Below, in pieces: positions 1-64,000 of a DNA stretch of 64,000 bases. The stretch is from Mesaphorura yosii. Its lineage: Eukaryota; Arthropoda; Collembola; Poduromorpha; Tullbergiidae. The notes below the pieces were generated by a model. That model saw only the letters and a list, made by a program, of their open reading frames with translations, was not told the DNA's origin and searched no databases. How positions within the stretch are numbered: the stretch's first letter is position 1; every line of letters starts with the position of its first letter. The stretch spans positions 1 through 64,000 of the forward strand of contig WIXG01000119.1 of NCBI GenBank assembly GCA_009869945.1, in the 5' to 3' direction. A program made the translations under genes and the position numbers.

Positions 1-3000
1 TAAAAACACTCTGACGGAGGGGCTGAGCTCGAATGTGAAATCGGTTTTTCCCTACCTATCACCGTTTTCGAGATCATAGGTTACAAACATTTCGCCCTCC
101 CTTCGATTAAGAAGAAGATTACTCATTTAACTAACAATAGAACTGAAATTGATGTTGACGGATTCAGCAAACCTCGACGCGAGTCGTCAATCAATACGCA
201 TTTGCTACAACAATGTACTTAGCCACAACACAACAGAGAGAACAGATCTTGGTACGAGATATAGTTAGCGTGCTATTGAAACACAGATGCTTTCTAGAAA
301 TGTAATTATAGAATTCAATTGAGTTTATTACGGATTTAATCAGATGATTCGTATCAACGGCAGCGGCAGAAATTGTGGAATGTGAAAAATCAGTGCACAG
401 CACAGCAAGAGCCACGAATATTAAAACAGCAGCAGCAGCAGTCAGTCCAAGAACGCAGCACAGCCAAAACAGGGCCGACCAAGTATCAAAATTCAAACCG
501 TTCGAAGAGAACGCGCTGACGTTATGTATCAAAACCCTTTTATTTTTAGTGCAAGAATATTAATCTCTTTATGCACCATGATCTCAGCAAATTTTGATCG
601 TGGTCTTGTGTTTCATGTTATTTGCTACACTGGATTATTGTTATCGCAAGCTGAAGAAGAAGGAGGAAAAATTGACAATGTCATCGACAACTAATTACAT
701 TCAACAACTCTTTGAAGTGGCCTGACTCCTGCTCCTGCGCCTCTCCCGCACTCTGCAACGTATTACAGTTATGTATTTGAGTTGTATTAGTTTGATAATG
801 AAATTTAATATCGAATCTAAACTAGATTTTAATTTTTTCCCTGCGTGTGAATCTGATCCTCTTCTTTTGTCGTCCTTTGTTGGACCTGATGATTAGATTG
901 ACCCCTCTTCATTAATAAGTCTTGATGACTCGTGAAATAAAAATACAATCAGCGTACTTTGTGTTTTGCATATTATAATTGAGACTGACGATGAGACTGC
1001 TGTGTGCCTGTACAGAGTCAAACTGATTTTGGAATTGGATGTCTACTCCTATCATGATAAGCAAAGATGACGCTAAAGGCGGCGCTCCATTTCTTAAACG
1101 GGATTGCATTATGTAATATCATTCTCTTTTGCTCTTCTTTATACATTTATAATTAGATTTTATTAAAAATGGACCAGAGTCTCTTAACGATGGCGAGGAA
1201 CGGAATCTCACTTTGAATAGGCTTTGTTAAATGTAATTTTGCGGCTTGGCTTTGATGGCGCGATAATTTCTTTTGCAAAAGACTTCCTTTTTAATCCAAG
1301 CACGATGTGCAGGCTTTTATTTCGCTTTAACACAGGATGATCATGCAGACAGCAGTTCTTTAACTCGTAATTCATCAAATCAGACCCAAATTATGATACC
1401 TAAAGCATGCTTTGTACTTTCTTACAATAAGTCTGTAAGTTAACTGCAGTTTAACCACAGGACGCGTTGAGTTTGATGAAACTCTTGTTTAGATACGAAA
1501 TTATTCCCATTTTCACCAGCTCATGATCTCTCATCGCTTCACATCTCACCGTCATCGCTAACGATGAAATGGCTCAGTGAATTTTATCCTTTGTAACAAA
1601 TTGGCTGGCGCCTCTCTGCTTTCACGGTCTCAATTGTAGAGCGTCTTTTAAATGAGACGAGCGCTTGCACCTCTTTCCATAGAGTAATATGGGCTGGAGT
1701 AATTAACAGATCACCGTGCACAAAGAAGCAAGCATGTGAATGTGTTTCGAAGGGACTTGCATTGCAATGTCTGAGCAAGTTAAACGGGCTTCGTCGTGAT
1801 ATGTTTCGAGGTTGATTTCTGATGCCAAAATCATGACTTGACCATTGGACATTTATAAACTATTTACTGCCATGTCGTGTGTGATGTGACGAGCAGTAAT
1901 TCTTGTTTTCTGGTTGACAACTTGTTGCGTATGCTTCTCATTCATTCCTATACTTACGGTTCTTGGGAGAACAAGAACCTAATCTGCCAAGGTCAATTCA
2001 GCAGACAGCGTTGAGTAATGTGACGTTTTAATTAATTCCATCTTTTTATGTGCTAAAGATGACAATACGTTAGTCTATGCGTGCCGGGGCTATGTACAAA
2101 ACTCATTTGTACTTTATTAACTTCATACGCCTACTAGAGTTCTATCTAATGTACGGCATATGCCATCACGATAATCAGTGTCGTGTCACCCAGGTGGACA
2201 TCAGCGCACATCAATATTCAATATCTGCTGTGTACTTTTCGATTCTTAATAACCACGCAACGTACAGTTTAAACACGGGCTTCAATTACATAACGCTATG
2301 TAAGAGTCACAGTCAGCCCGAACGGAATTCATATTTCTGATTCATACGAGAAATAGTTCACTTCGTGGGACATTTTGTGATTTTGAGTGACAATATTACT
2401 ACATTTCTAGGAATGTCTCATGGTAGTGACACCAAGCGACCTTTCGATTTTCTTCTAATACCACACGCACGGACTCTTCACTGATATCATCTACGGCAAT
2501 ACAATTGAGTCAGCGTAGTGTCTCATTAATCGTGTCCGGTAAGTTCAAGGGACAACCAGATAATGATTGGTCTCGAAAACTCACATTGCACTCTGCTTTT
2601 TGCTTGTTATTCGATTGTCACCATTGCATTGATACTGTGTACTTTGTTAGAGTTTCATGGTCTCAGATTCGGCATCTCTGTTTGCGGATACGCAAAGCGA
2701 TTTATTATCTAATAACCCCAATTTTGCAGAGAATCCGTGTTCTTGATTACGTTACAGAAGAGGCCCACGTGGCAGACACGGGATTTTCGGTCCTTGAGAA
2801 CTTTCCAATTACTTTGCATAGGAACACTCGATTGATGATAGTGACGTCCAGCAGTGCTGGTATGGTACCTGCTCTCCAGCTGCAGCAACATCAGCTGGAA
2901 TTTGTAAAATGAAGTGCAGTGCAGGACAGCGCTTCGTATTGACTTCATTGACTATCACGTACGAATTGACAAAGGATGGTATGCTTGCTTGCGCATATAT

Positions 3001-3540
3001 TGTCCGGCACCATGCAACAGACTTCGCCTACCTGACCTAACGAGATAAAGAAAAACACATTCCCAACGTAAAACCACTGGCATTCCTCGCTGAGCTTGTG
3101 GCCAACAAATCAAAAGCTTTTGTGATGAGGATAGCACACGGACACACTTGCTCATGAAATTTAATCTTGTTGGGTGATGATAATGGCCATACGACTGGCG
3201 CGAGTGATGAGGGCACATGTCAATCACACCTTTGCTAAAGAGGTGTCATTTCATAATATCATGTTCCCATTCTGTGATTAAGGTTTATTTGTACGTGCTT
3301 CATAATGAATGATATGTGGCCTTTTGTTTTTACATGTGTACATATAAATGTGGATGTAATCCGCTCAATTCACTACCAGTTTGATCTAAATATACTGTCA
3401 CCGCCAGCTGCCTGCCAACTTGTTGACATTCCGATTCTGTCTAGCACTCGAGAGACATTCTCTTTCTTGTGCAGCTCTGGACGCACGCCTTTGCTCTCCT
3501 GACCGCGTTCAAGGCAGACGTAACATAACTTCTATTCAAG
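1..3540. other. Gene-free stretch upstream of the symporters
   Basis: No open frame here resembles a known protein. The longest frame (about 135 codons near 2.5-2.9 kb, plus strand) starts at a non-ATG codon, has no domain-like pattern and is overlapped by an equally open antisense frame. A short CAG run lies at 427-441. No TATA+initiator pair was found directly upstream of the first symporter, so that gene probably uses a TATA-less promoter or an upstream noncoding exon. A gene end or 5' exon beyond the left edge cannot be excluded. Confidence 0.6.
427..441 (+). repeat. (CAG)5 microsatellite
   Basis: Five perfect CAG units. They are in frame in a short open frame on each strand, but neither frame looks like a gene. 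Confidence 0.9.
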
Positions 3541-6530
3541 ATGGCTGTGGAAGTCGGTGACTTGTCAGACACCATTAAATGGCTGGACTGGCTCGTCTTC
3601 GCCGCTGTGTTGGCAGCGTCGCTGGGGATTGGAGCCTTCTACGGATTCTGCGGGAATCGGAATAAAACGAACGAGGAGTTCTTGATGGCCGGACGTTCCA
3701 TGTCCATTCTTCCCGTGACAATGTCTTTGCTGTGCAGGTAGGCTTCCATATGCTTCCGACAGTTTTCTAGTGCCTTTGCCTTGACAGTGACACATAATGC
3801 TATTACTTCGCCCACAGTTTCGTGTCAGCTGTTACATTGCTAGGAAACCCAGTCGAGGTACCGAAATGGTTGTGTTATCTAGCGCAAATATTTGCAACTG
3901 GGCTTATGAAAATGCAATTTGCCATTTGAACAGATTTACTTCTACGGCATACACTACACGCTCATCGCATTTGCATTCGTTCCGCTGACTCTTGCTTTGG
4001 CGTATATTTATGTGCCAGTCTATTTCAACCTCCAACTCACGTCCGCGTATGAGGTAATACTAGATCGAATAGAAACCAACCGAAATTAAATCTGCAGGTT
4101 CTTCAGTCATTTGTACCTCCGAATTGTAGTATTTTGAATGGCGATTCACGATGAAGGTGCGGTATGTTGTGTCAGTCTTTGCGATGATTCATCTAATCGT
4201 GTACATGCCAATCACGGTGTTTGGTCCGTCACTTGCACTGGATCAAGGTAGGCTAAGGCTTAATATTGTACGACATGATAATTGACTACCGAATGCGAAA
4301 AAATGTTTACCTGTTGACTTAATGCATTTAGTGGCTGACATTAATTATCGCCTGACTGCAGCCGTGATCTTCATTGTTTGCATTCTCTACTCATCCGTTG
4401 TAAGTTTAATGCACGCATAAACCACAGTGCATGATGTAAGGACTGAACCTCAAGCTTGTTGACTGATTATTTAAGGGAGGACTGAAGGCTGTGTTGTGGA
4501 CCGACGCGCTTCAAGCACTGGTCATGTTCTTGGCCCTGTCAATGGTCATTGGTCTAGGAATTAAAGAAGTTGGTGGAATAAGCCATATTTGGGAGGTAGC
4601 AACGGATGGCAACAGAATGAACTGGCTCGTTTGGGACGGAGACCTTCGACATAGGCACACTTTTTGGACTGCCACAATTGGCGGATATCTTCTTTGGCTT
4701 CCGCTATTCGGGTTAGTTTAAAATGCGTTCAAAATGGCGATGGCACTGGTTCCAGTTCTCGTACTCAATAATTTTCATCTATTGCTGACAGTGCTACTCA
4801 GGCACAGATCCAAAGATACAACTCAGTGCCAACTCTGAGACAATCCAGACTGTAAGCTCAAATTCGACCTTTGCATTACGTGAATTGCGTCCAGCGTGCA
4901 GCGTCTTCTCAAACTGAGTCTGAAACTCTCTTTTTAGGACTCTGCTTTTTAACATGTTCGGAATGATGATTGTCATTTGCTTGTGCTCCTTGATTGGAAT
5001 TATAATTTACGCCAACTACGCGGATTGCGACCCTGTAGAGTCAAAGGCAAGTTTAGTTACTACATCGGCTCTCGTACCGTACCAACTTGCTTATTCTTGT
5101 CCTATCTAACTAAACTATTTTTGCTAGATGGTAAAATCGGCAGATCAGTTAGTGCCGCTTTTCGTGCTACAAGTACTTGGAGATTACTCGGGTGTACCAG
5201 GACTGCTGGTAGCCGGTCTTACCTGTGGGTCTCTGAGGTACCATTGCGACAAAAGTTCCAGCTGATACTTGCTTGGGAACCCAGGACTAAAGAATAGCAT
5301 TGCTCTGATTTCAGTACGGTATCCAGCGCCCTGAATTCATTAGCGGCCATTCTGACTGAAGATTACGTGAAACGATTTCGGCCTGGGCTTTCCGAAGAAA
5401 GGCTGGGATTAATTTCGAAGGTCATCTCTGCCGTAACAGGCTGCATTGCGTTTGCATTGGTCTTCATTATCGCTATTGTGAATGAGGTACGCGTGCTACG
5501 GCGTTCTTATCATTTCATCTGTGGGGGTTCGCAGTTTCAGAGATTTTTACACAATAATTCATTCTTTGGCAGAGTATCCAAATTTCTCCCTTCTCAACTT
5601 TGTTGCACGGTTCTCTGCTAGGTAAAGTTCTCGCATGCACCACGTTTTGATTACGCTGCGTGAAGTCCTAAATAAGTTCACTCTTTGTAGGACCAATTTT
5701 GGCTGGATTTACATTGGGGATGATCTTTCCATGGGTGAATGATATGGTGAGTGCACGATAAACATGTTTGCGTTTTCTGAGCTGTTTTTCTGTAGCATCT
5801 TATAATTAAGTATCCGGATTCCCGGATTTTGTAGGGAATGTTCACAGGCATGATAGGCGGAGTGATATTTTCCCTTTTCATTGGTCTGGGCAACATCCTT
5901 GCCGGACGCGAAGGTCACCTTCCGACTCAGAAGCTGAACCTTACAACTACTGGCTGTAATTTTACCGAGGGAGAAACCGGCCAGGACTACTCGTATGAGT
6001 TCTGGAAAGAGAATCACGCAGACGACTCAGTTGCACTGAAGATGTTTTCTATTTCATACATTTGGCTGCCTGGCGTTGGGTTCGTCAGCACAATGATTCT
6101 CGGACTTCTCTTTAGTGGTGTCTTCGTCATGATCAACTGGAACAAACCAAATCCAAGAGTCAACGTTAAGTTGATGAGCAAGCCATTCGTACGCTTCTGG
6201 GTCTGGTTATTCGGGCAGTATCGTATGGAATTGTGGATCGACTTCATTCCCTTCGATTATGGAGGTAGACAAGCGGCACTTGAGAAGAAAAACCCTCCAC
6301 CACTTGACTCAGTGCCGGAGTATTCCGAAATGAAGTTGCCGCGAGTCGCACTCATCACGGACGACGTAAGCATTTAGCAAGTCTATGCACATATGATTTT
6401 CAATACAAAATGCATAATCTTATTCAATTTGCAGTCTCGAAAAATGTTTAATGGTGCCACCGAGCTGTCTGCGTTTTCACCGAATCACCGACTGTCTCAA
6501 ACAAGTTTTAAAAAAGTAGACGCCTTTTGA
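3541..6530 (+). CDS. Sodium/solute symporter, SLC5 family (tandem copy 1)
   Basis: Predicted 653-residue plasma-membrane transporter that uses the sodium gradient to import a small organic solute. It is closest to the sodium-coupled monocarboxylate/multivitamin group (SLC5A8, A12, A6); the substrate cannot be told from sequence. Fourteen exons: 3541-3737, 3818-3857, 3934-4053, 4130-4247, 4332-4399, 4476-4711, 4792-4851, 4938-5046, 5128-5237, 5315-5486, 5573-5621, 5691-5746, 5835-6365, 6435-6530. Frame is kept across all joints. Family landmarks are seen in order: NKTNEEFLMAGRSM near residue 42-55, FVSAVTLLGNPVEIYFYG, FNLQLTSAYEYFEWRF, GGLKAVLWTDALQALVM, RHTFWTATIGG, GATQAQIQRYNSVPTLR, CDPVE, PGLLVAGLTCGSLSTVSSALNS-type segment and NPRVNVKL near the last membrane helix. 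The ATG fits the family start, with the first helix beginning at about residue 13. One intron (5047-5127) uses a GC donor. Poly(A) signal at 6579. The neighbour 1.3 kb downstream is its paralogue. Confidence 0.9.
5047..5127 (+). other. GC-AG intron in symporter copy 1
   Basis: The donor reads AAG|GCAAGT, the textbook context for functional GC donors, and the acceptor ends TTGCTAG. Using it keeps the reading frame and aligns the flanking protein (CDPVESK then MVKSADQLVPLF) with copy 2, which has a normal GT donor at the same protein position. Confidence 0.75.
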
Positions 6531-6578
6531 TAGTCAATTAAGCTATAGCGTTTTGTAGAATTGCAGGTGTGTGAAACA

Positions 6579-6584
6579 AATAAA
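6579..6584 (+). terminator. Poly(A) signal AATAAA of symporter copy 1
   Basis: Canonical hexamer about 50 bases past the stop codon. Confidence 0.7.
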
Positions 6585-7867
6585 CCCATGACTTTCTTGT
6601 TTGACCTTTGGGAAATTCATTGCGTTACGTATGGAATCCATAATCAGGGTGCATGACATGTACCGTTTTATTGCGCCTGCCTGCAAATTTACATCATTCA
6701 TGTTCCTATTGCGCAACACAAGAGCAGTCTGCAACTGTATACTGCGTAGTTCAACTGCTTGCACAATACGTTTTAATAATCGAACTATAGCACTTGCCTA
6801 TATAGAGTGCAAAGTTAACCTAACAAGCCTCGCCGGTCGTGTGATTTATTGTCAATTTGATGAGTACGACACTTCCACTCGAATCTGGCATACAAACAGC
6901 CAACTGTGTGACAGAATGCTGAACCACATATCATGATCACAGCATGAAATATATTCTAGCTAGTACTTTATTGTGATTGGAAACCGGAATGTAGCATGTT
7001 CCATTCTTGCATCCTGAAATGACTAGAATTTTCCGCGGCACGTCCCATTTTTGTATTAGAATACGGCTTACGGATTTGTGTGACTGGTCCCATTTTTGGG
7101 TAATGTGCCGCGATAATGGGTTTAATGGGTTTAGGAGCTTATCTTGTAGATTCAAGTTGATCCATGAAATCCAACTATTGGTCAGTGTAAATCAGTACTC
7201 AACAAAAAAAGCCATAATGTGCTACCTTATCACAGCTGATCTCACTGATCTGGAATGTGACTGTAGTACTACATACATCATACGCTCAAAAATTTTCTCA
7301 CTAAGTAGCAATTCTTCTTCTTTAATCCTAGCCACAAGCTATTCCCTGATATTTATAGAGACCAAGCTGTTTATCTCCAACCACAAGTATTCACTATCAT
7401 TTGCAAAGTTCTCGTCAATCGATTAAAAAGGCAATTAAAATATGCTCTGCTTGCAAATTATGGCGGGACCCGGCGCGGGACCAAGCTGAGAAGGCTTTAC
7501 ATTGCATTTGCTCTTGGATTGGAAATGAAGTTCACAAATAAAGTGCCTCAACATTGCAGCTGAAATGGCTAGCTTTAACCAGTAGTTTGCAAAATGGAGC
7601 AATCAGTAGCCCAGTTCAAGTATTATCAGTTCTAAACCTTGAAAGTTGTATCTGGAATCTGACTTCACTGAAAAAACAAACTGATTAGTTTACACAATGG
7701 ATTAAATAGTTGACATTTCGTGTATGCTTTTCAACTGATTCTGTTACAATGGGCTCAATGAGACAAAGAATGAACTTCAGCCCAAGAGCTTCAGAATCAC
7801 TTGTCGCTGTTCCGCCGTGGCCGTAACTTTGTCAGACCCAGCAGGCTTTCGTTTCAGCCAATTCAAG
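6585..7867. other. Spacer between the two symporters
   Basis: It holds a 139-codon chance-like frame (7007-7426) without a recognisable domain. No TATA+initiator pair was seen. The promoter and 5' leader of copy 2 should lie here. The bases before both symporter ATGs are alike (ATTCAAGATGG), which supports the start chosen for copy 2. Confidence 0.5.
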
Positions 7868-10521
7868 ATGGAATCACAGGAAGTACTGGAAACATTCGCG
7901 GCGGAAGACTTTAAGTGGCCCGAATACTCCGTGTTTGTGGCAATTTTAGCAGCGTCTCTTGGAATTGGAGTCTACTATGGATTCTTCGACAACAAAAACA
8001 AGACTAATGAAGAGTTCCTTCTGGCTGGACGTTCTATGTCTGCCTTTCCTGTGGCCATGTCCTTAGTGTGCACGTTAGTCTCTCAAGCGGCTTGCTGCAT
8101 TTGCGATCTCCGGAATTTGAAACGTTTTGCATCAATTTACAGGTTCATCTCAGCAATTACTCTGTTGGGCCAGCCAGCCGAGGTCTTCTATTACGGACTA
8201 CAATTTAGTTTCTCTGCAATCTCAATCATTCCGATGACGCTTGTTCTTGCATTCCTATACGTGCCAGTTTATTGTGAGTTGCAGCTCACATCGGCTTACC
8301 AAGTAAGTACTACCGAGGAATCTTTGAAGTTACACACGGCTGTACTTAATGTGTTCCACAGTACTTTGAATGGCGGTTTGGGCGCAAAATGCACATGCTC
8401 GCGTCAGCATTTGCAATCTTTTACTTGGTGAGAAAATTTCCGAGCTTTAGCCAGGTTCCTTCGGTGTTACTGAAACTCGATGCTTGCCCTTCAGATATTT
8501 TACATGCCGACAAGTGTCCTGGGCCCGTCACTAGCCTTGGACCAAGGTACACAAAACTCCAAGACGTTTGCTTAATGCTTACCAAACTGAAACTGTAGAG
8601 ACCTAATTCAATATTCAATAGTGGCTGGAATTCATTATGGCATTATTGCTACCACGACTTTCGTGGTCTGCACAATTTATTCCAGCCTCGGAGGTCTAAA
8701 GGCAGTGCTTTGGACGGACACACTGCAAGCGCTTGTGATGTTGCTGTCGATATTCCTTATACTTGGCTTTGGCATCCGTGAAGTCGGCGGACTCACCTTC
8801 ATATGGGACACTGCCAAACAATATGACAGACTTGAAATTTGGAAGTAGGTGATGTCCATTTTATCAGAAGTTGCCACGTGTTACGTTGTTTCTTTGTGTG
8901 ATTGGTAGCTGGGACCCGGATCCAAGGACCAGGTACACGGTGTGGTCCTCTGTCATAGGTGAATGATTACGTAAACGAAAGCTGGAATAATTTGCGAAAA
9001 ATTGCTTGCGAAACAGATTTTTCTTTACCAGGAGAATTTTTCACATGGCTCTCGCTCTTCGGAGCTACCCAGGCTCAGATTCAACGCTACAATTCCGTTC
9101 CGTCGCTGAGAGAAGCAAGAATGTAATAGAAAAAGGCACAGATGATACAAAATGAAATGTGCATGACTTCCGACTTTCTTTTGTGTGAAAATGCAGTACA
9201 CTGGTCTTCAACATGATCGGCGTGATGACAATCATTGGCGTCACGTCTCTAATTGGCCTTATCCTGTTTGGAAGATATTACAATTGCGACCCAGTCAGCA
9301 CAGACGTATGGAAGAGTCTGGAACAGCTCCACACGCACTTTCTGAGACTTTTCTTTCTTAGGTTGTAGATTCATCTGACCAACTCTTGCCATTTTTTGTG
9401 ATGCATGTGCTCGGAAATTATTCCGGACGTAAGTCTTACCAATTAACGGATTAACGAGCTGGAGTTCTTCATGTTTATTGCTCTGAAATTTTTCAGTCCC
9501 TGGATTGCTTGTCGCCGGCCTAATATGTGGGAGTTTGAGGTACACAATCAATTGCATCGTGAAACAGAATACGTCACTAATTCCTCTCTTTGAACATCTC
9601 AGCTCTGTATCGAGCGCTCTCAATGCACTTTCGGCAATCGTGATCGTTGACTTTGTTAAAAGATACAAGCCGGATATATCAGAAGAACGACTGACAGTGT
9701 TATCCAAAATAGTATCCCTAGTTGGAGGAGTTCTTGCTCTTGGACTCGTTTTTATTATTGCAATCGTGAATGAGTCGGTCGCTATCAGTCCCGTAAGCTG
9801 TTCCTTCCAATGTAAGGAGATCCTCCTTTCACTCGTATGTGCTCTTTTGTTAGTTTGCGACATTTCTTATCGGAAGTCTGTTGGGACCTATTCTTGGCAT
9901 GTTCACATTGGGATTGTTTTTCCCGTGGGCAAATGAAATGGTAAACAAAACTTAAGCACGTTTAACTAAAAGTTTGGTCAGCATAAATTTTTCAGGGCTT
10001 CCGTTTAGGGCACTGTATTGGGCGTCCTCATATCACTGGTCATTTCTGGATTCGTCGGTTTGGGTTCCGTGATCGCATCGTTGGAGGATAAATTACCGAA
10101 TCAGAAACTTAGTTTTGGTCAATGCATATTAACCAATGGTAACGAAAGCAGCACTGCCAGGTTTTCTCCTATTCAGAGAATCAACACTGATTGGAAAGTG
10201 GAGCACGCGAACGACTCATTTTTCTTAAAGTTGTTTTCAATGTCGTACTTATACCAAACTGCTCTGTCCACACTTGGCACAATTGTATTTGGTATCATCT
10301 GTAGTTTGGTGATTTTAGTCTCGGGCCGCTATAGAGACAAGCACACTCACTCAAAAGTAAATGTGCGCCTATTAAGCCGACCATTACTCTCATTATGGGT
10401 GCGGATATTTGGCAAAGAAAGAATGAGTCACTGGGTTGACTTCGAACCGGCGACTTTTGGAGAAGCGAAACCGAAGAATTATCTCAACAATAATTCTGGA
10501 GTTATAGAACTAAATACGTAG
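7868..10521 (+). CDS. Sodium/solute symporter, SLC5 family (tandem copy 2)
   Basis: Predicted 618-residue paralogue of the upstream gene, with the same SLC5A8/A12/A6-like layout. Thirteen exons: 7868-8073, 8143-8302, 8362-8427, 8495-8546, 8622-8844, 8909-8958, 9032-9122, 9197-9305, 9362-9428, 9497-9539, 9603-9792, 9854-9940, 10009-10521. Landmarks: NKTNEEFLLAGRSMSAFPVA, FISAITLLGQPAEVFYYG, GGLKAVLWTDTLQALVM, FGATQAQIQRYNSVPSLREA, NCDPVSTD, SSVSSALNALSAIVIVDFVK, and a C-terminal cytosolic tail ending VIELNT. The frame is open further upstream to an in-frame non-ATG codon at 7817, but ATG 7868 matches the start of copy 1. Only seven intron positions are shared with copy 1; eleven are found in one copy only. 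No AATAAA lies close to the stop; the first good one is at 11792, so the 3' end is unsettled. Confidence 0.9.
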
Positions 10522-13500
10522 CATTTGTAGAATGTTACGTTGCAAAATGATCAAAAAAGAGTCTTTCACCGCGTAGTATATTGATAAATGAGACGCGTCA
10601 ATTATAGATACTGTGTTTTGGTATAGAATTAGGATTGCGCAGAGACTTGAAGTAGTTTTGGATGAAGTAAACGCGCATTACACGCACAAAGCATCTGCCA
10701 GATATAAAATTACCCCAGAACGCGCAGTAATGTGTAAAAAGATGAGAAACCACAGGAAATAATTTAGTTTGGTTATTTTACGTAACTGCCTGCTGTTTTT
10801 ACATGTGCGTTGAAGAACAGATCTCCTAATCAATTCAATAAGCCAACCACACAACAGAAGCGACGCGATCAGGATTCATGAGTGCGTAGCCTGCTAATGT
10901 TATTACCGTGTGAATTTAGGAAAATTGAAATGATCACAAGGTAATAAGGTGTGACTTTATGGCTCAATGAGTTTTTCTTGGAATTATCTTTGAGACTGAA
11001 GTCAATTACGTACACATGGAAAATGTAAGCTGTCGTAATGTGTCTGGACCGTAATGATTTCTGCAGACTCCACTTCAGCGTGGCACATGGCCCTTAACGA
11101 TCAGTCGATTTGGAGTCGAGCTGAATTTAATGTCTGAGCAACTGCTATGAAAGACATTCTGGCCGTATTTTAATTATGCCAGACTTATCGACAATTTTGG
11201 GAGTTTCTTTCTGTGCGACACTTTTGGTTCGTGAAACTCTATAATTTCTTGTGGATGCATGTTTCCTGTCTCTTGAATCACTTTTTGTTCTGTTTTCTCT
11301 TCACTTTACCAATTTCATAGAATCACATGAATTTGTTGATCTCCGGCTGTCTCTACTCCGCTTCAATACACTTGCATTTAGCGTGAAATGTGAACGCAAG
11401 GCCTTTACCTTCAAAACTCATCCCTTCCTCGAGTGTAAAAGTGACAAATTGTCAGTAATTTACCGTGAAAATGTAAACCTCAACGAAAAAGTGGAAAGGC
11501 AAGTGCTCAATTACATGGTACGGCACAACAATGCGATATGAGTTACTTTTTTAATGTGATTTATTCATGCATTTTTTGTACGGTAATTTCAATTTCATGT
11601 TATTATTATGATTAGAATTCATGTGCATTGTATGCACAGTATTTGAACAGAGCCAGCCATGTTGACGCTGATGCTGATTCAGGACCAGAGTGTCGTCTCA
11701 CCTGATCACGATAATGGTGGTTGATGATGATGGGCGGAAGTATGTGTTATTATTATTAGCCCGCGACTATTATTATAATAAGTGTGAATTGAATAAAATG
11801 ACTTGTTCATTCTTCTTGTTTCTTGTAGCTTTACGTCGTCTGCGTCGTCTTTAATCAGACATGACTATGGCTTTCTTAACGCAAGTAAAACACAGTCAAC
11901 AGTCACAGCAAAGCGAGGCGTGTACGTGTGCGGTGCGCATGAGTTTGAATGAATCCTGAAGTCGCTGCGCTGAAATGCTCTGCTGCGAGCACGGTTCTCG
12001 GAAGTGACTAATGCTTTCTGCTTCTGCGACCATACAACAATGAGCAACGCCTAAATCTTGAGAATCCTATGCATTGTGGAATTATCGCCGCATCGTCTCG
12101 ACTCATTAACACTCTAAATATTGTGACTGCGACAAAACGTCTTTTTATTGAACGTTTTATTCGATGCCTCACGCGGTTAATCAAATACGCAACCCTGAAC
12201 TCGATTCAGTGCATCGCTTTTTAAACGCTGGTTTCGCAAGACTAATTTTTGCAACGCAAAGAAGAGTTGCGCTGCGCTGTAAGAAAGAACCGATCGTTTT
12301 GCTTAGTTTACGACTGCTCGGGCATACTGCACCAGCCACAGCCATACTATTCAATCAAAGCTTAAGCAAATATGTTTAAAATAATGTACCAAGGCAGGGC
12401 TGCGCTTTTTGAGCTGGCAATAACCGCACAAGTGCAAACTTTGCACGTCATCAGAATTATCTCCTCAAGTAGCAGTCGGAAGCGTAATTTTAAAGGAAGG
12501 CTACGGTTTAAAGATGATCATGGATATTTTTATTGCCAAAACTAGATTTGCCTTGGAACAACAAAAGCCGCAGTTCGCGTCCGCAGCGTGCAGGAAAATT
12601 CTTGACAGTCATTTAAGATGTTATGATCTTCTCACAATCTTTACGAGCTAATAATAATATTTGAACACACTTACGGAGCGAAGCAGAATGCTTTAGACAC
12701 AGCAGCCACGGCACGAAACTTCTTATTAGCAAAATTATGATCGTCAAAGATGCCAACCCGAACTGGCTTTTGTCGAACACGCACAGCGTGCTGCATACAC
12801 GCAATTAGTTAATGCGCTCATAAAAATTAACGATGTTCTAACGAGGTTACAACAAAAAGCAGGTTCTGAGGCAGTGTGACTTGGTTTTAAGCCTGCCATT
12901 GTACATTTCTTCGTAATGAGCCCATTCTCATTTCTTAGTACTTTTGTTCCAGGCAGAACTTCCCCTTTCACATGAAATTATGAAAAAACATTAAAAATTC
13001 AGCGTACTTTATACTGGAACAAACTGCAGTTTTGACTTGTTGTACATCATGAAATGGGCCCGAGACGATGTGCTGCGCATTATTTATGCGTTTCTTATTG
13101 CACAACTGTTATCCATTGTCTCTGTGCTCTGCAATCATTAACTTCACGATGTGCTTGAACTTGAACCTGAAACCCCGTCGTGAGAGTCAATTTCATTTTT
13201 ACTATTTGGCTTGTGAAAATAAATGCGCGTCCGTTCGTCGGTCGAATTTCTCAACACCTGATTCTCATTGGCTCGGTTAAGCAATTCGAAGTGTGTTTAT
13301 TCAATTCCGAGAGCAAATGCAAAATGAGCCCTTACTTCTAGTCTTTAATTAGCGTTAATTTCGTAAATAAAATTCAAATTCGAAGAGTTTAGACGAGGTA
13401 AACTGCTGCGGGTGCATTTTTGCCGACTTGCCTTTGCACCAATTATTACGTACAAATGCAGCGTTACACCGCCGGCGTCGGCATACGCGGCATCGACTTC

Positions 13501-16500
13501 AATGAAATGTTGAATTGCTCATAATTGAGTTTTATGGCAACTACAACCGTACGAATTACACAACATAAAATCGAAAGAAAATGTAATTGCTTCTCTTCGT
13601 CTTGGTTCCACTAAAAATATAACACGGCATTACGAGTGCGAGATGTGTGCGTGGTAATATAATATGAAATAATAATAAACTCGAATTTTCGGGATATTTC
13701 CATGCAGGTACACGTGGCTGCCTCGCAATGCCTTCTTGTTCTTGTAATTATAACGAACATTGACTGTCTGACGACACGGCATGTTTTTATGATTATAAGG
13801 AACGTAAAAGCAAAGCACGGCAAAGCTATACATAATATAAAGCGCAATAAAAGTTTTATTTTCGGTTCACATCATAATCATCATCATAGATCCAGTTCAG
13901 AGCTTGTTAGCGGAGAGAACTGAACTGCGCCTCATATTTTCTCCTCGGAGATTGAGAGCTGCGATATTTTGATTTGATTATGGCAATAAAGTAATAATAA
14001 TTTAGCTTAGTTTATAACTTTTAATTTCATTTTCAACGAATTGATTGCATTATTCATGTGTAATTTCTTCAGTGCTATTTATACCGGCGGTATAGCATGC
14101 TCCGTGTTTGCCTCCCCTCGCATTCGATTCCGGATTGGATTCGGCCTTTTGTTATTACAGGTTGCCTGCTCTTTTCAACGACTTGAAAAAGGTGGATTGA
14201 ATTTGTTGCAGGCTTTCAGTCTTTTGTGGCTCGATAAAAGCTCCGCCTTATCAAAAGCTTTGTCTTGTCGTTCTGCAGCCAGACTTTGTTTAGATCTGGA
14301 ATATCTGGATTTAGAAAACAAATTCTTATAGAAGTTTAGCACAATTTGGAAATCATCATTAATTTAAAAACTGACTCGTTTAAAATTAAATCAGCATATG
14401 GTGATGACAAAAATTATGACAGTTTCTCAAAGAGATCATTGCATCCACATCAGTTCTTCCAATTATGACGAGAAGATGTGCTAATGCAAATCATTGTTAT
14501 AATTGGTTGTTTTGTCTGGGCCAGACGCCAAGAGTGAACTAGAACGAACAGACACTCATTGCACTGATTAGCTCCTTCTAGAAAATGTCTTAATTAGTAT
14601 TCAATCACTGCAACAATGTAATTATGTAAATGCGAGTGGTGCAACATCTGACTTCCAAAAATAAACGACTCATACACACTTCCGTCAAGTGAAGCATGAA
14701 ACACGACATTCTGAGAATCTGGTTCCATCTTGATTTATCAGTTTACAACGAAATCCTCATTAGTGTAATTAGTAAATGTTCCCTAAATAGCTGTGCCGTT
14801 TAATTGAAATGCTGAACACCCAACTACATGGCTCGGTTGCGTGTTGCGTGTTTCTCTTTCTGTGTGGCACCACGCATAAAAACAATGTGGGCGATATCCC
14901 ACATCTTTTTTCAGACTGAGAGAAGACGTACAAAGGAGGTTGTTGTTGCCATTTAAGACTAATTTAATTGGGAGTTTAATCACGAATTTCATGATCTTGA
15001 TTACCGCGAAGACAATTATGATACCGACTCGTTGTGTTTAATGAGAATTAAAGTATAATTCATACACACTCAGGAAAACAAGGCAAGGCAGCTGGATTTT
15101 GCAATTTGCAATATCAGGGCGCAACAATAATTCCAAGTAAACTGTAAAATTACAAGTTCATAACATTACGGCACAACACCCAGCCAATAAATTGCACAAG
15201 AACAATAATCTCGGTATGATATTCCACACTTTTAACTCACCTTCAACAAGTTTGCTCCTGCGAAATGGTCCAAGTCTACATCCTTCGAATATTAACTCAC
15301 TCAATATTATTGTGCCTAACCGCAGCAATTCAGCATTCAGCATTGGCACAGTCGTAGTTTATATCAGTCGAAACAAGAAAATATTTATTTTATGTTTTAT
15401 TGTTCCGTTTCTCGTTTTCCGAGACGCAGGCAGAAACAAAAACGTAAAACAAAGCCAAAGCCATAACAAGACCAATTAATAGGAATAAGTGTACGATAAT
15501 GTTACATGTGCAAAGTACATAAATAAAGCATCGGGTTACAATAATGAGAACGAATAATAATAAAAAAACATTCTGAGTTAGACCCATTTTGTGTTTGTTT
15601 CTCTCGAAGGCGTGGTTGAAGGGGTCACGAAAACCTCATTAACTCACAAGATTTAATGTAATTAGCTTTTCAATTGTTTTTCCCTATCGTTCATGCAGAC
15701 GTACTTCATGGCTGTCGTCCGTCCGTTCTTTCCTGAACATACAAAACAAGTTTGATCCCTTACTAAAACTGAAATACTGCAACAATGCATTAACCGTAGT
15801 TGGATCCCAGTTCAGACGCATTTTTATTTCTTCTTTTCTACGTTCCAGTTTAAGCCAACCAGCGTTGTATTGTATTGTGGTGTTGTAAAATAGCGTTTCC
15901 ATGTAGGGTTTTGAAATATAGAGCAACCTCACTTGCACGGACAGTCAGCAGTCCGAAGCAAAAAGTAGTTCAGCGAGTTGTTGGTTTTTGAGATGAGAAA
16001 GAAGTCAAATACGCATTTTATTGCGAATTTTATGTAACCAGAAAAGGTTCTGGTAATAAAAAGCAGAACCTGGCATGACAGCTTCTCAAGCGGACGCATG
16101 TTAGGATTAGCGTGCAATAATTAATTCAAAAACATTAACATTACAAAATTGGTTCAAATTGTGGAGGTTCAGGTCGTAAAATGGTAAATTCGAAGGCAAT
16201 TAATACCTTTAACGCGAATCAGAGCATTTTGATTACGAAACGTTAATTAAGATACAAATTATCTCGAGCCGGCTGACTTGATTTCTCTTCAAGTTAAATT
16301 CGTTAACGAATGTAATCCAATTTGATCGCCAGAATGAGCGACAGTGAACAATGCTGCACGGCACGAAACATAAAAATAAGAATTTAATGAAAATGATGAA
16401 GTCAGCAATTACGGAGATAACAATGCGAGTGCTTCACAGCGATTTGAATTGGAATCACGCCCGACCGGCGTATGACTGTCGCTGTGACTCACTCAGATCT

Positions 16501-19250
16501 TTAGCAAAAAACTCTGCGTTGCTTAATAAGATTAAATTTGTATGGATATGCGTCCAGCATTGTGTACTGGTGCTGACAATCAGAACCGAAGATTAACTTT
16601 TGATATCAGCATCGCGTCACAATTGAAATATCTGTGTTTAATTTGAATTCATAAAAAATCTGGGCAAAAAATCCAATTTGGTTTCGAATCTTATTATGTG
16701 ATTATGTATTCGCTTCATTAGAATGCTTCGTGCTTCGGTCGATGAAGGCATGAATCGAATTACTTGAGTCATCGAAACCTAATTAAGTCAGATCGATTTA
16801 AAGTTTATGCAAAAGTAAAGCAATTAGTTGAAATATAAAAACGTAATTGCGCGCGTAGCTTCGAATGCGCTTTCATTTAGTCAGGGATCAATGCGATGTA
16901 CCTTAATCAAAATTAGGGACGTGTTTAATATTTTGCATTAAATTGTATGATAAATCACAGCCGCCTGAGCCCGAGTTGAGCGGACCAACGAATTTTGTTG
17001 CATATCATTTTTCATAATTTGGGTTTTGTGCCTGAAGGGAGGAAGTAATCAAGAAATGCGCTCAGAACCAAGATTGATTTTTATTACCACCTTCATGGTA
17101 CATTTCACGTTGCACGGGAGCAGCCGGCACGAATGCAGCGAGGCGTTGGTTGTCGTCTCCGCGACGAAGAGGAAGCTGTAGCCCAAATTAATGTGTGATG
17201 ACAAGAAATGAGAGGAAATGGTTAAAGTGTGACCGTTTGAACCACTTACGAGAAAAAAGACTATGTGCGTTGGGGCAGGCTGGGGTCTTTGTCTTGGGGA
17301 ACTGTGAATGCTTTGGAGTAATCACTCTTTTAGTCTTAACAATCAACAATCGTCTTCTGCTACACTAAACTCTCTTGTCTTCGTTCATGAGTTTGGGGAT
17401 CGCTGCTATCAGCAGAAGCCAAAGTCCTCCAAACTTAACTTTGTTTCTTCGAAATGAATTAAAATGTGATGTATTGAACGACTTACTACGTCAGAAATCG
17501 CGTGCTATACTTTGCCCCAGCACACGACGTTTCTTTCTATGGTGGACTTTTTGAACTTAACAAGCCATAGCATCGCGTTTTTGGGCAGCACATAATCGGG
17601 CAGAACGTAATCGTCTGGCCAGTCACATTACAATGGATTCGAACTCAAGTTTATCCAGGCAAGCAAGCATGTTGAGGAATCTCACACACTGCGAGTTCTG
17701 CTTTGCACCATTACAGAATACAAGTTTTAGGTGGAAATTCGGAATTAAGGGTTGGCTTCCTTGGGCCTGGAGAATTGTGTGCCCATTAATAATGTCAATA
17801 GACGACGGAGAATGTGTTGAACAACATGTAACAGTGGTATGAGGGCTTTGATTCAAAGGTAGACCGACGCAGCTTCCCTGTGGTGACTCTCGGTTTAGAA
17901 AACGTTTGTTTTCCTAATTATGTGAGATCGACGGGCAGGCACCATGAAACGGTTCCAAACACAAGCTAGTATGATGATGATCTCTTCTGTGGGCCTGCAA
18001 GCGGTGTTTTCTCGAATCCACAAAAATCAATCTACGTGAACTTGAAATTATACCAAAAAGTATCCAATTTAAAAAAGGTGCACAGGAAATCGATTTTTTA
18101 ATCCAGAAACGCTCAACCCGGTTTATATGTTCTTGTCTTTTCTTGAAGTCGGAACTTTTTTAGAGGGATTGTGGTCGAAGGATCAGTTATGTACGGGAAC
18201 AAGGCTCATATTAGTGTGGCGTAATCGAATTGTTGAAATGAGGATTAGCTGCGTCTGGAGGATCAACGGATTTGGTATTTTAAATGGATAAGACAAAACA
18301 AGATGAAAAACTTGACTGGATTGATTATGACTCATAACAATCCACGATCCACTCCACGCCGAACTTGCTGAAAGCAAGCTGAAGTTGGTTTCAATTTCCA
18401 TCCCCACATCACATTTTCTCCGAATCATCGCGCGTTTAGAAATGATATTATTTGGTTTCTAGTACGGAAAAGTTATAAATAAGTAAGCATTTGACCCCGT
18501 GACCCCAACATGTTACCAGTCACTCACGCTGTCCATGGGGTTTTCAACCCTGCTCTTCTTACCCCTTTCCAGACAGTTTTCATTTCTGTCTCAAGTTTGA
18601 GTGTGTTTGCCCTTTTCTTCGTCTTACCTTTTGGGTTCGTAAATGATACTCAATTCTCAACTGAGGCTGAGCGCGTAATAATTTCGATACAGAAATTCTG
18701 ATTTCATTTCATTTATGCTCTCCGTTCTTATAAAAATGTTAATGTAATTAATTCTTTTCGTTTACCTTTGACGAGTCAAAATAATCCTTATATAATGTGA
18801 AGTATTTATTTAATTTATTAGCATCAAGACTCTTGCGTTAACTGCACTTCCAACCAAGTACGCAAGCCTTGCCTATTTTGGGAAACAATCTGGCTTAATT
18901 CATGCAAAGATGAAATTATTTTACATAACTTAATAAGTGTTGGCTGCGAGAGCGAGCTGCAACTCAGAGCAAGTTTTGGTTGGATTCCAAGACACTGCAC
19001 TGTCAGAATCAATATGGAAGAAGAGTTGACCACATATTTTCCGGTTTCGATGCTAAACTAAAATGGAGAGGAGAGCCATGACGTTTATAAAAATGAGAGA
19101 CAAGATTTTAATTAAATTTAGACCACCTGTGGTCATTTCTTAAATTAAATGAGCAGTAGATTTGTAAATTACATATCTGATTGGCGACTTGTCATTCACC
19201 GCGTCTTGCTCGCGTCTTCCCCTTTCGTGCCTTGCTCTCCGTCTCCGTCT

Positions 19251-19285
19251 TATAAATACGCTCAAGGATTCTCGGACGGTCATTT
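19251..19285 (+). promoter_or_regulatory. Orphan TATA box plus initiator-like TCATTT
   Basis: TATAAATA at 19251-19258 is followed, at the spacing used by the other promoters of this window, by TCATTT at 19280 (arthropod initiator form TCA[GT]T). A C/T-rich segment precedes it. No coding exon was recognised downstream, so the transcript, if any, is noncoding or has a distant coding part. Confidence 0.35.
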
Positions 19286-22200
19286 CGAATGCAAAGAATG
19301 TATAATTTAATGAAAAGCAGGAGATTAAATTACAAGTTGGCCTGCGCGGTGCTTCGAAATTATTTTACCACCAAAGAAGCTCAGAATCCAATAAACTTAC
19401 CTCGTAATTATAATTGAACAATGATTCATTAGAAGATCTGGCGCAATAAATATGTCTTTAGTCATTTTATTCAACGGAGACGCAAGGACGTACGCATGAT
19501 TCAATTTGCATTTATAACAATTACTGCATCGCAAAGCCGCGTTGTAAGCTTATCCTTTTAATTACAATTAAATTGCGCTATGTGCTTATTAAGCGCAAGC
19601 CACACGAATTGTAATTAATTCTTGCTTAACGACCGAGTCGTCGAGTGCTTAAAAGGTGCATTTAATGCTTTTCATTCATTTTACCAACAGCAATTCGCTG
19701 CTAATACTAATAAATTAGCATTCCACTTCAGCGGCGGCGCTTTGTCGCGGGGTAATTGACTTTATGAAATTGCGCGCTGCTTAACCTGATTGAGTCTCAG
19801 GCGACGTGGTACCTTACAGTTCTGGTGTGTCGCTTGCAGCATTGCTCGCCCGGCCTACAGAGCTTCGATTTTGTGATATCCGAAAATGATAAATTCTTTT
19901 ATGAGAAATCTCAGCCGAATTAATCACCATTCACCGAGTCGAGCGTTAGATTTGCACACTGAGCAAGGTAGTGCAGTTTGCAGTGATTCAAAATTCGTAA
20001 AATGGTCGTAGGCAAATGCTAAGTGCTTTTATTCGTGACAAGATGCTATTTGTTTTCGTACTAAATGACAGCTTAACAATTTTTTAGACCTGGTATAATA
20101 GCATTAGCATGCACAAAAGCCACGCAACCAAAACAAAGCGAAGCAAAGCAGACAATAAGCTATTGAAAACTTGCGAGCTGTATTGCATGGTTAGTTAATC
20201 AGTGTTACGCAGGCCATAAAGGGTTAAACAGGCACGGAAAGCGAGTGCGAGGCGAGGAAGAAAAGGAGTGAGCAAGCGCGAGGAAGGCAGAGACTCATTA
20301 AGTTAACAATATGAAATATTGTTGGTTTATATTTATTATGTATTGCTTACATGCATGTGGTCCAAATCAAATTGACTCTGTTGTTGTGCTGCTACTCACA
20401 CCAAGAGCTCATGGCAAGGTTGGGACGGTAATTTACCAACCGCATTGCGCTAAACCAGTGTGGTATACATTATCATACTGAGAGCGTAACTGAGAAAATG
20501 TATGTTTAGCACAGCATCAACAACAAATGAACATGCTTTATTAATGCTAATGATAATGCAGCCAAGCCACGGCACGGAACTCAGGGCAGTGCAATAATGC
20601 GAGCCGCACAGTGCAGGATGAACTTCATGAAGGCTGCCTGCCTGCCTGAACAACAATGTTACACATGTTTAATTGTTTCAAGAACTGAGCTGAACTGCGA
20701 GCTTGATTCTTCAGATGCATAACTTCATTAAGTTGATTGGCAGTTTCAATTAACGTTTACAAACGAATTTGGGACCTCCGTGAAGAACAGAAAACCGTTG
20801 CATATGAGATGATGGAAAGATAATCCATGAAACGAGAGCTCGCATGGCGAGATGAAGTGAATTGTATGCACCAAGTACGAGCACCATGTTCAATGCTTAA
20901 TTTAAAGGGAGGCGATTTTAAAATTAAACTTGATTTATATTGGGTTTTTCAATATGTAAAAGTCAAATTCATTATCTCGAGATGCACGTACGAAAAGCGC
21001 GCTGTGTATGACGTACACTAGAAGTGCTCTTTGAACAAACTGAAACACAAAAAATTGAATTAAGTAAGCTTGTAACTTTTTAATCAGTTTTCCATCTTTC
21101 GACAAAACGGGAGGCCGTTGTCCAATGCAAACGCGTGATGCCAATGCACGGTGCTCCTTCTACTCCTTGTTTACTCTTCTCTCCCATTGTGATATGTGAA
21201 CCATGTTCTCAGTCCCCGCTAATCGTTCATAATTAGTTGCTTTTCTAATTATCGTACGTGGTAACCCTCTCTTGTTGTTTGATGGCTGACTTGACTATCA
21301 AGACTCAAATCTCAAACGCGTATCAAGGGGTTTAAGAAAAGAGACAAGAAGTGTTCTTGATTAATTGGATACCATAAATCAAAGTTTGCATTGAGCACAA
21401 GATGCATGATGCACGCTCGTACAGCCAAGCAGTCATTAACACTCAAATTATACCGCAAATTCTGTTGGATAATTAGCAGGGTCATTCGTTATTCATTCGT
21501 TGACCATCCAAACTGTCTGTAATGAATTGCACTGTGCACTTCCTTTTCTGTGCCATTGCAGAGACCTGAGGAGGAAAACAGAGTGCACAACTGTTTGCCC
21601 GATAAACCGCTGAACAATGGCTCGAATTCTCAGCGGATTAGCCCAGATGATAATGACCGCGCTTAATAATCCCGTGTGCAACAAGTAACATGTGGCAATT
21701 AGACGGAGCGAAAAGAAGAACCATAAAACAAGGCAAGGCAAGACGGGAATCATAAATAATAAATTATTTCTTTTTATTTTTACTAAATGAATTCTGTACG
21801 ACTGCAGTTGTACTTGCGTCTGCTTGGTACGTCGACGCAGAAATATGGACGGAATAGAAGGAAAGGTTAAAGGAGAAAGAGTTATAATAAGCTGAAAATA
21901 ATTACATGCAAATTCAATAAGAATAAGAAAAATTGATAATTGGGAAATGAAATACGACTTTGCGTGTTTACGGAAAATATTGTACGCGTATCTTGTTACG
22001 AGATACAAAAAAGTTCTAAAATAAATGTAATTTTACTCTTTAAAAGCCGCAGGGGTTCTTCCGTCTGCGCTGTGCCTGTGTGTGTGCCGAGCCATGCTTC
22101 TCTTTTCAATAATGCCCGTGTAATTGTGGAAAGCATTTAGGTTTCCTGAGCAATCGTGCACTTATGAAATATTGCTTGAAAATTGTCTATTTTTCTGTGC

Positions 22201-25200
22201 GCTCCATCTCGTACTTAATTAAGTTTCGTGTTGTCCAAACGCATTGCAATAGAGCACTGACTGCCTTCGTGAGAATTTGGTCTTGAACGAAGACAAACTT
22301 TTCACTAAAGTTTTCACTGAAGTACTCGAAGCCTCATTTACGGAGAGATTAATCTAATAATTGTCTACATGAAATATTGCAGGTCTCTCACATGAAGATC
22401 TTGAATGAGAATACTTCATTACAAATGTAAGACACGAGCTCATCTTCAAGTATATGAATCACTCTTCTACAGATAATCCCGTCGCATCTAAATAGTTTCA
22501 AGTCAAAGCTGCTTAATATTGCGAGAATGTGAGGTACCAACGTTTCCTGTAATTGTGGACTCAATTGGGCAACGACCCGCTCCGACTTGTACATGATTAC
22601 CTCAGATATGTGTCATAAAATGTAACGCTCTTGCTTCTTCGTTTCTGAAATATGCCGCATTGGGCAGCGACCTGCTCCGTGTTTAACATGATTACCTCGG
22701 ACATGCATTTTAAAATCATGGAAGGAAATCATTGACCATCACGGATTATGTTTGAATTGATTATCCTCTATTTGTATATCAAGACTAAGTTTGATAGTAG
22801 ATACCTAATGATACATGCTTCATTCATCGTTCAACGCACACTTAGTCTGTAAAATGTATGCAGCTCGATCTTACAATATAAACTGTTTTGCTGTTGCGCG
22901 ATTTGCGTTCTTTTGCTTCACGGGTATTCGAAACATTCCGCTTTACGGTGAACATATTTATTTCTGAATCTTGGAGCGGTTTCCACACAAATTTATTTCC
23001 ATCCCGTCCACACACGGACAGACAGACAAGAACGAATCTATAAGCACTCTGAAGATGTGCTAATAATTACCACTCGCCTTCTCGTCTCCCATGTCGAAAT
23101 GCATAAATCAATACATCAGGCTCGGAGTCGTACCTGCCTGCTTGCAACGAATTCAATAACGTACCATCACCATCCTGTTTAGGAGATGCTAACGAGGTCT
23201 TGCAGAAAAGCGCACGGTAATTGATATTGGTGAAATATTGAATTCTTACGTGCCAAACAGACATGTGTAATTGAGGCAATCTAAAACAATCAATCCGCAT
23301 CTGACCTATCATTATTTCTTCTCGAAAACAAATATCAACTCTTAACACACCTATGAATGGCACGCAAGCCTACTTTGATAATGAGCCTCCAAATGTACTG
23401 AAGTGTCTTGAGATCACACGCCATCATGTCACATGAAATCTGAATAAGATTGCGCTGCCAAGTGTCAGCGTGTTTGTTTTCTCATGAAACGCTAAGGCAG
23501 GACGCACGGCGAAGTTTGTCAGCGCCAAAACCTGAGCTTTAAACTTTATTTTTACGGGCATTAGTTTTTATTATGATAGTAGCATGGTTGCATTGCTCCG
23601 TGGCACATGTGGTAAATAAATTACGACTGCGTCATGGCTGGAAATGTGAAGGAGTGCTCCTCCTTCTCAAATTTGTCCACGTCAGTCTTGTATGCAGCAA
23701 AAACAATCATGGCAAGATTTATTTCAAACAAACGAGACTTTCGCCTGTTCACCGCAAATATTTATACTTGCAGTTTTTCTGATCAAAGAGATTAAATCAA
23801 GTTGGCCGCTGGAGCGCAGTAATCAAGAGTTCAGTGGTCAACCCAGACCGCCTCAAATTGTGAATTTGCCATACGGGCATTTTATTTCCGGTAATTTTTC
23901 TTAACGTGAAGCCTTGCAAGACTAAATTAATGACTATTACAGAAAATTGTTTAATTAATGGGCGAGTTGCGTTGCGAGAGCGAACCGGCTTTTCGCTTGA
24001 TGAACAAGAAGAGGTGAGTCCGTCGAGTTGAAGCCGTACATGGGTACACATGTAATTTCAATTAATGGACAACATCATTATAACGTAATTAAGGCCGGCG
24101 TAAAGTAAAGCAAAGAATAATTCGCCAGTTGAGGCATGCAAAATGCCTCAATTATCAATTTCACAAATCGAACTGGTCAGATTTTATTAAACGCAAACCG
24201 AGCCGGAGTTTGACGAGGCGTAATCATAAGCTCAAGTAGTGGCCGAAGTGGCCTGGTGGTTTATAAATTGAGAGTAATAACATTACATTGTTGTTAATTG
24301 CCCAATCGTGACTTTGCAACTTCGGCGAATAAAAAACGAGATGAGTTCATGAGTCTGAAGCTCCTTCCTCAACAGTCCGATTTCTCAGCTCTGCTCAACT
24401 CTTACTCCTTTCTTCGAGTCCTCGAGCGCATACGCAGACTCTTGTCGCTCTCTTTATGAAAGCTCTCGTTTCCAAAACCTGGTTTTTGTAAGTCATCATC
24501 ATTATTACGGAGCAAGAAGAAGGCTACTCTTTTGTGCTATAAAATGAATGTGGTATTGTTGTCATCGTCGTCGGTGAATCTTGCTTTTGGAAAAAAAATT
24601 CCATGCTATTATTACATAACTACAATACAAGCTTATAAAATATTTTACCTTGCACTGAATTCGATGGCGGTCACAACAGACGCGGATTAACCAGCGTAGC
24701 GTCTCGCTGTAAAAACGTGAGCCACACAAACAACATTAACAATGCAATTATAACATTGTTACCCTCGACGATGATAATGCTCAATTGATCATCTTTAATC
24801 TGTGTATAAATATTTTGAAAAGATGCTCTCAGGAGATCAAGATTAAGGATTAAAAGTGATGATCATCGTTATCGTCTGCTCATACTCATCAATGATCATG
24901 CTTTATGAGTCGGAACTGAGTAGATTTGTTGGAAACGAAAGAAAGAAATCGGCTCATAATTATCTCTGCTATTATCATCCACGACCATCAGGACAATGCC
25001 GTCCTCATGCGCATTTTCCCTTCTTGCTAAATTGGCTTGACTGAATTCAGGATGGGAATTTTTTCTGGCACTTTCATTCACACTTTCGTTGAACCGAGCC
25101 GCAGCCAGCCGCAGCCTTTTTCGTTCTTCGCTGTATGTGAGATGCAAGTTCTTTCGGACAATTCTTCGCGGAGAAGCGATGCATCCTTGTATCAAGACGA

Positions 25201-28200
25201 ACGAACAGAGACTTGCCTTACCCGCCTACAATAAATAATGCTGATCTGACGCGACTGCTTTACCCATGCTTGCGTTTATTTTATTAACCAGTCTGCCCAC
25301 AAATTTGGCAAGTTCAAAGGAATTTAATTAGTTTTAGCTTCAAATCCTGACTTCAGTGGGTATCGAACGCAAAATACAAATAGCAAGCCTTTTTAGGTAC
25401 AACCTCACTGGCTTCCCCTGCGCAGCTTCGTTTAAATCAATTAAAACTATCATTAGTAACACAAACATTCTCAATTATCAATTTATTCAGTGAACGATGT
25501 TGTGAAAGAGTTTCTCATGTCTGTCAGGCGAACATCATTTAAAAAACTATCAATTCAAATCGTCTCCAGTCTCCGGCGAGATGTGAGTAGACCATCATAA
25601 TAAATTGTTCAATGATTAATAATAAAAGGCGTACCTGACTTTTTCAAGTAGTCGAGAGTAAGCGTGGAATGAGTAGACGAGCACAAGCACAGTTGGGGAA
25701 AGAGTTGCACAGTAGTAGGTAAAGTGAAAGATGATTTGTCTATTGACTTCCCATTTGAAAATATTTTGATTCGATTTTTTATTACATTTTGTAATGATAA
25801 TGATTGTACAATAAAAATGCCTAATGCAAGAGCACAGCACAGTGGCAGTGCAACATTAAATGATAAGACGGTCGAGAAAGGCTCTTCTTCACATTGTCCT
25901 TATAAAGCAATTACAAAAGATGAATTTTGTTGATAATAATCATCTTCATCATCAAAGAATTTTATTGTTTTGCTCAGTCGCCATCCTCATAATCGTGTTT
26001 AGTCTGCTGTCTAACTGCAACTGCTGATTTGACAGCAGACAATTTCTTGCTGGCTGCGAGGAGAATAATTGTCTTCTCGTTATATCGAGTCGCTGCTGCT
26101 GTAACCCAGTGCAGATTGTGCTTCAGGATCTGAATTGCTTTATGATGTGAGTGTAATTTATAATATGAAATGATTATCTTGGCAAATAATAATAACTGAG
26201 AGACATTGAAATCAATTCAAATCGTATTCACGTCAGGATGAGATAAAAAGGTCGTCAGAGTGAATTTAGAGATAAGACGTCGCTGGCAGAAGAATGGTAA
26301 TCAATTTTAAGGCCAGTAGCCAGTAGCCTAATTAAATTGTGTTTATGACGAACAAAATCAATTTTTATTCAATTAATTTCACTCACTCAATTCAATCGCT
26401 CAGCTCAGCTGGCTGGCTTATCTTGAGTAAATATCGCATTGCCCAAATATATTTTCTCCCTGCATGATACTCGGAGACCCAAGACCCAGATCCACTTCTT
26501 TGCAATGCAGAAGATTAAATCGCCATTTTTAAGTTCCTACACTCTACATCAGGATCTATGTATAAAGTGAGTTTGATAACTACGACCGGGTTACATTAAA
26601 TATTTTGGCTTGATTTGATTGGACTGAGCTCATTTTATCTCTGTGTCTTGCATTACAATCAGCAAGCCTCAGGCGCCGGTGTCATTCTCCTCCAACCCTG
26701 CCTGGCATACTTGCTAGGTACGGTAATTAGCATAGAATCAGAACAGGCCAGCATTTCATGTTCGCTGCCACATAAATTCCACCCAATTGAAGACCAAAAG
26801 CGCAATTACCTGCGTACGATGACATTAATTATTCAAATTGTTTCACATGAAATTTAATTACCAAGTAGGAAGAACATTCCTGAGCGCTGACCCTACATGG
26901 AATCTGTACTTGTTCAAAACAACTTGGCAGTCAAATAAACGCAAATTGGATTTAGCAAATTAGCCAGTCAGTCAAACCCACAAATTAGCATTTCTATTCA
27001 ACATAATGAGTATTCCCTTTCTGTGTTGGCACTGCTCCATCTTGTAAACTGATTTGAATGTGACTCCATATTCCGAGCGATTGCGTCACAACAATTGCGG
27101 GATAATTGCATCGCGTTAATTTCATTCGATCAGCAGCAATTGTGCATTCAATTGCGTCAATACCAAACGAAATTAGCCCTGTAAATACTAATTCACGTTC
27201 CATCTTTGAATCCGCGATTGAAGAGTACGACTGAGAAAAGGAACACCGACTCTAATTTGTGGGTGTCCCAAAATGTCCACAATTTGTTCACCAATTCAAA
27301 GAATCACAAAAGAAAACATTATGTGCATCCTTTCCACCGCGCCGTCGTCGTGGCTTGGAGTCAGTCGCAGGAGTCCGACTTCAGGTTTCCCAACAAAGGT
27401 TACGTTTCTAATAAGAGAGAAGGATTATAATAAGAAGGAAAAAGCCACCCTAAAAGTCTCGTCACGCCTCCTTTTCGTATTCATTCAATTCGGAAAATAT
27501 ATTGGCCGTGAACACAACTGAGTGCGGAGCTGTGCGGCTGCGCCTCGCTTTCATCAATTACGAGCCATACAAATACGAATTGTATATCACAATGGTAGAA
27601 TTGTCAGTTTTAATTTAATGGCTCCTATTGTGTGAGTGCACGCCGATTTAAAAGAGTCCGTGTGATTCTTCGTAATTTCAAGTTGTTTATTTCGTTTTAT
27701 CTGAACACAAGTAAGTGCATGATTAACGAATCTAATTAATATTGTTGAGCATATCGGCGAATCGTAAAAACGGCGGAGCATAAATGATAATGATCGCAGA
27801 TCGTCGTCAACATTTTTTGGTCCATGAAGCTTGATTCAGATTCTGGTTACATGCATATTTGTTGCATATTGTTGTAAATGAGAGGCTGTAACTGCAACGT
27901 CCAGTACGCATCAGGCTCTGGCAAATACGGTGATTAATCTTCAGTGTGCTCAATACTGGCAGTCCACTATTTTCCTGGAATGCTCGGAGCAGGGTTGATT
28001 GAAAAGTCAGTGTGAGGCCAGACCGGAACCCTCCAAATTGCATAAACAATTACGAAAACAGATGAACCGTATTCCTTTGAAAAAATCGCGGACGACTAAT
28101 TAGACGGCAAGAAAAAAGGTACGGATATGACTCGAGAAAACTGAAAACAATTCCCTTTTGGGTTCACTGGGTTGGAGGGTCGAAGCCCGAGTGCTCTGCG

Positions 28201-30819
28201 CTTCTCAAGTCAAGTAACTTAATCAGAGTCGATGAGAAAAGAACAAACAATGATTACCTTTTTCGCCTGAATGATGCTCCTCTGTTCCCCGTGCGCAATT
28301 CAGACCGGAAGAAAATTACAGGGTTCATTGAAGGGGAAAAGCGTGAAAAATTAGATACTTCTTAGAACTAATTAAAGAAATGCGAGAGCATGAGCAGGAG
28401 GATGCGTTCAAAGCTGCGGCGCTGAGAAAACAGACGGCAGACCGACGACCGGTCGTTGTTGATTGTTGCGGCCGTGCCTTAGAAGTTGAAACAAAGTTGC
28501 GCCGTTCCATGAATGCGCGGTGTTTACACGTCGGGCATGGATAATTTGCGACGGAAAAACTAATAAAATCTTTAAATTATAGATCGTGTTAATAGACGTT
28601 CATTTACCAAACAAGCAGGTTCACTTCCTCTCTGTTCTATTGACGCCACCACCGCGCGATGAACAACACAATTTCTACTTCGGTGCTACTTTCATCCACG
28701 AACCAAAGGAGCAAGTCAATCGAACAAGAAGACCGTAATTCATTGTCAAAGTACTTCGTATTTAATAACTTTAGAGGAAAGAATATTTTGAGGGTGGAAG
28801 CCATTATCTGTGAATTTGTTGGTATTTGAAATCAAGAGATTTTACGGTTTGGCTTCTTGTGCACAATAATAAGATGCAACAATGCCAAGCTGCTCTTACT
28901 CTGAGTTCATGTACTTGGAATAGATAGGTATCCAGAGTAATGAGTAATGATTTGAATAATGGCAGTGGATCAAGATAATCTGCAAAGTATACATGAAGCA
29001 TGAATTCATCCACTGCGTGCCAGCGTGCGCAACAACAATGGACGATTGTTTAAAGAGGAAATCATTTGTTGTGCTCAAGCAGAGAAGAGAAGAATGAGAA
29101 TTATCACAAATTGAAGTTGTTGCATTTTTATTAAATATTATTGAATTGGGAAACAGAAGCTGCAGAATATGGTAGTCCAATTAAAGTCTTTATCGGAGGA
29201 TTCAATCAAATCACTTTGTTTGAAGTACGTAAAGCACGCAATGTTTCGCTTCACTTCTAGCTAAATAAATGCATTGAGTATCCATCTGGGGATTCATTAC
29301 CAATTCCTTTCTTTCGTGGTCGTGCCCTACAAATTTTAATATGAGGGTCTGTAAGGAAACGATCAACTCGGCTCCATTTCCCTGAAAAATTCAGTCGGAG
29401 CCAAGACCAGGACCAGATACAAATAAGGCGTATTTGAACTGTCAAAATTAATACGTTTAAGCTCATTTACTAATTCGGAACTAGTTGAGGAACATTAACA
29501 TAACATTATTAAAATGAGTAACGAATACCGGCCCCGGCGAGAAGCAAAAGCAATTTAACGTACGGGTTTCCAGTCCCATTCCAATGGCCGAATCTTTTAC
29601 CAGAAAGGGAACAAGTTTTAGAAAAATGAGTTCGTGTTTAAGTCTTAAACGTATCAACTCGCATGAGGATACTCACGAGAGGTAAAATGGGAAGAAAAGA
29701 GTCTGGCCAAAATGCCATTAATTATAACTTATTAGTAAAGGGTTGGACCGGCCGACCGTGGATTGAAAAATTAAACACAGGATGCTCTTCATTTTATTCT
29801 CAAGACAAAATCTCTGCTTGATTATTGGATGGTACACCATCGTACCAGGTGTAAATGTCAAATTTCACTGTAAAACTGGTTCAGGAAACGATTTCTTATA
29901 GAAAGACGATGACGAAGGCTGCATTAAATGTTTTATCTTTTAGTGCTTCTGCTTGGGCCAAGTCGAGGCCAGTCAAGTCAGGAACTACCGTGCGCCGGGC
30001 AATCATGCGTATCATATTAATAATCATTTTATTGCAGTAATTTCTAATACCATGGCTTAACTTGGTCGCTCACAAATTCAGCCTGCCCGCAGAGGGAAAG
30101 TCATTGTTCATCTCGCTGCTGGTTTATTAAAGAACAATTTATTCAATTCAACAAGACGATTACAAAGGAATTTATTTATAACTGAGTTTGATTGTACGGT
30201 ATTTATTCGACTTCACAGGAACACGAGGAGAAGATGAAATATCAAGATTAAGAGAAGAAGAAGCAAAATTGGTTAATAAAATGACTCTCGGAATCCTTAT
30301 TAAATAACGAACGCAACAATGCCAAGTATTATTGTTGTGATTTGATTGCACGCACAACAGGCTGAGTTAAGATTCACTTTTCCAAGCAGGGGAAATCACG
30401 ATTGCACGAAAGAAAGAAAGAAATTAGACGCGTTCAATGAGTTGGAATTGGAGTCGTTGTTTGACCTGTTGACCCTCATAAACGGTTACTGTTACTCTGC
30501 ACGAGTATCCTGAACACTGAGAAGAGGATTAAAGAGCATCCATCATCAGAAGCCGTTGAGAAACCAATTGCTCCTTTTAATTACATGTCTGCTGTGAGAA
30601 GTCAAACTAGCTGAATTCATAAAATGTGCACGCAAGACGCGACGGAAAATTGCGCCAATACACAGCTTGCGTTGTAGTTAACTAACGCGTTCATGTTCGA
30701 TCCTTCATCGGAAGTCGAGTTCAGACCAATACGGACACCGATACCACCGTGTCACTCGCAACAATGAAAATGTACATCGTTTATAAACTTCTTCTAGACT
30801 CACTCAAGAGGAAGTTCCA

Positions 30820-30825
30820 TTTATT
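30820..30825 (-). terminator. Poly(A) signal of the calpain gene (minus strand)
   Basis: TTTATT on the plus strand reads AATAAA on the minus strand, about 250 bases past the calpain stop codon. Confidence 0.5.
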
Positions 30826-31076
30826 CGAAGTGCTTTCATAAGTACATTCAGGTACCTCATTAAAATTACTTAAATTCGATATCTGCAATTATGGGATGCA
30901 ATTATTCTAGGTGATAACCTAGTTGGATGGAATCCCATCCTTGTCTAATAAGCCAGTGCGCCATTTTAAGTTTGATCCCCAAACTCCGAATATTATGCTT
31001 TTGGCACGTTCTGCTGCATCCTGAAAATGAGATTTACAATTGGATTAACGTTAGAATTAATTTGAGGTTAAGGCAG

Positions 31077-33563
31077 TTAAAAGTACTTGGCCACTGTGTA
31101 TTCCAGCACTTGAATCCGATCTCGGAGTTCTCCAAACAAGTTGTGCAGTTCCACCTTGAAGTTTTGGTAATCCGCGGCGACTTCCGCAAATTCCATGAGC
31201 ATCCTAGTTGCAGCTCTGTTGAAGTTTGCCTCAGTGCCAGCTGTAAGTAAACTCATTGAACAACTCAATTCTTGCTTTGTAAATTTATATTCGTACCGGC
31301 AGAGGTAGTCTTCTTCTTCTCGGAAATGATTCTCAGAACATAATCAGCTTGAAAATTTGGATCCTCGCAATAAGGAATAATACAGTAAGTTCCAGCTGGA
31401 AGCCTGTACCGAAAAACAATCTCCCTCTTTGATTCTCCGTTGTCAGTTTGTTTGCCAATTAATGGCAAATTGCGAAAGTATGCTGGTGTAAATGGTCCCG
31501 GATTGCTTTCAGGATTTTGGATCTGAGCAAAGAAAGACTCGCTTCCACAAAACTCTTCAGCCCATAAAAAGTAAAATCATTGCTTGCGCTTACCCGGAAC
31601 ACATAACATCCAAACTCTGGAACTGGTTTGTTGCGCTTTTCGCAAAGACTTGACAATGGGATGCTACTATTCATCAGTGCAATCAGCATAAAGCACGGCA
31701 ACTTTTCCTCTTCAGGACTTTGCTCCGGTTTATCTGAATAATGTTCCACCTTCACCAAATATTGCGATCTGCGGTCGAACCTCTCTAAAAACGAAAACGA
31801 ACGTTCATGTAATTCAAGTACGTTGAACTGTCACAATACAACAATGCACACCTTTGGTAAATGACCCCATCTTCATTTGGAAGTTTATTCTGTACCAGTT
31901 TTCAGAGTCAGGATCCTCGTCAAGACTGTGTGGACTCAGCGAACAAAGCTGAAGTTTGACAAAATACTTCAAAAAGTCGGAGCTTTCCATCCAAAATTCG
32001 CCGTCGTTTTCAAATTTGAGGTCAAAATTCTTTCTGTCCACCTCCGTCAAAGCGTCCCATTCCTTCGATCTAAATGGAACCGCATGATTAAGATTATGAC
32101 TTGAGTTAACCTGAGACGACCCTCGTGTTTCTCACCTATCTGACCACGCGCCATTCCATTCGATATTTCCACCCCACGGGTTTCTCACACGAAACAGTCG
32201 CACCGATTTACCATTCAATTGAAATTCTTTTAGACCTGTGATTGAGAAAGCGTGATCTGCAACCAATCCAACTTCTTCTATGTCCTCAGCTTCGCCAGTT
32301 CCGGCAGCAATGATTGAATTCCTCTGTTTGGACCACATAAGAATATCGAATAAATCTTCAGGAGCTTTGCCCGGTGTCAAATCAAATTCTTCTGAAATTC
32401 CTCCAGTGAAATCCTCCATTGCTTCCATTGGCTCTCCAGATTCAATGTTATCATACGATCCGTACAGCCTGCAGCAGGAGTATTCAACTACAGGAACAGA
32501 AATGATAAGATGGTGACTGCAATGAACTCACTTTGCGTAAGCCTTTTCTACCAGGGCCACCCAAAACAGAAAAGTGTCGCTCGTATATCTGGCGAATATA
32601 AGAGTATGTTTGTTCTTCTTTTCGTTCCAAATGCATGGAAGACGGTCGTCTATTATGATGTTCATCAAATGTTAACCAGAAAATCGCATGATGTACTTAA
32701 CAAATGCATTTCAGATTACCTACTGTAACATCAATCCAGTATCCTCGATTCCAAAATCTAAGACGTAAAAGGGAGCATCATCAAAAGTTCAAATGACAGG
32801 AACCTTCATTCTTCATACGAACCTAAAATGAAATGCGCCGCAGTACTTTTCCTCGTCGAAAGTGTTATCAAGCGGACATAGAATTTCAGCCAACTGGGGA
32901 ACCAAGCTCGCATTGGCCAAAGAAGCCAAGAACCAACAATCTCCTGAAAATTGCAAGTCCAAATAAAAAAAACAATGTTTGAGAGTGACATTGTGTCTGA
33001 ATCAACTAGCACGCCTGCCTCAGAATGGTCAGATTCGACACTATTTTCGGAAATGATGTCATCCTCCGTAAACCGTAGTAATAAACCAACTTACCGAGAT
33101 AGCCTTGCTTCACATCAAACCGATTCAAGATCCCACCAACGCCGCTTTTGCCCAGTCCCCTGAAGCGGGCTTTGCCTACATCTCCAAGAATTTCCTGGTA
33201 ATCCAATACCACTCCGTTTTACTTTCGCATTTACAGTTGATTAACTTGAGGAAACAGTTCACCTGTGGCCGCAGCCAAACTACTTTGTCAAGGTCGACTT
33301 TTCCTTCTTGAATCGCTCCAGTCATTCCAATGGATTCCTTCGCAGGAGGAAATTCGATGTCCTCGAAGAGCTTCTTCGTTTGCAGGCATCGTGTCTTGAT
33401 ATCGTCAAACGTGTGCGGATACTTGATGAAGCGCTGTGCATGTCCAGACTCCTTCTCTCCAAACTACCGTTCAATCCTCAAATTATAGCGCAAATTAACC
33501 TGATCCATCAAATTCAGATGTTTTTACCAAATAGATTGTTTTCAGTCCGAATTTGTAGGGCAT
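31077..33563 (-). CDS. Calpain-type cysteine protease without a penta-EF-hand domain
   Basis: Predicted 581-residue cytosolic, calcium-regulated protease. Eleven minus-strand exons, in order of translation: 33563-33528, 33463-33263, 33194-33095, 32943-32823, 32757-32720, 32649-32532, 32468-32136, 32069-31852, 31784-31594, 31522-31297, 31240-31077. All splice joints keep frame. The protease core reads RFDVKQGYLGDCWFLAS (catalytic Cys about 115), IDVTVDDRLP, MEDFTGG, DHAFSITG (His about 277) and RNPWGGNIEWNGAWSD (Asn about 301). A C2-like/domain III region follows (about 330-527; QYLVKVEH, FRYRLPAGTYCIIP, ADYVLRIISEKK). The penta-EF-hand domain of classical calpains is absent. The last exon instead gives a 54-residue helical, charged tail ending in a clean stop. 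The intact triad argues for an active enzyme. Start MPYKFG is the first ATG before the calpain N-terminal region. Confidence 0.88.
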
Positions 33564-36500
33564 TTTGAGGCGTGATTCCTACGCTTTGCTCTCACTGATT
33601 GACATGTATAGAAATGTAGCGGAAAATCGCAATCACTCTCAAGAGTTCAAGGATACTGGATACTTTCAAAGCCACTCAGGCAGCGCCTTCGCAACGTATG
33701 GACACTACAGAAATACTGAGGGACATTTCTTGAACTCTTAACCGGGATGAGAACGCGATTAGGCGCCCTAAACCGCAGGCATGTTGTAGATTTGTGGTTC
33801 CGAGGTTGCCGTAATGACTTCATTGCATAATTGTGATACTGTGATAGGGTTATGCAATCGCCAAACCGCCATTTGATTAGGACCTGTTTCAAGTTCAAGG
33901 CAAGGGTGATGATATTCCAGGTTTAGATTAATTTTTGTTGTGCTGCCTGGTGAAGAAGTGAAACAGAGTGAAGGTAACAACTCTACACATTCATTCCGGT
34001 TTCTCGAGGATCTGCGTTGAGTCCATCTATGCATTTCAATGCAACATTTTTCACGTCCGGCCATGGCATTTTGTGCCATGAAAGCAGGTTCTCTCCAAGC
34101 GTGTGCATTATTCGTGGACGACTTTGTTAAAGATTCTTTAGGAATCAAATGCCTGTTTTCTTCTTTGCTGCTCTGCGCAGCGGAATCATGCAAACCACCT
34201 TGCTTGACCTCCGACTCCAATGCATGCTATTTCTGGCCATCAACCCTGTCTAAAGTTCACAACTTTTATCGTGTTGCCCTGCACCGTGCACGAGGCTTCA
34301 ATTTATTTCCACAAATAAATTACAGCGTGAGTCAGCCCAAATTTTCTTCCTGCCAGGACTCAATATCACTGCCAGCAGATAATCCCAGCTTAACATTAAA
34401 ATGCGAGAAGAATGTACGCAAATAAAACATAAATTAATCTTAATGAAAGTGAAATGTTGAGGCAAGCTTTGTTTTGTCGTCTCACAGTTGCTTTGACTTG
34501 TCCCTCCAGTTGATTTGTTCTTTACGCCAAATTGTGTGTCTTTGAGTAATTATTGCTGCTGCGCTACGAATTGAAATTCAGCCAAGATAAGAAAGGTCTA
34601 AACATCAGTTAAATAGCAAATTAATACTACCAAAACCTCAGTCTGGGAACACAGCACACGAGCAGAAGGCAAGACGTCCAAGTTCGCATGTTTTCTGTCA
34701 AAATCTGATCCCAGTTGAATTAATACACGAGCAAGACTTTGAACATAACATAATTTGCTGCTGTTTAGCCAGTTCGTTGGTTTAGAAAGTTCATTACCGT
34801 TTGGTTTACATGCTCTGCAGCCTTGCAGTTACAGTCCATTGCTCTCCCACTTGAGTACATTCTGGAACAAGTCCGTATTCAGGGGACGTATATTCTTCGC
34901 ATTCAAATACCTCCTCAACCAAAAATTCGAGAATTATCAGCTACAACTATTTTTATAGCTGTCGGTTTCGCATCTGCTTTTAATTCCTACAAATTACAGC
35001 TGCTGGGAGGTCTACGAATGCCACTGCCACCGACTTTGTGAAGTGCAGATTGTTTATGGTGGGCCGAGGCGTTGAATTCGTGGATAAAAACCAAGCATTT
35101 ATGTTTCGACTGTGGTCATTCTCTTTTCAATAATTTTATTCTCTCTTATTTGTTTTTGCATTCAATGCGTATGTACAATCTTGCTAATTCAGTTGTCAAA
35201 ATGTCGTTGCAGGAATTCAATCGTTCGATGACTTTTCTTATGACTTAGCAACATTTGTTTTATTTACCCAGTAATTCATAACCGCCCTTTTTATGACGTG
35301 CAAACTGTCGTTGCACTCGTACCGGCTTCTTTGCCTCAATATTTCAATATGACAATTAAGAAAAATATTAGTTGGCACGTTCCACCAAAAAGAATGCGAG
35401 TCATCGAGATCGCCAGCTGAACTTTTACAAGGCTTCGCAGCTGAATGCGTCGATTTAATTTCTAGAGTTATGGAACACCACCATAAAGTTCGCATAAAAT
35501 GTGATTTATGTGCGTGTTACAGATTTTGTCGCCTGTGTTGCGTGTATCGTGTACTATTTCGAGAAGTAGCCATTACTAAATCATTTTTGGTGTCTCTGAG
35601 AATGAAAAACCAATCTACGAAGACGTTTAAAAGTGTATTCAGGAAATAAAGCCCGATGTCTATCGCATCGTCGCATGATCAATATTGGTGTCACAGATGT
35701 GGGTGGTATGCCATCACTGCACTGCACTGTGGCATGGCAGTTGAGTAGGTTATGCACATTTATCTCTGATAATTTTTTGCAGAAACAGAAAAATAATTTA
35801 TTACCTTTCAGTGGCTTGTAGATCATGTTGACTCCACTGACTCGTGCTTCAGCCACAACTCAAGATGCAAAATGGTACAGCACGCCAAAATGCGCGCAAT
35901 CCAGAAATAACTGCAGACAAGAAAAATAAGAACATTTACGAAGGTGTGAAAGGTGTATTGCACTTTGCCTTACATACCAACTAGAGTCTGCGTTGGAATC
36001 TAGGTTTCATTTTTTGCGATTTTCGCGTCTTTTGAGTAAATAAATCTCACTTATTTTTAACCCATCACACTTTACCTGCAAACCAGTGAAACATGCAAAA
36101 CAAGGTAATTAAAAGCACAGGCCGTTCCACGCGTATTCAGGTTCGTAGTTCAAGGTAAAGAGAGTTAGTAAATTAAGACAAAATTCGCAGAAGCGTCTAT
36201 GAAAAAGAGGCACATTGCGAGCAGAAATATTTCTAAATAACACCCAGCGGGTTTGATCATAAATTCCACCACGGGCGGCTAAAATTCATAAACTCTGCCC
36301 ATACATTCCAGTCCGAGAAAGTAAGCAACGACTGCCATAAGTGGCCAATTGAACGTGTTGAAGAATTAAGCGCGTACTGCAGTTCGCCTTCGTGCCCATT
36401 CTGCATTTAACCGGCGACAACCCTGTAAATTAACGGAAAATTTCGGGGTCTATTACGTTTAACCTGAGCAAATGTTAGCACAAGAAGAAAACTTCAGCTT

Positions 36501-39500
36501 TTCAAAGAATTTTTCAGCTTTCAATTATTTCAACGCTTGATCATTCAAATGGAATTTCTCCAGAGAGGTAATTAAATTGTTATTGTAGTGGGCTGGTAGT
36601 TCTCTTAAAAGATATGAGTATACGATGGCAGCATGCCATTCCCGTTACGAAGCTTGTCGCATAACTCTGAGCCGAAATAAATATTTCGCTCTTGATCCAG
36701 TACGTAGGTCAGGTATGCATCGTCATAACAGATTACAAGCAAGACTCTGTTGCCTTTGTGCAGCTATTTATACGCTCAAATTAAGAATACGTAATGTCTT
36801 GTCACGGACCATTAAACTGATCTTCACTTGAGATAACTCGAACAATTTCTCATTATTATCATTCCAACGTGCACTACGATTGTACTTCTGCCGTCTGACG
36901 AATTATGCTCGAAAAATCTCCAAGCCACGCATTTTGGAAGTATGTCGCCATCATTGTCAAGATAAGCATGAAATAGTGAATTCTTGCAAAAATTCTCTGT
37001 CTACTCGACCGTGAATGTCTATGTCACAAAAGTTCCATAGCTCGGCTCAATGTCAAAAGGGAGGCGCAGAACGAAATAACTCGAGCGTATTCTGATTAAT
37101 TGGTGTTCCACGACACTTTCGTCTTGGCCTATCATCAGCCTATATCTGTAAAGTACAAATTGGCGATAAGACATCACGGATTTATTGAATTTATCAATTG
37201 TTATGATCTAATTACGCATTGAAAACGGTATCTAATACGAGCTCGATTAGACAATAACAAAGCGACACCCACGACGTCTAAGAATAGACTATTTTCGCAA
37301 TGTCTGTGGAGTAATGGTTTCGAATAACACGAAGAAGGAGAGACGATCACGATTTGACAAAATCACTTACCGAGAAAACATCGCCACTTATATTACGACA
37401 TCGTGTAATGCGATAGGCGTATAAATGGAAGTGCAGCTGTTGTTTTGTGCGCACTCTGCTATTAAGAACTACAGGCGTACGTGATCAATGCCAAATGCCA
37501 AGTAAACTCCGAGTCTGACTTTGCTCCGAGAATTCATTGTCTCTGCCACAGGTGTTTTATGACTCGAATGCCCTGTACTTCGAATGCATATAATTGCTGC
37601 GCGCTGTCAACCAGAAGCCTTCTTTTGTTTACTTTTCCGCATTCGGTTTTAGGATAATACAAGCCATATTCTGGCAATTCTGTTTGTGCATCTGCATTCT
37701 TTCACTGACTCACACCGTGAAATATGGATTCGATTACAATCGGTTAGACTCTGTCTGTTGGCTGCACTGCGAATTGTTTAATTTAGTAAACTTGCCAATT
37801 GAAAGAATCTCAAAGGCAAGGTTAGCACGATCGATTCACTAGACTTGTTATTATTGTTATTATTGTGGGCATGTTTGCACGAGGCAAACGTACTTTGAAC
37901 TTCCTGATTCGCGCAATATATTTTTCTCTAATGAATGGTCTGTTGTTTTGTCTATTATTAACATGCAAGATCATAACCAACTGAATGTAAATATCCTATA
38001 AAATATTAGTCTGGCCGTTGCCGTCTCGTTTAAACTGAGAGCTATGGAAAGAACGAACTGTATTTGATACCAACACAAGTTTCGGTATGTTGCTTTCAAA
38101 CCTGGAAATATAAATGTGAATAACAACTTTGAGAAATGGCGTCATTCAGTTCACATGTCTTAAAGTTGCGTATTCACTGTGGTCAGTTTTTTGCGTCGTG
38201 TCGAAAACTTTCGCGTGTGAACCCGCAAATTTCATTACAAAATGTTAATGAGAACTTTAACTTTTCCAATGAAAACGCAAGCAGTAAATAATCAAAAGTG
38301 CGGTACGCATCTGAAATCGGTAAACATGCCGCTTTTGGTGCGGCTTTCTCCTCACATGTTTTACAACTTTCCGGAAGTAAAGTGCGCGGCCAGCACAAAA
38401 ACAAAGTAGATGCTTGTTTATACCGCAAGAGTTCCTGGACCCGGACTCGACTGCGTAAGAAGGGCACGTGAGTCCAACGACGATAGTTAAATACGCGAAG
38501 AATTTGGTGGCGAACAAACATCAAGGCTGAGTCCTGTCGCCTATTTCCGTCAAAGTATTTGCCGTTGTCAGACAGAGCTTTATCTTTCTTCTCCACGTGC
38601 ACTCTGAATAAATTCCATTCTATTCCAAATTATAATGACATAACACGAGTCCCAAGATGAATGGCTCTCTAGTTTTAATCTCAAGAATTATTAATATACA
38701 ACGATAGCAAAGCAATGCATGCCAAGCAGAAATATGCTGACACATGCCACGCGGGCAGACAAGTGAAATCTCGAGAGAACATGAATAAATCATCACGGAG
38801 CACATTGCATTGCGCAAGATCTTATCTTGACCTCTTCAACAGTTTCCAAGTACAGTACTCCAATTCAAGAATGTCTGTGTCAATGCTGTGCAAGTTGTAA
38901 GCGATACTTGAATTATTTTTAATCGGGTGTTATTTTAACATTGATTATCGAGACAAGGGGAAGGGGAGGGACAAAATTTGACGGGATTCAGTTCAGAGTT
39001 AAAATAATAATCCTTCATCAATCAGATCGATTGCATTGGGAATTCAAACGCCGTAATGCGTCACGAGCGCTTCAAAGTGCTCCAAAAATAGTGCGCGAAG
39101 AATGGAAACAGTTGTTGGACAAAAATATGCCAATTTTTAACACTGCCGGAATACTCCGATAAATAACTTGACATTCGCATTCCAAGCGAAATTTTTGGCG
39201 TGGTTTTGTTGCGTAATTCTACAGGCGAAAAACGCCTTACGAAGATCAGACTATTGTCTTTGTCCAAAACGTGTTGTTTGGGTCCTCTCCGAGGCCGACT
39301 CTAATCTCCCTCCCCATTAATTTCTCCAATAATCTCATCTCATAATTCGTATCAAATTCCAAAGAGGAAGACGCGACACGAGTGCGAGAGACAATAGTCT
39401 CACCTTGAATGTTTTTGCCCTTCGTTTGGCTTTGGCGTATGGTGTGGTGAGTGTGATTTAATGAATACGATTAGCACGGGCTTGTGTTGTGCACGACAAA

Positions 39501-42144
39501 AATATCCGAATATCCGCGTGGGTCCGCTCGTACACGTATTCGAATGTACACAAAAAAAATTTAGACGTGTTTCAGGTTTCCGGGTGGTGATTTAATTGCT
39601 GGACCATGTAATTTGTGAATTTATGGTATTATTGTTGAATCTAAGCCCAGAACTAATTTTGTCGTGCACTTTTTCTAACGTGGAGCGTCACCGTTTTCCG
39701 TGTATCAAATGTAAACAAAAATAGAATGTTCGCATGCAAGTGCAGTCTGTGCGAGTCTATTTTTACGCTCGCAGCATTCGGTCGCCAGCTCATCTTGAAT
39801 TCGTGATTCGAATAATTCTCAATAAGAGTTATTGTATGAAAACAAATCATAGCAAGAACGCCGTCGCATCAATCTTGCAAAGAAATGTCTTCATTCATGT
39901 CATTATCCGCCTTCCCCACGTGCGGGCAGTTTGGAGCCTTCTTCCGTCACACTTCACAGACCCGCAAGCAAATTAGTCTGGCTGACGTATTTGTAATTTC
40001 GATGCCCGCCAAAGTGTGCCGAGCCGAACAAATCTGTACGGAGTGCTTGAAAAGAAGAATGATTTTGCGGAAACAGTCTCGAATGTAGGACAATCTTTTT
40101 CTCGATAAAACTGTCAATTCTAAACTTCTATTCTTATTCCCTTATTTACTCAACCGAATTCTTGAGTCCCAAGTAAGACAATTATCGGAAGACAATACGC
40201 CGAAGCTTGCGGGCTTGTGGCTAGACACATTTCTCAATCTCGATCGCATTGTCCTAGTTTCATGAGGAAAAGCCGCAAAACAAGGAACCAGGAAGCCAAT
40301 TGAAAGTGAAACGAGTGGAAAACTTTTTGGGAGGGCATGTATGAAAAAATTGTGAAATTTACGATTTTCTTCAACTATTGTGACAAAAATAAGTTTCGCC
40401 GATTATTATTATGGAGCCTTGCGGTTTTATTCTGAGGATTCTAGGACAAAGTCGTAAATTTTGCTGAGTAGAAATTTATTCGACGACGCAAGTCTTTCGC
40501 ACTAGATTCGCGATTATTGCGTATTTCTATTGCGATTGAGATTTCGAAGTTTCCAGGATTCGCTTCGCTAATTAGCTTATTTGTAAGTCGCAGTTTGAGT
40601 CTTGTCCGACAGTCAAGGTTTCAGCTTTTAAATTTATGTTCAAAAATTTTGATTGATTGAAGCCAAATGTAAATATTGTTTTGCGAACTTTGCTCACAGA
40701 AGATTCTCGTGACTTGTGGCTTTTGGACTCCCGCAGAGTTTGTGTACTCCATCATGACATTTGATATTTTTATATCACTTGGAGCAATCCCATTAGAGTT
40801 CCATAAAATTGTTGACTTCATAAATGCCCTCTAATCTTCTAAGAGGCACGCAATTTTTAATGACTTCAATCCAAAAATACTTTTGTGGAGTGGAAAATCT
40901 AGTCATGTACTGCCTCCTGTCAAAATTGTGAAAATGTCAATGTCAACAGCATATCGCGCTATCGAATAAATTCATCGCATCTTCGCATCGCTCTGTTTAT
41001 ATTGTCCCACTACACTTCATAAGAATTCTGGCTGCTGGCACAATAACCATTATCCAGCAATTCTATTTTTGATGTCGCATGAAACTTCAGCCAATTTTTA
41101 TTAATATGTCCTAATCTTGACAGAGACTTGTTGTATTACAAGCGGAATCAACACCCGAGACTCCTTAATTCGTCTCAGACGAGTCTCGCGCTTTGGAACT
41201 TTTAAATTATGTCTTTCATCCGTTGCTTAATCCTTTGCGTATGATTTGATGCAGATTTCCGCAAATAAATCCCGTTAAAAGGTTCTATTTTAAGGCTCAA
41301 CAAGTATAGTACTCTTGGATTTATGAAAAACTGGAAAGGAAAACATTACTAAATACATCTGGTTGAAATTTCATAAGCGTAAACTTCATTTCATTTTTCA
41401 ATAACAGGCTCCTACGGCCACGGCGCACATGATCAATATTTTCATTATTAGAATATCGAACTCGAGGAATGAATGAGACGCATGTTTATGAGGAAAGCCT
41501 GTCTGCCCGGGGCAGAGGCATGCTCCGCCAAGAAAAAGAACACATCTGAACCATGTAAAAACAACCGTAAAATTAGAGCTGAGTGATAACAATAGTCTCG
41601 AGCTTTGTTTTGTGATTTTATTTGGCAAATCCTCTAAAACATGATTGTCCCAGACGAATAAAAAATAATTTCTCGAATGTTTCCAACCAAAATGTTTCTG
41701 ACTCGTTTCTTTCAATTCGGATTTTTTTCAAGACATTTTTTGGCGTCAGCTGAAATATTATGCTAGGACAAGTCCGTCTCGACCGAGACACAGAGGGAGG
41801 GAGAGGTGAGTTGATTCTATGCACCAGATACAATCTGAATCTGCTATCCGAAACCATCACGCCAACGGAATTCCTTACTCGTGTAATATCTCACACTTGA
41901 GCTAGTGTCTTTATGTACGTTCTTCCTTCGCTTCCCATTCTTTCACACGTATGAGAACTTAGAACGATGCGCACGCCAGTGGCGCGTCTAGCTTTCTTTG
42001 TCATTATCTTTATTTCATAGCTTGTACTACCCTAACTGCTCTGGCTCGTTTGGAGGATTGTGTCCAAACCCCATAAACAACATTATCACTTGTACATTTC
42101 TTTATCTGTACATTAGATCGCAATGTCGCTTTGGGGCAGGATCG
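33564..42144. other. 8.6-kb stretch without a supported gene
   Basis: Contains a 150-codon minus-strand frame (33768-34220) just upstream of calpain and a 139-codon minus-strand frame (38183-38602). Neither shows a domain, neighbouring splice-compatible exon or homologue I recognise. A TATAAATG word sits at 37420 without a good initiator or gene behind it. The calpain promoter must lie near the left edge; no TATA box was seen there. Confidence 0.45.
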
Positions 42145-42184
42145 TATAAAAGGAGCCGAGCCCCAATATTGAGCCGCATTCAGC
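42145..42184 (+). promoter_or_regulatory. TATA box and start region of troponin-C-like gene 1
   Basis: TATAAAAG at 42145-42152, with GCATTCAGC about 33-37 bases downstream as the likely start. It lies about 190 bases before the ATG, in the same arrangement as the promoters of the sister genes. Confidence 0.65.
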
Positions 42185-42365
42185 AGCAAGACTGCAATTA
42201 GTCAACAATCAGTTCAGTAAACAGAAGGAATTCTTTTGCGAGGTACAAGTGATCAAAGTTCCGAAGATCGTTGCGACTCTTTCATAGCGTTCAAGATTCA
42301 GGCTAAACTCTAAAAAGTTGTGACTCTTCAGGTTGATTAGCGGCAGAAGATTTAAAAGCCAGAAA

Positions 42366-43943
42366 ATGGTAAGGATTTCCTCAACCAATTGTCGGTAGAC
42401 AGCAGTTGCCTGATTGTTCGTTTTCTCAGGATAACTCATACGAAGAGGAGCCCAAAATCACACTTTTTCCCACACGACTCCGTGAGTTTGAGGAGAAGAA
42501 TAATTTGGTGTTTCAGCATTTGCTCTCTGCAAAGAACATGCGAAGAAACAGTGACATTTCTAGCTTGAACTTTGGAGATCAGTACACAAGAAGGAAATCA
42601 TGCACGGAGGTTACGAAACGAATTACTTGCACGTTGGCGCAGAGTCCCAACATTCTCTGACAACATAACCTAATTTCCCACTTGATTTATTTGTTTTAGG
42701 TGGACGTGATGGACTACGATGAAGAGAAATTCGACGGTAAGTTGAAAGATTTCGCAAACTCTTCTGCAGAATTTAAAAGGAAAAGGTCATACACAAACCG
42801 CAAGTTCCATACACACAAAGCGTCATCATCGCATATGACAGGACACATGCCAGGAATTTTCATTCATTTCTCTTGTTGAGATACAAAAGTAGAAGCTACC
42901 GTTCGTCTTCCTTGTACGCAAGGAGAAACTTTTGTTTATGATTATAATCTGTGTTGGCTGTCATCGCGTTCATTATCTCTTCACCAGCCGCAGCCTCGCA
43001 GCAAAGCTTAACTTATTTTCCTCCTTAGCGTACATATTTTCATAGTTTTTGCAATGCATTCGGGCATCTGGAAATCACTCGTGCGTTCTCAACAGAATAA
43101 TATTTGGGCTTGAGTTCCTGTGCTGATTTTAATTAATGATCAATGCTATACATCAATTAATACTTACGCTCATGATTTTTGTTGTTTTCTAGTCATGAGC
43201 AACGTATTCAGAAGAAACTCGATAGTCACAACGGACAAGCGAACTGGATGCATGCAAGTGCTTCAAACGAAGCTCATCCCTCTGATCTTCAAGAGAATGG
43301 GTCAAGATTACGACCAGAAGCAACTGGAACGATACATCAAATCAAACGACCCAAGAGGTATGATTCCCATGCTTGCTTCTTATTTACGAACCTCATACAT
43401 CATTGCTGTTTACATATGCACTTGCTCTGAATTTGGTGTCAATGTTTAAAGATCTGTTGACGAATGCGTGGTTGAATAGACGAAACCGGCTTGCACTTTT
43501 CTAGTGATGCGTGTTCTTGCTAGCCTGTTAATCACTCATTTCATTTCTTTTGGCTTTCGACAGTTCTGCAGAGCAATGTATGGTTTCTCACTACAAATTT
43601 TCTGTTCGTCTGCTTACCAGACCTTAACCCGAAAAAAATTCAAAGAGATAAAAGCATTTTTGAACCAAAATCAAGTGCATTTTTTGGATCTTTTGTGTTC
43701 GTCAATGCCAAAAACCAGAGAAGCTCAAAAGCAATGACAAAGATGCTGTTTGTTATTTCAGGTCTTGGAGTTGTCGACTTCGATGGGTATCAAAGGATAT
43801 TTATCCATTTCGTGAGGAACCCACATGCCGTCGAAAAGGCAAGGGCAGAAGAATTCAGGTTCGCCAACTTGATCAATGAATACAGAAATGATTCTGAAAA
43901 CTCGGAGAACTCTTCTTCGCCGGACCTGTCAGACTCCGAATAA
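42366..43943 (+). CDS. Troponin-C N-lobe-like small protein 1 (long, acidic tail)
   Basis: Predicted 128 residues. Exons 42366-42368 (ATG only), 42700-42736, 43193-43357, 43762-43943. The main body follows the N-lobe of arthropod troponin C: helix VMSNVFRRNS, degenerate loop, then KLIPLIFKRMGQDYDQKQLERYI, a second loop NDPRGLGVVDFDG and FQRIF/VRNPHAVEKARAEEF. The second loop has Asp at position 1 but Arg at 3 and Gly at 12, where calcium-binding EF-hands carry Glu, so calcium binding is probably lost. In place of the LLTPEDF-type end of its sisters it has a serine/acidic tail (SENSENSSSPDLSDSE). Introns 2 and 3 are both phase 1, as in the sisters. Poly(A) signals lie at 44570 and 44585. It is the most diverged copy. 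Function unknown; a partner of the muscle thin filament is one speculative idea. Confidence 0.75.
42430..42660 (+). CDS. Possible alternative terminal exon of gene 1 (77-residue protein)
   Basis: Inside the first intron of the preceding gene, a good acceptor (TTTTCTCAG) opens a frame that continues exactly from the ATG-only exon 42366-42368 and runs 76 codons to a stop. The product would be rich in Arg, Glu and Ser, with a segment FEEKNNLVFQHLLSAKN that recalls the F-x-F-K-H-L-L end of the sister proteins. It has no start codon of its own, so it would depend on the shared first exon. It could be a true second isoform, an eroded terminal exon, or chance. No transcript evidence was available. 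Confidence 0.35.
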   Translation, partial: DNSYEEEPKITLFPTRLREFEEKNNLVFQHLLSAKNMRRNSDISSLNFGDQYTRRKSCTEVTKRITCTLAQSPNIL

Positions 43944-44569
43944 ATCCGGAAGCAAGTGCGAATCTCTTTCATTTGTACTTTATATTCATTAAGAATCTGC
44001 GCTTTACTTTAGAAGTAGATAAAAGATCGTTAAGCAAACTCAATTATTATTTGATTCTCGTAGCTGTAGGAGTAGAATGGAACGAAATGTAATTGCAAAT
44101 CAGAACTTTACGGCGACACCAGGAAAGCAATTATACGTGAATAGTATAGAATCTCATGTTTATTTTGATTTCTAGACAGCGATGCACAATTGTACCTTGA
44201 TTTAAAGATGAGATATTGCATTGTCTGCAATATTAGACATTAGAATTAGTCACGCGTACCTATTCTCATATCCTAAGTAGATTACAAGTAGGACATGTTA
44301 GATTAGAAGTCCAACACAAAATTATTTTGTTGGATTGCGGCGTCAACGGTCAAGTCAACCATTCTTGTAAGAAAGATTGTACCTAAACCTAATTAGTATA
44401 AAAATTGTGTGTACTCAAGCTAAATTAGTATTAGAAGCAATCCAAGCAATTATTTTCTGAAGAAATATTCTCTGTACTAACGGCTTGAAATTCGAGATTG
44501 GCTCGTTCGGACTAAAGATTTGGTTACCGTTTGTTTGAATCAAAAGGTCCTGGCACAGAAATACGATTG

Positions 44570-44590
44570 AATAAACAACCAGTTAATAAA
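44570..44590 (+). terminator. Two AATAAA poly(A) signals of troponin-C-like gene 1
   Basis: AATAAA at 44570-44575 and again at 44585-44590. They imply a 3' UTR of about 0.63 kb, longer than in the sister genes. Confidence 0.6.
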
Positions 44591-46829
44591 ACCTGAATAT
44601 TACTGAACAAAGGACTCTAACCCTGAGGCACGTGGACGACGAAAGTGTGAAACTGATTTTCTTTGCCAAAATCATCATGTGTCATAATGTCTAGGCCTCC
44701 TCGGTTTTATTACTGTACTCCCTCAGATTACGACATGCGGATGACAATTCTGAGCTGGCATGCACATTGCATGAATCGTGCCACACACACTTTTAAAGGC
44801 AATATTTTCTCGTGTCGTTGACTCGTCTGAATTGTGGTGATTCTATCAAACGACAACTCAACTGCGGAACAATAAAAAATTTACAATTCGGTCTCATTCT
44901 TTCTTAACGCAAAAATAATTGATAATTTGAGTTTAATGGATTTACGGAAAGCGCAAATCGGAACAAGTTAGTGTCACAGTTGCGTTTTGGAACATCGGTG
45001 AATTAGACGACGCGGAAAGTGAGCTGAGTGAAATTCAGTTGAGTTTGCCAAATTTAAGACGTCATAAAAATTATAAAATCAGTCATGCTTGCCTAATGAT
45101 GTTCTTTCTAAAACGCGTAAAACAAGAAAGGTCGTATTCAAAATCGTTAACCGATTTTACTCCTCAAAGCGAAGGTTTGCGGTTGCAGTTGCAGAACATG
45201 GAACAAATTCTGCCAGGCAGTCACGAGGGCTCGATATGACACGTGTGCAATGTGCAAGTCTGAGATCCGAAATAAAGCTTAAATTAATTGGCACACACTC
45301 ATGTGGGTAGCGAATTAGACAATGTCTTGGACTGTTTTATTTACTTGCTCAGGTCGTGTCAACATTCTTTCACATTCCGTGCTTGGCATCCACTCTTCAT
45401 ATGAACTATGAAATGGGCGAATGAATAAATCTTGGCTTCGTCGTCAACATTGAACTCTAAATCTCATCAGATTGAGACAAGATAAAAGCTTTTTGATGTG
45501 CCCGAAACTTCTTTGGAACAAATAATTACATAAGAGTGCATTCTATCGCATCCGGATGTTTCTGGTTTTGTGTTGTAACTGCGTTATTATGCTGTACTTT
45601 AATCTTGTGTATACCTTCGTGCTACAAAAGTAGGATCATGTCGAGTCCATTTCGGTCTAGTTACTGCTAGTTGCTACTAGCAAAGCTTGAAAACGGCGAA
45701 AGTTCTTTACACAAGAAAGTAATTCATTCAGTCATGTGGCACAGTTGGCTACCGGACAAGAAATCTCTAATTGAATCAAGATCACTTTCTGGTAGTACCT
45801 AATTGACCTATTGTGTAGTACGCAAAATGTTGTCGTTAACCTAGTAATCTCTTGTCTCTTGATTTATGTGATCTAGAAACAAAGCAGCATGCAGTAATAA
45901 AATCTCACGACGCATTACATCATAACAATTAAGATAATGCGACCTACGACAGCATAACATTTATTGCGCGGCGCGCTGTGCCTTACAAATTGTAAACTAG
46001 TTCATGAACAGAGGGCTCACATTGAAAACAGATAAAAAAAGCCATCGGTGAAGAAATAAAGTAGGCGTTTGAACGAAACTATTTCATTTCGTGTTCTTGT
46101 ACTCGTAATAAGAACAAATTGTTGCTACTCTCCGCCAGATTTATAGCGTGCAGTTCCGAAACGTAATAATTGATTAGTGAGACGCGACAGCGGGAATGTA
46201 GGCTAATATCCCACATGCAAACGCTAAAGACATCTTCTTGAGTATCCGCAACATATTTGCCATTTCAACTCCAGGAACTACTTCGGAATAGCAACAATTC
46301 TGACCCAAAATGTGCTCACATACCTTTGCTTGGCTAGAACTTTCTTCACGACAAATGGCTTGTTTTGCTCATTTTATCATGTCTGCTCAATTCTAAATTT
46401 CAAACACTCGGAATAAATAATACCTTGCCATTACCTAGAAATGTCTATTTAATTTCTCGGTGGTATTGCCAGCGAGAGAGACTGCTCGCACCATTTCGTC
46501 GGCCATTACCGTCAGTCACTCATCTGTTTCTTTAATTTTTCGCATGCCATTTTGATAAAACGACTTCATGTATTATGCGGACGGATCGCAAGAGATTCCA
46601 TGTTAACCCATAGTCAAAACATGAAAAGTATGAAGTCGAATTCCCTTTGGACATTTGTTCCTGTCAAACTGCTTCCGTCTATCGAATTAGCAAGCACGAT
46701 GAACTCCTCTTCATAGAGATTCATATGCTGAATCTAAATAAATTAGCCCCAGCCTCTTGATACCGGGTCATGAAAGAGAAATTGAGGTCAAAGGTTGTCA
46801 ATCATTAACGTGTTAATCTGCTTCACCAG

Positions 46830-46845
46830 CCCAGTATATACTGGG
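46830..46845. repeat. 16-base perfect palindrome
   Basis: CCCAGTATATACTGGG equals its own reverse complement. It is followed by two nearby copies of AGCTATTTAG (about 46852 and 46869). Could be a dimeric factor site; no function is shown. Confidence 0.6.
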
Positions 46846-48604
46846 ATTAATCAGCTATTTAGTGACAAGCTATTTAGCCTCCAAATAGCGGTGAGGAGGT
46901 TCAATTATGCGTGAAATGAAATAGAAGTCACTGGCTTTTTGCATAATTCGCAATCAAAGCGGGTCGTCCAAACAGATCGATGGCAGTTGATGCGGGTTTA
47001 CCCTTTGTTACTTGTGCGTTGACTTCAAAGTTGGCAAGCTGAAAGCTGAAAACATAAATAGTAGCATCAACTCCATGTCTGGTTTGCTTTCCTTATCAGT
47101 TTGGAATTAGAAACGCGATTTCACCAAATACGACAGCAATAGCTTGGATCAGCGATACTTAAGTATGACTGCCACAGAGCTATCTGGCTGCAGAAACTCA
47201 TTCTAACTGATCTCGCCGCTGTTCTATTCCTACTCGAATAAAGTATGGCTCCTTGCCATCTTATGCCACAGAAATGCACTTGTTCAACTGCTAGGGCAAA
47301 AAATTTCTAGAACCACTGCTTGAGCGTGCTGGTGTCTATCTTCCACCAAACTCTGACTCTCGGATTCTCTATTGTGGCTTCACTGGAATTGATTGAAATT
47401 GGAGAAATGAAGTGGAGTCACAAATGACCAGTATCAGATTCTAATTCTTGAATGTGAAACAAAACATCCACGAATTTAAACATACATAACACTCGAATTA
47501 ATGGCTTTGGCTTTGACACAACTTTTGTTAGTCGTGGTGTGAGCAAGCAGAGGTAGTTTAATGAGAAAGCAATTGGCAAATTGAGAGCATCAATCCAAAG
47601 GTGTTGCATACAATACAATCTTATGAATCGAGTAAAGCGTCTATGTATTTCTGCCTGCATTAACACGCAGAATTTCAATATCAACTTCACTAAGCTAACT
47701 CCGTAGTTCTGAACTTATTACTAGTTCTATTTTTATCCTAATCAAGCGGTCTTTGCGAGGACGATCTCAATGAAGTCAGCGAAAGGATAGGTGAAAAGAA
47801 CGTGGGAGTTCTGCAATGAGTCACGCGAATCAACTCACTCACTCATTCTTATTTCTCGAACAGAGTTTTGAATTCTCCCATTCATAATTCGCTGATCGTT
47901 GATCAGCTACATTCTGATAACATGATTTGCACTGTGTCAAATGAAAAGTCGTTTAATAGCTTGATTTCTATTTTATATTAGAGTTTTTGCACACACAATC
48001 TCAATACTTCGATCGGGACGTTTCGGATTGGAGTATAGAACGTAAACTCAGTTCTTGTTTGAGTGAGTGTTGTGCGCAATTAATTGCTTCTTCGTAGTAA
48101 TAATGCATATTTCATTCACAAAACGTCGGCAGAATACTTGAAATCACTCTGGCATAGGGAATATTAGAAGCATACAGAGTATCACTCTACCACTTTCATT
48201 TGATGTAGGCCTAGCACTGAGAATGCAGTCGTACATGACAAGGTCAGGTGTGTCATTAATGATTTCATTTTTAGAAATCTGGCACAACATAGTACGCGCG
48301 CTCATATTCCTTCCCAACACTTTCTGCGCAGCAAATTCTTCAAAATTTTCCAGTAAACAAGTCGTGAGATAGGTCAAGACAAGATATAAACATAAACACC
48401 ATTTCGCTGGTTACATAACGTTTGTTTTGGTCCTGGCTTGCCCGACTGACGCCCGGAAGAAAATACGGCGTAAAAATCGAGCCTGCTTACTTTCGGTTTT
48501 ATTCAAGGAAGACTGTTGGCAACTTCACCTTTTCAGCAAGTCGTACGCGGTGTTACTGTGTACTTTCTTTCTTTGAAATCAAGAGCATCGTTAAATGCCA
48601 TGCA

Positions 48605-48641
48605 TATATAAAGACACTGGTTCAGCGAGAATTTATCAGTC
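48605..48641 (+). promoter_or_regulatory. TATA box and TCAGTC initiator of troponin-C-like gene 2
   Basis: TATATAAAG at 48605-48613 and TCAGTC at 48636-48641; the A of the initiator is 33 bases from the first T of the box. This is a textbook arthropod core promoter and points to strong, regulated expression. Confidence 0.8.
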
Positions 48642-48754
48642 TTCGTCAGTATCAAGAAAAGAGCAACACACAAGCACATATCGCCGATTAAAGAGATTCA
48701 TTTCTAAACCAAACGTAGCCAACAATAAATCATCGCGTACTTTTCGAGCACAAA

Positions 48755-49247
48755 ATGGCTGAAAAGGCTGACAAGAAAAACAGTAAGTAAGCTGTGATAA
48801 CTGTTGCAGGTTCAACTTATTACGATTACTAATTGTAGTGTTTGTGTGTATTGTTTCTTGAATTTTTGCAGTGGTGCGAAATGCTTTCCGTCGTTCATCC
48901 TCTGCAGAGGAAGACGGAAAGATACTGATGGTTGAAGTGGACATGGTGCCCACGATTCTGAACCGCATGGGACAAAAAGTGGACGAGAAGAAGTTGATGC
49001 ATTACATTGACAAACATATCGACACAGAGCGTAAGTCATTTTCGAATTCATTAGTCAAGGTGTACACAGCTGATTTCTCATTCGTTCCGATTACGTCCTT
49101 TCCGTAGACACTGGGCATCTGGACTACAATAAATTCACAAAAGTCTGTGAAAAGTTTCTCACTGACGCTGCCCAGTTGGACAAGATCAAGGGAGATGACT
49201 TTCTGTTCAAGCATTTGCTGACTCGGGAAGACTTCACCAACCCGTGA
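48755..49247 (+). CDS. Troponin-C N-lobe-like small protein 2
   Basis: Predicted 108 residues. Exons 48755-48782, 48872-49030, 49108-49247, both introns phase 1. After a charged start (MAEKADKKN) come VRNAFRRSSSAEEDGK (first helix and loop), VEVDMVPTILNRMGQKVDEK (second helix/linker), HYIDKHIDTEHTGHLDYNKF (second EF-hand) and a closing GDDFLFKHLLTREDFTNP. The middle part aligns well by eye with MVGTILRLLGHQLDQETLDE of arthropod troponin C, but the C-terminal calcium lobe is missing. The second loop keeps D at 1, T at 5, G at 6 and D at 9 but has Lys at 12. Its closest sister is the next gene, with about two thirds of residues alike by eye. The ATG here is not split from the coding exon. Confidence 0.85.
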
Positions 49248-49406
49248 ACACAGCGCAACACACTGATTTACTGATTTCTGTATCTTATGTATGATTCACT
49301 TAGACGAAATCCTGACTTTATGTAAGTTTGGAATTGTTATCAATTGCTGTTTACAGAAGTACCATTTGTCTTATGGATTTCACTTCGAATCTGGATTAAA
49401 TGTGTG

Positions 49407-49412
49407 AATAAA
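49407..49412 (+). terminator. Poly(A) signal of troponin-C-like gene 2
   Basis: AATAAA 160 bases after the stop codon. Confidence 0.75.
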
Positions 49413-49995
49413 CTTATTTTGTCATTTGTTGGGAATTGAATTTCGAGTTTTATCGAATCGGGAAGCATGTACAATTTTTTCGGGAATACGTATTTTCTTC
49501 CTCTCTTTAGGGTTCTTTGTCAATGCACATGCATAGGTGCAAGTAGTCCATCAGAGCACTTGGGTGGGTTAATTGTCATCTGCGTACATAGATTTTGTGC
49601 TAAATTGATACGCTATTTAACTGAACAAGAAACAACACCACTTGGCAGCGGTTCAAACTTGGCTCAACGTTTAAGGTCGCAGGCTTTCAGTTTCAGGCCC
49701 GGCTCACGTTTACAAAACAGTGTAAACAAAGAAAGACTATAAGACCATGCAGACGTGATCGAAGTCTCGCGTCTATTCGAACATACATGTAGAATTTTCA
49801 AAGCAAAAATAATTTCGGGCATACCACACAAATTGCGCAATTCTGGAAGATGAATGAATGAATGATGAAGTTCGACGTGTATGACACAAATTGATCTTAT
49901 GTTTGCTTCGGAGAAAGCTTTGGCAAACCTCATCTTTGTAGCAGCGTACGTGCCTTCTCGCACCTACACAATTGCGAACAACTGTTGCATGAGGT
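49413..49995. other. Spacer between troponin-C-like genes 2 and 3
   Basis: A 91-codon frame at 49467-49742 has no domain and no upstream ATG-type support. The only functional-looking element is the promoter at the right end. Confidence 0.5.
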
Positions 49996-50033
49996 TATAA
50001 AAGAGCGACTAAACTGGTTAAATATTATCAGTC
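49996..50033 (+). promoter_or_regulatory. TATA box and TCAGTC initiator of troponin-C-like gene 3
   Basis: TATAAAAG at 49996-50003 and TCAGTC at 50028-50033, with spacing nearly identical to gene 2. The word ATTTATCAGTC of gene 2 and ATTATCAGTCAAG here suggest the promoters were duplicated with the genes. Confidence 0.8.
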
Positions 50034-50158
50034 AAGCAAACTTCGTGGAGCATTAACAAAGGAAGCTAAGAAGCTAACTTAACGCCTAGTCAAATTCAAT
50101 CCATTCTCGAAGTCAAATAAACACTTTTCATTCAACGCTTCAGGAAGAAAAGGAAGAA

Positions 50159-50632
50159 ATGGCAACTGATAGGAAAACCAGTAATTATCAAGAAATTCAA
50201 AGCCTCTCCACTATGAAATCAAGAATCTACTATTGAGTTAATTTGTAATATTTTTCGGTTTCAGTTGTGCGAAATGCGTTCCGGCGCTCATCGTCCACCG
50301 AGCATGACAAGCACGACAAGGTGCTAATGGTTGAAGTAAACATGATGCCGACAATTCTGAATCGAATGGGACAAAAGGTGGATGAAAAGAGACTCATGCA
50401 GTTTATTGAAGGGATCAACACCGAGCGTAAGTCTAATAAAAATTGTCACACTGTGGTACCAACTGCAAAGCATATGATGGTTTTTGTAACAGATTCTGGC
50501 TACTTGGACTTCGACAAGTTCACACGAGTTTGTGACAAGTTTCTCACGAATCCTGCAATGCTGGAGAAAGTAAAAGGAGACGACTTTAGCTTTAAGCATT
50601 TGCTGACTCCCGAGGACTTTATTAATCCGTGA
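50159..50632 (+). CDS. Troponin-C N-lobe-like small protein 3
   Basis: Predicted 107 residues. Exons 50159-50180, 50265-50426, 50493-50632, both introns phase 1. Sequence order: MATDRKT, VRNAFRRSSSTEHDKHDK, VEVNMMPTILNRMGQKVDEK, INTEHSGYLDFDKF, then KGDDFSFKHLLTPEDFINP at the C-terminus. Position 1 of the second EF-loop is Asn and position 12 is Lys, so a canonical calcium site is not expected. Nearest relative is gene 2, only 1 kb upstream, which suggests a recent tandem duplication. The first loop is two to three residues longer than in gene 2 (extra His/Asp/Lys). No signal peptide or membrane segment, so a cytosolic protein is expected. Function unknown. Confidence 0.85.
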
Positions 50633-50758
50633 AGGACATCATGAAATTGGTTATTTTTTCGTAACTCAACTCTGGATAGTAGAATTGTTATTGCTTTGCA
50701 AATGGTCACCAGGCTTTTCATTATTGCTGACTACCTGATGTTTATGTTGGAAGACGTG

Positions 50759-50764
50759 AATAAA
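50759..50764 (+). terminator. Poly(A) signal of troponin-C-like gene 3
   Basis: AATAAA 127 bases after the stop codon. Confidence 0.75.
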
Positions 50765-51001
50765 ACACTGCTTCATTATGTCAACTCCACTTGTGCGACA
50801 AGTCTCTGAAATTATTCTTGCAACAAACGCACGTGCGGCTTGGAATAAATGTTGTCATGTACCCACCAAGCTTCAGACAAACAAATTCGGGAGGAGGCCT
50901 TAGAAGTCAGCCCGGATCCACACATAGCATAACCAAGAAATGCGATAAATGGGTGTATAGCGTGTAGTTCGAACGAATTTATCCCTGCTCGACTCGCAAA
51001 A

Positions 51002-52622
51002 ATGGAGGACAAGATCAGAATAGGTAGTGGAAAGATCATTGAGAAGGCGGAAATTGAGCTTAGCGTAAGCCATTAACTCCTATTTTCCGTTCTCCAAGCG
51101 TCCAGCACCTTTCTGTTTATAATATTTAGGCGCGGAGATATTCATTCGTTCAAAGTTTTTCTGTGCCGTGTCTAATCATTGAAGAATTAAGAAAGCACAA
51201 CGATGCAATGGAAAAGATGTATGCGGAGAAATACAAGATTAAGAATGAGGACGTTCGCGCAAAGAACTATTTTAGTTTACGCATCGAAAAAATTTGGCTG
51301 AGTGCAGGAAGATTTCAAACAACCTTTGAAGATGGAGCAAGCGCCAACTGGTTAACAAGTCTATAAGTCTGAAGAAACTTCTTGATGATGAGTCAATCTT
51401 TCGCTCTACGCAGGCTCATCAAGTTTACAATTACAAAGGATGCGCAAGGAAGGGAACACTTGACAGTTTATATATGCTTGACTGGATACGCTGGCGTCGG
51501 CGCCACCACTGAAGCCACCCCAGGCCTTAATGCTCTCTACCAAGTGTCGATTCTTGATTCCGCTGGAAGCCAAGTATATCAGAAAAGTAAGCCATACAAA
51601 GAGAAGTGTGCAATGATTGTTGATGTTGCATTGTTGTTTATGTGTCAGGTAGTGCAATTCGTCGTTTTAGCTTTCAAAGCACGCCGAGTTGGGGCTGGCA
51701 ATACTACATCCCCGTACACAAATTGGGACGGGCACACGAGCACATTTCGTTTCGAGCCAGAATGTGGACGATGAAAGATGAAGGGCAAAATGATGTTCCT
51801 GATGTACGTGTGCATTTGATTGCCCACTGCCCTCTTATTTTTCAGTCTGTCAATTGATAACAATCTTTGCCCTCTTTGCAGCAGGGCATTACCGTAATCA
51901 GTGCTGGTGGAGACTCAAATGAGGCTACTGTCACTACCGGTGCCTGGTTTACAGATGATAACTGGGATTTGATCATCGAGTGTACCCAGGCCTCATTTCG
52001 AGCTCATCGAGCAATTCTCGCAAGTAACTCGTCTAATAATTCTGCAATGTACTTATTAATCTGAATTCTGATTTTTAATGTAATATCCATAGCGGCTTCT
52101 CCAGTACTTGCCACCATGACCGAATCCCCGAGGCTCCAGGAAGTCCACCAAATGAACAGAAAGAGATACAAGATCAGCATGACCAACTCTGATACTGATA
52201 CAGCCATAGTCGAAAAGATCCTCGAGTTTTGCTATACACGGAATACGGTCGTATTTGAAGATACTTCGCAATGCGCCAAATTATGCGAGATTGGTTTCAA
52301 TTGGCAAATGAAGGAGCTGACGAAAGAAGCGTTTCTGCAGTTATCAAAGCCGGATAGATTGGATCTGGTGAATTTCCCCTTCATCTTTCTGAGATCGGAG
52401 TACGTTCGCGATCAGCCTGACGCACTTCGGAATGTGGAAGAATTTATTGTAAAGTAAGCGCGTAATTTTGTTGATGATCACCTGGTGCTGTGCTGGGTTG
52501 GAACTCTTTGCTTTCATTTCTTCCGTAGAAATCATACTGAACTCAAAAAACTAAACGAGTTTCCAGAATTGATGAGGCGCGACGGAATTGCTCAAATTTA
52601 CGCGTCAATCCTCTTTAAATAA
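51002..52622 (+). CDS. MATH-BTB domain protein (SPOP-like substrate adaptor)
   Basis: Predicted 402 residues. Exons 51002-51064, 51130-51350, 51414-51586, 51649-51803, 51882-52023, 52093-52453, 52529-52622, frame kept throughout. A MATH/TRAF-like region (about 60-185) shows YFSLRIEKIWLSAGRFQTTF, NWLIKFTITKDAQGREHLTV and SWGWQYYIPVHKLG. A BTB/POZ region (about 220-330) shows NWDLIIECTQASFRAHRAIL, SPVLATM and FCYTRNTVVFED. Short C-terminal helices follow. Proteins of this layout bind substrates through MATH and the cullin-3 ubiquitin ligase through BTB; that role is by family. The short N-terminal part before MATH is unusual for SPOP itself. Exon 5 has a NAGNAG acceptor (GCAGCAG), so one residue may vary. 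Poly(A) signal is probably ATTAAA at 52672. It separates two groups of troponin-C-like genes together with ARMC3. Confidence 0.85.
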
Positions 52623-52671
52623 CACAAAAGTTTGGTGTAAACAATGAGCGCGTAAACTTACCCACATGAAA

Positions 52672-52677
52672 ATTAAA
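52672..52677 (+). terminator. Variant poly(A) signal ATTAAA of the MATH-BTB gene
   Basis: ATTAAA 50 bases after the stop; no AATAAA was seen nearby. Confidence 0.45.
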
Positions 52678-53526
52678 CCTGGATTAGTTCTTTCTCTTGC
52701 TACTTGGAAAACTACGCAGTTGATCTTGTCTGGTGTTATTTGTATACGAATAGTTATGACAGGCTACATAAATGATTGTTGTTTACATAATCTCATCAGT
52801 TACTTCCTTTGCATACTCTGCAGCTGCAATCTGCAGTGGTAGCTGCGCAGCTAACGTCTTCCTGGTCTAACTTTGGCAGTAAGCCAAAATTTAATGCATG
52901 CACACGGCACATCGGTTGACTTCTCCGGTTTGAGTCATTACTCTGAAGAGAGTTCGAAAGAGCTGTAAACACAAAGTCTATTTTTAGTAACAGTTAGTTA
53001 ACATTTGTCTGTCCTCAGTGCAAACCAGCTTGAGTCACACAAGCCGTCAGAAATCTTTGATTCCTTTGCAACCATGATCGATTTTTCAAATTGGAATCAA
53101 AGATTCGTTGCTTATGATTTCGATCATCTAGAAATGCTTCTCAACCACAAAGACTCATTGCGCAATACTGTTGAATGCTGTTACTTGGCTTGGCTTTTCG
53201 AAGAAAATGGATTTCATTCGGTTCGACAAGACAGGTCTAGCAAATCACTTCCATAGCACTTTCTAAGACAACGCGGACATCTAAGCGGATTGATTGAAGG
53301 ACCTTGGATCTATTGATGCAAAGTTTTTCGACGAAATTGTAATATACAATATACAATTTACTAGCGTCCATTAACTTTGTAATGATGCTTGTGTGAAAAT
53401 TAAAAGCTTCAGTGTCAGTTTCAACACGCGAAAGAATTCATGGATCCTGCCTGTGATGTCAAATTTCAATGCACTTGAATTTAAGATACCAGCGTGATTA
53501 GCTAAGAATTCAAAGATTTCGTTAAA
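52678..53526. other. Spacer between the MATH-BTB gene and ARMC3
   Basis: An open stretch at about 53017-53256 begins after a possible splice acceptor (GTCCTCAG) and encodes a non-repetitive sequence, but it has no ATG start, no recognisable domain and no partner exon. No TATA box was identified for ARMC3. Confidence 0.4.
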
Positions 53527-56243
53527 ATGGAGGTGAAGAACACTAATAGTGAAGATAGTACGGAGACGAAGTGTCCCGTCCCAAACTCGATCAAGGATCG
53601 CGCCGCAATCTTATCAAAAGCTGCTTCGGACAAGAAATACGGATTCGCTCAACTCAAGCCGCCAAAACGGGGATTGAAGGAGGAATGTACCAAAACATTT
53701 GGACCATGCCATGTTGACGCTATGCAAGCCAAAACGGCCATTCTGCTACTCAAAACTGAAGAAATCCACGTGCGTTGATCAAAATTCCGAACCAAAGCTG
53801 CGATCTAGAAATTATTTCTACTTACTTATTCCAGATTGTAATTGAGTCGCTGAACTCATTGCAGAAGTTTGTAAGGAGATGCCAGGAGAATAAAGAGATT
53901 TTTATCCAACTTGAAGGACTTCAAGCAGCCCATCTTTTGATACGAAGTCCAAATCGAGTTGCTCAGCGTCTGGCCCTGAAGCTGATTGCAATGACGTCGA
54001 GCATTCATCAGGCCACACTGCTGTGCCGTGACCTGGACATGGTAGCTGATGCGGCTGAACTTCTACAGGCATCCAAGGACGACGTCGTCATTGAGTATTG
54101 CACTCTCATTCTCTCTAACTGCGCAACTTTGTACACCGGAAGACTGCAAATCATACAGCACGGAGCGATTCCACTCATGCTGCATTTCATCGAGACAAAC
54201 AATGACCCCGACATTCAAAGGAATGCGGCCGAGTGTATTTGGAGAGTGCTTGAGGAACCGCTTAATGTTGAACTAATCAGCACTGAAGAGGCAATTCGAC
54301 CGATTATCAGTCTCTGCGAAAACGAATATCCAGCAGTGCAAATCATGGCTTATTCGATTCTGGAAAAATTCAGCATATTGGCGGAAGGAGTTGCCATTTT
54401 AGAACGACTGAAAATGATTCCGAATCTCGCATATAAGGTCGGGAACTTGGAACTGGGCGACCTTCATCGTGTGATGCTGAAGATTCTCGTAAATATGGCG
54501 ACTTCGTATGAATCTTGCAAGCAGATGGCTGGACTCTTGGCCCACTTTCTGGAATGGATGGATGGTTCCAAGGATCTGCAGGCGCAAATTCACGCCATCA
54601 CGCTTCTTGGAAAAATAGCATCAGATCCAATCTTAGCACGTTCAATCGTGGAAGCCGGAATTACTCAGAAGATTATTGCAGTGCTTTCGACTTATGCAAA
54701 TGTCGAGATCCGTGAAGCTTGCTGCTCCGCACTGGCGCAGCTAGCCACTGCCGATCACCGTGCAAAAAATATTCTTATCAGTGTACGTACATTTCGCATT
54801 TATTAGTCATATGGATTTTTTGATTGGTTGTTGCGTTTTGAAGGCAATTCGGCCACTGCTTGTGCTCTTGAATGGCCCACAAATTACAACACGGGGCACC
54901 GAAATCGGCTTGAAGTTGCTCGCAATTGTTATTGAAGCAGGCACGATTTCATGCTCAGCTTTTGTTGAAGAGGACGGCCTCAAGTTTCTGAAGAAGATCC
55001 TGGACAATTTCCAGAAGCATTCCGATCAAGCATTGTTTTCTTGCTTGACATGCCTCAGCCTCATCGTGCGGCAGCACGAGCTGCGACCAAGACTGGTTCA
55101 CGAAGGTTTTGTGGGCAGCATCCTTAACTGCTTCAAGAAATACAGCCCACCGCTGCTGGCTTTGGCAGGAAATTCCATGTGCGGACTCTTGTGTGAAGCA
55201 GAAGGTCGTGAGCAGTTCGTGACACAAGAAGGGCACAAGTTTGTGTCTGAACTGTTGTCAAATGCTGAAGAAGTTCCCTTCGCGACGGCTGTGGTTCCAC
55301 TGATTCATATGGTTGGCTGCTACCCAAACGTCGCGAAAGAATTTATTGACAGAGGAGTACTGGAATCGATCTGGAAACGTCAGGATCTGATTGGTTGCAA
55401 CGGTCCTTTTCGGACTGCCTACGAACAGCTAATCTCAACGCACTTGCCCGCAAAGTTTGCCATCACAGGACACATCGAAGCATTCGAAAGGCTGGCCAAC
55501 GGCTTCTACGACATTGGTCATTTAAAGAAAGGAGAGAGGTATCGTTCGATAATGCAAATGAGTTATGAAGACCGGGACCCGGAAAGACGCGTCATTTATT
55601 TGAATCTGAGAACAAATGTGGAGCCTGAAGTTTTGGAGTTAAACCCCAGCCTTCAAATTATGATTGAACAGGAACAAACAGCGAACACATGCATTGAACA
55701 AATTCAGAAGGCAATTGACATGAGATTGGTGAGAAGCGAGAAGGAGGTGGTTGGACTCATTGCCATAATTGTTGCCGAGAAGTACGGTGGCCGGTTGAAC
55801 AAATGGAAGCTCAGTGCGCAATCTGAAGAATTGGAATTCGTAGATTTGCAAAATAAGTTTGAATCTGTCGTGATACCTGTTACAATGCAAGTTTATTTTA
55901 ACTATCTGCCCATTGCCGACGTTTGCTAAAACTCATGCCTTTCGTACACAGGTTAAATGTAGGAGCACATCGCCCACGAGCAATTCTCTTTAAAGCGATT
56001 TGTGACCATTTTGGCATTCCTTGCACGTTGGATCGTGGCGGGTACAAAAAGCATTGGAATGTGGTTCTGTTGAACGTAAATCGATTGGAAGATGACTACT
56101 GCCCTTGCATTGAGATCGGTGACAACTGGAAAAATCTCGTCTTTATCGAGAAGCTTCGTCGTTTTGTGGTGGATTTGATCTACCAGCCCGGCTCACTGTT
56201 CCCCCTTCATTCATACGAAGCCAACGCGTATTGTTTCTATTAG
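53527..56243 (+). CDS. ARMC3: Armadillo repeat-containing protein 3 orthologue
   Basis: Predicted 841 residues (human ARMC3 is about 870). Exons 53527-53769, 53835-54782, 54844-55886, 55952-56243. After a lysine-rich N-terminal part of about 65 residues the protein is a long run of armadillo repeats (about 80-580; for example IQHGAIPLMLHFIETNNDPD and NVEIREACCSALAQLATAD). A linker with HIEAFERLANGFYDIGHLKK, matching the NDGFYDYG segment of ARMC3, and a C-terminal EDR1-like domain follow (HRPRAILFKAICDHFGIPC, LDRGGYKKHWNVVLL, VVDLIYQPGSLFPLHSYEA). This order is specific to ARMC3. In vertebrates the gene is linked to sperm flagella and cilia; the same role here is inference. The last intron uses a GC donor. 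Poly(A) signal at 56289. Confidence 0.92.
55887..55951 (+). other. GC-AG intron in ARMC3
   Basis: Donor AT|GCAAGT, acceptor ACACAG. No GT donor nearby gives the right frame and length. With the GC donor the joined sequence (VIPVTM then LNVGAHRPRA) matches the spacing of the EDR1-like domain in relatives residue for residue. Confidence 0.7.
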
Positions 56244-56288
56244 CGTCCTTTCACCCCGTCGATGCACAATAGATTTACATCTTTAATG

Positions 56289-56294
56289 AATAAA
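56289..56294 (+). terminator. Poly(A) signal of ARMC3
   Basis: AATAAA 45 bases after the stop codon. Confidence 0.75.
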
Positions 56295-57008
56295 CAGCCT
56301 TCCTGCCAACCATCTGCTATTAGCGGCCAGCGCAATGAGGTTGTTTATCTCTTGCCATATGCCAATCAGTGGCAACGACATGCAATGCGTAGGACGCGAG
56401 CGTGAGAAGATCAAACCTTGCGTTGCAGTTGCAATCACGCACTGACCAAATCAAATGTCAGCAATTTTTGAAGTTTGAAAAGAACTCAATTCGGTTTAAC
56501 ATTAGTCTAGCCAAGATGCACTTTCGGCAATGAATGCGACACTCTTGTTAAATAAACAAGACGTCTTGTTTTTCGTCCGTCTATATAAAAATATCCCGTA
56601 TCGATTTGTCTGTGTGAAAAATGTGCTCTGACATCGACATCTGGAAGAAGAATGAACTCATAAACGTCTAAGTATAAACCCTTTCGAAGTAGATGCAGAT
56701 CTCTGGCTTCAAGTGGGAAAGTCCCAGAGCTGCGTCTTTGTCTCGTCTTTGTGTTTACTATCTAGAGTACAACTCTTCGGAGAGTAATGAAATGAACTGT
56801 GCATAGTGACCTCACACAGAATTGGAGGTGCCATGCTCTGCAAAAGCAGAAGATGATGAACTTTTGCGAATTTTTGACAGGAATATGCAAAAACACGATG
56901 AATAATCTTGCCATTTGCCAAATCTGAGAACACTCGCTTGAGATGTAAATGATTTGTTAGGTTGTCGGTCTTTCCAGGTCGGATGATGGCGATAATGGCG
57001 CAGAGCAA
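56295..57008. other. Spacer between ARMC3 and troponin-C-like gene 4
   Basis: Two overlapping minus-strand frames of 114 and 75 codons (56709-57053) run through the promoter of the next gene and show no domain; taken as chance. Nothing else was recognised. Confidence 0.5.
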
Positions 57009-57045
57009 TATAAAAGCACGCCGATGAAGCAAACGACAATTAGTT
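57009..57045 (+). promoter_or_regulatory. TATA box and TTAGTT initiator of troponin-C-like gene 4
   Basis: TATAAAAG at 57009-57016 and TTAGTT at 57040-57045, again 33 bases from box to initiator A. The ATG follows after a leader of about 90 bases. Confidence 0.7.
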
Positions 57046-57129
57046 TGCAACAAATTGCATCCGAGTGAAGAAGATAACCAATCAATACCAACCGTTCACT
57101 TTTGAGGTCCAACAAAGCAGCGCAACGAA

Positions 57130-57724
57130 ATGGTAAGACCGACTACGTTGAATATTGAGCACGATTCTTATACATTGGGCAATTCGGCACGCTCGTCATC
57201 AATCATTTCACTTATTGATCTATTTTTATCCAGGCAACTGAGGCCGAGAAACAAGCACGTACGTCTTTAATCCATTTCTACAATACATTTGTCCTTTAGT
57301 ATGTGAGTTTAGTGTTGGTTGCATTGTTCTAATTATTGTAGTCATTCAAACCACGTTCAGGAGGGCCTCCCTCACTGACCAAGGCGTCGAGAAGATTGAA
57401 ACATCTCGAATTCCTGTGATCTTGGGTCAAATTGGACAGCCTTACGATCAAAAGAAGCTGAACTTGGCAATCAGCAAGTTGGATCCGAGAGGTACGAATT
57501 AAACAAAGCTAATGAATGCACGGATGGGAACATGTATTTACGAATGCATGAAAAATCCAAATTTTGCTTTTCTTCGTTTTGCAGGAACTGGCTACTTGAG
57601 CCGAGATGGATATTACCAACTGTGCAAGGAGTTTGTGAAGCATCCGGCAGCACTTGCAAAATTCAAGGGAGATGAGTTTTCATTCAAGCATTTGATTGGA
57701 CGTGGTGACTTTGCACTTCCGTAA
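57130..57724 (+). CDS. Troponin-C N-lobe-like small protein 4
   Basis: Predicted 105 residues. Exons 57130-57132 (ATG only), 57234-57258, 57342-57491, 57585-57724; the last two introns are phase 1 at the same places as in the sisters. Order: MATEAEKQA, LIQTTFRRASLTDQGVEKIE, SRIPVILGQIGQPYDQKKLN, SKLDPRGTGYLSRDGYYQLC, and a C-terminal KGDEFSFKHLIGRGDFALP. The second loop carries Asp 1 but Arg 3 and Gly 12, so calcium binding is unlikely. The DPRG/DPQ-type loop and the SLTD-GVEKIE segment group it with gene 5 and, more loosely, gene 1, apart from genes 2 and 3. Function unknown; no signal peptide or membrane segment. Confidence 0.85.
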
Positions 57725-57812
57725 TTTCGATGGGCATACTCCAGTGTACGGAGAATAACCATTTGTACTTTTATGTTAGATAATTCTATCAATTGGATCC
57801 CGAAAAGAACAG

Positions 57813-57818
57813 AATAAA
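57813..57818 (+). terminator. Poly(A) signal of troponin-C-like gene 4
   Basis: AATAAA 88 bases after the stop; a second CAATAAAT lies about ten bases on. Confidence 0.7.
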
Positions 57819-58077
57819 ATATGAACCAATAAATCGGTGGTACGGAATTTTGAACATCGCATGCTAAAATTATCGACCGATCTCTTCCATGCTTTTGAAC
57901 TAAAAATACTCTTGTTTCTCCCGAATGCATTCATGTCAGGATTTACCAGGGCGTTAGCGGCTCAGCTCGGCGTTATTTGCGTCATATTGACGACTTACAA
58001 CATCTGCATAAACGCACATAGGAAAGATCTGCATGCAAGCACAGGGTTTTTGATCCCGGCCACTGCCACCGGAAGAG

Positions 58078-58116
58078 CTAAAAATAGATTGGTTCGAATC
58101 TTCATCTCTGTCACTG
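58078..58116 (+). promoter_or_regulatory. Weak TATA-like promoter of troponin-C-like gene 5
   Basis: CTAAAAATAG at 58078-58087 with GTCACTGC about 33 bases downstream. It is a weaker match than in the sister genes but sits at the expected distance before the ATG-only exon. Confidence 0.4.
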
Positions 58117-58209
58117 CATCCATTCGTTAGATCAACTTATCTTTGCGCGCATGCACTTGCTGAAGTTGCTGCAGTCAAGAGCAGTAAAGGCAACAAACTC
58201 CACGCAAAC

Positions 58210-58774
58210 ATGGTAAGAAAATCATCTTTAATTTTTGCTTGGTCACATTGAAAATTAGTTTGAGATCTTCTTAAATTATTTGATTGCAGGCCACTGAAAC
58301 TGAAAAGCAAAAACGTAAGATAAGTTAAGCGAAATTCTGAGCCAAGAAGCAAAGGAACTTAACTTCGACGAAATGATTTGTAAACAGTAATTGAAAAAAG
58401 CTTCCGGCGTGCTTCACTCACTGACAATGGCGTTGAGAAAATTGAATCCAGCCGAATTCCTGGACTTCTAGGACAAATGGGGCAGCCATATGACCAACAG
58501 AAATTAAAGCAATGGATCAAAAAACTTGATCCACAGGGTAAGATTTTTTTGAATGGACAGTTTACTATATAATAAATAATTGTATATAATTTAGGACACA
58601 GATCATTTTGACTATTCATTTACTTTTGACGCAGAGAGCGGCTATTTGGATCAGGAGAGCTACAACAAACTGTGCAAAGAATTTGTCAAAGATCCGGCAG
58701 CCATTGCGAAGTTTGAGGGAGACGAATTCACTTTCAAGCACTTGATTCGCTCGTCTGATTTCGCCAAGCCTTAA
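58210..58774 (+). CDS. Troponin-C N-lobe-like small protein 5
   Basis: Predicted 105 residues. Exons 58210-58212 (ATG only), 58290-58314, 58388-58537, 58635-58774, with the same intron places and phases as gene 4. Order: MATETEKQK, LIEKSFRRASLTDNGVEKIE, SRIPGLLGQMGQPYDQQKLK, KKLDPQESGYLDQESYNKLC, and a C-terminal EGDEFTFKHLIRSSDFAKP. The second EF-loop has Asp 1, Ser 5, Gly 6 and Asp 9 but Gln 3 and Ser 12, so a canonical site is not expected. It lies under 500 bases after gene 4 and is its nearest relative, which points to a tandem duplication. Confidence 0.85.
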
Positions 58775-59050
58775 ACAGAGTAGTAAACTCGGAGAAAGTG
58801 CACGAAGCAGTTTACTGAATTCTAACTTCGGTCATGCAAAACCACGCTCTTCTTTCTAGCCTGTAGCTTCATTCCCGTTCTTTAATGTTCTCAAACTGGA
58901 GATAATCTTTCCGTGACGCGTTTGTGTTCATAACCATTTACAGATACTGGAGACTTGGAAAATTTACTTCATACTAGCTTTGAATCATCCGAAATAGCTT
59001 ATAGTTATTTACTGTCACCATTGACTAGAACTTTATGACGTAATTGATTC

Positions 59051-59056
59051 AATAAA
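59051..59056 (+). terminator. Poly(A) signal of troponin-C-like gene 5
   Basis: AATAAA 277 bases after the stop codon. Confidence 0.65.
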
Positions 59057-59516
59057 AACGTGCTTTGAACTGCTGCACTCTTCCCGGGTTTCTTTTCATA
59101 ACTTATTTTTGCTCAGGCAAGTCCTGAAAAAGTACGCAGGACACGAAAAAGAAGAGTTCCAAGAGTCCCACAATCCACCTGGGATTTCTAAATCTGTACA
59201 GTCTATTATCTTGTGATTTCCATTTCCATTATGATTTTGTAACACAACTAAAATGCGATGGTTCGGTGCAGTCATAAAAATATACCCAAAAAGTGGCTTT
59301 TGTACATTTGCATTCGTGAAATTACTTTTGCCCCGTAGATTTTCTTGGATTTAATTTCCTCATACGGCGTATTTTTAGAATGCAGGATTGACCCGATTGA
59401 CCAACGTTTACCTCAATCCAAGCGTAGGCAAAGCGGCCGAAAATGTAAATTAATTTTTACTTAACGCTGAGCGAGGTTCAATTCGCCACTTACACTCCAG
59501 CCAGAATATAAAAACG
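59057..59516. other. Spacer between troponin-C-like gene 5 and the GST gene
   Basis: No open frame of note. The right end carries the GST promoter. Confidence 0.5.
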
Positions 59517-59550
59517 AGTCCTTTGTGCGCCGATTCTCATTCTTTCTCTA
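59517..59550 (+). promoter_or_regulatory. TATA box and start region of the GST gene
   Basis: TATAAAAA at 59517-59524 and CTCATTC around 59546-59552, at the usual 30-33 base distance. The ATG is 210 bases further on. An acceptor-like TTGATTGTAG just before it suggests that the 5' leader contains an intron. Confidence 0.65.
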
Positions 59551-59758
59551 GTAGCTCGGTGGCACCCGTATATATGAGTTGGTCCCAGGTCACGACCGCT
59601 TACCATTGTTGCTTATCTCAAACCACTTTCGCAAATTCATGTCGTTAACTACACACCCGGGGTCAAGGAGGTCGTCTTCACTTGTAAGGCTACTGTTTAA
59701 CGTCAAATTCTCAATTAAAAATATTGCCAAAAATATTTGATTGTAGACTTCAGGTACG

Positions 59759-60604
59759 ATGGGCGAGTACAAATTGTATCATTTTAACACGAGATTTCTG
59801 GCCGAACCAATTCGGTTTATCTTTGCGTACTGCGACGTTCCTTTCGAAGATAACCGGATTTCCATTGATGACTGGCGAGAAATGAAAGACAGTAAGTTAG
59901 AAGCTCTAGAAGTCCACCAGAGATTCTGACTTATAGTCTTTGTAGAGGTACCTTGGAACCAACTTCCATATTTGGAGTTGCCAGACGGTCGAGTGCTTGG
60001 CCAGTCAGGCACGATCGTTGAGTATCTAGCCAAAAAGTTCGACCTGGTTGGCGATGACGATTGGGGTAAGAATACAGTAGCACAATACAGCAAACGTAAT
60101 GATATGTAGCTTCATTCTTACAGATAAGGCAAAATGCAAGGAAATTTCGGATTGTCTCCGGGACATGCGTCAAGGTGAGCAAGGACGCATATGGATTCGG
60201 TGTCGGTCCTAGACAAGTGTTTCTATCGAAGTACATTTGAATATGTTTTCTCGTTCACAGAATGGCGGAAAGTGTTCTTCCAGAAAAACCGCGACAGGAA
60301 GATCGCCGCAGCGAAGTATTTCATAGACGAAGTGGCTCCAAAGTACTTCACGGAGTTCACACAAATGATGAAAGATTCCGGAGGGAAATATCTGGTCTGC
60401 GACCGTGTCACCTATGCTGATATCCTGTTTGCCCACAACGCAGCATTTTTTGAGGAGACTGTTAAAGGAGACATGTGGAGTAAGTTCCCCGAGTTGCAAA
60501 AGCTGAAGGAGAGAATTCATGACATTCCAAGAATCAAGCAGTACATTGAAGTTAGAACGAAGACGGACACTCAAATGCTACTTCTCATTCAAAGCTCCTT
60601 CTAA
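59759..60604 (+). CDS. Sigma-class-like glutathione S-transferase with altered catalytic site
   Basis: Predicted 215 residues. Exons 59759-59891, 59946-60065, 60124-60174, 60261-60604, all phase 1 joints. The N-terminal thioredoxin-like domain aligns with prostaglandin-D-synthase/sigma GSTs: MGEYKLYHFNTRFLAEPIRF, EDNRISIDDW, NQLPYLELPDG (cis-Pro 52) and QSGTIVEYLA (Gln64-Ser65 glutathione contact). The C-terminal helical domain contains CDRVTYADILFAHN, the usual ADI/ADF core. Relatives read KLTYFN with the catalytic Tyr at position 8; here it is KLYHFN, so position 8 is His and a Tyr sits at 7. The RGRAE segment is RFLAE. Catalysis by glutathione may be changed or lost. It ends about 15 residues longer than usual sigma GSTs. 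Confidence 0.88.
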
Positions 60605-60758
60605 ACTGCTTTCACGGCAACCTCTCCGCCTAAGTGAAGACGGACATACAGCGCAATACTTCAACACAACACAACTACTTCAAGAGTGACTAATCCTAGA
60701 AAATAACAAATTGTAGATCAAAGCTTGTAGCCTGTAGACAAGTTGAACCTTGATTACA

Positions 60759-60764
60759 AATAAA
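60759..60764 (+). terminator. Poly(A) signal of the GST gene
   Basis: AATAAA 155 bases after the stop codon. Confidence 0.75.
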
Positions 60765-63700
60765 TGAATTTGCAAATTTTTGAATGTGTGCAGGCACCCA
60801 CTTGTACACATGTTGTGCACCCATTTTGGGAGCATGATGAACGAACCACATCTGATTCGATGAAGCAAAGTTCAACGAAATATAAGAAAAAATTCCATGG
60901 AATTGCTTCAAAGATTGTCCCTATCAGCGTAACAACCAATAAAGCACCATGCATGAAACCCTAAAGTTCTACTCCGTTCGTTGTAAATGATGTTTATAGG
61001 TCCAGTTAGATTAGGTTTAAGTGTTTCAGTCAGATGTTATCACATTACAACGCATAGTTTAGATGGGTCCTAGATTCCCATCTTCAAGATTCGAAACACC
61101 GATTCAAGATCCGTCTCCCCTTAACTTCTTCACATGCTGAGGTCAGACATGAACAACGAAGTTGCTTCCATCCAGCAAGCGTCGCGTTCGCAGCATGTAG
61201 TCTACAATGAAGTCTTTGGCGAAGAAGAAGTTGTATCAGAAGCGGAATTATAAAATCTAAAAATTATTAGACGTTTATTAGTTGGAATCGCTGATATGGT
61301 TGCAATAATTGGCGAGTACAAGAAGCTGAAGAATCAGTAAGTTGTTAAATATTTGCCAAAGACTTGCCATCAATGCCAGTATACATTCTCGTGCTCCGCC
61401 TTCCAGGATTGCCTCTTGCGAAATAAATGGAAAAGACGCTCCAGATTCAGACAGGAAAGCGCGACGCACATCAAATGTTGACCCAGCTATTCAGTGTATT
61501 CCCAGTCATCAAAACAGCATCACCGCGCTGCTTCGAGCCAAACGAGAGTATAGGCGAAAATCCGTACAGAATCAGAAATAAAAGCACCACCATTCAACAA
61601 CCCTTTCCCCTGGCTGAGTCTGTAATTTCGAATAACCTACTGCATGTGCCACCACTGCCTTATTTAAGTATTCAGTAAACGTGCTCGCCAAGCTACCAGT
61701 TAACATTTGCCCATTTGCATTGTTATAATTCTCAATAACATTATGGTTGTTGTGCATGCTCCCTGTAATCTGTAGTAAAAGAGGTAGACGTAATTTTAAA
61801 ATTCACATTTTAAGCAACATTCATGAATAAACGAGCCGTGTTGTCTGCCGTCGAAGTTCAGTCTCGAGTTGGCACGGACGAACAACGTGCGATCATTCTG
61901 CACAGCACGAATACTACTGCTCACTTAATTGTTGGCATCAGTCAGTAATCAAATTCAGTACACCGTCTTCTGCGAATCAGTTCCACGTTCGATTTACAAG
62001 AATTTACTGCAGCATTGTGCATCATGCAATTAAAATCTAGTTTCAATCGAGCTCCTTCCAGCAGTGTCTCACAGCTCACGAATCAACAACCTCCAACAAC
62101 ATGAAGAAGAAGTCGTGAACAAGCATCACACGGTTCCATTGACCCATTCAACAGAACGTCAGCCGCCTCCGAGAACAACCATAAAAAGTTGAGGAACTAT
62201 TTCAAAAAGTGTGTTGGACGTTGTACCCTGTCAGGCCACATTGTGTCAAGTTAAGGATTTCCTGAGTTTCACTCGAACACAAAAGAGCTCGAGCGCCCGG
62301 GATAGTTACAGTGAAGGAAGGACGAATAGCTAAATACACAGTGCGTGGACAAAGTGATAAAGACAGGGACCGGAACCAACACCACCAGGATTGTCCTCAG
62401 GTAATAAAACACATTTGACACTTACTGGAAACGATAAAGCTCGTTCACGAGTTAATTGGGAAAACCATTAAAATGGAAGGCAATTGACATGTCACATGTC
62501 TCATTTTATGTCCAATGCCCATTGTTGCTTTACAACAGCAGCGTGTGTATCAAGTTGCCCCGCTTTGTCTCATTTCATTAACGAGTAGTGAAGCCGAAGC
62601 GCATCGCAGCTGAAGGCTTAAAGTCCAACAAGGACAACGCATAGCAAAAAGCGACGGTCAGTTTGTGGAATTCACTCAAGTTCATGCGAATTCTGAAGAA
62701 ACTCAGCTGACGTGAAGACCTGCAATGAATGAATTCCCACATCACGTACTTATCATTACCCGCAATTGTACCATACCTGCATCTGCTAGCAGAGATGATC
62801 ATAAGCAGGATTTTTTGCTCCCAATGCAAAGAAAAACTCGTTAAATAATCTTTTTCTGTTTTGGTCGTGGAAAAAGGTTTATTTGCACTCGGTTCACGAG
62901 TGCCTTGTAAATGTAATCATTGCTCCCCACCTAATCAATCGTGAATGCGGCTTGCGGCACGTAAACTATAAAAGTCCACGCATTTCCTCTTGTGAACTCT
63001 TTCTGTCGCAAACTTCTAGCACTGCCGGTACGCGACGAATCACCGTCGTGTAATAATTAACACCACTGCGTAACTACCATTTGCTTCCGACACAAGTCGT
63101 CTCTTGGTTCAGTTTGGTTCCAATTTGTACCAAACACACTACTGACTCGTTTACGCGGTGGTCAAGTGTAAAGTCTCAACTCGAACATTCTGACAATTTG
63201 CATCCAAATTGCAACGCAACGCAACAAGTTTTTCCTGCTTTCAATTTTCTCAAGTTCTGCAATTTTGCATTGAAGCACACAGGCAAAACTGGTAATGAAA
63301 GGTAAATGTGAGGTAGTAAATTAGGAATTTTTCCATTCTTGCGAGTTGATGCAAAATTTACAACCACGGCACACTCTTCCGACTTGTTCCCATTGTTTTG
63401 GCTGACTTTGACATTGATGAGACATGGAAGTCCAAATCAGGTCCACGAGCGTCGGAAGTAATTAGTGCTCAGTCTCTGTCCTCCACAGTTCAGCAACAAT
63501 CAATAACCAATTGTGTTCTGCATGCATTTATTTGGCAGGTGATTGAATAAGGTCAAGACCAGCCTCAACAAAGTCCCCATTCAGCAGAAGCCGCGCGTCA
63601 CATCATTTGGCCATCGTGGACCCAACTCGCAAGTGCCAAACCTTTCTAATAGCCAGCCTACTGGGACAAGGTTTGTAGGTGAATCGTAATTTTATGCTTT

Positions 63701-64000
63701 TGTGAACGAGACACAATTCGGCAGAGAAAAACTTGTCGCCCGTTTAAACACAGAGCAAATTACTCACCAAATTGTCTGCCTCGCTGAGCACATTGTCTGA
63801 GGCGCAAAGTTGACAATTACATTTGCCTTTGCTCATCAGAGCGGAGGATCGACACACGCCAGAAGCCAATAACCAACATGCACATGAATTGAAATAAGTG
63901 CAAGTGTAATCAAATCAGTAACGTCACGATTTAACTTCAACTTTTGGCAATCAACTCCTCAGAAGACGTTTAGCACATCATAAGACCGGCTTTTGCACCT
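60765..64000. other. Right-end stretch without a supported gene
   Basis: Open frames are short and unlike known proteins. A 39-codon ATG frame at 61134-61253 with an acidic end is the only one with protein-like composition, but it has no supporting signals. A TATAAAAG word lies at 62967 and may start a gene that continues past the right edge. Confidence 0.45.
62967..62974 (+). promoter_or_regulatory. Candidate TATA box near the right edge
   Basis: TATAAAAG identical to the boxes of the troponin-C-like genes, but the base 30 downstream (near ACTCTTTCTG) is a poor initiator and no ATG-led exon was recognised before the window ends. Confidence 0.25.

Follow-up and report, generated by a model that had tools for sequence, protein, structure and literature searches.

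Analyses of a 64-kb stretch of the Mesaphorura yosii genome indicated that five small genes, designated g1 to g5, are almost certainly paralogues of arthropod-type troponin C (TnC) that have been reduced to the N-lobe. Overall, the explanation toward which we lean is that these genes form a local, N-lobe-only TnC family of small EF-hand proteins that are insensitive to calcium. A preliminary description of this DNA had likened the five proteins to half a troponin C. That likeness now stands on firmer ground, as descent from TnC was indicated by sequence, by intron positions and phases, and by phylogenetic trees.

Gene models and layout of the array

The stretch that was analyzed, referred to here as the window, comprised bases 1–64000 of contig C119 (202.6 kb), and the genome that was searched comprised 93 Mb in 1127 contigs. 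The location (42366–58774) and protein sizes (105–128 aa) previously given for the five genes proved exact: 42366 is the first base of the g1 ATG and 58774 is the last base of the g5 stop codon. The GT-AG models of all five genes were in frame, each with a single stop that was terminal. The models, and two segments to which the text returns, were as follows.

42366–43943, + strand: g1, 128 aa, in-frame GT-AG model with exons 42366–42368, 42700–42736, 43193–43357 and 43762–43943
48755–49247, + strand: g2, 108 aa, GT-AG model with exons 48755–48782, 48872–49030 and 49108–49247
50159–50632, + strand: g3, 107 aa, GT-AG model with exons 50159–50180, 50265–50426 and 50493–50632
50330–50425, + strand: segment of g3, VEVNMMPTILNRMGQKVDEKRLMQFIEGINTE, with helix B, the GQ turn, helix C and the start of loop II; core of the TnC match
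57130–57724, + strand: g4, 105 aa, GT-AG model with exons 57130–57132, 57234–57258, 57342–57491 and 57585–57724
58210–58774, + strand: g5, 105 aa, GT-AG model with exons 58210–58212, 58290–58314, 58388–58537 and 58635–58774
58635–58774, + strand: last exon of g5, with loop II from position 4, then helix D, the linker, the tail GDEFTFKHLIRSSDFAKP and the stop

Identity over aligned codons was 70% for both g2/g3 and g4/g5, and 29–39% for the remaining eight pairs. The most divergent of the five was g1, whose tail is acidic and serine-rich. The genes had been described as a tandem family, and they are indeed five + strand paralogues in a local array. However, a BTB/POZ gene and an Arm-repeat gene interrupt the series between g3 and g4, and the array is thus a dispersed one.

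Several neighboring genes were also identified in the window. The BTB/POZ gene (~51000–52620) had a BTB match with an E of 2.5e-4 and by eye was of the TD-POZ type. The Arm-repeat gene (53760–55929) matched Arm with an E of 9.6e-11, and also had an ARMC3-type peptidase-like match that was sub-threshold (E 9.4e-4, 19.5 bits versus 27). Just 3' of g5 is a glutathione S-transferase gene (~59759–60604; GST_C_3, E 1.7e-21), and an exon of a calpain-family protease is located on the - strand at 32132–32527 (Peptidase_C2, E 5.4e-31).

Sequence homology to the troponin C N-lobe

A profile search had been proposed as a check on the resemblance of the five proteins to EF-hand lobes, and it was such lobes that they matched best. 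Profile-profile comparison (hhalign) of g1–g5 with the four TnCs of the same genome produced a match of 97.8% (E 8.5e-13) over 87 columns that covered the N-lobe and linker. In the PDB, 372 distinct sequences were matched at an E of up to 1, the best of which was Lethocerus F1 TnC (2jnf, E 1.1e-10). The best 60 of these 372 matches beyond the Lethocerus protein were mostly calmodulins, plus four skeletal TnC entries.

Pairwise scores pointed to one of the genome's TnCs in particular, TnC11. Against its N-lobe, g1–g5 scored 95–114, compared with maxima of 47–55 over 500 shuffles per sequence (z 13–20), indicating that the likeness was not due to chance. TnC11 was the top-scoring TnC for four of the five proteins, the exception being g2, which scored 103 with TnC521 and 95 with TnC11. 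When the five-protein profile was run against the TnC loci, the best match was an exon of TnC11 (E 2.4e-7). The ILxxxGQxxDxxxL segment, which the preliminary description had matched to arthropod TnC, was found in all five proteins as the block [IL][LF]xx[MI]GQxxDxxxL (e.g., IFKRMGQDYDQKQL in g1 and LLGQMGQPYDQQKL in g5).

None of the five proteins passed the Pfam EF-hand gathering cut-off (best E 0.00086, 20.1 bits versus 37); four had sub-threshold matches only, and for g3 no EF-hand match was listed in Pfam. The N-lobe of TnC11 alone passed its cut-off (43.4 bits versus 30), which indicates that g1–g5 have diverged well beyond TnC11.

Phylogenetic trees

In an N-lobe tree, g1–g5 formed one clade with support of 100/99. 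The join of g1–g5 with TnC11, apart from the other sequences, was supported at 92/94 (10 rows), 91/90 (12 rows) and 89/81 (11 rows, calmodulin omitted), where the 12-row and 11-row trees took in a Drosophila row. These values are below the 95/80 at which the tree tool awards a star, and the alignment was short and its branches long. Based on these sequence comparisons, we consider the link to TnC11 as the nearest relative of g1–g5 to be good but not final, and a gene like TnC11 to be their most likely ancestor. Placement of Lethocerus F1 TnC as a direct sister was unsupported, as the F1 branch was long, shifted position and did not group with TnC11.

Intron positions and the origin of the half gene

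A phase-1 intron splitting the fifth codon before the helix A Phe was present in all five genes and all four TnC genes, and missing from the calmodulin of the same genome (0/1; one gene, modelled in part only). A second phase-1 intron, at position 4 of loop II, was found in all five genes, in three of the four TnC genes and in calmodulin (1/1). An intron directly after the ATG occurs in g1, g4 and g5, in all four TnC genes and in calmodulin (1/1). The preliminary description had taken shared phase-1 introns as a sign of common descent and local duplication; the post-ATG intron, for its part, is missing from g2 and g3. As the positions and phases are those of TnC, and include one that is missing from calmodulin, they indicate that g1–g5 descend from TnC. 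One intron of TnC521 (G000:C521:17500-22000) apparently has a GC donor (AAGAAG then GCATGT) and not GT.

These data also bear on whether the family could have arisen from calmodulin or another EF-hand protein and not from TnC. Calmodulins make up most of the best 60 of the 372 PDB matches, and both the post-ATG intron and the loop II intron are common to calmodulin. However, g1–g5 scored only 45–64 with calmodulin, the trees join them with TnC11, and the intron before helix A was missing from the one calmodulin modelled. With introns, scores and tree all against it, we ruled out this origin as highly improbable.

The manner in which the genes were shortened is suggested by their last exon. In TnC genes, exon 4 spans loop II to loop III (117–120 nt in the three that keep the loop II intron) and normally leads on to two further exons. 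In g2–g5 the last exon, including the stop, is 140 nt, and in g1 it is 182 nt. The [DE]FxF motif of g2–g5 aligns with EAFRLYD at the start of TnC helix E, after which the frame continues a few codons beyond the position of the TnC donor. The last exon of g1–g5 resembles a TnC exon 4 whose splice donor has been read through, and the simplest history for such a tail is donor loss with read-through to a stop. In this history, the donor that closes exon 4 would have been lost from an ancestral TnC copy; the reading frame would then have continued into the old intron as far as a stop, and the truncated N-lobe product would have been retained and duplicated.

Absence of a C-lobe

All five proteins end before loop III, and the two-lobe, four-EF-hand layout of TnC is absent. 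The preliminary description had stated that there was no calcium-binding C-lobe, and the gene models and window searches agree with it. As the models were predicted from DNA alone, and TnC exon 4 would usually be followed by two more exons, we considered whether the mature mRNAs might add a C-lobe or other domain. However, the last exon of each of the five genes contains the in-frame stop, and g4 and g5 are only 485 bp apart. No C-lobe exon turned up in the 64-kb window by tblastn with two C-lobe exon queries, whose best matches (E 1.7–1.8) were EF-hand 2 of g1–g5 themselves. The first AATAAA was 89–627 bp past the stop in all five genes, which is weak evidence given a background of 74 per 64 kb. 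We consider it very unlikely that the models are incomplete, and the candidate of hidden C-lobe exons in the window was rejected.

Calcium-binding loops and the FRRxS motif

In EF-hand loops, the glutamate at position 12 clamps calcium. Position 12 of loop II was G, K, K, G and S in g1 to g5, respectively; TnC11 has A there, and E is found in calmodulin and the remaining three TnCs. In g5, for example, loop II is DPQESGYLDQES, read across the intron, with no acidic residue at position 12. An intact loop II calcium site was found in none of the five proteins, and loop I, when the alignment was inspected visually, had more residues than that of TnC and did not follow the consensus register. Judging from these residues, calcium sensing has very likely been lost in g1–g5. 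In addition, FRRxS closes helix A in all five proteins, at a site occupied in TnC by FxxF and the beginning of loop I; this motif was found in none of the four TnCs.

Relative to TnC521, TnC154 and TnC82, g1–g5 share the N-lobe sequence, the helix B-GQ-helix C block, and intron positions and phases, and differ in having no C-lobe, no loop II glutamate, a loop I insertion with FRRxS, and a new tail. TnC11 and Lethocerus F1 TnC resemble g1–g5 in their loop II, which in both has no glutamate at position 12, as in g1–g5, and begins with DP, as in g1, g4 and g5; both differ from g1–g5 in having kept the C-lobe. TnC11 itself (G000:C11:501985-503319, - strand) is a full-length TnC with a dead loop II, with A at position 12, and Lethocerus F1 TnC, with S at that position, has a dead loop II like that of TnC11. 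In F1-type TnC, site IV is active, whereas g1–g5 share the inactive loop II without having a site IV. A study of Lethocerus reports calcium binding by F1TnC at EF-hand 4 alone, with an N-lobe that does not engage TnH/TnI (PMC4965559). On that account, an N-lobe that was already calcium-dead and unengaged could be cut loose without prior loss of function.

The C-terminal tail

A [DE]FxFKHL[IL] ending in place of the C-lobe had been proposed for g2–g5, and it was present in all four; the corresponding residues in g1 are EFRFANLI. The tail is not wholly new, though, since its first residues align with the beginning of TnC helix E, after which it consists of new sequence beyond the former exon end. 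Its full consensus in g2–g5 is G-D-[DE]-F-x-F-K-H-L-[IL]-x-x-x-D-F-x-x-P. This is the best-conserved part of these four proteins, with 10 of 18 positions invariant versus 19 of 87 in the remainder (Fisher p 0.007; the limits of the regions were set after the alignment had been inspected).

Sequence constraint and promoters

For the g2–g3 pair, dN was 0.17–0.19 and dS 1.4–2.0 across three routines (0.17 and 1.82 in the main one), and for g4–g5 dN was 0.22 with dS saturated. As dS was saturated for most pairs, the dN/dS comparison is a rough one. Low dN at near-saturated dS speaks against decay and argues for g1–g5 being real genes under protein-sequence constraint.

A TATA box was found within 300 bp of the ATG in four of the five genes (0.16 expected per promoter), located 221 bp before the ATG in g1, 150 bp in g2, 163 bp in g3 and 121 bp in g4; no TATA match was present within 300 bp before the ATG of g5. 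A strict MEF2-type site (CTAWWWWTAG), one of two in the 64 kb, is located at 58078, 132 bp before the g5 ATG, and strict sites were also found in two of the four full TnC genes, at -228 and -247. With a site in one of the five promoters versus ~0.13 expected over five 800-bp promoters, the result was not significant, and MEF2 was rejected as a muscle signature of the family.

That the C-lobe and the calcium site of loop II are both gone, and that the family branches are long relative to those of TnC, could suggest that the genes are truncated duplicates decaying without function. Contrary to this, all five frames are intact with their splice sites, the two close pairs have the low dN given above, the tail motif is conserved, and four of the genes have TATA boxes. 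We regard decay as hardly credible, and dN/dS together with the intact frames led us to rule out pseudogenes.

Predicted structure

The AlphaFold input was g3 in which the second intron was translated as part of loop II, together with contiguous exon pieces. The models with the translated intron had mean pLDDT values of 57.1 and 58.7, with ~70–80 for helices B, C and D and with helix A unformed. Foldseek produced no match below an E of 1 for either of these intron-carrying models. The first model had 36 matches (E 1.7–9.5), of which 27 were titled calmodulin, calmodulin-based sensor, EF-hand light chain or a relative, three more presumably contain a protein of one of these kinds, and six were unrelated. 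The second model had seven matches, one of them calmodulin. MAFFT had misplaced the ends in the first structure alignment, and the second was therefore made after trimming the g1 tail and, in the first-half pieces, the loop II ends. The models speak neither for nor against an EF-hand pair fold, and the case for the identity of g1–g5 is made by homology.

Distribution of the family

Searches of the genome with g2, g5 and g1 identified no further copies: matches were found only on C119, within the array, with the exception of one off-array match (E 0.85), which was a TnC11 exon. In the next 20 kb of C119 the family profile found nothing better than an E of 7. Against 30 EF-hand loci other than those of TnC, the profile matched one calmodulin-like exon with an E of 0.007, and E was 0.18 or more among the other matches listed at those loci. 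No relatives were confirmed in collections of viral and prokaryote contigs. NCBIfam gave one irrelevant match (E 0.1, in one of the five), and there were no matches in the Rfam and tRNA searches. Searches with a tardigrade CAHS fragment and with insect odorant receptors, both run without a positive control, likewise yielded no match. The preliminary description had known of no family with this layout, and this claim was not contradicted by the open-access literature, where no half-TnC family was found by titles and abstract starts among the matches listed.

Possible functions

Our best guess as to mechanism, placed ahead of a troponin decoy, is a tentative one made by analogy: that g1–g5 are calcium-insensitive EF-hand adaptors. 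This guess is based on the missing loop II site, the missing anchor and the conserved new tail. Each protein would be a small cytosolic EF-hand pair, unresponsive to calcium, that would bind a partner helix either constantly or under phosphorylation control, while the [DE]FxFKHL[IL]...DF..P tail would cap the cleft of the lobe or dock to the partner. Apo light-chain and calmodulin lobes bind partner helices (IQ motifs) without calcium, and it is this calcium-independent binding by myosin light chains and apo-calmodulin that serves as our working model. Those proteins are two-lobed, however, and the likeness is one of proposed mode.

A role on the thin filament appears unlikely, although there are data in its favor. 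Here, the anchorless N-lobe would bind or block the switch region of TnI and tune contraction as a free decoy. Descent from TnC, as seen in the introns and profile match, would fit such a role, as would the strict MEF2-type site before g5 and the comparable sites in two full TnC genes. The Lethocerus study also reports that the N-lobe of F2TnC binds TnH peptides (PMC4965559). The same study describes the calcium-dead F1TnC N-lobe as not engaged with TnH/TnI, which is against a simple troponin role (PMC4965559). The MEF2 site occurs in only one of the five genes, at a frequency to be set against the chance expectation noted above.

Further, binding of TnI by TnC N-lobes normally requires opening by calcium, and loop II is dead in all five proteins. 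A more improbable idea still is that a switch once operated by calcium came to be operated by a kinase. R-R-x-S is a PKA-type consensus, and its presence at the start of loop I in all five proteins, combined with the loss of calcium binding, suggested this reading. The FRRxS motif would be phosphorylated, placing negative charge where a calcium ligand once sat and opening or closing the lobe against its own tail.

Significance of an N-lobe-only family

TnC is usually viewed as an indivisible two-lobed switch in which the C-lobe is the anchor to troponin. An N-lobe-only TnC family would be surprising to muscle and EF-hand specialists; the evolutionary route, by truncation, loss of calcium binding and local duplication, is familiar. 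Polcalcins and S100 proteins are likewise made of one EF-hand pair that is the whole protein, but they bind calcium and are not known to be products of TnC exons. A retained and expanded N-lobe-only family with no intact loop II site would show how a gene for a muscle regulator can be severed close to an exon boundary and put to new use, and g1–g5 would provide a natural experiment on what the N-lobe is capable of alone and without calcium.
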